Both the position numbers and the translations under genes were made by a program. Below, piece by piece: positions 1 to 61,063 of a stretch of 61,063 nt of DNA. Below the pieces are notes generated by a model. It ran no database searches and was not told the DNA's origin. It saw nothing but the letters and a program-made list of their open reading frames with translations. Location: NCBI GenBank assembly GCA_015486845.1, contig WFQU01000049.1:1-61063 (forward strand). Direction: 5' to 3'. This DNA comes from Anaerolineae bacterium. GTDB taxonomy: Bacteria; Chloroflexota; Anaerolineae; JAADDB01. Every line of letters begins with the position of its first letter. Position 1 is the stretch's first letter.

Positions 1-474
1 CTTGAAGAAGTTGAACTTCTGAAATAGGGCATCAGTGTTGATCGACGTTCTATTTTCCGGAGGAGAGGGTAGCCGAGGGCAATGCCCTCAGCCACCCTCC
101 AGAGAAGTTTATTTTCAGGGGAGAATCTGTCACTAATTTTTTGACTATTGTTTTTTATCTGCGTGCACAGCCTGCGTTGATCTGCGTCCCATTTTTATTT
201 TCAGGGGAGTTTGTCATTGCGAGGCCCGGCAGGGCCGTGGCAATCTTCCTCACTGGCGTTGGAGATTGCTTGACCCAAAAGAGGGTCATACTGTCGCTTC
301 GCTCGCAATGACACGACTGACTTGAAGGCGTTGTGTCAGCTATACTTAGGGGTGACCTCTCCCCTAAGCTGCGCTGCGCTTAGCTTTTTCCCCTCCCTGG
401 TACGGGGAGGGGAAGGCTTGTCACCCTTTTGGGCGGTAAGCCAGGGGAGAGGTCTTATTTTCAGGGGAGATAAC
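1..474. repeat. Repeat-filled region upstream of the first gene
   Basis: No gene is supported here. The stretch contains a GAAGTTGAACTTC palindrome (about 6-18), an 'atctgcgtgc...ctgcgtccc' element (about 141-210), a 100-bp element with inverted ends (213-312) and a 158-bp extension (313-470). The extension is closely matched at 32678-32835. It ends in TTATTTTCAGGGGAG, which supplies the Shine-Dalgarno of the next gene. An open frame runs back to 322, but it is the repeat read through, so I do not treat it as protein. Confidence 0.75.
213..312. repeat. 100-bp dispersed repeat with inverted ends, copy 1
   Basis: It begins GTCATTGCGAG and ends CTCGCAATGAC, giving perfect 11-bp inverted ends. 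Inside, GGCAATCTTCCTCA and GGAGATTGCTT form a second inverted pair. Nearly the same 100 bp occurs at 32578-32677, and a variant in the other orientation lies at 34520-34606. There is no coding capacity, so it resembles a MITE- or REP-like element. No transposase is visible in the window to explain its movement. Confidence 0.8.
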
Positions 475-1644
475 GTGGATCGAAGGATGGCGTGTAAACA
501 GTTTCTGCGCTGGCGCTGGCATATTTTCCGGACGAGAAAGAACGCGACGGGGGCGCTCCTTTGGTCGCTGCTACGCTATTTCCCATTCGTTTTGCTATGG
601 TTGCTCGTTGGTGACGCTGTTTTGGCCGTACCAGTTGGCCCGGCGCAGCCTATTCACAGTATTAACTCGAAAATCTGTATTCACACACGCCTTACCGACG
701 AAGTGGAACCGTGGAAAATCCGGCAGACGTTGCAATTGGCCGGCGAAATGGGTGCCCGGCAGGTGGTGGAATATTTTCCCTGGGCTTATGTGGAACGCTC
801 GCCGAGCCACGATGATTGGTCTCATGACGATCTGGTCATGCGACATATCCACGGCCAGGGCTTGAAGGTCATTGCTCGGCTGGGTTTAGTCCCTGGCTGG
901 GCACGCCCTCGGCAAAGCATCGATTCTTACATTGATGTCGATCACTACCAGGACTTCGCCGCGTACGCTGCCCGCTTTGCCGGACGTTACCACCATGACA
1001 TAGCTGCATTAGTGGTGTGGAACGAACCTAATTTGCGCCAAGAATGGGGCGGCCGTCCCCCTGACCCGGCCGCTTACACGGCTATGCTCTGCCAGGTCTA
1101 TAGCGCCGTTAAAGCTGTCGTTCCGGATATGATTGTTTTAGGCGGCGCACTGGCGCCGACCATTGCGCCGCCCGATAATGCCCAGGTGATGACGGATCTG
1201 ACCTATTTGCAAGCGCTATACGACGCCGGTGCCAACCATTGTTTCGACGGTTTAGCTGCCCACGCCTACGGTTGGACTGCACCGGCTGATGCGCCGGCAT
1301 CTCCAGACACCATTAATTTTCGCCGGGTCGAATTGCTACACCAGATCATGGCGGCGCATGGTGAGGGGGTAAAGCAGATCTGGATTACAGAGGGGGGGTG
1401 GAATGATCATCCCCGTTGGACAAAAGCCGTCCTGCCCGGCCAACGGATCGCTTATACTCTCACCGCTTACGATATTACCTGGCATGACTGGCCGTGGGCA
1501 GCTACTTTTTGTCCCTGGGTGCTGCGTTTTCCCCGGCCCACGTACACTTATCAGGATAATTTTACGTTTGTAGATGTCGATTTTACCCCTAAGCCTATTT
1601 ACTGGGACGTGCGAGCCTATGCCCACGGGGAGAAAGTGCCTTGA
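475..1644 (+). CDS. Membrane-anchored or secreted glycoside-hydrolase-like TIM-barrel protein
   Basis: The protein has 389 residues from a GTG start at 475, preceded by AGGGGAG at 6-7 bases. The longer frame from 322 was rejected because its first 51 codons lie in a dispersed repeat. A hydrophobic stretch near residues 27-50 looks like a signal anchor. The rest resembles clan GH-A glycosidases (GH5/GH39-like): WNEPN carries the expected acid/base Glu, and WITEGGW carries a candidate nucleophile Glu. It would cleave or rearrange a polysaccharide outside the membrane, but the substrate cannot be read from the sequence. Its stop overlaps the start of the solute-binding gene (TTGA), so the two are probably co-translated. 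The fold call is fairly firm and the family number is not. Confidence 0.72.
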   Translation: MDRRMACKQFLRWRWHIFRTRKNATGALLWSLLRYFPFVLLWLLVGDAVLAVPVGPAQPIHSINSKICIHTRLTDEVEPWKIRQTLQLAGEMGARQVVEYFPWAYVERSPSHDDWSHDDLVMRHIHGQGLKVIARLGLVPGWARPRQSIDSYIDVDHYQDFAAYAARFAGRYHHDIAALVVWNEPNLRQEWGGRPPDPAAYTAMLCQVYSAVKAVVPDMIVLGGALAPTIAPPDNAQVMTDLTYLQALYDAGANHCFDGLAAHAYGWTAPADAPASPDTINFRRVELLHQIMAAHGEGVKQIWITEGGWNDHPRWTKAVLPGQRIAYTLTAYDITWHDWPWAATFCPWVLRFPRPTYTYQDNFTFVDVDFTPKPIYWDVRAYAHGEKVP

Positions 1645-2447
1645 GGTCATTGCTTTACCCCACGCGCGCACTTTGTTTGACTGGCTTGTTGATTCTTTGG
1701 ACACTTTGGTCCGTTGGCAGCACGGCGCTGCAGCGAATGCTCATCCCTGACCCTGTCTGGCAGCGGGTACAAACCAGCGGTGTTTGGCGGGTCGGACTGG
1801 ATCCTAGTTTTCCACCGTTGACCACTTTGAATACACAAGGGCAACCGGACGGCATCGAAGTCTGTTTAGCCCGCCAGTTGGCTGCCCAAATGGGCGTTCG
1901 TTTGCAGGTTGTCTCTCTCAGCTTTGACGCGCTTTACCCGGCTCTTTGGTCAGGACAAGTGGATAGCATCATCGGTGGACTTCCTTTTGATCCGTTGTTG
2001 ACCCGCGATGTACGTTATTCTCACGCTTATTTGGACGGTGGCTTGCTCATGGTCTGGCAGTCGACAAGGACACAGCCAGCGCGAAATCTGGCTGGGCAAC
2101 GCGTCGCAGTGGTATGGGGCGGTGATGGTGACCGTTATTTGCGCGAGGCCCAGCGCCGGGGAATGAAATTATCTCCGTTACGATTCCTCACACCGGCAGA
2201 GGCATTGCAAGCGCTGCGCGACGGGCAAGCGGATGTTGCCATCGTTAACGCTATCACGGTTTACTCGGATGCTACAGCGCACGGCGGCATTCGTTGGGCC
2301 TGGCCGCCGCTGCTTCCTCTCCCTTATCACATTGCCATGCCGGCCAAAGCGCATCGTTTGCAAAAGGCGATTAACGAAGCGCTACACCGCCTACCTGCCC
2401 GGGGGAAAAACAGCTTGCCCTGGCTCTGGTCGCATTGTAGCCCTTGA
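1641..2447 (+). CDS. Family 3 extracellular solute-binding protein
   Basis: The protein has 268 residues and starts at TTG 1641, overlapping the previous stop by four bases, with GGGGAG just upstream. Residues 8-30 are hydrophobic and probably form a signal peptide or anchor; no lipobox is evident. The body matches the SBP_bac_3 pattern: 'WRVGLDPSFPPLTTLNTQG', a central 'GQVDSIIGGLPFDP' and a later 'ALRDGQADVAIVNA'. The family binds amino acids or small organic ions for ABC importers or sensor domains. No permease or ATPase lies beside it, so it may act as an orphan binding protein linked to the glycosidase-like gene. Confidence 0.78.
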   Translation: MRSLLYPTRALCLTGLLILWTLWSVGSTALQRMLIPDPVWQRVQTSGVWRVGLDPSFPPLTTLNTQGQPDGIEVCLARQLAAQMGVRLQVVSLSFDALYPALWSGQVDSIIGGLPFDPLLTRDVRYSHAYLDGGLLMVWQSTRTQPARNLAGQRVAVVWGGDGDRYLREAQRRGMKLSPLRFLTPAEALQALRDGQADVAIVNAITVYSDATAHGGIRWAWPPLLPLPYHIAMPAKAHRLQKAINEALHRLPARGKNSLPWLWSHCSP

Positions 2448-2574
2448 AGTTGCTCAGCGTGCAATGAGGTTAATCGCTCACTCCTTATTACATTATACTA
2501 CCGCCTTTGGTCCAATATGTTGCACTTAGAATTGCCAAATAGGCTTCATTTCTCTTTTCTCCTGTTTAGAAATG

Positions 2575-2583
2575 TGCTAAAAT
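2575..2583 (+). promoter_or_regulatory. Possible extended -10 promoter
   Basis: TGCTAAAAT is an extended -10 match (TGn followed by TAAAAT). The -35 region 17 bases upstream is poor. It lies 25-50 bases before the candidate starts of the PAP2 gene. If it is used, translation must begin downstream of about 2590, which excludes the ATG-rich upstream part of the frame. Confidence 0.35.
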
Positions 2584-2606
2584 GGCATAGTTTAAATCTT
2601 ATTTCG

Positions 2607-3275
2607 GTGGGCAAACTGAAAAGGAGAAGTATTATCGCCAAGAGAAAAGCTTCTCACGATTGGTTGTTGCTAATAGCGTTGTCCGGCAGTCTTGGGCTAT
2701 ATTGGTTGACCAATCAGTACGCCGCTTCGTGGGCCGGCGACAGCGCCTGGATTACATTGCAAGCCTGGGATCAAAAGGTTCCGCTTTGGCTGCCAGCGTT
2801 AATCGCCTACCAGTCTTTATTTTTCGTGGGCGTTGGCTTACTGCTCTGGCTGTGGTGGAAGCGGCGAAGATCGTTTCGGCGCTTGGCGCTCACGTGGATT
2901 ACGGACGCACTCATCAGCAATACCATTTTCTTTATTTTACCGACTAAAATGCTGCGTCCAACAATTCAGGCTACCGATTTTTGGACTTGCTGGTTGCAAC
3001 AAGTTTATGCGTATGATTTGCCCTTCAACGCTTTCCCAAGTTTGCACGTAAGTACGGCGTTGATCATGGGCTGGTTTTGGTGGCGTAATATTTCTAAGGT
3101 GTGGCTAAAGGTAATTGGTATCATGTGGGCTTTAGCGGTCATGGTCAGCACAATATTGGTCAAACAGCATTCACTTTTGGATGTCCTGGGCGGTTTGATA
3201 GTGGGCCTGGTAGCTATTTGGTCGGTCGATCGTTTTTTCAGCAAGGCAGAGCCTACTATTAGCTCAGCAGACTAA
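2607..3275 (+). CDS. PAP2-family membrane phosphatase
   Basis: The protein has 222 residues if it starts at GTG 2607. An alternative start at ATT 2631 is better placed after AAAAGGAG. It has about five or six hydrophobic segments. The three PAP2 motifs are visible: KMLRP (motif 1), PSLHVS (motif 2) and a tail like KQHSLLDVLGG (motif 3, His and Asp). The 'NAFPSLHVS' form resembles the inositol-phosphorylceramide-synthase-like branch. Family members dephosphorylate lipid phosphates or prenyl pyrophosphates, or transfer phospho-head groups, at the membrane. It stands alone between the solute-binding protein and the thiolase. The exact substrate is unknown. Confidence 0.8.
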   Translation: MGKLKRRSIIAKRKASHDWLLLIALSGSLGLYWLTNQYAASWAGDSAWITLQAWDQKVPLWLPALIAYQSLFFVGVGLLLWLWWKRRRSFRRLALTWITDALISNTIFFILPTKMLRPTIQATDFWTCWLQQVYAYDLPFNAFPSLHVSTALIMGWFWWRNISKVWLKVIGIMWALAVMVSTILVKQHSLLDVLGGLIVGLVAIWSVDRFFSKAEPTISSAD

Positions 3276-3311
3276 ACGCATAATTCTATGCGGTGAACAA
3301 AGGAGACAAAG

Positions 3312-4499
3312 ATGTCAGGAAAACCGGTTATCGTTAGCGCAGTACGAACGCCCATCGGTAAGTTCCGTGGGGCATTGAAAGATGTCGCGGCGGTGCAATT
3401 GGGCGCTGTGGCGATCAAAGCCGCTGTCGAGCGGGCCGGCATTGATCCGGTTACGGTGGACGAAGTCATCATGGGCAATGTGGTACAAGCCGGCTCCGGA
3501 CAGAACCCGGCCCGTCAAGCTTCAATTTACGGCGGCATCCCGCCTACAGTAGGCGCCCTGACTGTAAACAAGGTGTGCGGTTCTGGTCTGAAAGCGGTAA
3601 TGCTGGCGGCCCAGGCCATTAAAGCGGGAGATGGCAAAGTGTACGTAGCCGGCGGTATGGAAAGCATGGATAGCGCACCATACCTTTTGTACAAAGCGCG
3701 CTTTGGTTACCGGTTGGGGGATGATAAAATCGTGGACAGTGTGGTTCATGACGGGCTCTGGTGTCCTTTTGAAGATCAACACATGGGCATCTCGGCGGAA
3801 TGGATTGCCCAGGCGTATCACATAACCCGGGAAGACCAAGATGCTTTTTCCTATGAGAGCCATCGCCGGGCCCTTGCTGCTATGGACAATGGCGAGTTCG
3901 ACGCCGAAACCGTGCCGGTGATGGTGCCGCAGCGCAAAGGCGGTTCGTTTCGCTTCGATAAAGACGAGGCGCCTCGCCGGGATACCAGCCTGGAAGCGTT
4001 AGCCCGGTTGCGTCCTGCTTTCCAAAAAGGTGGTAGTGTAACCGCCGGCAATGCGCCTGGCATCACCGACGGTGCCTCAGCATTGGTAGTCATGGATGAA
4101 GAAGAAGCGGTGGCTTTGGGGTTACAGCCTCTGGCGCGCATTACTGCTTATGCCCAGGCAGCCGTCAAACCGTTGGAGATTTTCACGGCGCCGATTTTCG
4201 CTTTTCGCAATTTACTACAGAAATTGGGGCTTAACGATATCAAAACGTTGGACTTGCTGGAAATAAACGAAGCGTTTGCTGCCCAAATGCTTGCTGACGG
4301 CCGGACGTTAGGCGTGGACTGGGCACGGGTTAATGTTAACGGCGGTGCCATCGCTTTGGGCCACCCTATTGGCGCTAGCGGGGCGCGTGTTTTGACAACG
4401 TTGCTTTACGCACTGCGAAATCGCGGTCTGCGAACTGGCGCAGCAGGGCTCTGCCTCGGCGGTGGGGAAGCGGTTGCCTTAGCCGTCGAGATGATTTAG
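3312..4499 (+). CDS. Acetyl-CoA C-acetyltransferase (thiolase)
   Basis: The protein has 395 residues, the usual size for a degradative or biosynthetic thiolase, with AAAGGAG before the ATG. Cys89 lies in NKVCGSG (acyl-enzyme cysteine), His351 in GHPIGASGAR and Cys381 in GLCLGGG (proton transfer). EINEAFAAQ is the conserved Asn-Glu motif. It condenses two acetyl-CoA to acetoacetyl-CoA or cleaves 3-ketoacyl-CoA. An SDR reductase follows after 45 bases, so together they could make 3-hydroxybutyryl-CoA. No PHA synthase lies in the window, so polyhydroxybutyrate synthesis cannot be claimed. The usual CxGGGQ/M is CLGGGE here, a minor departure. Confidence 0.93.
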   Translation: MSGKPVIVSAVRTPIGKFRGALKDVAAVQLGAVAIKAAVERAGIDPVTVDEVIMGNVVQAGSGQNPARQASIYGGIPPTVGALTVNKVCGSGLKAVMLAAQAIKAGDGKVYVAGGMESMDSAPYLLYKARFGYRLGDDKIVDSVVHDGLWCPFEDQHMGISAEWIAQAYHITREDQDAFSYESHRRALAAMDNGEFDAETVPVMVPQRKGGSFRFDKDEAPRRDTSLEALARLRPAFQKGGSVTAGNAPGITDGASALVVMDEEEAVALGLQPLARITAYAQAAVKPLEIFTAPIFAFRNLLQKLGLNDIKTLDLLEINEAFAAQMLADGRTLGVDWARVNVNGGAIALGHPIGASGARVLTTLLYALRNRGLRTGAAGLCLGGGEAVALAVEMI

Positions 4500-4506
4500 G
4501 CTATTT

Positions 4507-4523
4507 GAGAAGTTGAACTTCTC
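4507..4523. repeat. GAAGTTGAACTTC palindrome between thiolase and reductase genes
   Basis: GAGAAGTTGAACTTCTC is almost a perfect palindrome, placed seven bases after the thiolase stop and 20 bases before the next Shine-Dalgarno. The same core occurs at 6-18 and, as a doubled head-to-tail form, at 30445-30478, 32472-32510 and 43613-43646. In RNA it would form a small hairpin within the transcript. Confidence 0.7.
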
Positions 4524-4544
4524 ATCGGGAAAAGGAGCTGGATA

Positions 4545-5285
4545 ATGCGATTAAAAGATCGTGTGGCCATGGTAACCGGTGCCGGCCGTGGTATCGGTCG
4601 ACAAACCGCTCTCACTTTCGCCCGTGAGGGCGCTAAACTGGTGATTGCAGATATCGATACGGCCAGTGGCGAGCAGACTGCCGCAAAGATTCGGGAAAGT
4701 GGCAGTGAGGCTATTTTCGTGCACATCGACGTGGCTGACGAGGCCAGCGTGAATGCTGCCGTAACGCAAGTTGTGGCACAATTCGGCCGTATCGATGTCT
4801 TGGTAAATAATGCCGGCGTGCTGCGAGACGCCAAATTGGTGAAAATGAGCGATGCCGATTTCGATTTCGTCATTAGCGTGAACATGAAAGGCGTTTTCCA
4901 TTGCAGCCGCGCCGTGGCACCGCTGATGATCGAGCGGGGGTACGGCGTGATTTTGAATGCTTCTTCGGTAGTGGCATTGTACGGGAATTATGGGCAAAGC
5001 AGTTATGTGGCCAGCAAAAGCGGCGTTATCGGGATGACCAAAGTCTGGGCGCGTGAATTGGGGCCGAAAGGTGTGCGCGTCAATGCAGTGGCTCCGGGGT
5101 TTATACAAACGGAGATGTTGGCGGCTGTTCCGGAAAAAGTGCTAAACATGATGCGGCAGAAGACACCGTTGCGTCGCTTAGGGCGGGCGCAAGATATCGC
5201 CAACGCCTATCTCTTTTTGGCTTCGGCTGAGGCGAGCTTTATCACGGGCCACGTGCTCAGTGTCGATGGTGGGGTGATCACATAA
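4545..5285 (+). CDS. SDR-family 3-oxoacyl reductase (FabG/PhaB-like)
   Basis: The protein has 246 residues, typical of classical short-chain dehydrogenases. TGAGRGIGR (residues 11-19) is the NADP(H)-binding glycine motif and NNAG (88-91) the structural motif. The catalytic set is Ser141, Tyr154 and Lys158 (SSYVASK). The tail ends FITGHVLSVDGG, as in FabG. It would reduce 3-oxoacyl-ACP or acetoacetyl-CoA to the 3-hydroxy form. The adjoining thiolase favours a CoA substrate (PhaB-like role). AAGGAG precedes the ATG. No acyl-carrier or FAS genes are nearby, so a fatty-acid-synthesis role is less supported. Confidence 0.88.
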   Translation: MRLKDRVAMVTGAGRGIGRQTALTFAREGAKLVIADIDTASGEQTAAKIRESGSEAIFVHIDVADEASVNAAVTQVVAQFGRIDVLVNNAGVLRDAKLVKMSDADFDFVISVNMKGVFHCSRAVAPLMIERGYGVILNASSVVALYGNYGQSSYVASKSGVIGMTKVWARELGPKGVRVNAVAPGFIQTEMLAAVPEKVLNMMRQKTPLRRLGRAQDIANAYLFLASAEASFITGHVLSVDGGVIT

Positions 5286-5303
5286 ACATCGGGGGATCAT
5301 GAT

Positions 5304-6356
5304 ATGGGAAAAGGGTTGAGCTTTTCCGAAATTGAATCTATGCGCGCTGGCGCTCGTACCGCCGTGCACGTTTGTATGAATATCAAAGCGCAAGATCGGG
5401 TGCTATTCATCTGCGATGAAGAAACGACGCCCATTGCCCGGTTGCTGGTGGAAGAAGCGGCTAATCAAGGTGCCTGTGTGGAGTGTGCTTATTTGGAAAA
5501 GTACGGCCGCCGGCCGATTACCAGATTCCCGGTTGCATTGCGAGCGCGGTTACAATCTTTCCACCCAACGGTGACTTTTTACACGGCGCAAGCCGTGCCG
5601 GGGGAGGTGCCATTGCGCATTGCCTTGCACCGGTTCTTGAGCGAGTCTTTGGCGGCGCGCCACGCTCATATGATTGGGATCACGCCGGCATTGTTGCGGG
5701 AAGGAATGGCTGTAGACTACTACAAAGTGGCCGAAGTGACGGCTATGGTTTACGAACAAGCCCGCAGCACCCGTGAGGCACACGTTATTTCTCCCTTGGG
5801 CACAGATTTAACGGCGCGCTTTGCTCCGGATCGGCATTGGGTGAAAGCGGACGGCCTTTACCATCAACCTGGGCAATGGGGCAATTTGCCCGATGGCGAG
5901 GTCTTCACGGCGCCGCTGGATGTCAACGGCGTTATTGCGGCCGAAGTGTTGGGTGATTTTTTCAGCCGTAAGTACGGCGTTTTGCAGAAGCCGGTCCTGT
6001 TCCGCATTGAGAACGGGCTGGTGGTGAGAATTGACAACGCTGGCCGAACGTTGCGCCACGAATTAGAAGCGTATTTGTGGAGTAACGAGTATAGCAATCG
6101 TGTCGGCGAATTTGCCATCGGCACGAATATCGGGTTGAAACGGTTGTGCGGAAATATGCTGCAGGATGAGAAATTCCCCGGCGCGCATATTGCTTTTGGC
6201 AACCCGTACTCGGAACAGACCGGTGCCGGCTGGTCGGCGCAGACGCACATGGACGCGGTAACTACTGGTTGTACCATCACATTGGATGACGAAGTAATTA
6301 TGCGAGATGGTCATTTTGATTACGACGTATTGGGTTCTCGTTTGTCATACGCTTGA
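5304..6356 (+). CDS. M29-family (thermophilic) aminopeptidase
   Basis: The protein has 350 residues, slightly short of the 370-410 typical of AmpS/AmpT-like enzymes. Peptidase M29 signatures are NLPDGEVFTAP, VGEFAIGTN, KFPGAHIAFG and a terminal-half HMDA. These carry the Glu, His and Asp residues that bind the two metal ions. It removes N-terminal residues from peptides in the cytoplasm. It begins 18 bases after the reductase stop and is probably in the same transcript, although its link to the thiolase/reductase pair is not evident. The start at ATG 5304 follows GGGGGA at a suitable distance. Confidence 0.85.
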   Translation: MGKGLSFSEIESMRAGARTAVHVCMNIKAQDRVLFICDEETTPIARLLVEEAANQGACVECAYLEKYGRRPITRFPVALRARLQSFHPTVTFYTAQAVPGEVPLRIALHRFLSESLAARHAHMIGITPALLREGMAVDYYKVAEVTAMVYEQARSTREAHVISPLGTDLTARFAPDRHWVKADGLYHQPGQWGNLPDGEVFTAPLDVNGVIAAEVLGDFFSRKYGVLQKPVLFRIENGLVVRIDNAGRTLRHELEAYLWSNEYSNRVGEFAIGTNIGLKRLCGNMLQDEKFPGAHIAFGNPYSEQTGAGWSAQTHMDAVTTGCTITLDDEVIMRDGHFDYDVLGSRLSYA

Positions 6357-6707
6357 ACCATGGGCGGGGCAGCTATTCATGATTGTACCGGTAAGTGTGC
6401 TAATAATGCAAGGATGGTTTTACTGAAAAAATCTTTACCGCCGAGAACACAAAGTGCGCAGAGAGAAAGACAATGGGGCCGCAACTGGATTTTGCCTTTG
6501 CAATCGCAACTGCTAAGCCCAGGGCGGATGGAACGCGGATTGCGTGCAGATAAATCAGAAAAGAGCAGCGGAAATCAGCGCGTATCAACGTCATCTGCGT
6601 CCTATTGTTGGGAAAGATGGGCAATCATTTGAAATCTTTGCATTTTCTCTGCGTTCTCGGCGGACTCTGCGCTAAAAGAGCTTTTTCAGGGGACGCAAGG
6701 ATTTCTT
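6357..6707. repeat. Repeat-rich gap
   Basis: This holds degenerate copies of 'ccgagaacacaaagtgcgcagag' (about 6440-6470), 'agatcag...atcagcgcgtatcaacg...atctgcgtcctatt' (about 6547-6605) and 'tctctgcgttctcggcggactctgcgc' (about 6648-6673). The last copy ends in TTTTTCAGGGGACGCAAGGA, which supplies the ribosome-binding site of the next gene. A 90-codon open frame at 6360-6632 is made of these repeats and I do not call it. Confidence 0.65.
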
Positions 6708-7544
6708 ATGCCGTTTGTTGAACATCAAGGGTGTCGTCTATTTTACCGAGATCAGGGTCAGGGGCCGGAAACAATTCTCTTCTTGCACAGTAATTTCGCC
6801 AGCGGGCGTTGGTGGGAACCGGTCGCGTCGTTCTTGGCCGGGCCATATCGACGCTTGATTCCTGATTTGCGCGGGCACGGACAGAGCTGCCGGCCAGAAA
6901 CGGGCTATGATGTGCCCAGCCAAGCCGGTGATTTGGCCGGCGTTATTGGCGCGGCCGCTCCGGAGGTGTTACACTTGGTGGCGCATGGTTTCGGCGCAGC
7001 TGTGGCGCTGGAGTACGCTGTAACCCACCCCGGCCGGTTGCGTTCGTTGACTTTGGTGGCGCCGGCGCCGGCCGAAGGCGTGAAAACGCCGCCGGAAGCA
7101 TTAGCCGTTTTCCAGGCTATGCGCGAGGATCGTAATTTGTTGTTGCGGGCACTGAGCAGTATGATGCCGTCATTGCCCCCGGGTAACTTGATGCAGGCGT
7201 TGGTGGATGAAACGCAGACCATGGCCCCGGCCGCGTTCATTGCGGACGCCCAGGCGCTTTCGCTCTGGCATGTGCAGGATCGACTGCGTTCGTTTCGAGT
7301 TCCCACACTGATCGTGTGGGGCGATTTAGATGTAATGGTTTCTTACCAAGAGGCGGAACGCACTATGCTGGATATTCCTGGCGCGACGTTAGAAGTGCTG
7401 CAGAATGCCGGGCATGTGCCATTTCTGGAAAAGCCGGAACCGTTCGTGAATATATTGCTGGCCTTCCTTGGGGAAGATTTCGATCACTACGAGGAAATCC
7501 GGCAGGTCGACGAAGACGAACCGCCGGTTATGCTAAATCTTTGA
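6708..7544 (+). CDS. Alpha/beta-hydrolase-fold protein without the nucleophile serine
   Basis: The protein has 278 residues. The fold is clear: FLHSNFASG (oxyanion-hole region), DLRGHGQS, VWGDLD (acid) and NAGHVPFLEKPEPF (catalytic His). At the nucleophile elbow, where the family has GHSxG, this protein reads VAHGFGAAV. Residue 94 is Gly (GGT, 6987-6989) rather than Ser. With the usual nucleophile absent it is probably not a normal esterase or hydrolase; a binding role or another reaction is possible. The acidic tail (about residues 255-275) is rich in Asp and Glu. It starts a run with the zinc-ribbon protein, mutY and the epimerase. Confidence 0.82.
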   Translation: MPFVEHQGCRLFYRDQGQGPETILFLHSNFASGRWWEPVASFLAGPYRRLIPDLRGHGQSCRPETGYDVPSQAGDLAGVIGAAAPEVLHLVAHGFGAAVALEYAVTHPGRLRSLTLVAPAPAEGVKTPPEALAVFQAMREDRNLLLRALSSMMPSLPPGNLMQALVDETQTMAPAAFIADAQALSLWHVQDRLRSFRVPTLIVWGDLDVMVSYQEAERTMLDIPGATLEVLQNAGHVPFLEKPEPFVNILLAFLGEDFDHYEEIRQVDEDEPPVMLNL

Positions 7545-7556
7545 GGATGTGTAGCT

Positions 7557-7766
7557 ATGCCTGTTTGTCCGAAATGCAACACTTGGAACCCTGATGATCG
7601 TACTGTTTGCTGGCGTTGTGGCGCCGAACTGCCTCGGCCGGAAGAAAAAAAGAAGAAGCGTTCCTTTTCCCTTTTTGGCTTGCCGGCCTGGACCTGGCTT
7701 GCCTTGATTTTCCTTTTAGCTATTTCTTGCTTGGGCCCCTATATTGCGATGCTTTTGCAGCGATGA
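7557..7766 (+). CDS. Small zinc-ribbon membrane protein
   Basis: The protein has 69 residues. CPKC at 4-7 and CWRC at 19-22 form a zinc-ribbon knuckle pair. A basic stretch (EEKKKKR, about 30-36) is followed by one hydrophobic segment (about 43-64), so the ribbon should face the cytoplasm from a single membrane span. The start is 12 bases after the hydrolase stop, and the stop overlaps the mutY start (ATGA), implying coupled translation. Function is unknown; such proteins often act as small scaffolds or sensors. Confidence 0.72.
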   Translation: MPVCPKCNTWNPDDRTVCWRCGAELPRPEEKKKKRSFSLFGLPAWTWLALIFLLAISCLGPYIAMLLQR

Positions 7767-8860
7767 GTGTCGAGATTTCCCGACGATTACTGACCTGGTT
7801 CGCCGCCAATGGGCGTGATTTGCCTTGGCGGCATGAACGGACGCCTTATCGAGTCGCCGTGGCGGAATTCATGTTGCAACAAACGCAGGTTCGGCAGGTC
7901 ATCCCTTATTATCAACGCTGGCTGCAACGGTTTCCTTCTTGGGTAACTTTGGCTGTTGCGCCGCTGGACGATGTCTTGAAGCTTTGGGAGGGGTTAGGCT
8001 ATTACAGCCGGGCGCGCCGGCTGCATCAGTTGGCGCAAATCGTTGTGGCGGATTACGGCGGCCAACTGCCAAGTCAGGAAAAAACGCTATTGGCGTTGCC
8101 CGGTATTGGTCGTTATACGGCTGGTGCGATTTTGAGCCTGGCATTCGGTCAGGATATGCCGTTGCTGGACGGCAATGTGCGCCGGGTGTTAGCCCGGCTT
8201 TACGCCTGGGGCGGCGATCCGAACAGCCGGGAAGGGGAGCGCTGGCTTTGGGCACAGAGCCGGGCGCTGCTTCCTTCGGGACAGGCCGGTGCTATGAACG
8301 AAGCGTTGATGGATTTGGGCGCAATGATTTGCACACCGCGGGGCCCCCGTTGTGACCTTTGCCCGCTGGCTGCCTACTGCCTGGCGTTTACATCTGGCCG
8401 GCCGGAAGCTTTTCCCTCCTCGTCGCTAAAGCCGCCATTGCCGCACCATCAAATTGTAGCCGCCGTTTGGCAAGACACAGCCGGCCGCTTTTTGCTGGCC
8501 AAGCGCCCGTTGCCTGGCCTCTTGGCCAGTCTATGGGAATTTCCCAGCATCGATTGCGGTGCCGAACCGGCGTATCCCCCGGATGCCTGTTTGCAAAAAT
8601 GGCTGGCTACAGAGATGGGGTGGGGGAGGACGCTCATCGGCGCGGCGCTGCCGCCTTTGCGGCACGCGTACACCCATTTTCGGCTAACGTTGTACCCGTT
8701 TTACGTTTCCCTACCTGCCAAAACAGACATGCTAAATAGTTTACTGAAAACTTATCCGGCCTGGCGCTGGGCAACCCCGACGCAAGCCAGGCAAGGGCTG
8801 GCAATGACCGGTGTTTCCGGACGTTTGCTGGCCCAATTGGTGCGGGAAGGATCGATTTGA
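7763..8860 (+). CDS. mutY: A/G-specific adenine glycosylase MutY
   Basis: The protein has 365 residues, the normal MutY length, starting at ATG 7763 in the ATGA overlap. It removes adenine mispaired with 8-oxoguanine. Catalytic Glu35 lies in AEFMLQQTQV, the helix-hairpin-helix is LPGIGRYTAGAI (112-123), and Asp136 lies in LDGNVRRVLAR. The [4Fe-4S] ligands are Cys190, Cys197, Cys200 and Cys206. The C-terminal 130 residues form the Nudix-like 8-oxoG-recognition domain. The frame extends upstream to 7607, but that part overlaps the zinc-ribbon gene. Confidence 0.95.
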   Translation: MSVEISRRLLTWFAANGRDLPWRHERTPYRVAVAEFMLQQTQVRQVIPYYQRWLQRFPSWVTLAVAPLDDVLKLWEGLGYYSRARRLHQLAQIVVADYGGQLPSQEKTLLALPGIGRYTAGAILSLAFGQDMPLLDGNVRRVLARLYAWGGDPNSREGERWLWAQSRALLPSGQAGAMNEALMDLGAMICTPRGPRCDLCPLAAYCLAFTSGRPEAFPSSSLKPPLPHHQIVAAVWQDTAGRFLLAKRPLPGLLASLWEFPSIDCGAEPAYPPDACLQKWLATEMGWGRTLIGAALPPLRHAYTHFRLTLYPFYVSLPAKTDMLNSLLKTYPAWRWATPTQARQGLAMTGVSGRLLAQLVREGSI

Positions 8861-9846
8861 TGCGTGGGATTGTGCTAGTGACAGGTGCAAATGGTTTTTT
8901 GGGCAGCAATTTGGTGGCTGCTTTGGCCAATCGTGGCGCAGCCGTGCGTGCTTTGCATCGGTCTACTTCGGACTTGCGGGCGTTAGCCGGGTTGCGCTAC
9001 GAAGACGCGGTGGGCGATGTGTTGGATGAGACCAGTTTACGCGCTGCCATGGCCGGCTGCGATCTTGTCTTCCACGTGGCAGCCGTGGCGGATTATTGGC
9101 GGACGCCGGTGGAACGACTTTATCGCGTCAATGTGGAGGGCACCCGGAACGTGGTTCGTGCGGCAGTGGCTGCCGGTGTTCGGCGCGTTGTGCTTACGAG
9201 CTCTGTTGCTTCGTTGGGCGTTCCGCCCCGAGGGGAATTGCTGAATGAGCGAAGCCAGTTCAACTTGCCGCCGGAACATTTCCCGTACGGGCACAGCAAA
9301 GCAGAGGCGGAACAAGTGGCTCGCACCGAAGCTGGCGACGCGCTGGAACTAATCATTGTTAATCCGGCTGTGATCTTGGGCCCCCGCGATTTGCATTTCA
9401 TCTCCGGTAGCATCATCAAAGAAGTTTACCAACATCGAGTGCCCATTTGCCCGCCTGGCGGCACTAATTATATTTCGGTGAATAGTGTGGTAGCCGGTGA
9501 ACTGGCCGCGGCAGAAAAAGGACGTCCCGGCCAACGTTATATTCTCGGCGGCGTGAATTTGTCCCATGTCAAGGCGTTTTTGACTGTGGCTCGATTGTTG
9601 CACGTGCCGTTCACGTGCCGCCATGTGCCCGGTTGGACGCTGCCGCTGTTGGCCCGGTTAGTCGATCTCTACAATTGGCTGGGCCTTGGACCACGGCTGG
9701 TGGACGGCAATCAGGTACGCCTTTCCGGACAAGAAATTTACGTGGACACCAGCCTGGCCCGGCACGAATTGGGCCTGCCACCTACCGATTTCGAGGCCAC
9801 CATCATCGCAACGTTCCGTTGGTATCGGCAGGAAGGATTGTTATAG
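8860..9846 (+). CDS. HpnA-like NAD-dependent epimerase/dehydratase
   Basis: The protein has 328 residues, starting at ATG 8860, which overlaps the mutY stop by one base; GGGAAGG lies just upstream. It is an extended SDR: TGANGFLGSN binds the NAD cofactor, TSSVAS holds the catalytic Ser, and YGHSK has the Tyr-Lys pair. The closest recognisable relatives are dihydroflavonol-reductase-like and hopanoid-associated HpnA epimerases. A second member of the group lies at 34686-35690. The substrate is probably a nucleotide sugar or a lipid-linked carbonyl compound and cannot be fixed here. It is the last gene of this run. Confidence 0.82.
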   Translation: MRGIVLVTGANGFLGSNLVAALANRGAAVRALHRSTSDLRALAGLRYEDAVGDVLDETSLRAAMAGCDLVFHVAAVADYWRTPVERLYRVNVEGTRNVVRAAVAAGVRRVVLTSSVASLGVPPRGELLNERSQFNLPPEHFPYGHSKAEAEQVARTEAGDALELIIVNPAVILGPRDLHFISGSIIKEVYQHRVPICPPGGTNYISVNSVVAGELAAAEKGRPGQRYILGGVNLSHVKAFLTVARLLHVPFTCRHVPGWTLPLLARLVDLYNWLGLGPRLVDGNQVRLSGQEIYVDTSLARHELGLPPTDFEATIIATFRWYRQEGLL

Positions 9847-10142
9847 AATTCCAATCCCCGGCGATCTATGTTAGCCGAGGCTGGTTTACGTTAGGTTTTG
9901 CGGTAATGGCGCAGGTTCCACAATTGTTGTAGCGTTTTTTAGCGCTGGTTTTTATGGCAGCGATTTTGGAGTTCCCTGAAAAAAGCAGTGGACCGTAGAA
10001 ATCGTTGAGAACGCTGAACAGGAACGAAGGTTGTAAAGACAAAAGTCTCTTGCAGACCCATGATTTTTCTCTCTGTGCGCCTTACGTTCTTGGTGGTACC
10101 AATTCTTGTAGTTGATTTTTAGATTTCTTGGTTTATGTTCAC
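9847..10142. other. Gap between convergent genes
   Basis: No gene, RNA or strong hairpin was seen. The stretch is AT-richer than its surroundings and lies between the stops of the + strand epimerase and the - strand HD protein. Confidence 0.4.
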
Positions 10143-10766
10143 TTATATTTTTCCGGCGACCTCCTGGTCTAACCGTTGGAAGAATGCCACCATATAACGG
10201 TGGCGCTCTTCAGCAATGTGACGGGCAATGTCAGTATACAAACGATCTTTAACCCTGCGGAGCTTGAAAACGAATTCGTGCACCGGGGTATACGCGATGG
10301 CTGTTGGTGTTGCTTCTGCCTCGGCCTGCGCTACCGGAACAGTCCACAGCGGCGAACCGTGTTCCCCGGCATAGACAAAGGCGCGGGCAATACCGATGGC
10401 GCCGATTGCATCCAGGTTATCCGCGTCGCTGAGGCATTTCGCTTCCAAAGTGGCTGGCTCCGGTGGATAACGGAAGCGGTGTGCTACAATGCAGTGAGAA
10501 ACCGCTGTCACGAACGCTTCCGGTTCCCCTGCTAACAATTCTGTCGCCAACCGGGCACCGACAAGGTGATGACGGGCCCTGTCGACACCAACACCGACAT
10601 CGTGCAATAGCGCAGCCGTCCGCACGACGGATACATCAGCACCTTCAGCTTCAGCAATGCGCTCTGCCAAGCGCAATACGCGCAAAACGTGGCTGAAATC
10701 GTGCGCTGCGCCGTGTTCACCGTAAAGCAGCCGCGCCTTTTCAACAGTTAATTCCATGCTTCTCAC
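10143..10766 (-). CDS. HD-domain phosphohydrolase
   Basis: The protein has 207 residues. The HD signature is visible as HDFSHVLRV (about 22-30), LLHDVG (about 53-58) and a later [11 protein letters not shown] (about 113-123). These supply the His and Asp ligands of the metal site. It resembles the YedJ/YpgQ group of small nucleotide or phosphate-ester hydrolases. GTG 10766 overlaps the ManC-fusion stop (GTGA); an in-frame ATG at 10757 preceded by GGTGAG is an equally plausible start. It is the second gene of a two-gene operon, so a role in sugar-nucleotide metabolism is possible but unproven. Confidence 0.83.
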
Positions 10767-13267
10767 CGAATGATACTTTCGATTTTCTGCTGGAATGTAT
10801 AGAGCAGATTCTTGACATCTTCCTCATTATCCCCTTCGACATCAATGTGGAATACGGCTTTATCCGCATCTGGCCGCATCAACACCCAGCGCCGGCCGCC
10901 TAAGAAAACTTTGACGCCGTCCAATGTCTGCACGTTGTCGCTTTTGTAGGTCTCGTTCAACACGCGCATGACCTTGCCTTTATGCGCCCAGGGCGTATCT
11001 ACCTGCACGCTGCCGACCCAATGGGGTGGCAAGGTGTCCCGCACATCGTGTAGCGTCGTTTGCTGCACGGCCATAGTTTCTAACAACTGCGCTAAAGCCA
11101 TCATACCATCCACTGCAGGGTGGAATTCTGGTACAACGAAATTGCCGCGGCCATCCATCGCCAGTATTACATCCGGTTCTTGCGATTGGCCCATCAAATC
11201 GTGCAAATCGTATTTACAGCGTATAACGCTGCCGCCGTAACGCTGAGCGATTTCGTCTAAAGCAGTGGGCATTGTTACTGTGGCCACCAGTCGTTTGCCC
11301 GGATGTGACCGCATGATGAGCTCAGCCAGCACTAAGGCTGTTTCCATTGAAGAGAGCGGCTGCCCATCTTTGCAAACGATGAAAAGCTTTTCGCCGCTCA
11401 CATCCAGTTTCGCGCCAAAGGAAACATCCTGCAATACTTTCGTGATAGCGCCTAGTTGGTATAGCCCCGCCTGAAACTGTTCTTCTAGAACAGCTAATTT
11501 GGTTTCGGAGGGGTGGGCGTTTAGAGGTACTTGCTCTACCGCCAGACTTTGTAACAGGGCCGGCAAGATGCTGCTACTGGTACCATAGCTGTAATCTACC
11601 ACTACTTTATATTTTCTATTCACGATGGCATCATTGTTTACCGCAGCTAGAAAATCTTTCTCATAATGGGAAAGCACGCCTGGCGCGTATTCGATAAGAC
11701 CAATCTCGTCCATATACGCCCGTCGGAAATCCTCACGAAAATAAATGCGCTCGATTTTGCGTTCCACTGCATTGCTCAAGTCTAAACCGGAGCCGTTGAA
11801 AATGTGAATATCCACCACGCGTTGATCAAAAGGAGATAGCCGCACATTAATGCCGGCGACTGCTTCGGTTTGACGGGTATAGTAACGCGCCACTGGCCCG
11901 GGTACGCTGGCTAAATCCCAAACGTTCACGCCGGCGGCCGGTAGGCCGGCAATAATAGCTCGTTTCAACATGCGCGAGCTGCGGTGCACATCCCGATTAA
12001 TGGTAACCCATGATCCTTTTGGGAAGTGGGCGCCCACTGCAGCGCCAACTTTGGCCGCCATCTCCGGTGTTAAATCTACGTTGACTACGCCGCTAATCCC
12101 AAACCGACCAAAAAGCGTGCGCCGCACCCGGCTGCCCCAAATTATACTCTCATGAACTTGCGCTCCGCTTTCCACCTCTTTTTTGGGCCAAAGACGCACA
12201 TTCTCGTAAATGATGGCATTCTCGTGAATGATGGAGCCATCCGCGACCACACTGCCATCGTGGAGCATTGCCTTGGACTTAATCGAACACCCCCGCCCAA
12301 CAATGGTGCCCGATAGCTGTACATCCTCACCGATGTAGCACCCTCGCCAAAGAATAGAGTGCGTCACCTCTACGCGCGAGTCGATGATTGTGTCATTGCG
12401 GATAACCGTTGGTCCATCGATGTGGACGCCTCCTTTGATGCGTACTCCCGGGCCTAAATAGATGGGGCCTTTGAGGATGGCGTCCGGGGCAATTTCTACG
12501 TCGTCGCTGCCTAACCATACATTGTCGCCCCAGTGCCGGCCCAGCGGTTCTAAATTCACCCGTCCTGACAACAAATCGCCCGTAGCACGCACGTATTCGT
12601 TGATATTGCCGACATCGGTCCAATAACCATTAGCCACGAAGCCGTACATGCTGCCCGGTTGCGAAAGAAATTGCGGGAAAATGTCATTGCTCCAATCCAC
12701 CGGTTTCCCCGGCTTGATCAAATCCAGTACTTCCGGCTCGATCACGTAAATGCCGGTGTTCACTTGATCCGAGATCACCTCACTCCAGCCGGGCTTCTCT
12801 AAAAACTGCGTAATCTGGCCCGCATCATCGGTGATCACTACACCATATTCCAGCGGCGTTGGCACGCGATATAGCGTTAGCGTCACTTTAGCTTTTTTTT
12901 CTTTGTGGAAGGCGATAATTTGGCCTAAGTTAAAATCGGTCAAAGCATCGCCGCTAATTACCAAAAAAGTATCATCCTGCAATAACGACGCGGCGTTTTT
13001 GACACTACCGGCTGTTCCTAACGGCGTCTCTTCTACAGCGTACTGAATGTTCATACCCCAAGCACTGCCATCACCGAAAAAGTCATGGATCATATCGGCC
13101 ATGTACATGGTTGTCATTACCACATCCGTAATGCCATATCGCTTCAACAAGTCGAGGATATGTGAAATCATCGGTTTGTTCACCATGGGCACCATGGGCT
13201 TTGGCCGATCTTTCGTCAGCGGACGCAGTCGTGAACCTTCTCCTCCCGCCATCACCACAGCCTTCAT
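10763..13267 (-). CDS. Mannose-1-phosphate guanylyltransferase / phosphomannomutase-like fusion
   Basis: The protein has 834 residues in three parts. Residues 1-235 are a nucleotidyltransferase ([18 protein letters not shown] motif), which activates a sugar phosphate with GTP or another NTP. About 250-370 are left-handed beta-helix hexapeptide repeats. About 375-830 are a phosphohexomutase fold. The mutase part looks degenerate: where active enzymes have the phosphoserine SASHNP loop it reads [19 protein letters not shown], and the Mg-binding DGDADR loop is replaced by AMDGRGNF. The first half should make GDP-mannose or a similar precursor for the exopolysaccharide locus that begins 1.5 kb away. 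An AGGGAGG site precedes the ATG. Fusions of this form are known in Chloroflexota and cyanobacteria. Confidence 0.9.
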
Positions 13268-13411
13268 TGTTAGCCTCCCTTATTTTAGTAACCTATCACA
13301 TGAAAAGCGCACAAACTCATCAGCATAACAACAGGAATATGGACAATTTAACTATATTCTACTACAATTTCACTCTATCAATATTGAGCTATCCAGCAAA
13401 GGAGTTATATC

Positions 13412-14362
13412 ATGGAAACAGTAAAATATTGTCCTATTTGTGGACAGCGCTTGGAAATGCGCATGATGAGCGATCGAGTACGGCCGGTCTGTCCGAACTG
13501 CGGTTTTGTTTATTACATGAATCCGGCTGTTGCCGCCGGCACACTGGTAGAGGAAGATGGCAAAGTCCTCCTTATTCGTCGCGGTGTTGAACCACGCAAA
13601 GGCTATTGGGCCTTGCCTGCTGGTTACGTGGAAGCCGACGAAAGTGCCGAAGAAGCAGCCGTCCGCGAGACTAAGGAAGAAACCAATGTCCCGGTTGAAC
13701 TCGATGAACTTCTGGGTGTTTATTCTTTTGGACAATCAGTCGGTGATCGCGGTGTGCTCATCTTATACAGTGCTCACGCCACGCCGAATGCCCAGCCGCC
13801 TCATCCCAGCGACGACGCTACCGAAGCACGGTTTTTTGCTCCGGCGGAGCTTCCCCCTAATGAGAATCTGGCTTTTGATAGCCACAGATCTGCTTTAGCA
13901 GAGTGGCGCCGCGCTCGAGCCGTCTCCTATCGCATCGCTGTCTCAGAAGATAAACAAGCCATTTTTACTTTAGCACAGCAATTTAAAGAGCCTATGTTTC
14001 GGTCGTCGCTCTCTGACAGTAATGGCTGTCAGTTCATTTTAGCTTGGGATGTCAATCAATTAGTCGGGTTTGCCAGTCTGAGCTTGCACCCTATTTCGGG
14101 CGATGTGCGGCTCAATCAGGTTTTCGTGGTGCCAAGCCATCGTCGTTGGGGGATTGGGAGCCACTTAATACAACATGCTATTGATCATGTTCGCACCGTT
14201 GGGAAAAACCGCCTTTTCGCTGAAATCCCGACTAGTAATACCGGCCTGGTCGTTTACATCAAGAGTGGTTTTCAGGTTTCAGGCTTCATGAACCAGGCAT
14301 CACCCCATCGCTATCCCGAAAACCAGCCAGTGCTCTTTCTTACTTATAATGTAAGCAAATAA
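13412..14362 (+). CDS. Zinc-ribbon Nudix hydrolase fused to a GNAT acetyltransferase
   Basis: The protein has 316 residues. Cys7/Cys10 and Cys27/Cys30 form a zinc ribbon like that of NADH pyrophosphatase (NudC). The Nudix box spans residues 71-93 with the RETKEE core, so it should hydrolyse a nucleoside diphosphate derivative. From about 165 a GNAT domain follows, with the acetyl-CoA-binding VVPSHRRWGIGSHLI. Fusion of the two enzymes in one chain is uncommon. It is divergent from the ManC fusion, and AAAGGAG precedes the ATG. The substrate of either half is unknown. Confidence 0.88.
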   Translation: METVKYCPICGQRLEMRMMSDRVRPVCPNCGFVYYMNPAVAAGTLVEEDGKVLLIRRGVEPRKGYWALPAGYVEADESAEEAAVRETKEETNVPVELDELLGVYSFGQSVGDRGVLILYSAHATPNAQPPHPSDDATEARFFAPAELPPNENLAFDSHRSALAEWRRARAVSYRIAVSEDKQAIFTLAQQFKEPMFRSSLSDSNGCQFILAWDVNQLVGFASLSLHPISGDVRLNQVFVVPSHRRWGIGSHLIQHAIDHVRTVGKNRLFAEIPTSNTGLVVYIKSGFQVSGFMNQASPHRYPENQPVLFLTYNVSK

Positions 14363-14792
14363 TTTCGCTTGACGGGACTGGAACTAAAAAGCTTGACGCC
14401 AAGGCGCAGAGATGAAGTTTATTTCAAGGAAGTTGGGGACAGGCGTAAGAGCGTAACGTGTGTGGTCCCTACAGGACGACTATCTATTCCTGATTCCTAA
14501 CCTCCGCTCTTTTTCTCCCCGTCTACCGCGTTTCTGTGCAAGATCTTGGTCTTGCACAGAAGAATTTCACTAGAAAGATACTATATTATAGCACAACTTC
14601 CTATTAACATTAAAGAATGCGTAACGGTAACTAACAATTCCAAAGGCCCTGTATCTGGCGAAAAGGCGTTTTGTATTCCACCCAGGGGGTGCTATACTTC
14701 CTTGTTCATACCAAACAAGCTAAACTTGGCATGAGCAAGTGTGAAAAACAACTGTCTGTTCTACTAAGGAACAGAGTTAATGAGGTGAATGT
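14363..14792. other. Gap with repeat fragment and promoter
   Basis: It contains a short 'cttgacgccaaggcgcagag' repeat fragment (about 14392-14412) and the promoter described at 14671-14698. A 62-codon open frame (14546-14734) overlaps the promoter and resembles no family, so it is not called. Confidence 0.5.
14671..14698 (+). promoter_or_regulatory. Sigma-70-type promoter for the GT2 gene
   Basis: TTGTAT (14671-14676) and TATACT (14693-14698) are separated by 16 bases. They lie about 95 bases ahead of the glycosyltransferase start, with no other gene between. Confidence 0.5.
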
Positions 14793-16277
14793 GTGTTATT
14801 ATTACCCATTCTATATGCCATTGCTAGCTATAGCTTAGCGCTGTATGGATTACAGGCGTTGCTGCTGACAATGTTCTATATTTGGAAAGAAGTGACGAGG
14901 GTCGAGCCATTAGTTGCGGTTCCCAAGGATTGTGAGTGGCCGATTCTCACGATTCAGTTACCCATTTACAACGAGAAGGCTGTGGTTGAACGCTTATTGT
15001 TTGCTGTAACCAGTTTAGACTATCCCCGGGCTCGGCTACAAATTCAGGTGCTGGATGATTCCGATGACGAAACGACACGTGTTTTGCAACAAGAAGTACT
15101 GTATTACCGGAAGCAAGGTTACTGGATTAATCTGATGCGTAGGCATGACCGGACAGGCTTCAAAGCGGGCGCATTAGCGACTGCTTTTGTCCAAGTCAAA
15201 GGAGACTTCATCGCCATCTTCGATGCCGACTTCGCACCGGCACCTGATTGGGCGCAAAAGAGCGTGTTAGCGCTTATTAAACATCCGGCCTGGGGGTTCG
15301 TGCAAACTCGCTGGGGCCACTTGAATGCGCCGGCTTCCTGGCTTACCCGAGCCCAGGCCATCGCTCTGGATGGCCATTTTGTCGTCGAGCAGGGCGCCCG
15401 GTCCGCTTTCGGCTTGCCGTTTGGCTTCAACGGTAGCGGCGGTATTTGGCGGCGGCAGACCATCGAGGACGCCGGCGGTTGGCAAGCCGACACGTTATGT
15501 GAAGATTTAGACCTGAGCTATCGTGCCCAATTGCGAGGTTGGCAGGGTGGTTATCTGCCTGATGTCGTTGCGCCGGCGGAGCTGCCACCATCCATGAGTG
15601 CCTGGAAACAACAACAATTTCGTTGGGCCAAAGGCTCGGTACAGGTTATGCGCAAAGTCGGTGGCGACATTCTGCGGGAAAAAAGCTGGTCATGGACGGT
15701 GAAAATAGCGGCATTCTGGCATTTGAGCGGCTATATCTCACATTTGTTCTTGCTCTTGCTTTTAGCGCTACTCTTGCCCATGATCCAATTCCACTTGCCT
15801 TGGGTGCCTTTTTTAGCGCCAATAGGCTTGTTGGGCTTCGGACCTATCCTACTTTATGTCGTTAGCCAGCAGCAGTTATATGACCAATGGCTTCGCCGCT
15901 TGCTTGCTCTGCCGTTTCTATTAGCTGTTGGCGTGGGTCTGGCTCTCAACAATAGCGTGGCTGTACTCGAGGGGATCATCGGGCAAGATTCCCCTTTCCG
16001 GCGTACCCCCAAGTATAATTTGTCTGGCGCTAACAATGGTTGGGTCGGTCGCGGTTATGCGCCGCCGGTGGATCCGCGCACGGGAGGGGAGCTTCTTTTA
16101 GCCGGTTACGCTTTAGTAACGTTATGGGCCGCCTGGCGAGCAGGAGACTGGCTACTCATGCCATTTATCAGTTTATTTGTGATCGGGTTTGCCTGGGTTG
16201 GGTGGCAATCGCTGCGTGAACGCCGTGTAGCCATTCGCTACACCCGCCAGGCTGCCGTACGCCGGTCGCTGTCGTGA
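14793..16277 (+). CDS. Processive GT2 glycosyltransferase (glucomannan/cellulose-synthase-like)
   Basis: The protein has 494 residues, starting at GTG 14793 with GAGGTG five bases before it. An N-terminal span (about 5-30) is followed by a GT-A catalytic domain: VLDDSDDET, the metal-binding DAD at 144-146, an EDLDLSYR acid motif and QQFRWAKGS, the QxxRW signature of processive synthases. Several C-terminal membrane spans (about 310-480) follow. This pattern fits CslA-like mannan or glucomannan synthases, which polymerise from GDP-sugars and export the chain. The ManC fusion on the opposite strand could supply GDP-mannose. It likely starts the exopolysaccharide locus. Confidence 0.9.
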   Translation: MLLLPILYAIASYSLALYGLQALLLTMFYIWKEVTRVEPLVAVPKDCEWPILTIQLPIYNEKAVVERLLFAVTSLDYPRARLQIQVLDDSDDETTRVLQQEVLYYRKQGYWINLMRRHDRTGFKAGALATAFVQVKGDFIAIFDADFAPAPDWAQKSVLALIKHPAWGFVQTRWGHLNAPASWLTRAQAIALDGHFVVEQGARSAFGLPFGFNGSGGIWRRQTIEDAGGWQADTLCEDLDLSYRAQLRGWQGGYLPDVVAPAELPPSMSAWKQQQFRWAKGSVQVMRKVGGDILREKSWSWTVKIAAFWHLSGYISHLFLLLLLALLLPMIQFHLPWVPFLAPIGLLGFGPILLYVVSQQQLYDQWLRRLLALPFLLAVGVGLALNNSVAVLEGIIGQDSPFRRTPKYNLSGANNGWVGRGYAPPVDPRTGGELLLAGYALVTLWAAWRAGDWLLMPFISLFVIGFAWVGWQSLRERRVAIRYTRQAAVRRSLS

Positions 16278-16833
16278 AAAGGTCTTATTTTCAGAGAGGA
16301 ATCGACCTGGGCCTGTGGCGCACCAAAGCGGATGAAAATTTACGACTGGCGTCAAGCGTTTAGGCAGCTTGGCAGCGTCAACACCGGCTAAAGCCTCGAC
16401 GCCGGTGTTGGGGAAAGTGCAGCGCTTCGCTAATAAAGATGTCATCAGGCTTATTTTTTCGCCATTATTTTTTATCTGCGTGCGCAGCCAGCGTTAATCT
16501 GCGTCCTATTTTATTTTCAAGGGAGTTATCATGGGCCTACGGCACACCACAGCGAATGAAAACCTACGGCTGGACTCGAGCCTTTAGGCGGTTTTGTAGC
16601 GTTACCCCCGGCTAAAGCCTCTACTCCGGCGCAATGGGAGCTATTTTCAGGGGAGAATCTGTTACTAATTTCTTGACCATTGTTTTTTTATCTGCGTGCG
16701 CAGCCAGCGTTAATCTGCGTCCTATTTTATTTTCAAGGGAGTTATCATGAGCCTACGGCACACCACAGCGAATGAAAATTAAGATCAGCGTGCATCAGCG
16801 TTAATCTGCGTTCTATTTTCAGAGGAGACAAAA
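16278..16833. repeat. Dense cluster of dispersed repeats with a tandem duplication
   Basis: Two near-identical stretches of about 90 bases, around 16480-16568 and 16691-16781, each run from 'ctgcgtgcgcagccagcg' through 'ttttcaagggag' to 'cctacggcacaccacagc'. Between and before them are copies of a 'cctttaggcgg...ggctaaagcc' hairpin module (about 16335-16400 and 16560-16630). The cluster ends with a third element (about 16783-16827) whose TTTTCAGAGGAG forms the ribosome-binding site of the gene at 16834. No gene is supported. Confidence 0.75.
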
Positions 16834-17124
16834 ATGACGCGTATCGGCATTGGTATTGTGTTCATCATCATAGCCGGGTTTTATCCGTTTGCGGCCATGC
16901 TCCGGCTAAACAAACGGTTGGGCCGGCCGGATGGCCCAGGTCGTAACGAATTGATCGCACTCATGGTGATGCACAGCGCGTTGCCATTCGCCCTTGCTCT
17001 CATCGGTATGGGCGTGATGATCCATCGCCTGTATATCGCCCCGGCCTACCGGATCAGTGTGCTTTTCTTGTTACTGCTGGCCGCCGCAGGCGGTGGCCTG
17101 AGCCGACGGTGGAAAAAACAATGA
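16834..17124 (+). CDS. Small three-span membrane protein, function unknown
   Basis: The protein has 96 residues. Hydrophobic segments lie at about 3-24, 40-64 and 71-90, ending in a basic tail (RRWKKQ). I do not recognise a family. The stop overlaps the start of the following GT4 gene (ATGA), so it is very likely part of the exopolysaccharide operon, where it may be an accessory membrane factor. Its Shine-Dalgarno (GAGGAG) comes from the end of a dispersed repeat. Confidence 0.7.
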   Translation: MTRIGIGIVFIIIAGFYPFAAMLRLNKRLGRPDGPGRNELIALMVMHSALPFALALIGMGVMIHRLYIAPAYRISVLFLLLLAAAGGGLSRRWKKQ

Positions 17125-18248
17125 TTCCGTCAGAACACGTCTGGCGCGTGGCCATTGTACACGACTGGCTCAATCAAATTGGCGGTGCGGAGTATGTTTT
17201 GGAAGTGCTCAAAGAGATATTTCCGGCTGCGCCGGTGTTCACCAGCATTTATGATCCCAAGCGGATGCCGGATGCTTACCGTCAATGGGAAATCCATACT
17301 TCGTGGTTGAACAAACTGCCGGGCATAGCAGCCCACCATCAATGGTACTTGTCCCTCTTCCCGTTGGCATTCGAGGAATTCGACTTCAGCGGCTTCGACT
17401 TAGTCATCAGTAACAAAAGTGCCTTCAGCCACAGCGTTATCACGCCGCCGGAGACAGAACATATTAGCTACTGTCTCACGCCGACCCGCTTCCTGTGGCA
17501 ATATCAAGCTTATCGACAACGGGAAGGATTAGGGCGCTTGGCTAACGCGCTTTTTAGGCGGACGCTGCACAACCAGCGCCAGTTTGACCGCTTAGCGGCT
17601 GACCGGGTCGATCATTTCATCGCTATTTCCCGGGCCGTACAAGCACGCATCCAAAAGTATTATCGCCGGGAAAGTGTGGTCATTTACCCGCCGGTGAACA
17701 CAGATGCTTTTCAGCCCACCGTTCATCCCAGCGCCGACTATTTCTTAGTCTCCTCACGGCTAATCCCATACAAACGGATCGACTTAGCCGTCCAGGCGTG
17801 CACGAACCTAAACCTACCACTGGTTGTGGCGGGAGAAGGGCGGGATAGTGCTTACTTGCGGCGCGTGGCCGGCCCGACGGTACGATTTCTTCCCCGGCAG
17901 CCGCTGGCCAAATTGCGCACACTCGTGCAAAATTGTCGTGCTTTCCTCTTCCCCGGCCTGGAAGATTTCGGAATCACGCCGGTGGAAGCGATGGCCGCCG
18001 GCCGGCCGGTGATCGCATTTGCCGGAGGTGGCGCGTTGGATACAATTGTAAATGGTGTTACTGGAGAGTTCTTCCACGAACCGACTGTGGAAAGTCTGGT
18101 GGACGTGCTACAATCTTTCGATCCGGCGGATTACGATCCGGCCGCCTGCCGGGCACAAGCTGAGCAATTCGCCAAGGAAAAGTTTCAAGCGAAACTGCTG
18201 ACTTTTATCAACGAAGTCATGGAACGCAGAGCGCAGCAAAGGAAATAA
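17121..18248 (+). CDS. GT4-family glycosyltransferase (WbaZ-like)
   Basis: The protein has 375 residues, starting at ATG 17121 in the ATGA overlap; an upstream GTG at 17109 is less likely. It is a GT-B enzyme. The N-terminal domain opens with VHDWLNQIGGAEYVLE. The C-terminal domain has SRLIPYKRIDLAVQA and the nucleotide-sugar-binding EDFGITPVEAMAAGRP (EX7E motif, about 286-294). The sequence resembles mannosyltransferases of the WbaZ type that extend lipid-linked O-antigen or exopolysaccharide units. The tight operon with Wzz-like and CpsD-like genes supports that role. The donor sugar is not certain. Confidence 0.9.
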   Translation: MIPSEHVWRVAIVHDWLNQIGGAEYVLEVLKEIFPAAPVFTSIYDPKRMPDAYRQWEIHTSWLNKLPGIAAHHQWYLSLFPLAFEEFDFSGFDLVISNKSAFSHSVITPPETEHISYCLTPTRFLWQYQAYRQREGLGRLANALFRRTLHNQRQFDRLAADRVDHFIAISRAVQARIQKYYRRESVVIYPPVNTDAFQPTVHPSADYFLVSSRLIPYKRIDLAVQACTNLNLPLVVAGEGRDSAYLRRVAGPTVRFLPRQPLAKLRTLVQNCRAFLFPGLEDFGITPVEAMAAGRPVIAFAGGGALDTIVNGVTGEFFHEPTVESLVDVLQSFDPADYDPAACRAQAEQFAKEKFQAKLLTFINEVMERRAQQRK

Positions 18249-18249
18249 C

Positions 18250-18933
18250 ATGGAGCTCAAATTATACTGGAAAATCTTCTGCCGGCGTTGGTGGCTAACG
18301 GCACTTATTGTCTTCTTGGCTGCTCTAACCCTACCGTTCCACCAAAACCTGCCGCCCTCCTATCACGCCGCAATGCGTTTCTTAGTAGGCGTCAAGCCGG
18401 ACATCACCTCGCCTAACGCGTACGATTACGATCGCTATTACACCTGGCGGACGGCGGAATATCTCATTGACGACTTGAGCGAAGTGGTACGGGGCAGCGT
18501 TTTCAGCCAGGCCGTGCAACAGCAGTTACAACAAGATGGTGCTGCCGCCAAGATTGCGGCAGTGACTATCCAGGGTAGCACGCAAACCAGCAAACTGCAC
18601 CGGTTGCTCCATATCGGTATTGATGGGCCAAACAAGTCTGACGTGAGCGCCATTGCTGCGGCCACACAGAAAGTGTTGGAAAACGAAGTTACTCGTTTCT
18701 TTCCCGAGGCGTACGCTCGGGGAGCGACAGTCATCCTGGTGGATGGGCCGCACATTAGCCGCAACGCACCGGGCCTACGAGAAAAACTGGCCATGCCGAT
18801 GCGTCTCTTTTTAGCGTTGTTGGCCGGATTGTTGGGTGAATTCCTATTGTACTATTTAGATGACCGCATTTGGGAACGGAGCGACCTGGAAACATTTGGC
18901 TGGACCGTGATCGCCGAGATACCCCGTAGTTAA
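18250..18933 (+). CDS. Wzz-like polysaccharide chain-length protein (first copy)
   Basis: The protein has 227 residues, starting two bases after the GT4 stop. It has two membrane spans (about 15-32 and 182-203) enclosing an extracytoplasmic domain of about 150 residues. The last residues (WTVIAEIPRS) match the proline-containing segment that normally joins a chain-length protein to its tyrosine-kinase partner. Such proteins control polymer length and export with Wzy/Wzx-type systems. A second, different Wzz-like protein follows. Confidence 0.75.
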   Translation: MELKLYWKIFCRRWWLTALIVFLAALTLPFHQNLPPSYHAAMRFLVGVKPDITSPNAYDYDRYYTWRTAEYLIDDLSEVVRGSVFSQAVQQQLQQDGAAAKIAAVTIQGSTQTSKLHRLLHIGIDGPNKSDVSAIAAATQKVLENEVTRFFPEAYARGATVILVDGPHISRNAPGLREKLAMPMRLFLALLAGLLGEFLLYYLDDRIWERSDLETFGWTVIAEIPRS

Positions 18934-19062
18934 ACGGAGCAGCCTGCCCCGGCAAAGAGCTTGCCGCACACAGGACAACAATGGTAAAATATCGTGGTCA
19001 ACCGGTTGGCGGGAAAGCTTGGGGATGCTATCAAGATATCACCTCTCCAAGGAGGGAAATTA

Positions 19063-19740
19063 GTGGAATTTAAAGAATATTATGCTATTTTGCGTAAACA
19101 TGGCTGGATCATCGTTGTATTAGCCCTGCTTTCCGGCGTAGCCGGCTATAAACTGAGCAGCTTACAAGAACCGCTGTATCGAGCTTCGGTGCAGGTGCGG
19201 ATAGAACCCGTTGGCCTGGATTGGGGCCGAGCCAATGCTGTCCAGGTGTTGCTGCACAGCTACCAGGTACTTATTAAGAGCCATCAAACGGCCCAACAAG
19301 TCATCAATCGCGCCCAGTTGGATATGTCCACCGACACGCTGCTCAGCCAGATGCAAGTTAGCCCGGATGAGTCTAATTTTACGATTCGCATTGACGTGGA
19401 AAACCGAGATCCCCAAGTGGCTAAACAGATCGCCGAAACGACGGCCAATGTTTTTATCGCTAACCGCCAAGCCTGGAACCAAAATCAACAACGAAATAGT
19501 CAAGTGGACGTATCGATAAGAGATTACGTGCGCCATGTTCCGCAAATTCGTCCTAAGCCCAAAATCAATGCCTTGGCCGGGCTCATTTTAGGTGGTATCG
19601 TCGGCATACTAATCGTCTTACTTTTGGAATGGATCGAAGCGGATATCCTGCGCACGCCAGAAAAAGTGGAACGACAATTAGCCTTGCCGGTGCTGGGCGG
19701 CATTCCGTCTTCCAAAAAAGCTGAAGGGAGCCATTCATGA
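19063..19740 (+). CDS. Wzz-like chain-length protein (second copy, YveK-like)
   Basis: The protein has 225 residues, starting at GTG 19063 six bases after AAGGAGG. The upstream GTG at 18994 has no such site and was rejected. The order is: a span at about 12-30, a Wzz extracytoplasmic domain (YRASVQVRIEP onward), a second span at about 170-190 and a short cytoplasmic tail with LALPVLGGIP. This is the arrangement of the membrane activator of BY-kinases. Its stop overlaps the next start (ATGA), pairing it directly with the CpsD-like protein. It differs in sequence from the copy just upstream. Confidence 0.82.
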   Translation: MEFKEYYAILRKHGWIIVVLALLSGVAGYKLSSLQEPLYRASVQVRIEPVGLDWGRANAVQVLLHSYQVLIKSHQTAQQVINRAQLDMSTDTLLSQMQVSPDESNFTIRIDVENRDPQVAKQIAETTANVFIANRQAWNQNQQRNSQVDVSIRDYVRHVPQIRPKPKINALAGLILGGIVGILIVLLLEWIEADILRTPEKVERQLALPVLGGIPSSKKAEGSHS

Positions 19741-20396
19741 ACCTCATCACTTTACAAGACAGCCGTTCGCCTGTGGCTGAGGCATACCGTACTTTGCGCA
19801 CGAATTTAGAATTTGCTAATGCCGAAGCGCCGTTGCGCAGTGTCGTGGTCGCAGCGCCCACGGCGGAGCCGGATATTGCTGAGCTGGTGGCTAATTTAGG
19901 CGTTACGTTTGCCAAGACCGGCCGCAAGGTCATTTTGGTGGAAGGTGACTTGCGGCAGCGAAAATTGCACACCTTTTTTGGATTGCACAATGATGTTGGT
20001 TTGACCTCGCTGGTGCGAGAAGGTAGCACTTTGGAAGCAGCGTTGCAAGAGAGCGGCGTGCCTAATGTACAGGTGTTGACGGCTGGGCCGGCGACAGATA
20101 GTCCTACAGATATTTTGGACGCTCGCCAGCTTGAAAAAGCGTTGGATCGCATGCACGAAATAGCGGATTGGACTCTTTTTACCGCGCCACCGCTCTTGAC
20201 TTTTAGTGATGGCGTCATTTTGGGGCACCACGCGGATGGTATTTTGTTGGTCGTGCGTGCTGGCAGAACGCACCGCAGCGCCGCGCTGCGCGCCAAGCAA
20301 ATTTTAGAACGGGTTCATGTGCGCCAGATTGGCGTTGCCATGCTTAATAGCCCTGTGCAACGCGACGCAATAGATTACATCAAAAGTAAAGGATAA
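19737..20396 (+). CDS. CpsD/CapB-like protein with a lost P-loop (pseudo-BY-kinase)
   Basis: The protein has 219 residues. The overall CpsD pattern is clear: SPVAEAYRTLRTNLEF at the start, VGLTSLVREGSTLEAAL, NVQVLTAGP, and DGILLVVRAGRT near the end. The ATP site is gone. Where kinases read PGEGKST this protein has APTAEPDIAELVANLG. The Walker A' motif (normally LIDADLR) is LVEGDLR, and Walker B (normally IIDTPP) is LFTAPP. There is no tyrosine-rich tail. The reading frame is intact, so this is not simple decay. It probably acts as a structural partner of the coupled Wzz-like protein. Confidence 0.85.
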   Translation: MNLITLQDSRSPVAEAYRTLRTNLEFANAEAPLRSVVVAAPTAEPDIAELVANLGVTFAKTGRKVILVEGDLRQRKLHTFFGLHNDVGLTSLVREGSTLEAALQESGVPNVQVLTAGPATDSPTDILDARQLEKALDRMHEIADWTLFTAPPLLTFSDGVILGHHADGILLVVRAGRTHRSAALRAKQILERVHVRQIGVAMLNSPVQRDAIDYIKSKG

Positions 20397-20402
20397 TCGG
20401 GA

Positions 20403-21470
20403 ATGAAAGGATTAGTGCTCAGCGGCGGTAAAGGAACGCGTCTGTATCCCATCACTTACACCCGAGCCAAACAGTTGGTGCCGGTGGCCAACAAGCCGGT
20501 TCTATTCCGGGTTATCGAATCCATCAGGGACGCTGACATTGAGGAAATTGGCATCGTAGTGGGCAACACTGCCGCCGAAATACAAGAAGTCGTCGGTGAT
20601 GGCAGCCGCTGGGGTGTTCGCATTACTTACATCCCGCAGGAAGCCCCGCTGGGCCTGGCCCATGCAGTGAAGATCAGCCAGGACTTCTTGGGCGATAACA
20701 ATTTTGTTATGTTCTTGGGCGATAATGTCATTCAAGGTGGCATTTCTAAACTCATTCGTGATTTTGAGACCAATGCCTATAACGCTCAGGTCGTGCTGAA
20801 GAAGGTTAGCGAGCCGCAGCATTACGGCGTGGCAGAATTAGACGAACATGAACGGATCCGCCGCCTGGTGGAAAAACCACGCCAGCCCCAAAGTGATTTA
20901 GCTTTGGTAGGCATTTATATGTTCGACCCCAATATTTTCCAGGCTGTCCAGGCTATCAAGCCGTCATGGCGCGGGGAATTAGAAATTACTGACGCTATCC
21001 AATGGTTGGTGGAAAATGGCTTTGACGTGCACCCTTACGTGCATAAAGGGTGGTGGATTGACACTGGCAAGCCTATTGACATGCTAGAAGCGAATAACCG
21101 CGTGCTGTTGGAAATTGTGCCGAACGTGGCCGGCTATATCGATCGTGATTCAGATGTAGACGCCCGGGTTACTATTGAGGCGGGTGCAGAAGTGATCAAC
21201 AGCGTTGTGCGCGGTCCTACCATTATTGGGAGCAATAGCCGTTTGATAAACGCCTATGTTGGTCCTTTTACGTCTATTTACCACGATTGTCTGCTGGAAA
21301 ATGTGGAAATCGAGCACAGTATTGTCATGGAACAGTGCACGCTGAAAAATATTCCCAACCGCATTGAGGATAGTCTCATTGGGCGTAACGTGGAAATCAG
21401 CCACTCGGCTATCAAGCCGCGGGCGTATAAGCTGACCATTGGTGACAACAGTCAGTTGGGATTGTTGTAA
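20403..21470 (+). CDS. rmlA: Glucose-1-phosphate thymidylyltransferase, long form
   Basis: The protein has 355 residues, matching the long RmlA form with a beta-helix tail. The nucleotidyltransferase signature GGKGTRLYPITYTRAKQL is at residues 8-25, and LGDNVIQGG holds the metal-binding Asp. Residues about 250-350 are hexapeptide-like repeats. It would make dTDP-glucose from dTTP and glucose-1-phosphate, the first step to dTDP-rhamnose or other deoxysugars. No rmlB, C or D lies in the window. It starts six bases after the CpsD-like stop. Confidence 0.88.
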   Translation: MKGLVLSGGKGTRLYPITYTRAKQLVPVANKPVLFRVIESIRDADIEEIGIVVGNTAAEIQEVVGDGSRWGVRITYIPQEAPLGLAHAVKISQDFLGDNNFVMFLGDNVIQGGISKLIRDFETNAYNAQVVLKKVSEPQHYGVAELDEHERIRRLVEKPRQPQSDLALVGIYMFDPNIFQAVQAIKPSWRGELEITDAIQWLVENGFDVHPYVHKGWWIDTGKPIDMLEANNRVLLEIVPNVAGYIDRDSDVDARVTIEAGAEVINSVVRGPTIIGSNSRLINAYVGPFTSIYHDCLLENVEIEHSIVMEQCTLKNIPNRIEDSLIGRNVEISHSAIKPRAYKLTIGDNSQLGLL

Positions 21471-22243
21471 TGGTGCGTTCTTTTCCTGAGTTAGCGGCTC
21501 AACGGTGGCATATCTGGCGGCATCCTCTGGAACATGATGGACTATCTTGCCCAAACTGGCAACGCTTAGCGCCTATTTATCGCTTGCGCCTGACTGATAC
21601 GTTGCCACAGCGTCAGCGAAAATTGCGGCAGTTGATGGTTTTCTTGCATCAGCGTTTTATTCGCTTGCAAGAAGCCTGGCCGGCGTGGGACGAGTTCGAT
21701 GTCGGCGCTTATTTTGATCTCTATCCGGATCAAGCGACAGCGCTGTGCGAGACCAGGGTGCATAACGGTAAGTTGCAAGTCGTTTTCTTCGTCGATATGC
21801 TCATGCCGTCTTTCCGCCGGGCGCTGCACTACTGGCAAACAGTGGTCGTGCCGGCCTACAAACAAGTAGAACCATCGTTAGCTGGCCCGGTTAGCCGGCC
21901 CACTTCACTGCAACAGGTGCTGGGCACGGCTTTCGACAACGACATCATGCCGGAATTTGATGCCCTCTATCTGGAGGCACACACTGCCATGTTACAAAGT
22001 ATACGCCCCTTGGCCCAGTCCGGTGATGTACATTTCTTGGCCCATAGCGCTGCTTGTTTAGAACGTCTGCGCGTGGCCAAAGCTTATCGCAAAGCCGGGC
22101 CAAATCAGATTGCAACCAAATTAGATCAGGTTCCCACGCTTACGCTGGAACACACCATTGTTATTGCGCACAATGTTCGACGACGACGCCAGATGCGTTT
22201 GGCGCGTTACCGGGATAGACTGAAACATCATTGGGCGCTATAG
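21470..22243 (+). CDS. Hypothetical protein at the end of the exopolysaccharide operon
   Basis: The protein has 257 residues. I do not recognise a family. The start ATG overlaps the rmlA stop by one base (TAATG), so it is almost certainly translated with rmlA. It is soluble in appearance, rich in Arg, Gln, Trp and Leu, and mostly helical in character. There is no signal peptide or membrane span. A C-terminal basic stretch (RRRRQMRLARYRDRLK) could bind nucleic acid or membrane lipids. Its position suggests a role in polysaccharide assembly or its control. Confidence 0.7.
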   Translation: MVRSFPELAAQRWHIWRHPLEHDGLSCPNWQRLAPIYRLRLTDTLPQRQRKLRQLMVFLHQRFIRLQEAWPAWDEFDVGAYFDLYPDQATALCETRVHNGKLQVVFFVDMLMPSFRRALHYWQTVVVPAYKQVEPSLAGPVSRPTSLQQVLGTAFDNDIMPEFDALYLEAHTAMLQSIRPLAQSGDVHFLAHSAACLERLRVAKAYRKAGPNQIATKLDQVPTLTLEHTIVIAHNVRRRRQMRLARYRDRLKHHWAL

Positions 22244-22425
22244 CTACAAAGTCATAAAATTTGTGGTAACTACTCAATCATCGTCAAAGAGAACATTGAT
22301 TACGCAGAGTTCACGCAGATAAATTAGACAAAAGTAGAGGGAATTAGCGTTTATCTGTATCACCTGCGCCGTATTGTCGGGGATGCTGCGTTGTCAGAAA
22401 TTGTGCCTACCCACAAGGAGGAGAA

Positions 22426-23670
22426 ATGACAGTAATAAGAGCGTTTACTGGTATTCGGCCGCGAGCGGATAGGGTTGGACAAGTTGCCAGTCCGCCCTAC
22501 GACGTGATGAATGCTGCAGAAGCCAAACAAATGGCCGGGAACAACGATGCTTCATTTCTGCATGTTGTAAAAGCCGAAATCGATTTTCCCGACGGCACCG
22601 ACCCACACAGCGACGTAGTTTACCAAAAGGGGGCAGAAAATTTGCAAAAGCTGCTCGCTCGGGGCATTCTGCAACGCGATGTTCAACCCAGTTTGTATCT
22701 CTACGAGCAGACTATGGGCGAGCACCGACAACGCGGCATCATAGCGGCAGTCAGCGTGGCGGAATACGAGCAGGGAATTATCAAGAAACACGAATTGACC
22801 CGCCCGGATAAAGAGGATGACCGGACCCGGCATATCGACATTCTCAACGCCCATACTGGACCGGTGATGTTAACTTATCGAGCAAAGCCCAAAATAGACC
22901 GACTTAGCGATGAAATCTGTGACACGACAGTACCCGTTTACGATTTCGTGGCGCGGGATAATGTTCGCCATCGATTTTGGGTCGTTTCCGATCCGGCGCC
23001 AATCGCCGCCTTGCAAGCGTGTTTCCAAGAAGTCGCGGCGTTGTACATCGCTGATGGGCACCACCGCAGCGCAGCTGCGGCGCGGGTGGCCGCATTGCGC
23101 CGGGCGCACAACCCTCACCATACCGGGCAGGAACCGTATAACTACTTCTTGGGTGTCCTTTTCCCCCACGATCAATTGCAGATTTTGGGCTATTACCGGG
23201 CTATTAAAGATTTGAACGGACTCGATCCGGATACTTTCCTGAGCAAAATAGCCACACTGTTCGATGTGACGACCACCGACACGCCGATTCCCTCGGAGAA
23301 ACACCAATTTGGCATGTACTTGGACGGCCAATGGTACCGGTTAGTCGCTAAAGCGGATACTTTCACGCCGAACGATCCGGTGCAGAGCTTGGACGTCTCC
23401 ATTTTGCAGGAAAACCTCATCTGCCCGATTTTGGACATCCAATCGCCGCGCACGGACCAACGTATTGCTTTCATCGGTGGCATTCGCGGCAGCAAAGCGC
23501 TGGAACAACGGTGCCATGAAGACATGCGGGTTGCGTTTACTTTGTATCCAACCAGCGTTGAGCAATTAATGGACATCGCGGACAGTGGCGCTATTATGCC
23601 TCCTAAGTCCACCTGGTTCGAGCCTAAACTCTATTCTGGCGTCGTGGTGCATAGCTTGAGCGAAGCATAA
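22426..23670 (+). CDS. DUF1015-family protein
   Basis: The protein has 414 residues, the usual family length. Signatures include an N-terminal IRPRADRVGQVASPPYDVM, SFLHVVKAEID, a central RHIDILNAHTGPV and the conserved YIADGHHRSAAA (about 207-218). The family is widespread but has no established reaction; the His-rich ADGHHR motif suggests a catalytic or ligand-binding site. AAGGAGGAG precedes the ATG. It stands alone after a repeat-bearing gap (22244-22425), which contains 'ttacgcagagttcacgcagat'-type repeat sequence. Confidence 0.88.
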   Translation: MTVIRAFTGIRPRADRVGQVASPPYDVMNAAEAKQMAGNNDASFLHVVKAEIDFPDGTDPHSDVVYQKGAENLQKLLARGILQRDVQPSLYLYEQTMGEHRQRGIIAAVSVAEYEQGIIKKHELTRPDKEDDRTRHIDILNAHTGPVMLTYRAKPKIDRLSDEICDTTVPVYDFVARDNVRHRFWVVSDPAPIAALQACFQEVAALYIADGHHRSAAAARVAALRRAHNPHHTGQEPYNYFLGVLFPHDQLQILGYYRAIKDLNGLDPDTFLSKIATLFDVTTTDTPIPSEKHQFGMYLDGQWYRLVAKADTFTPNDPVQSLDVSILQENLICPILDIQSPRTDQRIAFIGGIRGSKALEQRCHEDMRVAFTLYPTSVEQLMDIADSGAIMPPKSTWFEPKLYSGVVVHSLSEA

Positions 23671-24226
23671 CACGTCAGGGCGGACCTGAAAAACGAGAGC
23701 AGAAAAGGGGCCCCCTATCCCTCAACCTTGGGGGGGCAACACACCCCCAGAATTGGGGGCCGGGGGGCGCACGGAGCTCAAAGCTCCGTGCTACAGGGTA
23801 AGGAAGCCCGCTGAAGCGGGCTTAGGTTTTACGTAGCCCGGCGGCTTTCAGCCCCGGACAATGGGTGCGGCTGTCGCCAAGCCTTTAGGTGGGTTGGTGG
23901 GTCTACCACTGGCTAAAGCCTCGATGCCGGTACGTTAATTGATTTTGAGAAAACTATTTTCGTATTGCTGGCCTAATGTATTTGAGATCAGCGTGTATCA
24001 ACGTTGATCAGCGTTCTGTTTTCCGGAGGAAAGGGTAGCCGAAGGCATTGCCTTCGGCTACCCTCCAGAGAAGTTTATTTTCAAAGGAGTCGGCATGAGC
24101 CTACGGCACACCACAGCGGATGAAAATCTACGACTGGCGTCGAGCCTTTAGGCGGCTTGGTAGCGTCAACACCGGCTAAAGCCTCCACTCCGGTACCGTG
24201 GCGTTCTATTTTCAAGAGGAGTGACT
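23671..24226. repeat. Repeat-filled gap between DUF1015 and peptidase genes
   Basis: In order: a CCCCCAATTCTGGGGG-type element, inverted (23709-23768); the palindrome CACGGAGCTCAAAGCTCCGTG (23769-23790); a GC hairpin (23804-23823); a 'cctttaggtgg...ggctaaagcc' module (about 23880-23930); an 'atcagcgtgtatcaacg' element (about 23981-24015); a 'cctacggcacaccacagcgg' module (about 24100-24120); and another hairpin module (about 24130-24200). The final CTATTTTCAAGAGGAG (24206-24221) serves as the ribosome-binding site of the peptidase gene. Confidence 0.75.
23804..23823 (+). terminator. Possible terminator after DUF1015
   Basis: AAGCCCGCT and AGCGGGCTT form a nine-base-pair stem with a two-base nominal loop (four after fraying), followed by AGGTTTT. 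It lies 134 bases after the stop and could equally be part of the repeat cluster. Confidence 0.35.
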
Positions 24227-26020
24227 ATGGAGTCAACAAACCTGTATCCGTTATATCGATATTTACAAGCTTATAATATTTCCCTGCCTTCATTCTCTCC
24301 GGACGGTCAACATGTGATTTTCCTGACCGACGTCACTGGCCTGCCGCAATTATGGGAATTGCCATTGCCAGGCGGCTGGCCCCGGCAACGCACTTTCGAG
24401 ATGGAAAGAATCGCTTTCGGCCAATACAGTCCCACGAGGACACAGTTGGTCTACGGCCAAGACGAAGGCGGCAATGAGAAGATGCAAATCTGGATGTTGG
24501 ATGCCGATGGACGCCAACGGCAGCTCACTAACGATCCCAACGCAATTCACCATTTCGGTGCTTGGTCACGCGACGGCCGGCAAATCGCTTTTTCCCACAA
24601 TGAGCGTAACGGCCGCGATTTCGATATCGCTGTCATGGATATCGCCACCGGTCAGCGCCGGGAAGTGTATCGGGGCGAGCGTCTCATGCTGCCTACGGAC
24701 TGGTCGCCGCACCAGCGCTATTTAGTGGTGCAACAGAACCATGTGCCTTTCAACCACGACCTCTACCTGCTCGATTTGGTAGATGGCCAGGCCCGGCAGC
24801 TCACGCCACATGACGGTGACGCCCGTTATTTGCACCCCACTTTCGCGCCGGATGGACATTCTCTCTACCTGATCAGCGATAAGGGTCGGGAATTCTTAAC
24901 GCCGGCCCGCCTGGACTTGCCGGATGGCGCATTACACTTTTTATTCGAGACAGATTGGGACGTGCCGGAAATGGTTGTCAGCCGGGATGGCATGTGGCTC
25001 GTTTATGTTATCAACGAGGATGGCACCTTCCGGCTGCACAGCCGGCATTTGGCTGACGGGCAGGAAAACATTGTTAATGACCTGCCGGCCGGCGTCATGA
25101 GCGGCTTAGCCTTTAGCCAGAACAACCGGCAAGTCGCATTCCAGCTAGACGGCCCCCAGAACCCACCCGATATCTGGCTATACGACGTACAAAGCGGTCA
25201 GACACGCCGGCTCACCCAAAATAGTCGGGGCGGCATCCCCGCCGAGGCGCTACAGGCGCCAACACTAATTCACTATCCCACTTTCGATGACCTCCAGATA
25301 CCCGCTTTTTTCTATCGGCCTAATAATGGCCCCGAACGACCACCTTGCATCGTCTATGTGCACGGTGGCCCGGAGAGCCAATTTCAGAACAAATACGAGC
25401 CGGTGTTGCAATACTTCGTGCAGCGCGGGTTTGCTGTTCTGGCCACCAATGTGCGCGGTTCCACCGGCTATGGCCGCACGTATACCCATTTGGACGACGT
25501 GGAAAAGCGGTTGGACAGCGTCGCTGATTTAGCCCACGCTGTTTATTGGCTGCGGCAACGTGGCGCCGTGCAACCAGATCGTATCGGCATCATGGGACGA
25601 AGCTATGGCGGCTTCATGGTTCTGGCCGCGGTGACGCACTATCCGGAGCTCTGGCAAGCTGCCGTGGACATCGTTGGTATCGCCAACATGGTTACTTTTC
25701 TGGAAAACACTAGCCCGTGGCGGCGTCACCTGCGTGAAGCAGAATATGGCAGCTTGGCCCACCATCGCGAACTTTTAGCGCGTATTTCGCCTATCCACAT
25801 GGTTGATCACATCACAGCCCCTATGTTAGTGATCCACAGCGATAACGATACTCGGGTGCCCATCGGCGAAGCGGAGCAGATCGTGGCTGCGCTTCGCGAT
25901 AGGCGACATCCGGTTGAATATCTTCACTATGCCAACGAGGGACACCAAATGGTGCATTTAGAGAACAAGATCGACGCGTATCGTCATACGGCTGATTTCT
26001 TGGCCAAATTTTTGGCGTGA
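24227..26020 (+). CDS. S9-family prolyl-oligopeptidase-like serine peptidase
   Basis: The protein has 597 residues, starting at ATG 24227 five bases after GAGGAG; GTG 24221 is part of that site. The N-terminal 340 residues form a WD40-like beta-propeller (TolB-type repeats such as SPDGQHVIFLTD and WSRDGRQIAFSHN). The C-terminal alpha/beta-hydrolase domain has the catalytic Ser in GRSYGGFM, Asp in HSDNDTRVP and His in NEGHQMVH. No signal peptide is visible, so it is probably cytoplasmic. It would cleave short peptides or act as an acylaminoacyl-peptidase. Confidence 0.9.
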   Translation: MESTNLYPLYRYLQAYNISLPSFSPDGQHVIFLTDVTGLPQLWELPLPGGWPRQRTFEMERIAFGQYSPTRTQLVYGQDEGGNEKMQIWMLDADGRQRQLTNDPNAIHHFGAWSRDGRQIAFSHNERNGRDFDIAVMDIATGQRREVYRGERLMLPTDWSPHQRYLVVQQNHVPFNHDLYLLDLVDGQARQLTPHDGDARYLHPTFAPDGHSLYLISDKGREFLTPARLDLPDGALHFLFETDWDVPEMVVSRDGMWLVYVINEDGTFRLHSRHLADGQENIVNDLPAGVMSGLAFSQNNRQVAFQLDGPQNPPDIWLYDVQSGQTRRLTQNSRGGIPAEALQAPTLIHYPTFDDLQIPAFFYRPNNGPERPPCIVYVHGGPESQFQNKYEPVLQYFVQRGFAVLATNVRGSTGYGRTYTHLDDVEKRLDSVADLAHAVYWLRQRGAVQPDRIGIMGRSYGGFMVLAAVTHYPELWQAAVDIVGIANMVTFLENTSPWRRHLREAEYGSLAHHRELLARISPIHMVDHITAPMLVIHSDNDTRVPIGEAEQIVAALRDRRHPVEYLHYANEGHQMVHLENKIDAYRHTADFLAKFLA

Positions 26021-26269
26021 AAAGCCGGCATGGGCCGGCGGCCTGCCTGTGCAGGCAACGCAGACAGGCGCACTACAGCGGATGAGAATCTCTTGATAAG
26101 ATTGGGGATAGCGGGCTTGAGAATTTTAGTGTTGTCGCCGTGAGCTTGTCTGAGCTTGATAGTAACCAATGTATGAGTCGGGTCTAAGAACAGGGCGCTT
26201 TGTATTGCCAGCGTAATATATTTTGAGATCAGCGTGCATCAGCGTTCCACTTTTTAAGGAGGTAAGGCC
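26021..26269. repeat. Short repeat-bearing gap
   Basis: It holds a 'gcctgcctgtgcaggc...gcagacaggc' hairpin module (about 26035-26070), which recurs at about 32165-32200. An 'agatcagcgtgcatcagcg' element (about 26225-26245) follows and leads into TTTTTAAGGAGG, the ribosome-binding site of the next gene. Confidence 0.65.
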
Positions 26270-27415
26270 ATGGATTTCGCGTTCAATGAAGAACAACAAT
26301 TTTTGCACGATACGTTACACGATTTTGTTGCAAAAGAGGTCAAGCCGCAAGCCCGGCACGTGGATGAAACAGGAGAATTCCCTTGGGACATAATCCAAAA
26401 ACTGGGTGCTATGGGCATGTTGGGGCTCAACATCCCGGAGGCATATGGTGGCGCCGGTGCCGATGAACTGAGTGTAGCTATTTTCTTAGAAGAATTGGGC
26501 CGGGGCTGCGGTTCCACCGGACTCATCAGCGAGGCCCATCTCTGTTTAGCTGCGGCAGCTATCAACCTTTTCGGAAGTGAAGCACAAAAGCAGCGCTATT
26601 TGACGCCGTTGGCCCGGGGCAAAGTGTTGGGCGCGTTGGGTTTGACCGAGCCCGGCACAGGCAGCGACTTGCAAGGTATCCGCACCACAGCCCGGCGGGA
26701 CGGCGACGAATGGATCATCAATGGCAGCAAAATGTGGATGACTAACGGCGGCGTAGCGGGAACGGCCGTGTTACTCTGCCGCACCAAAGCGGAGCGAAGT
26801 AGTCATAGCCTGAGCCAGTTCATTGTGCCCACCGATACCCCCGGCTTCCAAGCCGGGCCGCCGGAAAAGAAAATGGGGTTGCACGGCTGCTGGAGCCACG
26901 CGGTGAGTTTGGACGATGTGCGCGTGCCGTTAGACCATCTGCTGGGCGCAGAAGGGAAAGGGCTACAACAAACATTGGCTGTTCTGGACGGTGGGCGTAT
27001 CGGTATCGGGGCCCTCAGCGTCGGTCTGGGACAAGCAGCCTTGGAGGAAGCTATCGGCTATGCCAGGCAGCGGGAAACTTTCGGCCGCCCCATCGCTGAG
27101 CACCAGGCGATCCAGTTCAAATTGGCCGACATGGCCACGAAAGTGCACATTGCCCGGCAAGCGCTTTATTATGCCGCTTGGCGCAAAGAACAGGGATTAC
27201 CGTTCAGCAAAGAAGGCGCTATGGCCAAGCTCTTTGCCACAGAGATGGCTGAAGAAGTCGCCTACCAGGCCATCCAAATCCACGGCGGCTATGGCTACAG
27301 CCACGAATATCCGGTAGAACGCATTTACCGGGATGCCAGGCTGATGACTATCGGCGAGGGTACTAGCGAAGTGCAGCGGATGGTCATTGCTCGACGGATA
27401 ATCAAAGGCCGCTGA
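26270..27415 (+). CDS. Acyl-CoA dehydrogenase
   Basis: The protein has 381 residues, typical of the family. Features in order: FAFNEEQQFLHDTLHDFV at the N-terminus, LTEPGTGSDL (FAD/substrate site), WMTNGG, GRIGIGALSVG, and a C-terminal IHGGYGYSHEYPVERIYRD followed by IGEGTSEVQ. The Glu in GEGTSE is the expected catalytic base. It oxidises acyl-CoA to enoyl-CoA with FAD and passes electrons to ETF. No ETF or other beta-oxidation gene adjoins it. AAGGAGG gives strong initiation at ATG 26270. Confidence 0.93.
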   Translation: MDFAFNEEQQFLHDTLHDFVAKEVKPQARHVDETGEFPWDIIQKLGAMGMLGLNIPEAYGGAGADELSVAIFLEELGRGCGSTGLISEAHLCLAAAAINLFGSEAQKQRYLTPLARGKVLGALGLTEPGTGSDLQGIRTTARRDGDEWIINGSKMWMTNGGVAGTAVLLCRTKAERSSHSLSQFIVPTDTPGFQAGPPEKKMGLHGCWSHAVSLDDVRVPLDHLLGAEGKGLQQTLAVLDGGRIGIGALSVGLGQAALEEAIGYARQRETFGRPIAEHQAIQFKLADMATKVHIARQALYYAAWRKEQGLPFSKEGAMAKLFATEMAEEVAYQAIQIHGGYGYSHEYPVERIYRDARLMTIGEGTSEVQRMVIARRIIKGR

Positions 27416-27561
27416 GTTCGCAAACTACGGCTCTTTGTGCTACATTTCGGAATGGGAAAACTCATTAGAAGAGCAGGATGCACCGGCTCTGATCACCGTT
27501 ACTGGCGTCTTGCTCGAAACAGGTTGAGCAATAACGAAAATAAAGACGAAGGGGTAAAATC

Positions 27562-28494
27562 ATGCGTATTGTCGTCACCGGCGGCGCCGGCTTTGTCGGC
27601 TCCCATTTATGCGATCGGTTGTTGGCCGAAGGACATTCGGTTATTGCAATGGATAATCTCATCACCGGCAGCACTGATAACATCGCCCATCTTTCCAGCA
27701 ACAAGAATTTCCAATTTATTTACCATGACGTGACAGAATATATCTATATCGCCGGGGAAGTGGATGGCATTTTCCACTTGGCTTCTCCCGCTAGCCCCAT
27801 TGACTTTCCCACTTTGCCTATCCAAATTATGAAAGTGGGCGCTTTGGGCACCCACAAGGCGTTAGGTTTAGCCAAAGCGAAAGGAGCTCGGTTTTTAATG
27901 GCATCTACTTCGGAGGTGTATGGTGACCCAGAAGTGCATCCCCAACCAGAAAGTTATTGGGGGCACGTCAATCAAATTGGCCCGCGCGGCGTTTACGACG
28001 AAGCCAAACGTTTCGCTGAAGCGCTGACCATGGCTTACCATCGCATCCATAATGTGGACACGCGTATTATTCGCATTTTCAACACGTATGGGCCCCGGAT
28101 GCGGCTCAAAGATGGCCGTGTCGTGCCTAATTTCATGACGCAAGCGCTGCGAGGCCAGCCCCTGACCGTTTATGGTGACGGCAGCCAGACCCGCTCTTTC
28201 ACCTACGTGTCCGATTTGGTCGGAGGGATGTATCGGCTGTTCATGTCGGACGAAATCACGCCGGTGAATGTCGGTAACCCGGTGGAATACAGCATTCGCC
28301 AATTTGCTGATCTTGTGAACCAGGTCACCGGCAACAGCGCCGGCGTTACTTTCTTGCCGCTGCCCAAAGATGATCCGAAACGCCGCCGCCCGGACATCAG
28401 CAAAGCGCGCCGAGTACTCGGCTGGGAACCACAAGTGTCCCTATCCGAAGGATTGCAACGCACCGTGACCTATTTCCGAGCAGCGATGAAGTAA
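27562..28494 (+). CDS. UDP-glucuronate decarboxylase-like NAD-dependent epimerase
   Basis: The protein has 310 residues. It is an extended [17 protein letters not shown] binds [14 protein letters not shown] is characteristic of UDP-xylose synthases, STSEVYGDP holds the catalytic Ser/Thr, and YDEAKRFAE has Tyr and Lys. The [11 protein letters not shown] segment before it is also typical of UXS. It would convert UDP-glucuronate to UDP-xylose for cell-surface glycans. It stands alone with GAAGGGG before the ATG. A direct pair of GTATAC hexamers (28495-28509) follows the stop. Confidence 0.88.
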
Positions 28495-28633
28495 GTATAC
28501 AAAGTATACAGATCGTTGGAAAGCTACCGGGGCTCCCGCAAAGCCGCGGTACGGTGATTTTTAGCCACGTCCGTACTTTATTTCGTCAATTATGATGATA
28601 TGATGTCGTATAGCTAAAGATAACACAGTCCGT

Positions 28634-29026
28634 TTAAATATACAGCGGTCCTGGTCCCGGTGGCTTGGGCCGCGCTGCTTCTTCGCCTGGCTCAACAAAT
28701 ACCATCGGGAACGATTTTGTTTCCTGAGCCAATATTTCATTATCTCTGCTTAAAGTGACTTCTAAGCGGTACGTTTCTCCCTCTTGAGGTTCTGAGCGCA
28801 GGTGCAATGTGACGGAGATATTGAAATCTCTATTTTCTATGATGTTGAACTCACTCAGCCGCCGGCCTTCCGGTGCATACAGGGTCGCTTCGACATTAGG
28901 ATACTTGCTAAACGGGGAGAGGTCAATGCGTACCCACAACTTCGTTAAATCCGGATAGGGATAAATCAATAAACGTTCGATCTTTGGGGTAGTTTCTTCA
29001 ATCTCCGGCACAGGGAAATCTGCCAT
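28634..29026 (-). CDS. Hypothetical beta-rich protein
   Basis: The protein has 130 residues and I do not recognise a family. Its predicted character is beta-strand rich (VRIDLSPF, EATLYAPEG, FNISVTLHL, YRLEVTLSR), like a small immunoglobulin-type domain. It has a proline-rich end (ARPKPPGPGPLYI) and no signal peptide. AAGGAG lies 12 bases before the ATG. It is divergent from the LysM/L,D-transpeptidase gene; a shared regulatory region of about 140 bases separates them. Confidence 0.68.
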   Translation of the reverse strand: MADFPVPEIEETTPKIERLLIYPYPDLTKLWVRIDLSPFSKYPNVEATLYAPEGRRLSEFNIIENRDFNISVTLHLRSEPQEGETYRLEVTLSRDNEILAQETKSFPMVFVEPGEEAARPKPPGPGPLYI

Positions 29027-29168
29027 AATGTTTTTGTTCTCCTTGAAAGAAACGGGTTCCTCTGTTACAATTCGGAATGTCTTTCATTAACCACAAATAA
29101 CATTGTAGCGCAACTATCATCCGCTTGTCTATTTCGAGAACGCGTTGACACTTCAAGGAGAGAGCACT

Positions 29169-30149
29169 ATGCATCGTTGCCAGTCTGGAATCGTTATCTT
29201 TTTATCTTTGCTTCTGGCTATTGTCATGCCAATTACCGTACAGGCTGACGAAACGACTATAACGTATCAAGTACATGCAGGCGAAACATTGGTTAGTATT
29301 GCTCAGCTTTTTGGCACGGATGTGGGCTATTTAATGCAGCTCAACGGTTTGCGTGCCCCGAACTTTATTTGGGCGGGGAAGAAACTCATCGTGCCGCAAC
29401 CGACGGCCACGCCAACGCCGGATTATTATGTTGTCAGGGTTGGCGATACATTAAGCAGCATCGCGTTGCGGTTTCATCTCACAGTGCCTCAATTAATGAC
29501 CCTGAACGACCTACGTTCCAGTTACTATATTTGGATTGGCCAACATTTGCGTGTTCAGGGCCTAGTCACTGAACCTTCGCCTCCTTCGGACGAAGATATT
29601 ACATATAGGGAACATGTCGTGCAGTGGGGAGAGACGCTTGCCAGCATCGCCGCACAGTACAATGTGAACCCGGCTGACATTATTGCCGCGAACAGCTTGC
29701 GCAACGCGAACTATGTCTGGGCCGGACAAAAGTTGCGCATTCCGCAACGAGGCGGCAATCCGCTGCCGCCGCCGGCTGCACCACATCCCATCAGCAGCGG
29801 CAAATGGATAGATGTCAACGTGACCACGCAACGTATTGTGGCCTACACCGGAAGCATGCCGGTTTTTTCGACCAGCGTCAGCGGCGGTACGCCGGCGCAT
29901 CCCACTGTTTTAGGAACGTATCACATTTACCTGAAATTGCCGTCACAGCGCATGACTGGCCCGGGCTACGATTTGCCCCATGTACCATGGGTCATGTACT
30001 TTTATAGCGGCTACTCTTTTCACGGCACTTACTGGCATCACAATTTTGGTTATCCCATGAGCCACGGTTGCCTGAACATGCGCACTCCAGAAGCACAATG
30101 GCTCTATCAATGGGCTCCTTTAGGGACGGCCGTCTTTGTGCACCAGTAA
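29169..30149 (+). CDS. Secreted LysM-repeat L,D-transpeptidase
   Basis: The protein has 326 residues from ATG 29169, eight bases after AAGGAG. The upstream TTG at 29145 precedes that site and was rejected. Residues 1-27 are a signal peptide ending VQADE. Three LysM repeats follow at about 31-75, 84-128 and 145-190 (each GETL/GDTL...I...A). They should bind peptidoglycan or another GlcNAc polymer. The C-terminal YkuD domain (about 205-326) carries HGTYWHHNFG and MSHGCLNM, with the catalytic Cys. It would form 3-3 crosslinks or attach proteins at the cell wall. Confidence 0.92.
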   Translation: MHRCQSGIVIFLSLLLAIVMPITVQADETTITYQVHAGETLVSIAQLFGTDVGYLMQLNGLRAPNFIWAGKKLIVPQPTATPTPDYYVVRVGDTLSSIALRFHLTVPQLMTLNDLRSSYYIWIGQHLRVQGLVTEPSPPSDEDITYREHVVQWGETLASIAAQYNVNPADIIAANSLRNANYVWAGQKLRIPQRGGNPLPPPAAPHPISSGKWIDVNVTTQRIVAYTGSMPVFSTSVSGGTPAHPTVLGTYHIYLKLPSQRMTGPGYDLPHVPWVMYFYSGYSFHGTYWHHNFGYPMSHGCLNMRTPEAQWLYQWAPLGTAVFVHQ

Positions 30150-30156
30150 TGTGTGC

Positions 30157-30261
30157 TTACTGTTCCATTTCTTTGAGCATGGCAGCGGTCTCGCCCAAAG
30201 TAGAGCCGGAAACCAGTTCCGATAGTGTTTCGGGATCGCCAAAATAGCCAATAGCTGCCAT
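30157..30261 (-). CDS. Possible 34-residue peptide
   Basis: An open frame of 34 codons starts at ATG 30261. GAGGAAGGA lies about 13 bases upstream, a wide spacing. The upstream DNA is a reverse-strand 'atcagcgtgtatcagcg...ctattttc' repeat, the same arrangement seen before several real genes here. The product (MAAIGYFGDPETLSELV...) looks like ordinary protein, with no family that I recognise. It could be a small gene or the surviving tail of a longer one. Confidence 0.3.
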   Translation of the reverse strand: MAAIGYFGDPETLSELVSGSTLGETAAMLKEMEQ

Positions 30262-30681
30262 GATGTACTGGTTTTCCTTCCTCTTGAGGTGCTTCTTTGA
30301 AAATAGAACGCTGATCAACGCTGATGCGCGCTGATACACGCTGATCGCAAATATATAACTCCAGCAATACGAAAATATTTTTCTCAAAATAAGTTGACGC
30401 AGCGGCGTAAAGGCGCAGAGCGTCTAAAAAACCAGGCTCCCTTTAAGAAGTTCAACTTCTTCAAGAAGTTGAACTTCTAATTGACAGAAAGGAACCGGCG
30501 TTGAGCAGCTTCTTGGCAGCGGGCGCTACCTTGATGTACCCCGCCGCCGCGCCGGCATTGATGCTTTAGCCAGTTGTAGACCCACCAATACGCCTAAAGG
30601 CTTGACGCCAGTCGCATCATTTTTAGCCGCTGTGGTGTGCCGCCCGCACAGGCAGTCTGCAGGCTCATGTCGACTCCAAGA
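30262..30681. repeat. Repeat-filled gap
   Basis: It contains an inverted 'tgatcaacgctgatgcgcgctgatacacgctgatcg' run (about 30311-30348), a 'gcgtaaaggcgcagag' fragment (about 30404-30420) and the doubled GAAGTTCAACTTC palindrome (30445-30478). An inverted 'ggctttagc...cctaaagg' module (about 30560-30605) and an inverted 'gccgctgtggtgtgccg' module (about 30626-30650) complete it. No gene is supported. Confidence 0.65.
30445..30478. repeat. Doubled GAAGTTCAACTTC palindrome
   Basis: Two short palindromes joined head to head make one near-perfect 33-base palindrome with a mismatch only at the centre. Essentially the same sequence recurs at 32472-32510 and 43613-43646. Confidence 0.75.
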
Positions 30682-31824
30682 CTAAGCCGCGGCGATAACC
30701 GCCAGCGTCCGGTCTATTTCCGCATGGCTATTGTAAAAGTGCGGCGAGACTCGAATGAAATTACCGCGTTGGGAAATAATAACACCTGCTGTAGAAAGCT
30801 TGGCTGCCAAAGCCGCAGGATCATCTTTCGGCACGAATGAAACAATGCCGGACCGTTCGGATTCGTGTTCGTGTGGTGAAATCACTGTCAAATCCAAGCG
30901 TTCTAGGCCGGTAAGTAGGTGCTCTGTTAATTCCAGCACCCGCCGGCTGATATCCTCCACACCCCAGTCTAAGAAGTGTTGTACGTTCTGGTTCAAGCCC
31001 AGCAGCATAAGTGGGGCAATGGATCCTTCTTCATAGCGGGTGGCATCGTGCCGAAAAGGAGAGTCATAGCGGAAAAAGTCACGCCAATCCTCTACGCCGA
31101 CCCAGCCTGTCATGATCAGGTCTAACTCGTCTAGTCGCTCCTGACGGATGTAAAGAAAGCCAAAGCCAACTGGTCCTAAAAGCCATTTGGCGCTTCCGGC
31201 CGATAGGAAATCTACCGGTGTTTGCTGCACATCCACAGGGAAGACGCCTAAGCCTTGGATGGCATCGACGCAGAAAAGCGCACCGCCCCGGTGCACGATA
31301 TCTGCTAAAGTATCCAAGTCGTTGCGATAGCCGGTTGCGAATTCGACAAAACTCAATGTCACTAAGCGCGTGCGGCTATCCATAGCTGCTGCAACGCTCT
31401 GCGGGAGGATACGGTTGTTTTCTGCTTTCACGAAGCGTACTTCCACGCCTTTGCGTCGCAAGTTTTCCCAGGGGTAGACGTTGGCCGGAAATTCGGTTTC
31501 GGCGCACACGACATTATCTCCGGCTTGCCATGGCAAGCCGGCCGCCACGATATTCAATCCATGGGACGTGTTACGGGTGAAGGTAACTTCTGTTTCTTGC
31601 CGAGCGTTGATGAGCCTGGCCACGTTGCCTCGGGTCGTTCCGTAAATCCGATCTTCCCATTCACCTTGTATGGCTAATCCTCCCGTCAGGCTGCGCGCAG
31701 CCAAAAAAGATTGCATCATCTGTGCTGTGCTGCGAGGCACGGGGCCAATGGAGGCATGATTAAGGTATGTGTAGCGCTCCGTTACGGGAAAATCTTGTCG
31801 AATGGCTTCCAAATTGTCCAACAT
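30682..31824 (-). CDS. Class V PLP-dependent aminotransferase (cysteine-desulfurase-like fold)
   Basis: The protein has 380 residues from ATG 31824, seven bases after AAAAAGGAG; the frame continues upstream without a better start. YLNHASIGPVPRST marks the N-terminus of the family. TRNTSHGLNIVA is the cofactor phosphate site, FCVDAIQGLGVFPVD has the pyridine-binding Asp, and SAGSAKWLLGPVG has the cofactor-binding Lys. It lacks an evident cysteine-desulfurase active-site loop. It is therefore best described as a general class V enzyme (kynureninase, isopenicillin-epimerase-like or a transaminase). The substrate is unknown. Confidence 0.85.
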   Translation of the reverse strand: MLDNLEAIRQDFPVTERYTYLNHASIGPVPRSTAQMMQSFLAARSLTGGLAIQGEWEDRIYGTTRGNVARLINARQETEVTFTRNTSHGLNIVAAGLPWQAGDNVVCAETEFPANVYPWENLRRKGVEVRFVKAENNRILPQSVAAAMDSRTRLVTLSFVEFATGYRNDLDTLADIVHRGGALFCVDAIQGLGVFPVDVQQTPVDFLSAGSAKWLLGPVGFGFLYIRQERLDELDLIMTGWVGVEDWRDFFRYDSPFRHDATRYEEGSIAPLMLLGLNQNVQHFLDWGVEDISRRVLELTEHLLTGLERLDLTVISPHEHESERSGIVSFVPKDDPAALAAKLSTAGVIISQRGNFIRVSPHFYNSHAEIDRTLAVIAAA

Positions 31825-32951
31825 GAATAACCTTCTCCTTTTTAGCTCATTTATGATACGGCTGTTGCCCGTCACGATAATGTGCACGCCGCCATCTCTT
31901 CTTAACGGTGCTACTTTCTGGTGTCGGTGTGATTTTTGCAGCGTTAGCGTCATGCAGGGTAAGGGGGAATATCGAAAAAATATTATGGCACGAGCTTGCG
32001 CCACTGGCAAACTTTGCTGTTCACATTCGATGCTACTGTCTCGAGGCTATCGCTATGCGCCGGGTCAAATTTGGAATGGCTGTTATAGCATCTGCTTGAT
32101 TGACAAGCTTTTCGATAACCGTTAGACTATGGTTATAATTAATTTTAGAGAAGTTGGCGTGGGCCTTCGGCCTGCCTGTGCGGGCACGCAGACAGGCGCG
32201 CCACAGCGGCTGAAAAACGCCCTTTATCCCCCAACCTTAGGGGGAGCAAAAGGTAGAAAGGAAAGGGAAAAGGGGTAGCAGACCTTCTTACTGTCCCGAT
32301 TATCTATTTTCTACCTCCCATCCTCCCCTTGCCAGCGCGGCGGCGGGGTGCGTCAAGGTAGCGTCCGCTGCCAAGGGGCTACTCAACACTAGCCCCCTTT
32401 TCTAAGTGGCTTATCATTTACGTAGCACGGAGCTCAAAGCTCCGTGCGCTCGGGCGGAGAACGCCGGCGATTAGAAGTTCAACTTCTTCAAGAAGTTGAA
32501 CTTCTTGAAGGAGGCCCGATTTTTTTAGACGCTATGCGCCTTGGCGACGCTGCGTCAACTGATTTTGAGGAGAGTTTGTCATTGCGAGACCCGGCAGGGC
32601 CATGGCAATCTTCCTCACTGGCGTTGGAGATTGCTTGACCAAAAAGAGGGTCACACTGTCGCTTCGCTCGCAATGACGCGACTGATTTGAAGGCGTTGCG
32701 TCAGCTATCTTTCAGGGGTGATCTTTCCCCCAAGCTGTGCTGCGCTTAGCTTTTTCCCCTCCCTGTATCGGGGAGAGAAGGCTTGTTACCTCTTTGGGAG
32801 GTAAGCCAGGGGAGAGGTCTTATTTTCAATAGAGGCCATTTTTTAACCATTGTTTTTTTATCTGTGTGCGCAGCCTGCGTCCCATCGTTCTCTTTGGAGA
32901 GAGTACGAACAGCCAGTTTGCTCTCACAGAACTATCATCCACAGGGATCAT
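31825..32951. repeat. 1.1-kb intergenic region, right half dense with repeats
   Basis: From 31825 to about 32150 nothing is recognised. Then come a 'gcctgcctgtgcgggc...gcagacaggc' module (about 32160-32215), a partial CCCCCAACCTTAGGGGG element (32226-32247), the GCACGGAGCTCAAAGCTCCGTGC palindrome (about 32424-32446) and the doubled GAAGTTCAACTTC palindrome (32472-32510). The 100-bp inverted-end element (32578-32677), its 158-bp extension (32678-32835) and an 'atctgtgtgcgcagcctgcg' element (about 32859-32880) follow. Short open frames here are repeat sequence. Confidence 0.7.
32578..32677. repeat. 100-bp dispersed repeat with inverted ends, copy 2
   Basis: It has the same length, orientation and inverted ends (GTCATTGCGAG / CTCGCAATGAC) as the copy at 213-312, with only a few differences. 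The similarity continues for about 158 bases to the right in both places, so the moved unit may be about 260 bases. Confidence 0.8.
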
Positions 32952-33752
32952 ATGAAAACAAAGATAATTTTCCTGCTCATCTTTTTGTTGTGCTTGCCGA
33001 TTAATGCTTGGGCCAACGTCGTCGAGCAAAACACGTTGTCTGTTTGGCCACAAGTGCTCACATTTAGTGTAGTCGCTGGGCAGTCGCCAGTAAACCAGGT
33101 CGTTGCTGTTACTAATAGTGGCGGGAATGATTCGATTGCGTGGCAAGCTACGCCATTCGGTGCTTTCCCCTGGCTAAATTTGATTCCGACAAATGGACAA
33201 ACGCCGGGCACTATCACTGTTGCGGTTGACCCGGCAGAAGCGGATTACGGCACACAGACAGCACAGTTCATTGTCTCGGCAGATGTTCCAGTAACAGTCA
33301 CTGTGAATCTCACTGTCGAACCGCCGGTTTTACAGACGACGCCTGATCGTATCGCTATGGAATTTATGGCAGGAGAGAGCTATTTGCCGGCTCAAGTGCA
33401 CATTACCCAGGCCAATCTGCCTGGCGGCCAAGCTATCCATTGGGTGGCCGGCGCTTTGCCTGTGGCCGGCGCGGACTTGTCGACTGTGGAAGCTGTGACC
33501 ACGACCGGAGTGCGGCGGCGCGATCGGAGCCTGGTTTCCGCGCCGGCGTGGGTACAACTTTCTCCGGCTGAAGGGCGCACGCCGGCTGTAATGTTCGTAC
33601 ATATAGACGCAGCCGCAGCCGGCTATGGCGAACACAGGGCGACCATAATCATCGATGGCGGTCAAGGATGCGTTGATCGTCTCCATGCCGTAGATCTAAC
33701 CGTGCATATCTTTCGTACTCGGCACTACTTGCCCTTGGTGATTACCCCGTAA
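32952..33752 (+). CDS. Secreted BACON-like beta-sandwich protein with YLPLV tail
   Basis: The protein has 266 residues from ATG 32952. The Shine-Dalgarno there is weak (CAGGGA), and the start was chosen because a signal peptide (1-22, ending AWA) begins exactly there. Two or so repeated beta-sandwich units follow. The first (about 25-125: LTFSVVAGQSPVNQVVAVTNSGG, then WLNLIPTNGQTPGTITVAVDP) fits the BACON/Ig-like pattern. The second (about 125-250) repeats it with PAWVQLSPAEGRTPA. The end, HYLPLVITP, matches a C-terminal tail common on secreted Chloroflexota proteins. It is probably an extracellular or surface carbohydrate- or protein-binding module. Confidence 0.78.
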   Translation: MKTKIIFLLIFLLCLPINAWANVVEQNTLSVWPQVLTFSVVAGQSPVNQVVAVTNSGGNDSIAWQATPFGAFPWLNLIPTNGQTPGTITVAVDPAEADYGTQTAQFIVSADVPVTVTVNLTVEPPVLQTTPDRIAMEFMAGESYLPAQVHITQANLPGGQAIHWVAGALPVAGADLSTVEAVTTTGVRRRDRSLVSAPAWVQLSPAEGRTPAVMFVHIDAAAAGYGEHRATIIIDGGQGCVDRLHAVDLTVHIFRTRHYLPLVITP

Positions 33753-33855
33753 TAAAAAAGCAATGAGCCACCCTAACCTGGACGTCAGGATCAAAAGGGT
33801 TGCCCCCCATAATATCATGATAACATGCCTGGGAACATTAGAGAACATTGCTGAT

Positions 33856-33884
33856 TTGGCAAGGAAGAGGCTTGTCTATATAAT
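33856..33884 (+). promoter_or_regulatory. Promoter of the tRNA-Ser gene
   Basis: TTGGCA (33856-33861) and TATAAT (33879-33884) are separated by exactly 17 bases and end 12 bases before the tRNA. This is the clearest sigma-70-type promoter in the window, with the SRP RNA promoter. Confidence 0.8.
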
Positions 33885-33896
33885 TACCGTTGTTTT

Positions 33897-33984
33897 GGAG
33901 AGGTCGCATAGTCTGGCCTAGTGCGCGCGCCTGGAGAGCGCGTAGGGTCTTTGGCCCTCGTGGGTTCGAATCCCACCCTCTCCG
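33897..33984 (+). tRNA. tRNA-Ser (anticodon GGA)
   Basis: The 88-base gene has acceptor arms GGAGAGG (33897-33903) and CCTCTCC (33977-33983) with discriminator G. The anticodon stem CGCGC/GCGCG encloses the loop CTGGAGA, giving anticodon GGA, which reads UCC and UCU. A long variable arm (TAGGGTCTTTGGCCCTCG) is typical of serine tRNA. The T arm is GTGGGTTCGAATCCCAC. No CCA is encoded. It is transcribed alone between its own promoter and terminator. Confidence 0.95.
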
Positions 33985-33988
33985 CTGA

Positions 33989-34024
33989 AAAAGAGTCCAT
34001 TCTGCTAAAAGAATGGACTCTTTT
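33989..34024 (+). terminator. Rho-independent terminator of the tRNA-Ser unit
   Basis: AAAAGAGTCCATTC pairs with GAATGGACTCTTTT across an eight-base loop, a 14-base-pair stem ending in a T run. It begins four bases after the tRNA. Confidence 0.85.
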
Positions 34025-34039
34025 GGTTTAGGCTGTTTT

Positions 34040-34068
34040 TTGACAAAGCGATTGCTTTCGTGTATCAT
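34040..34068 (+). promoter_or_regulatory. Promoter of the SRP RNA gene
   Basis: A perfect TTGACA (34040-34045) and TATCAT (34063-34068) are 17 bases apart. The predicted first base is about 34075, exactly where the SRP RNA's outer stem begins. Confidence 0.82.
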
Positions 34069-34074
34069 TTTCTC

Positions 34075-34342
34075 GGTCGTGCTAAGTGGGGAGCTAGCGG
34101 TGCCCTGTACCCGCAATCCGCTACAGCGGGACTGAATTCCTTGCTGAGGGTTATGGCAGGCAGTTACGGCTGGTTTAAGCGGCGTTGATGGCTGGGTCCT
34201 GCGCGGCGAGAAGCTGCAAACCTGGTCAGGTCCGGAAGGAAGCAGCCATAAGTAGCCTCTCTCGGGTGACGTGGGAGTGCCTGGCCTGAGTTGGCTGAAC
34301 AAGCCGCCTGACTTGTTCTTTCTCGAAGTGAGGTGCACGACC
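34075..34342 (+). ncRNA. ffs: Signal recognition particle RNA, long bacterial form
   Basis: The RNA of about 268 bases forms, with Ffh, the particle that targets nascent membrane proteins. The hallmark apical domain lies at 34224-34247 (GGTCAGGTCC, GGAA tetraloop, GGAAGCAGCC). The 5' part has GTGGGGAGCTAGCGGTGCCC and CCCGCAATCCGC, as in long-form SRP RNAs. The ends pair: GGTCGTGC (34075-34082) with GCACGACC (34335-34342). This length implies an Alu-like domain beyond the short 4.5S form. It has its own promoter and terminator. Confidence 0.93.
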
Positions 34343-34355
34343 AGAACTTATGAGG

Positions 34356-34392
34356 GCGGGGGATGTTGTTTTTGCAACATCTCCCGCTTTTA
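34356..34392 (+). terminator. Rho-independent terminator of the SRP RNA gene
   Basis: GCGGGGGATGTTG (34356-34368) pairs with CAACATCTCCCGC (34375-34387) with one G-T pair, followed by TTTTAT. The hairpin lies 13 bases after the RNA. Confidence 0.85.
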
Positions 34393-34519
34393 TGACAAGG
34401 GATGACGTTTTAGTTCGATATTGTGTCAATGGGCAGGAAGCGTGCTCAGTACAATCTCAAACTCGTTGATTCAAGTGCCTTTGACCTTGTTAGGAGTTAC
34501 GCAGTTCAGCCAGGTGAAT

Positions 34520-34606
34520 GTCATTGCGAGCCCCCGTAGGGGGAGCGAAGCAATCTCTAATGCCAATGAGGAAGATTGCCACGGCCCTGTTGGGCCTCGC
34601 AATGAC
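34520..34606. repeat. Dispersed repeat with inverted ends, copy 3 (opposite internal orientation)
   Basis: It has the GTCATTGCGAG and CTCGCAATGAC ends of the 100-bp element, but the interior (GAAGCAATCTC...GGAAGATTGCC) is that of the other copies read from the reverse strand, and it is 87 bases long. A CCCCCAATTCTGGGGG-type element follows at 34624-34681. Confidence 0.75.
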
Positions 34607-34623
34607 AAACTCTGAAAATCGTC

Positions 34624-34681
34624 CCCCCGGCCCCCAATTCTGGGGGTGTGTTGCTCCCACCAAAGTTGGGGGATAGGGGGC
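34624..34681. repeat. CCCCCAATTCTGGGGG-type dispersed element
   Basis: A palindrome with AATTCT at its centre is followed by TGTTGCTCCCACC and AAAGTTGGGGGATAGGGGGC. Related copies lie at 23709-23768 (inverted), 43990-44040 and, truncated, at 32226-32247 (inverted) and about 43779-43797. Confidence 0.75.
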
Positions 34682-34685
34682 GTTT

Positions 34686-35690
34686 TCATCCGCTGTGGTG
34701 CGCCATAGGCCCATGTCGGTTCTGTATCTTTTGCGCTATGCCTTGCTGGCAGAACCAGGTTACAGCCTCAGTGAATGCTTCGTGTAGATCTGATTGTGGC
34801 ATTTGCAACTCGCGGATCGCTTTGGCCGGGTTAGCTGTTAGCCGCAACGGGGCTGATCCACGTGGGCCGGCTGTGGGCCGGCCGTGTAGCCAGCGTCGCA
34901 TTCGAACGCGCCAGCCGCTGCCCGGAGGACGCAGCCTAACGCCGCCGGTCGTGGCCAGCATGGCCAAGAAATCGGCCAGCAAGAAGTTGCCCTCTCGATG
35001 GCCGAGGATATAGCGCTGGCCGATATGCCCTCGTTCTGCCGCTAAGAACATACCCGTCGCCACGTCCCGGGCCGGCACAAAATTGATGCCACCCGGCGGA
35101 AACGAAGGCACGCGCCGTTGCAGCACCTGCACGATGCGTTGGCCGGTGACAGTTGGCGTACGGTCAAAGGCACCCACCGGTGCGCAAGGATTGACCACCA
35201 CGATGGGTGCGCCGGCGTCTGCCAAAGCCAACGCAGCTTGTTCGCCCCGATATTTCGATTTCACATAATCACTGGCTTGCTCATCGAGATTGTATGGCGT
35301 CGTTTCGTTGGCCAGACCGTGCCGCGGTTGGCCGATGACGCCGATCGTGCTGGTGTGCACGATGCGTTGACAGCCGGCGCTGGCAGCCGCTTGTAAAATC
35401 TGCCTGGTCCAATCCGTATTGACGCGATACATTTCGCTGCGCCGGGCGGGATCCTGGGTATAGAGGGCGGCTAAGTGGAAGAACCAGTCCGTACCGGCTA
35501 AGGCGGCGGCTAAGAAAGGTTCGTTCGTTAAGTCGCCCCGCCGTACTTCCACAGGTAGCCCCTGTAAATTCGCGTCGTCGCTGCCTTTGCGTAGTAAAAC
35601 GCGTACGTGCCACCCTTCCGCCAGCAATTTGCGCACCAAGTGTGCGCCCAAGAAACCGTTAGCCCCGCTAACTGCGGCGATTTTTGTCAT
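34686..35690 (-). CDS. HpnA-like NAD-dependent epimerase (second copy)
   Basis: The protein has 334 residues from ATG 35690, which overlaps the radical SAM stop (ATGA); TTG 35708 was rejected for that reason. It is an extended SDR: SGANGFLGAHLV binds NAD, HTSTIGVIG has the catalytic Thr/Ser and YVKSKYRGEQ the Tyr-Lys pair. It is related to the epimerase at 8860-9846 and to hopanoid-associated HpnA. Its tight coupling to a radical SAM enzyme suggests a step in making a modified sugar or lipid. It is the last gene of the operon. Confidence 0.83.
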   Translation of the reverse strand: MTKIAAVSGANGFLGAHLVRKLLAEGWHVRVLLRKGSDDANLQGLPVEVRRGDLTNEPFLAAALAGTDWFFHLAALYTQDPARRSEMYRVNTDWTRQILQAAASAGCQRIVHTSTIGVIGQPRHGLANETTPYNLDEQASDYVKSKYRGEQAALALADAGAPIVVVNPCAPVGAFDRTPTVTGQRIVQVLQRRVPSFPPGGINFVPARDVATGMFLAAERGHIGQRYILGHREGNFLLADFLAMLATTGGVRLRPPGSGWRVRMRRWLHGRPTAGPRGSAPLRLTANPAKAIRELQMPQSDLHEAFTEAVTWFCQQGIAQKIQNRHGPMAHHSG

Positions 35691-36994
35691 TTCTGTTTTG
35701 CTCCCCAACGCTGGTACTGTTTCCGTGCTTTAGCTAACCAGCGTTGCCGGCGTGTCAGTGGCGCAAAAGGCTTGGCCCGCGAGGCGATTCGTTTCTCCCA
35801 GTAATCCAGCCGTTCTGCCGACAGTGTCTCGCCAGGGAGCGGCTGCATGCCCGGGTAGCGATGGAAGCGCTTAACGCTGATGTACGGCGCAGCAATGGTC
35901 TGCAGGAAAGCATCCGTTTGCGCTAAATCATCTTCTGTTTCTCCCGGTAAGCCGATGAGTACGAAAACCCGGCAAAGCAGGCGTAACTGACGACAAGTTA
36001 TCACGTTAAGTCGCACTTTCTCTAAATACAGCGCGATTTCATCCGGCGAAGCGAGGCGTCCCCAGCGGGCTAAAAGCGTTCCTGATGCCGAATCCAGCCC
36101 GATTTTGACTTGTTGGCAACCCAAAGCGTGCATCCGCACTAAAAGTTTAGGATAGAAATGTTCCGGTCGTGATTCGCACTCCCATGGGATGCGTGGATAA
36201 TGGGTTAAAGCTTCCAATAAATGCTTCACCCAATCCCGGTCGGCAGCGAAAACGGCATCTCGGAAAATGTGGCGTGGCTTGTGGAACGTGCGGGAGAGCC
36301 AAGCTAACTCGGCAGCCACGACTTCCGGCGCGCGTTGGTCATGGCGGTTGCCTTGTCCCAGTCGGTAAGGGCACCAACGACATTGATCCTCGCAGCCGCG
36401 GCCACCGTAAAGTGAAAGAAACGGGTAGCGTTCGTGAGGCAAGCTATCCCAAGCTGGCCGCGGCAAATTGCTCAGCGAGCGCAAGGGTAGCGGGGTGGGG
36501 GGATCGGTTTCGTCCGGTAACCAGAGCCCCGGCGCATTGCCGCCATGTAGCATTGCTTCGGCTGCTTTCACGATGCCGCTGAGCGGATCGCCCAAGAGAA
36601 TGGGAGGGCGATCCGGACGCGCTTTTAGTTCTGATACGAGGTAAGTCAACGCCGGCCCAAAAAAGAAATACGGACGATCCAGTCGAGCCGCCCAGGCGAA
36701 ATCGGCTCGCCAAAACGGTGCCGCGGTGAAAATGCCAACAAGGTCACTCTGTTTTTGGTATGCTATTCGTAGCGCTTTATCGGCGTCCATTTGTTTAGCG
36801 ACGGTGTCCAACGTTAGTGTATGCCATTTGGCTATCCGAAAAAGCGCAGTCACGTAAGCCAAAGTCTGTGGTGGATAGTAAAATCCCGCCTTGCTGCGCA
36901 CGCCCATTGCCGCTGAGCCTTCCCTGTTGGCCGTTACACCGGCCGGCGAAGGTGGATTGATTATCAGAATGGACGGACGATCCTGTTCTACCAT
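35687..36994 (-). CDS. Radical SAM protein with N-terminal B12-binding-like domain
   Basis: The protein has 435 residues. The [4Fe-4S]-SAM motif is CEDQCRWC (CxxxCxxC, about residues 200-207), preceded by GGRG as in the B12-type class (BchE/HpnJ-like). The first 160 residues look like a cobalamin-binding Rossmann domain, opening ILIINPPSP, but no DxHxxG cobalamin motif is visible. IGLPGETEDD is a typical later motif. Such enzymes perform methylations or ring and carbon-skeleton changes on lipids, tetrapyrroles or natural products. The start ATG overlaps the stop of the NifX-like gene (TAATG). The substrate is unknown. Confidence 0.85.
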   Translation of the reverse strand: MVEQDRPSILIINPPSPAGVTANREGSAAMGVRSKAGFYYPPQTLAYVTALFRIAKWHTLTLDTVAKQMDADKALRIAYQKQSDLVGIFTAAPFWRADFAWAARLDRPYFFFGPALTYLVSELKARPDRPPILLGDPLSGIVKAAEAMLHGGNAPGLWLPDETDPPTPLPLRSLSNLPRPAWDSLPHERYPFLSLYGGRGCEDQCRWCPYRLGQGNRHDQRAPEVVAAELAWLSRTFHKPRHIFRDAVFAADRDWVKHLLEALTHYPRIPWECESRPEHFYPKLLVRMHALGCQQVKIGLDSASGTLLARWGRLASPDEIALYLEKVRLNVITCRQLRLLCRVFVLIGLPGETEDDLAQTDAFLQTIAAPYISVKRFHRYPGMQPLPGETLSAERLDYWEKRIASRAKPFAPLTRRQRWLAKARKQYQRWGAKQK

Positions 36995-37359
36995 TACTCC
37001 ACTGCCTCTCGTAACGCTTGCTTAGCTCGCTCCAGTGCCTCTGCCACCGGAACATTACGCTGCTGCAAAGCTAATGGCAAAACGCCGTTCTTTTCTAAAA
37101 TCCGTTTGTTTTTGTTGCCCATGGAATGGCCAACAAAGAGCCGGCAATCGCGCAGAAATTGTACCATCATCTTTGCTTTCTCCGGTTGATTGTGTTTTTG
37201 CAAGCCCAAGCGCGCATCGGTGTAACGGTTTTCCCTCGTTTCGACGAAATGGCTGTTTCCTGCCGAGTCTATATTGTAAATCAGGTAGCGCTCGGCATCG
37301 CCAAAATGGCCGAAGCGCACGCTTTCTCCGTCATCGGTAGCGATGGCAATGTAAGTCAT
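36994..37359 (-). CDS. NifX/NifB-type small Fe-Mo cofactor-binding-like protein
   Basis: The protein has 121 residues from ATG 37359, about nine bases after AGGAGA. The longer frame to 37587 lies inside the upstream gene. The pattern IAIATDDGESVRFGHFGDAERYLIYNID is that of the dinitrogenase iron-molybdenum cofactor biosynthesis domain. There are no nitrogenase genes, so nitrogen fixation is not implied; many such proteins have unknown roles in metal-cluster handling. It sits between a membrane protein (29-base overlap) and the radical SAM gene (one-base overlap), so it may help with that enzyme's cluster. Confidence 0.8.
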   Translation of the reverse strand: MTYIAIATDDGESVRFGHFGDAERYLIYNIDSAGNSHFVETRENRYTDARLGLQKHNQPEKAKMMVQFLRDCRLFVGHSMGNKNKRILEKNGVLPLALQQRNVPVAEALERAKQALREAVE

Positions 37360-39109
37360 GTGTGATTTCTCCTGTCCAAGGTTTTTTTGTGTAAATGCGA
37401 ATCCATTTTTCGTCGACTGCCGGCTTGAACCAACGTTCGATCTCCTGCCGCAAAGCGGGGCGCAGCCAGCCGTAGTCGAAAATAGCATCGTAAGCGGCAA
37501 CGAAAGCGGGGGGGAAATGGGGCTCTGCTTCTGGCGGCCGGGGTGGCAGCACTGTAGGCGGTCGGTAGATTCGGTAAGGACCGACATTGCCTGCGACTTT
37601 GTAGCCGTAGTCGGAGATGATCGGTAATACTCTTCTCTGCATCATTGGATCATCAGGGCGCACCCAGATGGTGGAGTCGGCGCGAGCGTTCTCGTAAAAA
37701 TAGCCGCCCGCATACGCTACCGGCCAGGGTAAAATGCTACCCGGTTTGTAGCGCACCGGGTGGTACGATTCGCTGAAAAAATAGGGGGAATAGCCCCCTT
37801 TCTCCATGATGTAATAAGCCCAAAAGTGGGCTCCCGGTGAGATGCGTCCTTGCCGGAAATTGTCGAACGGGAAAATAGTCAGGCCGCCGGGCAACCTTTC
37901 CCACGCCTGCGCGTATTGTTGCAGGCTGACATTCGCTACGGCGTAATCATGTCCCGTGTTGCCATAATAGAGGAGCGCACAAATGAGTAAAACAGCCGTC
38001 ACGACTAGCCGGCCCTGTTTAGATTGCGGAATCCATAGCAGCGGTAGCCCTAACCAGATCGCAAAGAGGTACATTCGTTGGTAGATGTAGAAAGGTACCC
38101 AAAGACCGATGGGCAAGAGGAAGAACGCGGCTACGGCGAAGAGCGCCGGCCACACCCAGCGAGTCAGGCCCCGGTAGCGTAGACCTCTTTCCAGCAGGAT
38201 CAAATAGATTAGTAGCGGTAAGGCGAGAAGTATCTCTTCACGGCGTGGTGAAAAGGAGCGTAGAACAATGCCCGAAGCGAATTCGCTGAGTTTACGACTC
38301 AGCGGCGCCCAGACAATGAACGGGGTGCCGATGATGGCGTCGGTGCTGCTTTGTCCGCTGGCTGTTATCCAGATGAGAAACAAGAAGAGCGGCAGGAACG
38401 GCAGCCAAAGCAGCAGCCAGCGTTTCGGCCGGCGCAGATCGGCCAAAGAAAGCAATCCGGCAGCGGCCAGAAGGGTACCGGCGCCCTGTAGATGGGCTAA
38501 GTAGGCGGCTATGGCCAATAGCGCCGTCAATAGTCCGGCCCAGATGGCCGGACACCACGCGATTGCTTCCGCCCAGACCGCTTGCCGGTAGCGGTACCAT
38601 GCTGCCAATCCCCAGGTAAACAGCCCCACGCTCAACGAGAAGCTGGCAAAGCCCATATTGAAACACCAGTTGTAGCCCAGAAAAAGGGAAAATAAAGCTA
38701 TCAATGTGCCATCTCGACGTCCCCGTAGCTGGACTAACAGCCACCAGACGCCCCACGGCGCGATGAGAAGGATCAGCGACATGTAGATCTTCTCTGTTAG
38801 CAGCGGGGAGATGCCGGCGCGCAGCAGCACGATCATCAAATAGTGGCCTAAGATGCCGCTGCGGGGCGTTAGATTCACCGTGAAATGGCGGGCGAAATCA
38901 TAGGCCGGGTCGTGAAGATGCACTACGGTGAATGCGCCTAATAAATGGTTGGGTAGATCGGTTACCGGTGGATAGTGCACCAGCCAGACCGGCAACAACG
39001 CCGCGACGCTGCCAATCGCGAATAGCCATAGTAACAGGTGTGCATCATCTCCCGGCCAGATTTGTCCCGCTCGAGCTATTTTTCTAGTGATGCCGTTTTC
39101 GTTATTCAC
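37331..39109 (-). CDS. Polytopic membrane protein, GT-C-like
   Basis: The protein has 592 residues with about ten to twelve hydrophobic spans in the first 410 residues and a soluble C-terminal domain of about 180 residues. The overall plan resembles GT-C membrane glycosyltransferases. The expected early acidic pair is represented only loosely by VTDLPNHL (about residues 49-56). The C-terminal domain has a run of Pro (PPTVLPPRPPEAEP). It overlaps the start of the NifX-like gene by 29 bases, which contain that gene's ribosome-binding site. Function is not certain; transfer of a lipid-linked sugar is the best guess. Confidence 0.7.
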   Translation of the reverse strand: MNNENGITRKIARAGQIWPGDDAHLLLWLFAIGSVAALLPVWLVHYPPVTDLPNHLLGAFTVVHLHDPAYDFARHFTVNLTPRSGILGHYLMIVLLRAGISPLLTEKIYMSLILLIAPWGVWWLLVQLRGRRDGTLIALFSLFLGYNWCFNMGFASFSLSVGLFTWGLAAWYRYRQAVWAEAIAWCPAIWAGLLTALLAIAAYLAHLQGAGTLLAAAGLLSLADLRRPKRWLLLWLPFLPLFLFLIWITASGQSSTDAIIGTPFIVWAPLSRKLSEFASGIVLRSFSPRREEILLALPLLIYLILLERGLRYRGLTRWVWPALFAVAAFFLLPIGLWVPFYIYQRMYLFAIWLGLPLLWIPQSKQGRLVVTAVLLICALLYYGNTGHDYAVANVSLQQYAQAWERLPGGLTIFPFDNFRQGRISPGAHFWAYYIMEKGGYSPYFFSESYHPVRYKPGSILPWPVAYAGGYFYENARADSTIWVRPDDPMMQRRVLPIISDYGYKVAGNVGPYRIYRPPTVLPPRPPEAEPHFPPAFVAAYDAIFDYGWLRPALRQEIERWFKPAVDEKWIRIYTKKPWTGEITHDLHCHRYR

Positions 39110-39308
39110 GGCTATACTTTCCTAACCTGGACAAGCCAGAACCAAACTATCGGGACACAGATTTACACAGACTGCGTACACAGATTTTTTCGTAATCTTT
39201 TATCTGTGTTTTTCTGTGTGTATCTGTGTCCAAAAACCTTTCTTTGCGGCCTCGCGGTGAACTTTTTGCAGCGAATTCATGGCTTGTGACTTTGGCAGCT
39301 CGTGCACA
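39110..39308. repeat. Intergenic repeat block
   Basis: It holds 'gggacacagatttacacag' and, inverted later, 'tctgtgtgtatctgtgtcc', giving inverted ends around a 'ttttttcgtaatctttt' centre (about 39150-39231). 'ctttgcggcctcgcggtgaa' (39243-39262) follows. It belongs with the 'atctgcgt/accgcgaag' family seen in other gaps here. Confidence 0.6.
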
Positions 39309-40928
39309 TTATAACTGTCCTCGTTTGATCTCGGCGACGATATGTTCCCCGGCCCGTAGCGCCAGCGCCTGGATGGTCAACGTCGGGTTCACCGAGCCGC
39401 CAGTGGAAAAGATGCTGCTGTCTGCAATGAACAGATTGGGAACGTCGTGGGTTTGCCCCCACTGGTTGACGACCGAGTTGGCCGGATCGGTGCCCATGCG
39501 GCAAGTGCCCATGTAATGGCTGCTGCCGCCGGGGGTGTAAGTCGGCTCGATGACCAGTTCGGCTGCGCCGGCTGCGTCCCAAAGCTGTTTCATCTTCTGT
39601 TGGATGTCGGCGATGAGCCTGCGATCATTTTCCCGCGGTTCGTTGGTGATGTGCGGCACCGGTAAACCGTAGCTATCCACCACCCGGCGATCCAATTCTA
39701 CCCGGTTGCGGCGGTCTGGCAGTTGTTCTCCTACGCTGCCGAGACCGACCAAATGCCCGAAAACTTCCTGCATCCGTTGCTTGTGCTTCATCCCCCAACC
39801 GGGCAGCCGCCGCGCCACCGAAATAGGCCATTGCCAGCCGTTATTGACTTCCAACGCGAAGCCGCGGCTGAAATCGTGGGCTGGATTCGTTTCGTAAAAA
39901 TCGTGGATGACCCCGCCGGCCGGTATCCCTTTGTAAGCGTCCAGCCGTTGTTCGAAATAGGCCCAACTGAAAACAGCGAGATGTTCCATGAAATAGCGCC
40001 CCACGATGCCGGAGGAATTGGCTAAGCCACGCCGGAAACGGTTGGACTGGGAAAGTAGCAACAGCCGCGGCGTTTCGATGGCGTTGCCGGCGACGATGAT
40101 CAACCGGGCCGGCTGTTCTCTTTCCTGGCCTTGCTCGTCGAAATAGATGACGCTGCGAGCCCGGCCACGCTTGTCCACCATGATCTCATGGGCCATCGCG
40201 TTGCTGATGATGGTCAGATTGCCGGTGGCTTCGGCAGCGGGAATAAAGACCACATCGGCGCTCCCTTTAGCTCGGATCAGGCAGCCAAAACGACACGTGC
40301 CGCAACCGGTAGCAGCCGGTCGGCCGCGCCAGGGTTGGGAAGGCATGGCGACAGGGGAAGGTATCAGGTGCCAGCCTAATTTGTTGGCGCCCTTCTTTAA
40401 AACTTGGCTGCCACAGTTCCAGGGATGGGGTGGGGTGGGGAACGGTTTGCTGCGCCGCGGTGCGAAAGGATTGCCGTCATCCGTGCCGGAAGCGCCGATG
40501 AGCTGTTCCACCTGCGTGTAGTACGGTTCCAACTCGTCGTAAGTCAACGGCCAATCCACGGCGATGCCTTCCCCACTGTGCAAACGAAAATCGGATGGGT
40601 GTAGCCGGGGAATGACGCCCACGAAAGCCAAAGTGGAACCGCCAACTCCTTTGACGCGGGTGTAATTGAACCAGCGCTTGCTGCCCCAGGTGTAACGATC
40701 CCGAGCTGGGGTGGGGGGATCGAAAACGTGCGGCGCAGTAACCTCGAAATCAGGGCGCCAGGTGGTGTATTGGCCGGGGTTGAAGCGAGGGCCGGCTTCC
40801 AGTATTACAACTTTGAGCCCTGCTTCGGTTAATACTTTGGCTACCGCGGCGCCGCCAGCGCCGGCACCAACGATGCAGACGTCGACCGGCGCTTCCTTTT
40901 TTTGCCAGAAGAAAGATGTCATGCTCAT
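39309..40928 (-). CDS. GMC-family FAD oxidoreductase
   Basis: The protein has 539 residues. The FAD-binding motif GAGAGGAAVAKVL is near residue 22, and VVILEAGPR follows. KGVGGSTLAFVG is the second family signature. Near the end are the catalytic region SSHYMGTCRMGTDP and NPTLTIQALALRAGE. The enzyme oxidises alcohols or sugars. A Tat-exported small subunit is encoded just upstream, so this probably works as a membrane-associated sugar or alcohol dehydrogenase of the gluconate-2-dehydrogenase type. The large subunit itself has no signal and would be carried through Tat by its partner. No cytochrome c subunit is present here. Confidence 0.9.
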   Translation of the reverse strand: MSMTSFFWQKKEAPVDVCIVGAGAGGAAVAKVLTEAGLKVVILEAGPRFNPGQYTTWRPDFEVTAPHVFDPPTPARDRYTWGSKRWFNYTRVKGVGGSTLAFVGVIPRLHPSDFRLHSGEGIAVDWPLTYDELEPYYTQVEQLIGASGTDDGNPFAPRRSKPFPTPPHPWNCGSQVLKKGANKLGWHLIPSPVAMPSQPWRGRPAATGCGTCRFGCLIRAKGSADVVFIPAAEATGNLTIISNAMAHEIMVDKRGRARSVIYFDEQGQEREQPARLIIVAGNAIETPRLLLLSQSNRFRRGLANSSGIVGRYFMEHLAVFSWAYFEQRLDAYKGIPAGGVIHDFYETNPAHDFSRGFALEVNNGWQWPISVARRLPGWGMKHKQRMQEVFGHLVGLGSVGEQLPDRRNRVELDRRVVDSYGLPVPHITNEPRENDRRLIADIQQKMKQLWDAAGAAELVIEPTYTPGGSSHYMGTCRMGTDPANSVVNQWGQTHDVPNLFIADSSIFSTGGSVNPTLTIQALALRAGEHIVAEIKRGQL

Positions 40929-40933
40929 TGTGT

Positions 40934-41647
40934 TTAGCCCTCCACCGGCCGGAAAGGAAAATCAGAACGTTTTTGCGGCGGGCAGTGATCGATGATATTC
41001 CATTTGCCGCCGGCACCATCCCAATAGCCGCGCGGTTGCGGCGGTCCATCGTAGCCTAATGCTGGCCAACTGCGTGGATCACCGTAAACCGCCTCGAAAG
41101 TGTCGTCTCGAGCCAAAGCGAAGAATGTGACGCCGCTGCCTAAGCCGAAAAGATCGTTGTAGAGGATGTCGTATTTGCGCCAAGCCCGCTCCATGACGTT
41201 CACTGCCGGGTCTAAACGGCGGCTCAGTTCGGCGTCTGCTTGTTTTAATAGTGCCTCTTGTTGTTGCGTGGTCAAGTCGAGGAACCGTTTGCCTCGGCCG
41301 AAAGTGCGTGCTGCAGCCTGATCCAGCCAACGTAATCCTTGGCGATAGCGACGTTCCATGCTTTGGTGGCCATGGATGCGTTGTTCGATGGTGGTGGCGG
41401 CCTGCAGTGCTCCGGCCCCGGGAATGTTTTCCTCATCTGGCACGATGTGTGCCGTGAGTAGGCTCAGCGTGCGAAATTCATGCGCCGTGAAAAACGGTCC
41501 CGGTCCGGCGACAGTGGGCCGGACTATACCGACGCTGCGTTGGCGCAGCCATTCGTATTTGGCGGCAAAGTAAGCGATGATGACGCCGACGCTGCCACCC
41601 AAAGTGCCGGCGAGAAAGCCCCGCCGGGTGAGTTTTTTTTCTTTCAT
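40934..41647 (-). CDS. Tat-exported gluconate 2-dehydrogenase subunit 3-like protein
   Basis: The protein has 237 residues from ATG 41647, following GGAGAAA at about five bases. The N-terminus is a twin-arginine signal: TRRGFLAG at about residues 7-14, then a hydrophobic stretch. The body matches the gluconate_2-dh3 family (FRTLSLLTAHIVPDE..., later FLDLTTQQQEALLKQ). This subunit accompanies a GMC flavoprotein and is needed for export or electron transfer. The GMC gene starts six bases after its stop. Confidence 0.85.
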   Translation of the reverse strand: MKEKKLTRRGFLAGTLGGSVGVIIAYFAAKYEWLRQRSVGIVRPTVAGPGPFFTAHEFRTLSLLTAHIVPDEENIPGAGALQAATTIEQRIHGHQSMERRYRQGLRWLDQAAARTFGRGKRFLDLTTQQQEALLKQADAELSRRLDPAVNVMERAWRKYDILYNDLFGLGSGVTFFALARDDTFEAVYGDPRSWPALGYDGPPQPRGYWDGAGGKWNIIDHCPPQKRSDFPFRPVEG

Positions 41648-41669
41648 CAATGTTTCTCCATAGTGCTGG

Positions 41670-43394
41670 CTACTTTTCCCTCCGGAAAATGTAAACATGG
41701 GGGTGGTCGAACAAATGAAACGTTAGCTCGGCAGCGTCATCGTTAATGGTTATGCCGCAGCAATCCGGGTAAGTTTTGAATGTTTTGATCACATTGAAAC
41801 CTAATTGTCCGTTTTGTAGCTTGGCGTAGAACGCATATTCGGCGGGGAAAAGGTGTGGTAATTTCAGGTAACGTCCCATCCAGGTATCGCTGAGCACAAT
41901 GTAGTCCACCCCCGTCAATGCGTGGTAAAGCTGCGCCTGCACTTGTGCCGGTGGTGGCGGGGTCGGGTTAAAGAAGGCCGGGTCTGTTTGTGCTGCCTGG
42001 CCGTAGTGGTCTAATACTTTGACGTGCAATTGTTTGATGTTGTAGCGTGTGTTCAACTGGTTGAACTTCAGTGTCGAATCCCGTTCTACCAGGACCGTGC
42101 TACCGGCCGGCAGGCGGCGTAAGTAGGCCAATGCCTGTAGCCGGGTGTCCGGCTGACGATAAATGTTCAAGTAGGCCAACGCATAAAAGGTTGTAGTGGT
42201 GACGGTCAAAGCGATCAGTACGCCGCTTGCCACTTTCTGCCAACGGATGCGGCTTTGCCAGAGAACGACCAGCCAACGGGCTGCCAGCAGCGCGAAAAAC
42301 GGTAAGAGCGGCAGGACGTAGCGGACGAATTTGGCATACCAGGAACCGATGATCAGTCCGTAAGGTAGCACCCAGGCCAGGATCAGCAGATCTTTTTGCT
42401 CTCCTTGCCATGCTTTGTAAACGGAATAGACGATGCCTACTAGACCGAGAATTTCCAGCAGCGGGCCTAAGCCCCAGAAAAGGGGGTTAACTAACTGATA
42501 GAGAAACGGCACGGTGTGGGCAAAGTGCATGGTGTAGAAGGGACGATAAACGCCTCGCACTACGTCGAACTGCGTGGCGATGGCGTAATTGGCATTGTGT
42601 TGCCAGTACGTGCCGGCTTGCAGGATTGGCCAAGGGTCAATAAGCAAGAATACGCCGACTGCGAGGGATACCATCCAGGCAAAATCGCGCGTCCAAAGCC
42701 GGCGCAATCGTAATTTCCAAGGCCGCAGTTGCCAGGCGTCGACCCGTAGCAAGTGGGCGACGAAAAGCGGCACTAAGAGCGGCAAGCCGGCCGCTTTGGT
42801 GGCTAAGGACAGCCCGGCTAAGAGCCCGGTCAACAGATAATCTTGCCGCCGGCCGTAAAGCAGCATGCCCGCGGCGGCGTACATGGCGAAGACGATCCAG
42901 CAGACCATCATGGTGTCTACGGCGTAGAAATGGCTTTCTCGCAGGGCCGAGACCGTGACGGCTAAGAAAAAGGCTGCCCAGAGGCCGACGAATTGATTCC
43001 AAAGGCGCCGGCCTAACAAATAGACGCCGTAAACAGTCAGTGTGCCGAGGAAGGCTGAGATGAGCCGGCCCACCAATAACATCGGCGCTGTATTAATGCC
43101 AAGCGGGTACCCGGTTATTTTGAGTAAAGCGTTTCCAGCTAACCAGAACAGCCAAAGCACATAAAATGGCAGTGAGCCGTACGTTGAGACTGCCGGATTG
43201 GGCCATCCGCCTTGCGCCACGCGCTGATTCATTTGCTGGGTCATGTTGATGACAAAATTCTCGTCGCCGTGAAAATCGTACGGGTAGCCCCATGCTAAGC
43301 CGTAAAAGCGAAGAATCGCAGCGAGGATAATGACAAACAGCACGATATATGGCAAATAATGTTGCCACAATGTTCTCTCTTGTTGCTTGACCAA
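41670..43394 (-). CDS. GT39-like membrane glycosyltransferase
   Basis: The protein has 574 residues from TTG 43394, about nine bases after AAAGGAG. It has about ten to twelve membrane spans. The first extracytoplasmic loop carries the acidic pair in YDFHGDENFVI, as in PMT/ArnT-type GT-C enzymes that use polyprenyl-phosphate sugars. The C-terminal 140 residues are soluble. It would glycosylate lipids or exported proteins from the outside. The Tat-subunit gene begins 23 bases downstream, so this may be the first gene of the - strand set. Confidence 0.83.
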   Translation of the reverse strand: MVKQQERTLWQHYLPYIVLFVIILAAILRFYGLAWGYPYDFHGDENFVINMTQQMNQRVAQGGWPNPAVSTYGSLPFYVLWLFWLAGNALLKITGYPLGINTAPMLLVGRLISAFLGTLTVYGVYLLGRRLWNQFVGLWAAFFLAVTVSALRESHFYAVDTMMVCWIVFAMYAAAGMLLYGRRQDYLLTGLLAGLSLATKAAGLPLLVPLFVAHLLRVDAWQLRPWKLRLRRLWTRDFAWMVSLAVGVFLLIDPWPILQAGTYWQHNANYAIATQFDVVRGVYRPFYTMHFAHTVPFLYQLVNPLFWGLGPLLEILGLVGIVYSVYKAWQGEQKDLLILAWVLPYGLIIGSWYAKFVRYVLPLLPFFALLAARWLVVLWQSRIRWQKVASGVLIALTVTTTTFYALAYLNIYRQPDTRLQALAYLRRLPAGSTVLVERDSTLKFNQLNTRYNIKQLHVKVLDHYGQAAQTDPAFFNPTPPPPAQVQAQLYHALTGVDYIVLSDTWMGRYLKLPHLFPAEYAFYAKLQNGQLGFNVIKTFKTYPDCCGITINDDAAELTFHLFDHPHVYIFRREK

Positions 43395-44116
43395 AAAGTA
43401 TCACTCCTTTTGTGCCTGAATAGGATAGAAGGGCTCTTGTAGCCCCGATGAGTAAGAAGTATACTTATCTTTGGGAAATAGCTCAAACGGTAAAGGTGGG
43501 TGCTGGAGGGGGGGAAGTAGAGAGAGGAAAATGGATGGTGCCTGGTAGGGGGGGGCGAAATGTCTTGGCTTTCGCTGCTTTGTGTGAGAAAATTTTTCCT
43601 CTGTCCTATTTCAGAAGTTCAACTTCTTCAAGAAGTTGAACTTCTAATCAATGGTCCGGCGATTAGAAATCGCTGCTACAACTGCGAAACCTGCCTGCGC
43701 AGGTTACATGCTAATCGCCGTAGGGCGATTTTGCAGATGTTGCCGTGACTTTTAGTCGCTGGGCCCGGAGTAATCGTCCCCCCGGGCCCCCAAGAAAGAT
43801 GATACACGCTGATACACGCTGATCTAAGTTGAACGAATACTAATAAATATGCTAAGATTGACAGTCTGTGGTTAATGCGTTGTCAGGTATTATGTACGGG
43901 TCTTGGCGCTGTGATAAAGTAATGGGTTGATTATCTTTACGTTTTGTACAACCGATTGAATCTTCTCAATAACTTGGGGAACGCTCCTGGGCCCCCAATT
44001 CTGGGGGAGCATATCCCCTAAAGTTGGGAAAAAAGGGGGCATGACGTTCGGTTCACACCGAAGTATTGAGAAGAAACCACCGACTCTTGTTAGTCTGTCA
44101 GTGAGGAATAATTGGC
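43395..44116. repeat. Repeat-filled gap before the histidine kinase
   Basis: It contains the doubled GAAGTTCAACTTC palindrome (43613-43646), then 39 bases (43649-43687) identical to the last 39 bases of the window, and a GCCTGCGCAGG hairpin (about 43691-43703). A CCCCC element (about 43779-43797) is cut short by 'gatacacgctgatacacgctgatc' (about 43800-43823). A full CCCCCAATTCTGGGGG element lies at 43990-44040. No gene is supported. Confidence 0.75.
43649..43687. repeat. 39-base repeat shared with the window end
   Basis: The sequence from CAATGGTCCGGCGATTAG to GCTACAACTGCGA is identical to 61025-61063. Inside, GCGATTAGAAATCGC is a small hairpin. Confidence 0.85.
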
Positions 44117-47100
44117 ATGCTTTTCATCATCTTATTGTTCGTCGGTGCTGTACTTACTTTACTGTTGCTGCTTTATACACTGCCGCGCGCCTCTACGCCT
44201 TCGATTAAAGCATTTGTACTCCTCTTAGGGGCCATGGAGTGGTGGTCTGTGACCTATGCATTGGAATTGCTCTCGCCTTCCCTTTCGATGACAATCTTCT
44301 GGAGCAAATTGGAGTATTTGGGCATCGCGACGATGCCACCATTTTGGTTGGTCTTTGCGTTAGGATACAGTCAATATGAACGCTGGCTGACACGACGCCG
44401 TTTGATAGCTCTTGGTATTATTCCAGCTGTCACCATCTTGCTGGTTTTTACCAATGAATACCATCATTTGATTTGGACGCATATTTCCTTGAATAGAAAT
44501 GCGTCTGTGCCGCTATTTGTCGCTCAATACGGCGCCTGGTTTTGGGTTCATACCACTTTTTCTTATCTTTGTCTAATAGTGGGCATTGTCGTCCTGTCGC
44601 GCCGGTTATGGCGTGTAGCTGGCCTTTATCGTGTTCAAACGATTGTGCTTATCTTGGGCATTGTTGTGGCTGTTCTGGGCAACATAATTTATGTAGCCAA
44701 GATTATCCCGTTGGCCGGTCTGGATATCACACCGTTGACCTTCATTATATCGGTTACTTTTCTCAGCGCGGGTATCTTTGGCTTTAATCTGGTTGATATT
44801 GTGCCCGTTGCTCGGCATACGGTTGTGGAAAAGATGTCCGAGGCTGTGATTTCTATAGATGACCATCAGCGTATCATTGACCTCAACCCGGCTGCTGCCC
44901 GGCTGGCAAAACGCTCTCGTGCTTCTTTGCTGGGGCAAGACGCCTCGCTGATTCCTTGGCTAACGAATTTCATAGCAAGCCGCCGTGAAGTCAACGAAGT
45001 TCGCATTGATGAGCGTGTTTATGAGATGACGCACACGCTTTTACGCGATGAAAAGGAGAGATTATTAGGCGGCATTATCGTGTCGCGGGATATAACGCAG
45101 CATAAGCGAATAGAAACGAGTTTGGCTTGGCGTACGAAGTTGGCTGAGCACCAAATGACTATCGCGCGTGCTTCTCTACAAAGTATCGATCCGGCCGAAG
45201 CTTTGCAGCGCGTTTTGGAAGCATTGGTTAAAGCCACGACCGCTGAGGCCGGTCAGCTCCTTTTGCTGCGTGAGGATGCTGTCGTCCGTCGCCAATTCAT
45301 TGTTTCTGATGCCAAGTTGCCTTTTCCCGAGGGTTCATCTTTGCCGGAAAGTCTCAGGAAGCGGCTACGAGATCAGTCTACTTTGCGTGTCTCGGATTTA
45401 CAAAAGGAAGCCTTTCTTTTCACTGATCAAGATATGACGCTGGATGACCAATCTGTCCTCGTTATGCCGATCCGTGAAAAAGCGGCTTTGGCTGGCGTGG
45501 TTATCCTATGGCACACCCAGCCGGAATATTTCACCGCCTTTCACCAACAATTACTGACGCAAATGAAAGACTATTTCGTTGTTTTGTTGCGTAATGCTAA
45601 AATTTCGGAGGCGGAACGGCAATCTGCTGCCAGGCAAGCATTGCTCTACGATTTGTTACACAGGGTGGCCAGCCAATTAGACCTGGATGTGTTGTTACAG
45701 GTCGCAGTGACGGCGATAGCGGATGCTACAGGCTGGCCCAGTGTGGCTATTGTCATCCCTGATAAACTCAAGCACAGATTTGTCGTGCGGGCCATTGCCG
45801 GGGAGGTCGTTATTCCACCTGGTTGGAGCATGCCCATCGATCGAGGTGTTATTGGGCGTGCTTACCGCACCGGTAAAACACAAAATGTGCCCGATGTTGG
45901 TACGGATGTGGACTATATGGTCGTTGCTTCCCAATTACGCAGCGAATTAGCTATCCCGATTTGGCGGCACCGCGGTGCGAGCCAAGTAGAAATTCTTGGT
46001 ATTCTTGATTTTGAAAGTGATCACTATGCTGCTTTTCAAGCAGAAGATACCGTATTAGGCGAATCCATTGCTGATTCGTTGGCGTTAGCCATCGAGAATG
46101 CCACATTATACCAGGAAGCACGGCAGCGAGCGGCGCAGGAGGCGGCCCTAAACACAGTGATCGCTGCCCTCAATCGCTCGGAAGATTTGATGGACATCCT
46201 CCAGGTCGGTCTGCGGCAGGCGTTATCGGCAACTAACCTGCCCATGGGCGCCATTTATCTGCGCCAGGATGGTGGTGATGACCTCCTCCTTGCCGCTTCA
46301 CAAGGGCTACCCAAGGCAATGGCCGTAGCGGTGCGTCACCATGCCTGGGGAGAAGGCATTACTGGCCAGGCTGCTGCCCAAAGACAGGATATCGTTGTCT
46401 CCGATTTGCAACAAGTGTTACCGGTAGAACAGCGTGATTTGGCGGTAAGGCTCTCTATACGATCACAGATTAGTTTGCCTTTGTGGGCCGGCCATGACGT
46501 TACTGGCGTGTTCACGGTCAACGATACACAGCCCCATTCTTTCACTGAAAGTGAGCACGTACTTTTGCGCGCGTTGGCCGATCAATTTGGTATTGCTATT
46601 GAACGAACACGGCTTTTCGAGGCCGTAGCCAACAAGCAGCGTCAGTTGCAAGCCATGATCAATGCCAGCCGGGACGGCATCTTGATGATTACGAACGACA
46701 TGATCATCACAGAAATGAACCCGGCCGCTCGCGAATTGCTGGATCTGCCCGGCAAGCCCCAGGATTGGATAGGGCGGTCAGGATGGCAGGCATGGCGTGT
46801 TTTGCGTCATACGGCGCCTGAAGCTGTACGCGCCTCCATTCGCGATATTCGTCGTGTTAAAAAAGAAGATGGGCCAGTTTCAGGCGAGTTCATTGTCAAC
46901 GGAAGGCCAACACGAACGCTACACTACCTCAACGTTCCGGTGCAAGCGGGTTCCGTTTCTTTGGGCCGGCTCGTCGTATTGCATGATGTCACCGAAGAGC
47001 GGGCTTTGGAAACGATGCGTGAAGACTTGACGCATATGGTCGTACATGACTTGCGCAATCCTTTGGCCGGCATTATTGGTACATTGGAGGTTTTGCAGCA

Positions 47101-47695
47101 GTTTCCTGAGACTTTATTGGAAGAAGACGGCGAGGAAGTGTTGCAAGTCGCCCAGTTGACGGCGGAACAAATGCGCACGTTGATTAATTCGATCTTGGAC
47201 ATCAACCAGTTAGAACATGGCCGGATGCCGGTGGACTGTACGCCTTTGATGTTAGCACCATTGGTCGCAAGTATCGTTCAATTGCGTCGGCCACTCGTAT
47301 CTCGCCAAGCGGTAAAAGTGGAAAACGAATTGTCTCCTTCGTTGCCGCCGGCCTGGGCAGACAGACGGTTGGTGGAACGGGTTTTGCAAAACCTGTTGGA
47401 CAATGCTATTAAATTCACGCCGGCCGGCGGCTATGTGCACATTTCTGGGCACGCGGAACATGACGAATTGGTCATATCGGTCGCCAATAGTGGTCCTGGC
47501 ATTTCGCCTGAACAACAAAGACAACTATTCCAAAAATTCGCAGCGGGCCAACACGGCGCACATGGCAACGGCTTAGGCCTGGCTTTTTGTAAATTGGCGA
47601 TCGAGACGCAAAACGGCCGCATCTGGATCGAGAGTGAGCCGGGGCAAGAAACTATAGCTACATTTACGTTACCTCTGTACCACGAAACCCTTTGA
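44117..47695 (+). CDS. Large membrane sensor histidine kinase (7TM-PAS-GAF3-PAS-HisKA-HATPase)
   Basis: The protein has 1192 residues. Order: seven membrane spans (about 1-225, the HisKA_7TM type), PAS (about 232-335), three GAF domains (about 345-490, 510-665 and 680-830), a second PAS (about 840-960), HisKA, and a HATPase_c domain (about 1080-1190). The phosphorylated His977 is in VVHDLRNPLAG. The N box is QNLLDNAIKFTPAGG, and the G boxes are NSGPGI and GNGLGLAFCK. It phosphorylates a response regulator in answer to a membrane or small-molecule signal. No regulator adjoins it; a PhoB-type one lies 10 kb away. A peptide transporter follows. Confidence 0.93.
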   Translation: MLFIILLFVGAVLTLLLLLYTLPRASTPSIKAFVLLLGAMEWWSVTYALELLSPSLSMTIFWSKLEYLGIATMPPFWLVFALGYSQYERWLTRRRLIALGIIPAVTILLVFTNEYHHLIWTHISLNRNASVPLFVAQYGAWFWVHTTFSYLCLIVGIVVLSRRLWRVAGLYRVQTIVLILGIVVAVLGNIIYVAKIIPLAGLDITPLTFIISVTFLSAGIFGFNLVDIVPVARHTVVEKMSEAVISIDDHQRIIDLNPAAARLAKRSRASLLGQDASLIPWLTNFIASRREVNEVRIDERVYEMTHTLLRDEKERLLGGIIVSRDITQHKRIETSLAWRTKLAEHQMTIARASLQSIDPAEALQRVLEALVKATTAEAGQLLLLREDAVVRRQFIVSDAKLPFPEGSSLPESLRKRLRDQSTLRVSDLQKEAFLFTDQDMTLDDQSVLVMPIREKAALAGVVILWHTQPEYFTAFHQQLLTQMKDYFVVLLRNAKISEAERQSAARQALLYDLLHRVASQLDLDVLLQVAVTAIADATGWPSVAIVIPDKLKHRFVVRAIAGEVVIPPGWSMPIDRGVIGRAYRTGKTQNVPDVGTDVDYMVVASQLRSELAIPIWRHRGASQVEILGILDFESDHYAAFQAEDTVLGESIADSLALAIENATLYQEARQRAAQEAALNTVIAALNRSEDLMDILQVGLRQALSATNLPMGAIYLRQDGGDDLLLAASQGLPKAMAVAVRHHAWGEGITGQAAAQRQDIVVSDLQQVLPVEQRDLAVRLSIRSQISLPLWAGHDVTGVFTVNDTQPHSFTESEHVLLRALADQFGIAIERTRLFEAVANKQRQLQAMINASRDGILMITNDMIITEMNPAARELLDLPGKPQDWIGRSGWQAWRVLRHTAPEAVRASIRDIRRVKKEDGPVSGEFIVNGRPTRTLHYLNVPVQAGSVSLGRLVVLHDVTEERALETMREDLTHMVVHDLRNPLAGIIGTLEVLQQFPETLLEEDGEEVLQVAQLTAEQMRTLINSILDINQLEHGRMPVDCTPLMLAPLVASIVQLRRPLVSRQAVKVENELSPSLPPAWADRRLVERVLQNLLDNAIKFTPAGGYVHISGHAEHDELVISVANSGPGISPEQQRQLFQKFAAGQHGAHGNGLGLAFCKLAIETQNGRIWIESEPGQETIATFTLPLYHETL

Positions 47696-47737
47696 AATTC
47701 TGTTCTTGCTATCATTATTCCGCATGCGCCTATTTTA

Positions 47738-47765
47738 TTGACCTTTTTCCCATTGTGTTTATAAT
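47738..47765 (+). promoter_or_regulatory. Promoter of the peptide ABC transporter operon
   Basis: TTGACC (47738-47743) and TATAAT (47760-47765) are separated by 16 bases, downstream of the kinase stop. The predicted 5' leader is about 140 bases. Confidence 0.65.
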
Positions 47766-47911
47766 GGCAGTGTGTATGTCGAACGTGGTTGTAGTGATTT
47801 CTATTTTGGGCGGTTTACGAGGAGGTGATGCGGCTCTATTGGATAATGGGATAGTGCACCCTGTTGGTTGTAATCGGTGGTTACTGGATTATCACATTAA
47901 GGAGGAGTAGA

Positions 47912-49570
47912 ATGCGACGGACAAGATTATTCAGTTTGATAGTCGTAACAATCATGTTATTGAGTGTTCTGGCCGCGTGTGGCCCTAAAGCTACGCCGAC
48001 CGCAGCACCGGCCCCAACCAAGGCCCCGACCCAAGCACCTGCGCCCACAAAGGTACCAACTAAGGCACCGACGGTGGCTCCGACGAAGGCTGTGGAAGAA
48101 AAGCCTATTGTCATTGGCACAACGGACAAGGTGACCGTGCTTGATCCGGCGGACTCCTATGATTTCCACACTTGGGAGATCCATCACAACACGATGGATA
48201 CGCTGTTGCATTACAAGCCGGGTACCACGAATTTGGAGCCAGGTATTGCTGCCGCGATGCCTACCGTCAGTGCTGATGGCAAAACGTATACCTTCAAAAT
48301 TCGTCCCGGCCTCAAGTTCCCCAGTGGCGCACCGGTAGATGCTAAAGCCGTGAAATGGTCCATTGATCGCGTGATTAAATTGAAAGGCGATCCAAATTGG
48401 TTGGTCACGAGTTTTGTGGATCATGTGGATGTTGTTGATCCCTTGACGGTCAACTTCGTGCTCAAGAATCCGGTGAACTATTTCCCCATGTTGGTCGCAA
48501 CGCAGCCTTATTCGCCGTTGGATTCGACCTGTTATCCCGCTGATAAATTCGCTCCGGATAGCACGTGTGGTGGTTATGGCCCGTACAAGATCACGAAATG
48601 GGTGCGTGATGTAGAACTGGATTTGGAAGCCTATCCTGGCTATAAAGGTAGTTTTCAGCCGCAGACTAAAAAGATCATCATGAAATATTTCTCTGACCCA
48701 ACGACGATGCGTTTGGCCTTGGAGAATGGTGAGATTGATGTAGCGACGAAGAAGCTGAATCCTACCGACTACGAGGATTTGAAGAGCAACCCGAAATTGC
48801 AGGTTATCAAGGGCCCCGGCTCACTGATCCGCTACATTTGCTTTAATGTCAAAACAGCGCCATTCGATCAGGTGAAAGTGCGCGATGCGATTGCCGCTGC
48901 CGTCGATCGGAATGCCATTGCTTCGAAAGCATTTTTGGGCACGCACGATCCGCTTTACTCCATGGTACCCATGGGCATGTGGAGTCATATCGATGCGTTC
49001 AAGACCAAGTACGGGACGCGGAATCTGGATCTGGCTAAGAAGCTGCTCACCGAGGCCGGCTTCAGCGCCGACAAGCCGCTGAAGATGGATCTCTGGTGGA
49101 CGCCTTCCCATTATGGTGCCACGGAATCGGATGTTGTTTCCGTGCTGAAGAACTCGCTGGAAGAGACCGGTATGATCAAGGTTAGCTTGCAAAGCGCCGA
49201 GTGGTCTACGTACAAGCAATACATGAATGCGGGCAGTATGCCAGTCTTCATGTTGGGCTGGTACCCGGATTACCTGGATCCTGATGATTATACTGCTCCG
49301 TTCGCCGAGACGGGTGCATCGAATGATATGGGCATTTTCTACAGCAATCCGGCCATGGATAAGCTTATCAAAGCCGGTCGTGACGCTAAAGAGCTTCGTG
49401 GTGCTAATCGCGAGAAAGTCTACGAGGATATGCAAACCTTGTGGGCGACTGAAGCGCCGACCATTCCTCTGACCCAAGGTTCTTTAATTGTTGTGGCGCA
49501 GAAGAATATTACCGGCGTCGTTTTGGACCCGAACATGTTGGTGCATTACTTCTTGCTCAAGCGAAAGTAA
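47912..49570 (+). CDS. Peptide/nickel-type ABC transporter substrate-binding lipoprotein
   Basis: The protein has 552 residues from ATG 47912, just after AAGGAGGAG. The N-terminus is a lipoprotein signal with lipobox LAAC (Cys at about 22). A low-complexity linker of Pro, Thr, Ala and Lys (about 25-60) spaces the domain from the membrane. The SBP_bac_5 fold follows: PADSYDFHTWEIHHN, LEPGIAAAMPTVSADGKTY and a C-terminal EAPTIPLTQG. It captures oligopeptides or similar solutes for the permeases downstream. A hairpin after its stop may raise its level over the permeases. Confidence 0.93.
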   Translation: MRRTRLFSLIVVTIMLLSVLAACGPKATPTAAPAPTKAPTQAPAPTKVPTKAPTVAPTKAVEEKPIVIGTTDKVTVLDPADSYDFHTWEIHHNTMDTLLHYKPGTTNLEPGIAAAMPTVSADGKTYTFKIRPGLKFPSGAPVDAKAVKWSIDRVIKLKGDPNWLVTSFVDHVDVVDPLTVNFVLKNPVNYFPMLVATQPYSPLDSTCYPADKFAPDSTCGGYGPYKITKWVRDVELDLEAYPGYKGSFQPQTKKIIMKYFSDPTTMRLALENGEIDVATKKLNPTDYEDLKSNPKLQVIKGPGSLIRYICFNVKTAPFDQVKVRDAIAAAVDRNAIASKAFLGTHDPLYSMVPMGMWSHIDAFKTKYGTRNLDLAKKLLTEAGFSADKPLKMDLWWTPSHYGATESDVVSVLKNSLEETGMIKVSLQSAEWSTYKQYMNAGSMPVFMLGWYPDYLDPDDYTAPFAETGASNDMGIFYSNPAMDKLIKAGRDAKELRGANREKVYEDMQTLWATEAPTIPLTQGSLIVVAQKNITGVVLDPNMLVHYFLLKRK

Positions 49571-49595
49571 AGCACGCTATTGATGATGGTTATGT

Positions 49596-49624
49596 GGGGC
49601 GACATCGACCTCGGTGCCGCCCCC
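49596..49624 (+). promoter_or_regulatory. Hairpin between binding-protein and permease genes
   Basis: GGGGCG and CGCCCC form a six-base-pair stem around an imperfectly paired centre (CA with TG, CG with CG). There is no T run, so it may stabilise the upstream message or weakly terminate rather than fully stop transcription. Confidence 0.5.
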
Positions 49625-49809
49625 TTATCCTATTATAAGAGATGTGTATTCTCTCTTTCTGGTTGTTTCGCTTGCAATAAAAATTCCTGTGTGGCAATGT
49701 AGTACGAACTTTGTCATTTAGACGTTGGACTGGACGAGTACTTTTCGACGATTCAGTTATAGCGTGGGGCAAGTTTGTGCCCTGATTGCCACTTTTGGAG
49801 CTAAAATTT

Positions 49810-50826
49810 ATGTCTCTTCGTTCTTACATTATAACGCGGATTTTGATGACTATTCCGATGTTGCTGGTGTTGGTGACATTGGTCTTTTTTATCCTGCGCG
49901 TCATGCCTGGCGATCCTGTTTTGGCCATGATGAGGCCGGGAACGCCGAAAGCATATTTGAACGAATTGCGCCACGAAATGGGTCTGGACAAGCCGATCAT
50001 GGTGCAATACGTGGATTACTTGTGGGATTTGGCGCGTGGCCGCTTAGGTACCTCTTTAGCGCCCGTGCGGGGGCGTCCTGTGGCTAAGGATTTGTGGGCG
50101 AAATTCCCGGCCACGTTAGAACTCTCCCTGACCTCTTTCCTGATCACTATTATTGTTGGCGTGTCTACCGGCGCCTACGCTGCTTATAAACGGCGTAGCG
50201 CTGCTGATTATACATTCCGTCTTTATAGCATTATTATTTATGCTATTCCGGTTTTTTGGTTAGGCTTGATGTTTCAGCTTATTTTCGGCGTTTATTTGCA
50301 CTGGCTACCTGTCGCCGGCCGTATCGATGACCTGGCCTTAGCGCCGAAGACCATCACCGGCATGTATTTGCTGGATAGTGTTTTAACCGGAAACTGGCCC
50401 AGCTTTGTCAATGCAGCTAAGCATTTGATTTTGCCCTCGGTAACCTTGGGACTTTACCTTTCTGGTATTTTTACCCGTTTAACGAGATCAAACATGCTCA
50501 ACTCGTTGCGCCAGGATTTTGTGACGGCGGCCCGGGCCAGGGGAATTTCGGAGAACCGGGTTGTTGTGCGCCACGCCTTGAAAAATGCGTTCATCCCTAT
50601 TTTGACCATGATGGGGTTGCAATTCGCGCTGCTTTTAGCCGGCGCGGTTTTGACCGAAAGCACCTTTTCTTGGCCCGGCTTGGGACGTTTTTTGGTAGAG
50701 CGCATCGGCTACCGGGATTTTCCTTCTATTCAAGGGACGGTTGCTTTCTTTGCTATCCTGGTGGCAGTTGTGAGTTTGTTGGTTGATATTTTATATGCTT
50801 ATTTAGATCCGCGCATCCGGTATTGA
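49810..50826 (+). CDS. Peptide ABC transporter permease, DppB type
   Basis: The protein has 338 residues from ATG 49810, nine bases after GGAG; the TTG at 49786 was rejected. It has six membrane spans. The family signatures are FFILRVMPGDPVLAM near the N-terminus and the BPD_transp_1 EAA-type loop TAARARGISENRVVVRHALKNAFIP (about residues 238-262), which contacts the ATPases. It forms half of the membrane channel with the next gene product. The start is 240 bases after the binding-protein stop, and the DppC gene follows after 15 bases. Confidence 0.92.
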   Translation: MSLRSYIITRILMTIPMLLVLVTLVFFILRVMPGDPVLAMMRPGTPKAYLNELRHEMGLDKPIMVQYVDYLWDLARGRLGTSLAPVRGRPVAKDLWAKFPATLELSLTSFLITIIVGVSTGAYAAYKRRSAADYTFRLYSIIIYAIPVFWLGLMFQLIFGVYLHWLPVAGRIDDLALAPKTITGMYLLDSVLTGNWPSFVNAAKHLILPSVTLGLYLSGIFTRLTRSNMLNSLRQDFVTAARARGISENRVVVRHALKNAFIPILTMMGLQFALLLAGAVLTESTFSWPGLGRFLVERIGYRDFPSIQGTVAFFAILVAVVSLLVDILYAYLDPRIRY

Positions 50827-50841
50827 TGAGGAGGGCATAGG

Positions 50842-51990
50842 TTGAACGATTGGGAACAAGTTGGACTGATTGCTCGTTTTTTGCGCGGGCGAAAATGGTA
50901 TGGTAGTGAGTGGTATATCACTGTAGCTGGGGCATTCATTTTGTTCATCGTGATTTCCAGCACGCTATTAGCCCCGCTCCTGGCTCCCTATAACCCGATC
51001 AAGCCGGCCGGCGGACGTTTCGAGGAACCGGGTGCGGGCAAAACGGTTATTGTGGTAGCGACTGGCACGACGAACATCACCAAGCCAGCAGATCTGGCCG
51101 GCCAAAAAGTCGCCGCGAAAGCGCATTCGACCGGTTCTGTCCGAGCCGAAGCGTTGAAGGCCGATGTTTATCCCGCTTTGAGCGTGAAAAAAGCGCTGGA
51201 TTCTTTAGCTGCGGGGAACGTTAGAGCGGTACTGTTGACGACTCAAGAAGCGCAAAAGCTATTGCCTGCTTATCAGGGCGCGCTGAAAACAGTAGGAAAA
51301 CCGTTTGGGATCACCTTTTATATGGGTACGGATAATTTAGGCCGGGATATTTGGAGCCGCATTATTTGGGGCGCTCGGGGGATTTTGTTGGTTGCTATTT
51401 TGGCAGCGCTCTTTTCGGCGCTGATCGGCATTCCTTTGGGGCTTATTTCTGGCTATTGGGGCGGCACTGTTGATCGCGTGCTTTCATTGATTATGGATAG
51501 TATTTATGCTTTTCCTGGCCTTATTTTGGCCATTGCCATGGCTGCCATGTTGGGGCCGGGCATCGTCAATATTGCTGTGGCGATTTCGGTTGTCTATATT
51601 CCTACTTATTTTCGTATTACCAGGGGCCAGGTCCTCTCGGTGAAAGAGGAATTATACGTTGAGGCTGCTCACAGCTTGGGGGCCACGGCCAGCACGATTA
51701 TCAAGGCCTACATTTTCCCCAATGTAGTGCCTTCCATCGTGGTGGTGTTTTCTTTGAATATTGCTGACGCTATTCTGACGGAGGCTGGCTTGAGCTTTTT
51801 GGGTTTGGGACTGCCTCCGCCTACGCCGGACTGGGGCTTCGATTTGAACAAAGGGCGGGCTTATTTGCCCCTTGGCTATTGGTGGCCGATTACGTTCCCC
51901 GGCGCCATGATTGCTTTGGTCGCGTTGGGCTTTAGCCTGTTGGGCGAAGGTTTAGGTGAAATTTTGAACCCGCGCTTGCGGGAATCGTAA
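50842..51990 (+). CDS. Peptide ABC transporter permease, DppC type, with an inserted extracytoplasmic domain
   Basis: The protein has 382 residues, about 90 longer than usual, from TTG 50842 after GAGGAGGG. A first span (about 26-48) ends LLAPYNP as in DppC. The normal family proceeds almost directly to GTDxLGRDxxSRxxxG, here MGTDNLGRDIWSR (161-173). Between them is an extra segment (about 66-158) with ITKPADLAGQKVAAK and KKALDSLAAGNVRAVLL, resembling part of a solute-binding-protein lobe. The remainder has five spans and the EAA loop VEAAHSLGATASTIIKAYIFP. It pairs with the DppB-type permease. The insert would sit outside the membrane near the binding protein. Confidence 0.92.
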   Translation: MNDWEQVGLIARFLRGRKWYGSEWYITVAGAFILFIVISSTLLAPLLAPYNPIKPAGGRFEEPGAGKTVIVVATGTTNITKPADLAGQKVAAKAHSTGSVRAEALKADVYPALSVKKALDSLAAGNVRAVLLTTQEAQKLLPAYQGALKTVGKPFGITFYMGTDNLGRDIWSRIIWGARGILLVAILAALFSALIGIPLGLISGYWGGTVDRVLSLIMDSIYAFPGLILAIAMAAMLGPGIVNIAVAISVVYIPTYFRITRGQVLSVKEELYVEAAHSLGATASTIIKAYIFPNVVPSIVVVFSLNIADAILTEAGLSFLGLGLPPPTPDWGFDLNKGRAYLPLGYWWPITFPGAMIALVALGFSLLGEGLGEILNPRLRES

Positions 51991-52003
51991 AAAATAATAC
52001 CAT

Positions 52004-52036
52004 TGCCCCGGTGAAGTAATATGCGCTGCCGGGGCA
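52004..52036 (+). promoter_or_regulatory. GC-rich hairpin between permease and ATPase genes
   Basis: TGCCCCGG pairs with CCGGGGCA over a 17-base loop. No T run follows. It lies inside the operon and may modulate message stability. Confidence 0.45.
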
Positions 52037-52062
52037 GGAATATGCTTTGATGCGGAGGTATT

Positions 52063-53073
52063 TTGGACGAGAGAAAACAGTCGGGGAACGGCATACCTTT
52101 GTTACAATTACGCGATCTGGTCGTGGAATATTATACTCGTTCAGGTGTCGTGCGGGCTGTGGATAGTGTCGATCTGGATATCTACAAAGGAGAGGTCGTT
52201 GGCTTGGTGGGTGAATCGGGCTGCGGCAAATCTACTTTAGGCATGGCATTGCTACGCTTGGTGCGCTCACCTGGAAAAATTACCAGCGGGAAAATTTTGT
52301 TCAAGGGGAAAGATATCCTCACGCTGAGTGAGAACGCGATGAGAGATTTACGGGGCCCAGAAATTTCGATGATCTTTCAGGACCCGATGACTTCATTAGA
52401 TCCGCTACAGCGCATTGACGATCACTTTGTGGAAAGTATTCGCGCCCACGATAAACACATTTCTAAAGAGGACGCGATTAAGCGCGCCGCCGAGCTCTTT
52501 GACTTGTTGGGCATCGCTCCTGATCGCTTGCAGGATTATCCACACCAGTTGAGTGGCGGAATGCGTCAACGGGTTATGATCGGTCTGGCGTTGGCGCTGG
52601 ATGCGGATTTGATCGTTGCTGACGAGCCGACGACCTCGTTGGATGTATTAGTGGAAGCGCAGTTCCTCGATTTGCTCAAAGATTTGCGCCGTCGATACAA
52701 CATGACGTTGATTTTGATTACGCACAATATCGGCATTGTGGCAGAATTGGCAGACCGGGTGGCTGTGATGTATGCCGGGGAAATTGTCGAGCTGGGCGAT
52801 GCGGGGCCACTCTTTGCCGAGCCGTTGCATCCGTATACGGATGCTTTATTAGGATCCGTGCCAAACATTAAGCTTGACGAAGAATTGAAGATTATGGGCG
52901 GCCAGCCGCCGGATCTCTTGGATCCCCCCGCCGGCTGTCGTTTCCATCCGCGCTGCCCTTACGCAATGGATCGCTGTCGTGAGGAAGAACCACCTTGGCA
53001 GGAAATTCAACCGGGACATTGGGCCGCTTGCTGGCTTTACGCTGAGGGGAAAAGGGAGACGCTTCATGGCTGA
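52063..53073 (+). CDS. Peptide ABC transporter ATP-binding protein, DppD type
   Basis: The protein has 336 residues from TTG 52063, after GGAGG. It has Walker A GESGCGKST, the signature LSGGMRQRV, Walker B LIVADEP with TTSLDV, and the switch His in LITHN. The C-terminal oligopeptide-transporter domain has cysteines in CRFHPRCPYAMDRC and HWAACW. It hydrolyses ATP to power import with the DppF-type partner. Its stop is eight bases inside the following gene. Confidence 0.94.
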   Translation: MDERKQSGNGIPLLQLRDLVVEYYTRSGVVRAVDSVDLDIYKGEVVGLVGESGCGKSTLGMALLRLVRSPGKITSGKILFKGKDILTLSENAMRDLRGPEISMIFQDPMTSLDPLQRIDDHFVESIRAHDKHISKEDAIKRAAELFDLLGIAPDRLQDYPHQLSGGMRQRVMIGLALALDADLIVADEPTTSLDVLVEAQFLDLLKDLRRRYNMTLILITHNIGIVAELADRVAVMYAGEIVELGDAGPLFAEPLHPYTDALLGSVPNIKLDEELKIMGGQPPDLLDPPAGCRFHPRCPYAMDRCREEEPPWQEIQPGHWAACWLYAEGKRETLHG

Positions 53074-54097
53074 ACATTTCATTGCCGTGGAAAACCTGAA
53101 AATGTGGTTTCCAGTGCAACAGGATTTCATAGAAGGACTGTTTTCTCATCAGCGAGAGTTCGTGCGTGCAGTGGATGGTGTTTCTTTCCACATTGATCGC
53201 GGGGAAGTTTTTGGTTTGGCCGGCGAAAGCGGCAGCGGCAAAACAACCACCGGGCGCCTGATCTTGCGGCTATTGGAACCTACTGGGGGGCGCATTGATT
53301 TCGACGGCCGGGATATTACGCATCTTTCGGAAGCCGCCATGCGCCCGCTGCGCCGGCGTATGCAAGTGATCTTTCAAGATCCTAACGCCTCTTTGAATCC
53401 ACGCATGACTATCGGTAAAGCAGTTGGCCACGCGCTGGAAATCCACAATGTGGCCCACGGGGATAAAGCTAAAGAACGTGTTTTGGAGATGCTAACACGG
53501 ATGGGCTTGACGCCGCCGGATCGATACTATCGGCTTTATCCGCACCAGATCAGTGGCGGGCAGCGACAGCGGGTTGTTATGGCGCGAGCGCTTATTTTGC
53601 GTCCTGATTTCCTCGTGGCTGATGAGCCCATCGCCATGGCTGATGTGTCTGTTCGCGCTATGCTCTTAGATTTGTTGCGCCGGCTAAAAGACGATTTTCA
53701 CTTGACCTACCTTTTCATCACACACGATTTGGCAACGGCTAAGTACATTTGTGATCGTATTGCGGTCATGTACCTCGGGCAAATTGTGGAAATCGGCTCG
53801 GTGGATCAAGTGTATAGCAATCCATTGCACCCGTACACTCAGGCTTTGTTAGCAGCCGTGCCGGTACCGGATCCGAAATTCCGGCGCACAGCCCCTATTC
53901 CCAAAGGTGAGATTCCCAATCCGATTCACCCGCCTTCCGGCTGCCGGTTTCATGCTCGTTGTGCTTATGCCCGGGAGCGCTGTCGCACAGAACAGCCATT
54001 GTTGTTGCCTGTGGAAGGCGAGCCGGGGCATTTCGTTTCTTGCCACATGTTCGGAGAAAACGGTTGGAAGCCGGTTGCCCAGGAAGTACAGATTTAA
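53066..54097 (+). CDS. Peptide ABC transporter ATP-binding protein, DppF type
   Basis: The protein has 343 residues from ATG 53066, following AAAGGGAG, and overlaps the previous gene by eight bases. It has Walker A GESGSGKTT, signature ISGGQRQRV, Walker B FLVADEP followed by IAMADVS (where many relatives read SALDVS), switch LFITHD and a C-terminal CRFHARCAYARERC cysteine domain. It completes the importer: one lipoprotein, two permeases and two ATPases in a single order. Stop at 54095-54097. Confidence 0.94.
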   Translation: MAEHFIAVENLKMWFPVQQDFIEGLFSHQREFVRAVDGVSFHIDRGEVFGLAGESGSGKTTTGRLILRLLEPTGGRIDFDGRDITHLSEAAMRPLRRRMQVIFQDPNASLNPRMTIGKAVGHALEIHNVAHGDKAKERVLEMLTRMGLTPPDRYYRLYPHQISGGQRQRVVMARALILRPDFLVADEPIAMADVSVRAMLLDLLRRLKDDFHLTYLFITHDLATAKYICDRIAVMYLGQIVEIGSVDQVYSNPLHPYTQALLAAVPVPDPKFRRTAPIPKGEIPNPIHPPSGCRFHARCAYARERCRTEQPLLLPVEGEPGHFVSCHMFGENGWKPVAQEVQI

Positions 54098-54554
54098 CAC
54101 CAAGTCGCAGAAATCGCTGAGGTGCCCAGGAAAATAGCTGGAATCAGCGAATTAGCGTTATATGACTTGTTCAGATGGAGAGGGGACAAAATAAAAGAGC
54201 CCCTAATGTTAATCGATTCGGATCAAATATCTTTGTGTTCTGCCTTAAATTTTTTGGATCGCGGTGAGACTTGCTATCCGTGATTGGTAACGGGAAAGTT
54301 TTTGTGCTAATATTTTGGTAATGGCTCAGTCTTCAGTCAAATAGAACGCTGATTACGTAAGTTGCCTGCAGATACCCGCAGATAGATCAGAAAAGATCAA
54401 TAAACAGCAGCGTTTATTGGCAATCTCTGTGTCCTATTGTTGGAGAGGCCGAGTAATTCACATATTTGGTTAAATAAACTTCCGTCTGAGCTGGGCAAAG
54501 GTACCCCAAGCCTGTATATTTTAGCAGGAAGAAAGCATTATTCAGGAAACAGGA
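54098..54554. other. Gap before the pyrG leader
   Basis: It contains degenerate 'agtcgcagaaatcgctgagg' (about 54104-54123) and 'gaacgctgattacgtaag...cagatagatcag' (about 54342-54391) repeat fragments, and the candidate promoter at 54492-54520. No other feature was seen. Confidence 0.5.
54492..54520 (+). promoter_or_regulatory. Candidate promoter for the pyrG leader
   Basis: TGGGCA (54492-54497, four of six matches) and TATATT (54515-54520) are 17 bases apart. They lie about 30 bases ahead of the leader open frame. Confidence 0.4.
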
Positions 54555-54686
54555 ATGATGCCTACTATGATAAAGGCCTACGTCGATGAAAATATGGGAA
54601 TGGCTTCTCTTGCTTTGATAACTGCTTTTTCTCTCTGTGAAGAGACACGGTTTCACATCGTGTCTCTTTTTTATGTCGGTGTATAG
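54555..54686 (+). CDS. Candidate 43-residue leader peptide overlapping the pyrG attenuator
   Basis: ATG 54555 is preceded by CAGGAAACAGGA. The frame runs 43 codons (MMPTMIKAYVDENMGMASL...) to TAG at 54684-54686 and reads straight through the terminator hairpin at 54640-54672. A ribosome translating it would cover the hairpin and could allow transcription into pyrG. The peptide shows no run of one amino acid or pyrimidine-linked signal. It may be a chance frame. Confidence 0.4.
   Translation: MMPTMIKAYVDENMGMASLALITAFSLCEETRFHIVSLFYVGV
54640..54672 (+). terminator. Terminator or attenuator upstream of pyrG
   Basis: AAGAGACACG (54640-54649) pairs perfectly with CGTGTCTCTT (54659-54668) over a nine-base loop, followed by more T residues. 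It stands 77 bases before pyrG and 540 bases after the transporter operon, in a leader rather than at a gene end, which suggests attenuation. Confidence 0.75.
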
Positions 54687-54745
54687 CCGTTTTTGCTGTT
54701 TATGCCTTGATGTGGAGCCTTATTCTTGAAACAGGAAGGTTTTAG

Positions 54746-56374
<1,629 letters not shown>

Positions 56375-56483
56375 AAAACCGTGCCGAGAGGATATGATCT
56401 GTGTTTTTCGCATAGCTGAATTGGGCCGTCATAGTTGCGTTGACCACCGGGATGATATTGCTGAACCTTGGCTATCTTTTTTA

Positions 56484-56513
56484 TTGCAGTCTTAGGCTGT
56501 GCTATGTTATAAT
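56484..56513 (+). promoter_or_regulatory. Promoter of the yebC-ruvC-regulator-ruvA-udk run
   Basis: TTGCAG (56484-56489) and a perfect TATAAT (56508-56513) are 18 bases apart. They lie 41 bases before the yebC start. Confidence 0.7.
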
Positions 56514-56554
56514 GTGAGAAGTTCATATTGCGTCGAGGAAGGGGAGACTGAGAT

Positions 56555-57304
56555 ATGTCTGGACATTCGAAATGGTCTACTATCAAACGGAAAAAGGGGG
56601 CGAACGACGCTAAACGGGGTAAAGTCTTCACGAAAATTGCCCGTGAGATTCAAATTGCGGCCCGCAATGGTGCTGACCCGGACGTCAACTTTCGTTTGCG
56701 CTTGATCTTGGACAAAGCGCGCGCGGCCAATATGCCTAAAGACAATGTCGAGCGAGCCATCAAACGGGGCGCGGGGCTTGACAAAGAAGCCACTGCGTTG
56801 GAAGAAATTACTTATGAAGGTTATGCACCTCATGGCGTGGCGTTGATGATTCAAGCCCTGACTGATAATCGTAACCGCACGGTGGCCGAGATTCGCCACG
56901 CCTTGACGCGGGCTGGCGGTTCAATGGCAGAACGTGGTTCAGTAGCTTGGCAGTTCGAGGAGAAAGGCGTCATTACTGTTGACATGGGCGATATGGATCA
57001 GGATGATCTGTTCATGATTGCCTTAGAAGCAGGTGCAGAAGATGTTGAATTTAACGACGGCGAGGCCGAGATCACCACAGCGCGAGAGGATTTTCAAGTT
57101 GTTCAGGAGGCTTTAGAACAGGCCAACGTGGAGATTACTGAATCGGAATTGGCCTGGCTGCCTAAAATGTCGGTCTCGTTAGAGCCGTCCGCTGCTGCAC
57201 AGGTTTTGCGCCTCTTGGAGACATTGGAAGACAGCGATGATGTCACGAAGGTCTATTCCGCTTTGGACATTACGGATGAGGCTTTAAGCGTTTTAGAAGC
57301 ATAG
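56555..57304 (+). CDS. yebC: YebC/PmpR-family translation or transcription factor
   Basis: The protein has 249 residues, the normal length. It begins with the family signature SGHSKWSTIKRKKGANDAKR and shows NMPKDNVERAIKRG, then ALTDNRNRTVAEIRHALTRAGG. YebC-type proteins bind DNA or, in recent work on relatives, the ribosome to relieve proline-stretch stalling. It frequently precedes ruvC, as it does here. GAGGAAGGGGAG precedes the ATG. ruvC starts 16 bases after its stop. Confidence 0.95.
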   Translation: MSGHSKWSTIKRKKGANDAKRGKVFTKIAREIQIAARNGADPDVNFRLRLILDKARAANMPKDNVERAIKRGAGLDKEATALEEITYEGYAPHGVALMIQALTDNRNRTVAEIRHALTRAGGSMAERGSVAWQFEEKGVITVDMGDMDQDDLFMIALEAGAEDVEFNDGEAEITTAREDFQVVQEALEQANVEITESELAWLPKMSVSLEPSAAAQVLRLLETLEDSDDVTKVYSALDITDEALSVLEA

Positions 57305-57319
57305 CGGCGGGCAGAAATC

Positions 57320-57826
57320 GTGGTTGTTTTGGGTATCGACCCGGGCGTGGGACGTACTGGTTATGGCTTAGTGCAGCAAGAGGGAAGTGGAGATATTCGA
57401 GCCATCGCCTACGGTGTCATTGAGACTGCTGTGGGAATGCCATTGCCGGCCCGATTGCGTTCTTTGTACGAACAATTGCAGCAGCTCTATGCTCGCTATC
57501 GACCGGATGAAATGGCTGTTGAAGAGCTGTTTTTCAGCCGGAATGTGACAACGGCCATTGCAGTGGGGGAAGCGCGAGGCGTTGTTTTGCTTTTTGCCGC
57601 CTTAGCCGACTTGCCACTTTATAATTATAAGCCGGCAGAAGTCAAGCAGGCAGTGGTTGGTGTAGGTAATGCCAGCAAGCATCAGGTCCAAGAGATGGTG
57701 CGCATGCAATTAGATTTAGAGGAACTGCCGCGGCCAGATGATGCTGCGGATGCTTTGGCTATTGCGATTTGTCATGTGAGTGGATCTACTTTTCGTTCTC
57801 GAGTGCGTGATTCGTGGCAAAATTGA
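57320..57826 (+). CDS. ruvC: Holliday junction resolvase RuvC
   Basis: The protein has 168 residues, the usual size, from GTG 57320. LGIDPGVGRTGYGLV carries catalytic Asp7, AVEELFFSRN a catalytic Glu, and DDAADALAIAICH the C-terminal Asp residues. It cuts Holliday junctions symmetrically in the RuvABC complex. Upstream is yebC; downstream, a response regulator gene separates it from ruvA. No ruvB is in the window. Confidence 0.95.
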   Translation: MVVLGIDPGVGRTGYGLVQQEGSGDIRAIAYGVIETAVGMPLPARLRSLYEQLQQLYARYRPDEMAVEELFFSRNVTTAIAVGEARGVVLLFAALADLPLYNYKPAEVKQAVVGVGNASKHQVQEMVRMQLDLEELPRPDDAADALAIAICHVSGSTFRSRVRDSWQN

Positions 57827-57844
57827 TCAAAAGAAGGGGGTACA

Positions 57845-58594
57845 ATGGACCAACCAGCTAACAATGTCGTTCCTAATGAGGAGCCCAAGAAGATGATGGG
57901 TTATGCTTGGCGGGTTTTGATCGCCGAAGACGAGAAAAATCTACGTGATTTGCTCTCGCTCTCGTTGAGCAAAACTGGCTATGTCGTCAAAGCTGTGGCT
58001 GACGGTGTCGAACTGTTAGAGGAAGTTAAGGAGTTCAAGCCGGACATCATTTTGCTAGATATTATGATGCCACGCATGGATGGATTTGCTGCTTTGCAGA
58101 AAATCCGCCGTTCTTCTGATGTCCCGGTGGCCATGCTGACTGCTTTGGGTAATGTCGAAGATGTCGTGACTGGTTTCGAGCTTGGCGCTGATGACTACAT
58201 CACAAAGCCTTTTACTTTCAAGGAAGTCCGTGTGCGTTTAGAAGCTATTATGCGGCGTATTGCTTGGGCTAAAAATCCTCCGACGCCCATGGCAGTCACT
58301 ATTGGCGATGTCACATTGGATAACGAGACGCATGAGGTCAGGTTGCGCGGCAAAACGGTTGAATTGACGCCCATTGAATTCCAGTTATTGCAATATCTAA
58401 TGGCTCACCCGGGACAACCTGTTTCTAAAGAAACACTGTTTCGTGATGTTTGGGGCTACGAGTTTGTGGGTGGAACAAATTTAGTCGAAGTGGGTATTCG
58501 TCGCCTGCGCACGAAGATCGAAGAAGAGCCATCTCGACCGTATTACATCCGCACTGTACGTGGCGTGGGCTATAAATTCCAGGTGCCTGATTAA
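57845..58594 (+). CDS. OmpR/PhoB-type response regulator
   Basis: The protein has 249 residues from ATG 57845 after AAGGGGG. An N-terminal tail of about 20 residues precedes the receiver domain. The phosphoacceptor is Asp72 (ILLDIMMP), with acidic IAEDE at 26-30 and Lys121 in ITKPF. The C-terminal winged helix (about 150-246) has LTPIEFQLLQYL and a recognition helix with NLVEVGIRRLRTKI. It would bind promoter DNA when phosphorylated. It lies between ruvC and ruvA, with ruvA starting at the base after its stop. The histidine kinase at 44117 is a possible partner, without direct evidence. Confidence 0.94.
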   Translation: MDQPANNVVPNEEPKKMMGYAWRVLIAEDEKNLRDLLSLSLSKTGYVVKAVADGVELLEEVKEFKPDIILLDIMMPRMDGFAALQKIRRSSDVPVAMLTALGNVEDVVTGFELGADDYITKPFTFKEVRVRLEAIMRRIAWAKNPPTPMAVTIGDVTLDNETHEVRLRGKTVELTPIEFQLLQYLMAHPGQPVSKETLFRDVWGYEFVGGTNLVEVGIRRLRTKIEEEPSRPYYIRTVRGVGYKFQVPD

Positions 58595-59167
58595 ATGCTT
58601 GCTCGCGTCCAGGGGAACATTGCTGGCAAAGATGACGATCGTTTGTTGGTGGCTTTAGGTCCCATCGCGATAGATGTCTTTGTGCCCGAGCCTTTATGGA
58701 CGGCGTCCCGTGTCGGGGACAAAGTTACCCTTTATACCCATTTGCATGTGAGAGAGAACGGTCTGTCGCTCTTCGGCTTTGCAACGGTCGAAGAGCGCTC
58801 TTTTTTTCGACTTCTGTTGGCTGTGTCTGGCGTGGGACCCAAGTTAGCCTTGACTGTTCTTTCTGTGCTGTCCCCTGCCGCTTTATTGCGTGCCATTCAG
58901 CAAGAAACGCCCGAAGTCTTGACCCGTGTGCCTGGCATTGGCAAAAAGAGCGCTGAGAAAATTGTGTTTACCTTGAAAGATAAATTGCCAGGTGGGGGAG
59001 AGCCCGTGCCGATTTCTGCCTTGGATGAAATTGACATGGAAGTGGTCGAGGCGTTGGTGACATTGGGTTACAGCGTCGTAGAGGCGCAACGGGCCGTACA
59101 AGGTTTACCTGATGACCTCACAACGGTGGAGGATCGTTTGCGGGCGGCGTTGAGTCGGCTGGCATAA
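58595..59167 (+). CDS. ruvA: Holliday junction branch-migration protein RuvA
   Basis: The protein has 190 residues, normal for RuvA. Domain I is the OB-fold (about 1-63). Domain II carries two helix-hairpin-helix motifs, VSGVGPKLALTVL (about 71-83) and VPGIGKKSAEKI (about 106-117). Domain III (about 142-190) is the RuvB-contacting bundle. It binds the four-way junction and loads RuvB. It starts directly after the response-regulator stop without a strong Shine-Dalgarno, so its translation probably depends on the upstream gene. Confidence 0.96.
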   Translation: MLARVQGNIAGKDDDRLLVALGPIAIDVFVPEPLWTASRVGDKVTLYTHLHVRENGLSLFGFATVEERSFFRLLLAVSGVGPKLALTVLSVLSPAALLRAIQQETPEVLTRVPGIGKKSAEKIVFTLKDKLPGGGEPVPISALDEIDMEVVEALVTLGYSVVEAQRAVQGLPDDLTTVEDRLRAALSRLA

Positions 59168-59193
59168 AAGTGCAGAGAGCGTGATCTGAATTA

Positions 59194-59820
59194 ATGACAG
59201 GAAAAGTAACTGTGATCGGTGTGGCTGGTGGCACCGGTTCGGGCAAAACGACGGTTTCTCAACGTATTTTGGAATCTGTGGGCCGAGATCGGATTGCTTA
59301 CCTCCCCCACGACGCTTATTACTATGACTTGAGTGCTTTGCCTTTTTCTGAGCGGGCCAAGCGTAATTTCGATCACCCTGACGCGCTGGAGAATGATTTG
59401 TTGCTTAAGCATTTGCACGCGTTGCGCCATGGCGAAAGTGTGCAGATGCCGGTCTACGATTTCAAGACACATACCCGCCGGCCGGAGACTGTTTCTGTGG
59501 GCCCGAACCGTCTGGTACTCGTAGAGGGGATACTGATCTTTGTCGACGAGCGTTTGCGCCGATTAATGGACCTCAAAATATTTGTGGATACTGCAGCCGA
59601 TATTCGCTTTATCCGCCGCCTGCAGCGCGATATCAAGGAGCGAGGACGAACCATGTCTTCTGTCATCGAGCAATATTTGGCGACGGTTCGCCCCATGCAC
59701 TTGGAATTCGTGGAGCCCAGTAAGCGCTATGCTGACATTATTATTCCGGAGGGCGGTTTTAATATGGCCGCGCTGGACATGGTAATTGCTCATTTGCGGG
59801 ATATCCTTGCTTCTGGCTGA
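59194..59820 (+). CDS. udk: Uridine kinase
   Basis: The protein has 208 residues, the expected size. The P-loop is GVAGGTGSGKTTVSQRI (about 7-23). DAYYYD, FDHPDALENDLL and PVYDFKTHTR are family signatures. It phosphorylates uridine and cytidine with ATP or GTP for pyrimidine salvage, a function that fits with pyrG a few genes upstream. It follows ruvA after 26 bases and closes the run. Confidence 0.95.
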   Translation: MTGKVTVIGVAGGTGSGKTTVSQRILESVGRDRIAYLPHDAYYYDLSALPFSERAKRNFDHPDALENDLLLKHLHALRHGESVQMPVYDFKTHTRRPETVSVGPNRLVLVEGILIFVDERLRRLMDLKIFVDTAADIRFIRRLQRDIKERGRTMSSVIEQYLATVRPMHLEFVEPSKRYADIIIPEGGFNMAALDMVIAHLRDILASG

Positions 59821-60190
59821 TGATGCTAAGCTTCTCTGTTTTTTTGAAGTCGCTATGAGCATGCGGGCGGCGCACCACGGCGGATGAAAATGCTCTCTGT
59901 CCCTGTGGATTGGGGGGATAGCAGGCTTGAGAAGTAAACCTACGTTGATAGGAATGGCGTTAGTTGGTGACGGCTGGTAATCTGTTTAGTTTTCTTTCTT
60001 GGGAACTAACGCCCGAATCCCGTACCTGAAAAGAGGGGCAGGCCACTGAGGGTATTTTATCCTGTAGGCCTCCTGCAAGTCATTGACCACAGCGCTGTTC
60101 ATCTCGTCTGCCGGATTGTGGTTTTGTGTTCGTTAGAACCGGGCAGTAAGGTACGTTTTTGGGGTTTTTTAGACGCTTTGCGCCTCTACT
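59821..60190. repeat. Gap with repeat fragments
   Basis: It contains a 'cgggcggcgcaccacggcgg' module (about 59863-59883) and a 'gttggtgacggctggtaatc...ttctttcttggg' sequence (about 59962-60003) that recurs with changes at about 60771-60810. No gene or clear terminator was seen. Confidence 0.5.
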
Positions 60191-60595
60191 TCAGCTATTT
60201 TCCAAAGGAATGGAACGACGTGCATGTAGTAGATGCGCGGCCTTGGCCTGTTGCCAGAATCGTATAGCTAAGCTATGCCACGGTTCGTCATCAGTTAGGG
60301 TATAAGTCGTTCCATTGGAATTAAGCACTATTTTGAGCAGACCGTGCAGAACAAGATCCATTAAATGGGCTTCTGCCATGGCTTGATCTGCCAAAAAGCG
60401 ATCTGAAAGCTCTCTGGCAGTTATGGGGCGCTCAATGTGCTCCAATACGTACGCCGTCCACTCTGGATTGGATAAGCGTCTTAAAAAGTGAGCAGCAAAA
60501 CCTAACATCTCCAAATCCAGTTTGGCAGTGCCATTTGGTTGGGCAATGCGTGCTAATTCTTGTAGTCGTGCTAAGCTAACTTTACTTGTGCCCAT
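60191..60595 (-). CDS. Hypothetical protein, possibly winged-helix
   Basis: The protein has 134 residues and I do not recognise a family. A helix-turn-helix-like pattern is visible in HIERPITARELSDRF and MDLVLHGLLKIVLNSNGTTYTLT, suggesting a small winged-helix protein. There is no signal peptide or membrane span. GGAGAAA lies 14 bases before the ATG, wider than usual. It stands alone; nothing nearby suggests its role. Confidence 0.6.
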   Translation of the reverse strand: MGTSKVSLARLQELARIAQPNGTAKLDLEMLGFAAHFLRRLSNPEWTAYVLEHIERPITARELSDRFLADQAMAEAHLMDLVLHGLLKIVLNSNGTTYTLTDDEPWHSLAIRFWQQAKAAHLLHARRSIPLENS

Positions 60596-61063
60596 CGCAA
60601 TACAAGGTTTCTCCGTTGGAATACTTCGTATATAGTATACCTGTGGTCAAGCTGTGCCACCATGGTACTTTGGGGTACACGCTCTCCGTTAATGGGACCA
60701 TAATTCAAGAGTTTCCTATATTGCTAAAGTTTTTGCAATTTTTACTTTGTTTGATGCGGCAATGTGTGGGTTGATGACGGCAGATGCGTTGGTTAGTTTT
60801 TTTCTTGGGGGCCAGCCCCCGTATTAACTTAAATCCGGACCAGCTATATCAGGTCTTTATTCAGTTTGGTTTTGGTTGGTATTACTCTGACTCTACTGCA
60901 AAAAGGTTCACTTCCGAGAGCACAGAGGACGCAGAGAGAGAAATAATAGGATTTTAACGAATATTCTTCTCTGAAAATAAAAATGGGACGCAGATCAACA
61001 CAGGCTGCGCACGCAGATAAAAAACAATGGTCCGGCGATTAGAAATCGCTGCTACAACTGCGA
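60596..61063. repeat. Terminal region with repeats at the window edge
   Basis: It contains 'cgagagcacagaggacgcagag' (about 60915-60938), an inverted 'gggacgcagatcaacacaggctgcgcacgcagataaa' element (about 60984-61021, matching 142-193 on the other strand) and the 39-base repeat at 61025-61063. A 62-codon frame at 60586-60774 overlaps the start of the hypothetical gene on the other strand and is not called. Confidence 0.7.

Follow-up and report, generated by a model that had tools for sequence, protein, structure and literature searches.

In the E. coli dipeptide importer DppABCDF, the loop that follows the first transmembrane helix of DppB, known as the scoop, enters the cleft of the binding protein DppA, and its deletion lowers ATPase activity to about a quarter (PMC12136057). 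The P2 domain of the permease half MalF contacts the binding protein MalE (PMC3150292 and references therein). In GlnPQ (PMC8025302) and OpuA (PMC11065425), entire binding domains are joined to one end of the permease chain. Among isolated lobes of type-II binding proteins, it is mostly the discontinuous lobe that binds, and for some binding proteins the separated lobes re-associate in trans (PMC10601554).

Here we describe a permease of an Anaerolineae bacterium encoded within the window, the whole stretch of 61,063 nucleotides that was analysed. Compared with the DppC/OppC/NikC family, represented by E. coli DppC (8z1w), its membrane core, its GTDNLGRD elbow and the A-B-C-D-F gene order are alike, but its loop between transmembrane helices 1 and 2 (TM1 and TM2) holds an additional folded domain of about 95 residues. 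As in GlnPQ and OpuA, a domain with the fold of a binding protein stands on the permease chain outside the membrane; those systems carry whole, two-lobed functional domains at the chain end, whereas here a single lobe lies in a loop and a separate DppA is encoded, which sets this permease apart from a type defined by a whole terminal binding domain and no separate binding protein. MalF P2 is also a folded domain in the outer loop of one permease half and contacts the binding protein, but it has an Ig-like fold, occupies a different position and is unrelated to a binding-protein lobe. The DppB scoop is comparable in that it follows TM1 in the other permease half and reaches the binding protein; it consists of two short helices and a loop rather than a domain, and the DppB of this operon has its own loop of normal length. 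A literature search with most subscription journals outside its scope returned no description of a single binding-protein lobe within a permease loop. As far as the literature searched shows, whole-domain permease fusions are already known, but the domestication of an SBP_bac_3 lobe 2 in a DppC-type permease is apparently undescribed.

The permease and its operon

The original prediction had recognized a DppC-type permease some 90 residues longer than expected, and our analysis agrees on both points. The open reading frame starts with TTG, which is credible since the orthologues share this starting point, where they have ATG (MNDLEQVG..). Pfam assigned BPD_transp_1, a domain with the EAA-type loop, to residues 196-380 (E 7e-30) and gave a weak OppC_N match over TM1 (residues 28-52); the GTDxxGRD elbow of DppC/OppC-type proteins was read directly in the sequence. 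The AlphaFold2 model of the full permease has a mean pLDDT of 87 and superposes on E. coli DppC (8z1w_B) with a Z-score of 32.0 and an rmsd of 1.7 over 277 of 282 residues. Because the protein scores below every NCBIfam equivalog cut-off, the nearest being Opp2C with 242 of 300 bits, its specificity can be given no more finely than “peptide/nickel-type”.

In the PDB, the chains of E. coli DppC have 280-289 resolved residues; the insertless relatives, for example L047 with 74% core identity, have 303 codons. The permease therefore truly exceeds these lengths by about 80-95 residues. Over residues 162-382, identity is 71-88% to most insert-bearing orthologues, 64-68% to the group with long inserts and 67-80% to insertless relatives within the class. 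One orthologue (L009, the DppC of genome G011) carries another insertion in addition to the lobe: about 25 residues that follow AMAAVL in the membrane core.

The gene lies between those of DppB and DppD in an operon of order A-B-C-D-F that comprises a cluster-C binding protein, a second permease and two ATPases (Table 1). On direct reading, DppA has the lipobox LLSVLAAC followed by a Pro/Ala/Thr-rich linker; it is plain, with no N-terminal SBP_bac_3 domain. In comparison with the enlarged DppB proteins of relatives, DppB has no SH3 insert in its TM1-TM2 loop. Elsewhere in the source genome, contig C26 encodes a lipoprotein in which two SBP_bac_3 domains, nearly identical, stand in tandem (L126:9862-11463, reverse strand); its gene adjoins an amino-acid-type permease and an ATPase.

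Table 1. Coordinates of the operon, of the parts of its DppC-type permease and of variant DppA and DppB genes in orthologous operons. Positions without a locus prefix are those of the window.
Feature	Position	Strand	Evidence
DppA-type lipoprotein, SBP_bac_5, cognate binding protein	47864..49570	+	SBP_bac_5, E 3.5e-85
DppB-type permease, 346 aa, normal length	49786..50826	+	BPD_transp_1, E 9e-48
DppC/OppC-type permease with inserted lobe, 382 aa	50842..51990	+	BPD_transp_1, AlphaFold2 model, superposition on DppC
TM1 (residues 21-42; N terminus cytoplasmic, chain exits on outer face)	50902..50967	+	Helix in model; weak OppC_N; topology per established DppC fold
Inserted lobe 2, SBP_bac_3 type, extracytoplasmic TM1-TM2 loop (residues 63-161)	51028..51324	+	Profile against PDB; structure alignment
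GTDNLGRD elbow and remaining membrane core (residues 162-382)	51325..51987	+	Identity to orthologues
DppD-type ATPase	52063..53073	+	ORF; DppD matches at same operon place in relatives; ABC motifs read directly
DppF-type ATPase, start set at MAEHFIAVENLK (mechanical ORF from 52979)	53066..54097	+	ORF; DppF matches in relatives
DppA, SBP_bac_3 before SBP_bac_5	L037:2170-4560	+	
DppA, SBP_bac_3 before SBP_bac_5	L112:10353-12779	-	
DppA, SBP_bac_3 before SBP_bac_5	L115:4238-6685	+	
DppB with bacterial SH3	L112:8809-10560	-	SH3_3, Pfam
DppB, propeller-repeat domain nested between SH3-like segments, loop after TM1	L115:6704-9064	+	Reg_prop called
DppB, propeller-repeat domain nested between SH3-like segments, loop after TM1	L114:6098-8524	-	

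Identity and fold of the inserted domain

The extra part had been placed at about residues 66-158, between the first span and GTDNLGRD. We find that it extends from P63-G64 to residue 161, directly before G162-TDNLGRD, with a structured part of residues 67-158 (51040-51315), and it contains both sequence motifs quoted in the original prediction. A search of the PDB with the single sequence of the insert gave no match, and a profile was required. As a lone sequence the insert matched lobe 2 of GlnH weakly (E 0.026 and 0.008), and SBP_bac_3-type proteins were matched in related genomes with E-values down to 6.5e-9. TIGR01096 was matched singly by 10 of 12 orthologous inserts, at best with 1.1e-8. 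The profile built from these 12 inserts retrieved amino-acid-binding proteins throughout from the PDB, the leading matches lying over lobe 2, among them AncQR residues 96-190 (E 5.4e-16) and the isolated domain 2 of TmArgBP (6gpm, E 1e-10).

In the AlphaFold2 models the insert is folded, with a mean pLDDT of 83 when modelled alone and of about 93 inside the full permease, which excludes a low-complexity or unstructured segment. The models show the alpha/beta fold of lobe 2 and align with 6gpm at Z-scores of 15.7-16.8 and an rmsd of 1.5, the upper value being that of residues 67-157 of the full model (1.5 Å over 90 residues). As domain 2 of TmArgBP was crystallised in isolation, lobe 2 is able to fold alone. 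The proposed resemblance to one lobe of a solute-binding protein is thus supported by profile and structure comparisons, and it is near certain that the insert represents, from the first to the second hinge strand, the complete continuous lobe (lobe 2) of an SBP_bac_3-like protein of type II. TusA was rejected as an identity, having only a sub-threshold Pfam match while the family profile and the structures all indicate lobe 2 of a binding protein.

Relative to AncQR, GlnH and TmArgBP, the lobe-2 profile, the fold and the hinge limits are alike, but the insert is embedded in a permease, has neither lobe 1 nor the cleft, and one ligand residue is mostly lost. Since lobe 1 is absent from the permease chain, no complete, two-lobed ligand cleft is possible in DppC.

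Distribution, inheritance and selection

The insert is not a general property of the DppC proteins of the phylum. With the strict insert profile, matches were obtained in 8 of 396 genomes sampled from the class and, in a sample of 400 genomes of the phylum, in the source genome only. A search with the membrane core found close DppC orthologues in 17 of 199 class genomes, of which 11 have the insert when divergent long inserts are counted. The insert is therefore present in about 5% of the sampled Anaerolineae, and these samples rule out that it is universal in the phylum. In a pattern scan of about 85,000 species, which a divergent insert could escape, it was not seen in the archaeal and Thermotogota core relatives inspected.

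In five sequences (L048 and L108-L111), the insert is longer and divergent. Four of them (L048 and L108-L110) gave a profile that aligned with the short inserts with an hhalign probability of 96.6% (E 5.8e-10), which indicates that the longer inserts, those of a sister clade, are homologous to the short ones; the PDB matches of this profile were non-significant and led by the same lobe 2. The remaining sequence, L111 (the DppC of genome G108), has the longest and most divergent insert and, in the same open frame, an extra hydrophobic N-terminal sequence ahead.

In the tree of the membrane core, the insert-bearing Chloroflexota sequences form one group with support of 90/79, within which 6 insertless rows are nested. 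The preferred reading of this history is a single gain followed by some three or four losses, with a support value that leaves room for a second gain. Most likely, a single early event in a Chloroflexota lineage placed lobe 2 in the outer TM1-TM2 loop of DppC. In L037-L039 the lobe is preceded by PPGG, and the insertless L099 retains this sequence, in keeping with a loss of the lobe. Because it was lost several times, the lobe is not essential to the transporter. VGxPF-like sequence flanks the insert, before its start and at its end, and we speculate that recombination between these matches could account for both gain and loss. As for the donor, the short inserts form a single branch separate from the SBP_bac_3 proteins (support 93/91); a copy from the SBP_bac_3 domain of a DppA in the same operon is not supported on this ground, no donor group being prominent in a short alignment of weak power.

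The insert is conserved in orthologues and evolves with a dN/dS of 0.03-0.35 in the pairs with computable dS, so that its presence is not due to chance; its dN is about 2-5 times as high as in the remaining permease. Judged from these rates, the lobe is maintained as a protein under purifying selection, yet drifting, and the higher dN suits an interaction surface more than a catalytic part. The conserved points are the initial PG, the G and V of a DLxGxxV type motif, one A and the terminal VGxPFG. Two further features concern the helix cap S/T-[T/Q] and an acidic position of lobe 2, both of which we take to be ligand contacts in the SBP_bac_3 family. The cap is kept in all 12 inserts; the acidic position is not conserved (D in four, E in two and T, S or A in six).

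Partner architectures and possible functions of the lobe

The partners of the permease vary among the orthologous operons. An SBP_bac_3 domain is fused N-terminally to DppA in six loci (L037, L038 and L112-L115) and, judging from a partial open reading frame, in genome G009. Strict coupling of the insert to this fusion was rejected: the fusion is missing in the source operon and in L040-L044, and L113 has the fusion without the insert. Insert presence does not follow whether DppA is plain, fused or permuted. The circularly permuted form was observed in two genomes of one family (L120:4456-6225, forward strand; L122:9357-11339, reverse strand), in which a lipoprotein signal and linker precede residues 333-566 of the SBP_bac_5 query, followed by residues 82-328; the DppA proteins of L123 and L048 are unpermuted.

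DppB is enlarged just after the scoop-like segment in L112-L119 and L125. Pfam assigned a bacterial SH3 domain to L112 and propeller repeats (Reg_prop) to L115, and the other inserts are SH3-like in our reading of their sequences; the DppB genes of L114 and L115 reach 787-809 codons. In the sampled clade, all rows with a plain DppB have the lobe in DppC, the five lobe-less rows with a readable DppB (L103/L117, L047/L118, L100/L125, L106/L113 and L107/L119) all have a DppB insert, and none is without both. This pattern, which involves only three or four independent losses, is suggestive of a DppB insert that compensates for the loss of the lobe in DppC.

We tentatively favour, as the foremost of several candidate roles, that the domesticated lobe is an extracytoplasmic module which docks or guides the DppA lipoprotein. 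This is preferred because a single lobe cannot close on a ligand and the usual single-lobe binder, the discontinuous lobe, is missing. Without its partner, lobe 2 would no longer trap a ligand and would act as a protein-contact module. Placed in the DppC loop equivalent to the scoop loop of DppB, it would stand at the edge of the DppB/DppC entrance and could there seat, retain or orient DppA (in relatives, the SBP_bac_3-DppA fusion) above the gate. The SH3 insert of DppB, with or without the propeller, would probably perform a similar task from the opposite side. Between the two roles originally suggested, docking of the lipoprotein and gating of the channel, docking or guiding appears the better, by analogy with MalF P2 and the DppB scoop. 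Against it stand the several losses of the lobe, the ordinary DppA of the source operon, the lack of correspondence between the insert and DppA architecture, and the small number of independent losses behind the DppB pattern. We rank a nearly neutral passenger second, a composite hand-over site third and a gating sensor fourth.

That the lobe is a nearly neutral passenger of a permissive loop, kept only as far as folding demands, is possible but doubtful. It would fit the faster divergence than that of the core, the several losses and the apparent tolerance of the operon, in which the equivalent loop of DppB and DppA itself also gained unrelated domains or became permuted. However, the dN/dS of the insert is far under 1, the lobe has been retained long across families, and losses were observed only in operons with an insert in DppB.

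It seems unlikely that the lobe, having kept half of a ligand site in the helix cap, contacts the peptide leaving DppA, or that it joins a lobe of an SBP_bac_3 domain in trans to make a temporary binding site above the channel. More unlikely still is that the half binding protein and a docked DppA together build a composite receptor, or a site of hand-over, over the channel. The cap persists in all inserts despite surface drift, SBP_bac_3-DppA fusions occur in several orthologous operons, and re-association in trans has precedents (PMC10601554). Nevertheless, the acidic ligand residue is mostly gone, the cap may be kept for folding alone, DppA has no SBP_bac_3 partner domain in the source operon and in L040-L044, and the lobe that mostly sustains single-lobe binding is the one missing here (PMC10601554). 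A composite receptor, if real, would be a new route for an ABC importer to take in its substrate, to which the SH3 and propeller inserts of DppB would be an alternative answer.

A domain that senses a ligand or signal and gates the channel allosterically is improbable. Lobes of the same fold serve as sensor modules elsewhere, and this one is joined directly to the elbow ahead of TM2, but a lone lobe lacks a clamshell motion that could be passed on, a conserved pocket was not seen, and the loss is repeated. Lastly, an assembly, gene-calling or frameshift artefact fusing two genes has practically no likelihood: the source genome is fragmented (182 contigs), but the identical in-frame insertion site in independent assemblies and species refutes it.

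These operons provide a natural test of the outer loops of type-I importers, as they include orthologues with the lobe, without it, and with another domain in the matching loop of the partner. They also show an isolated lobe of a binding protein put to use in nature, which bears on the evolution of two-lobed binding proteins.
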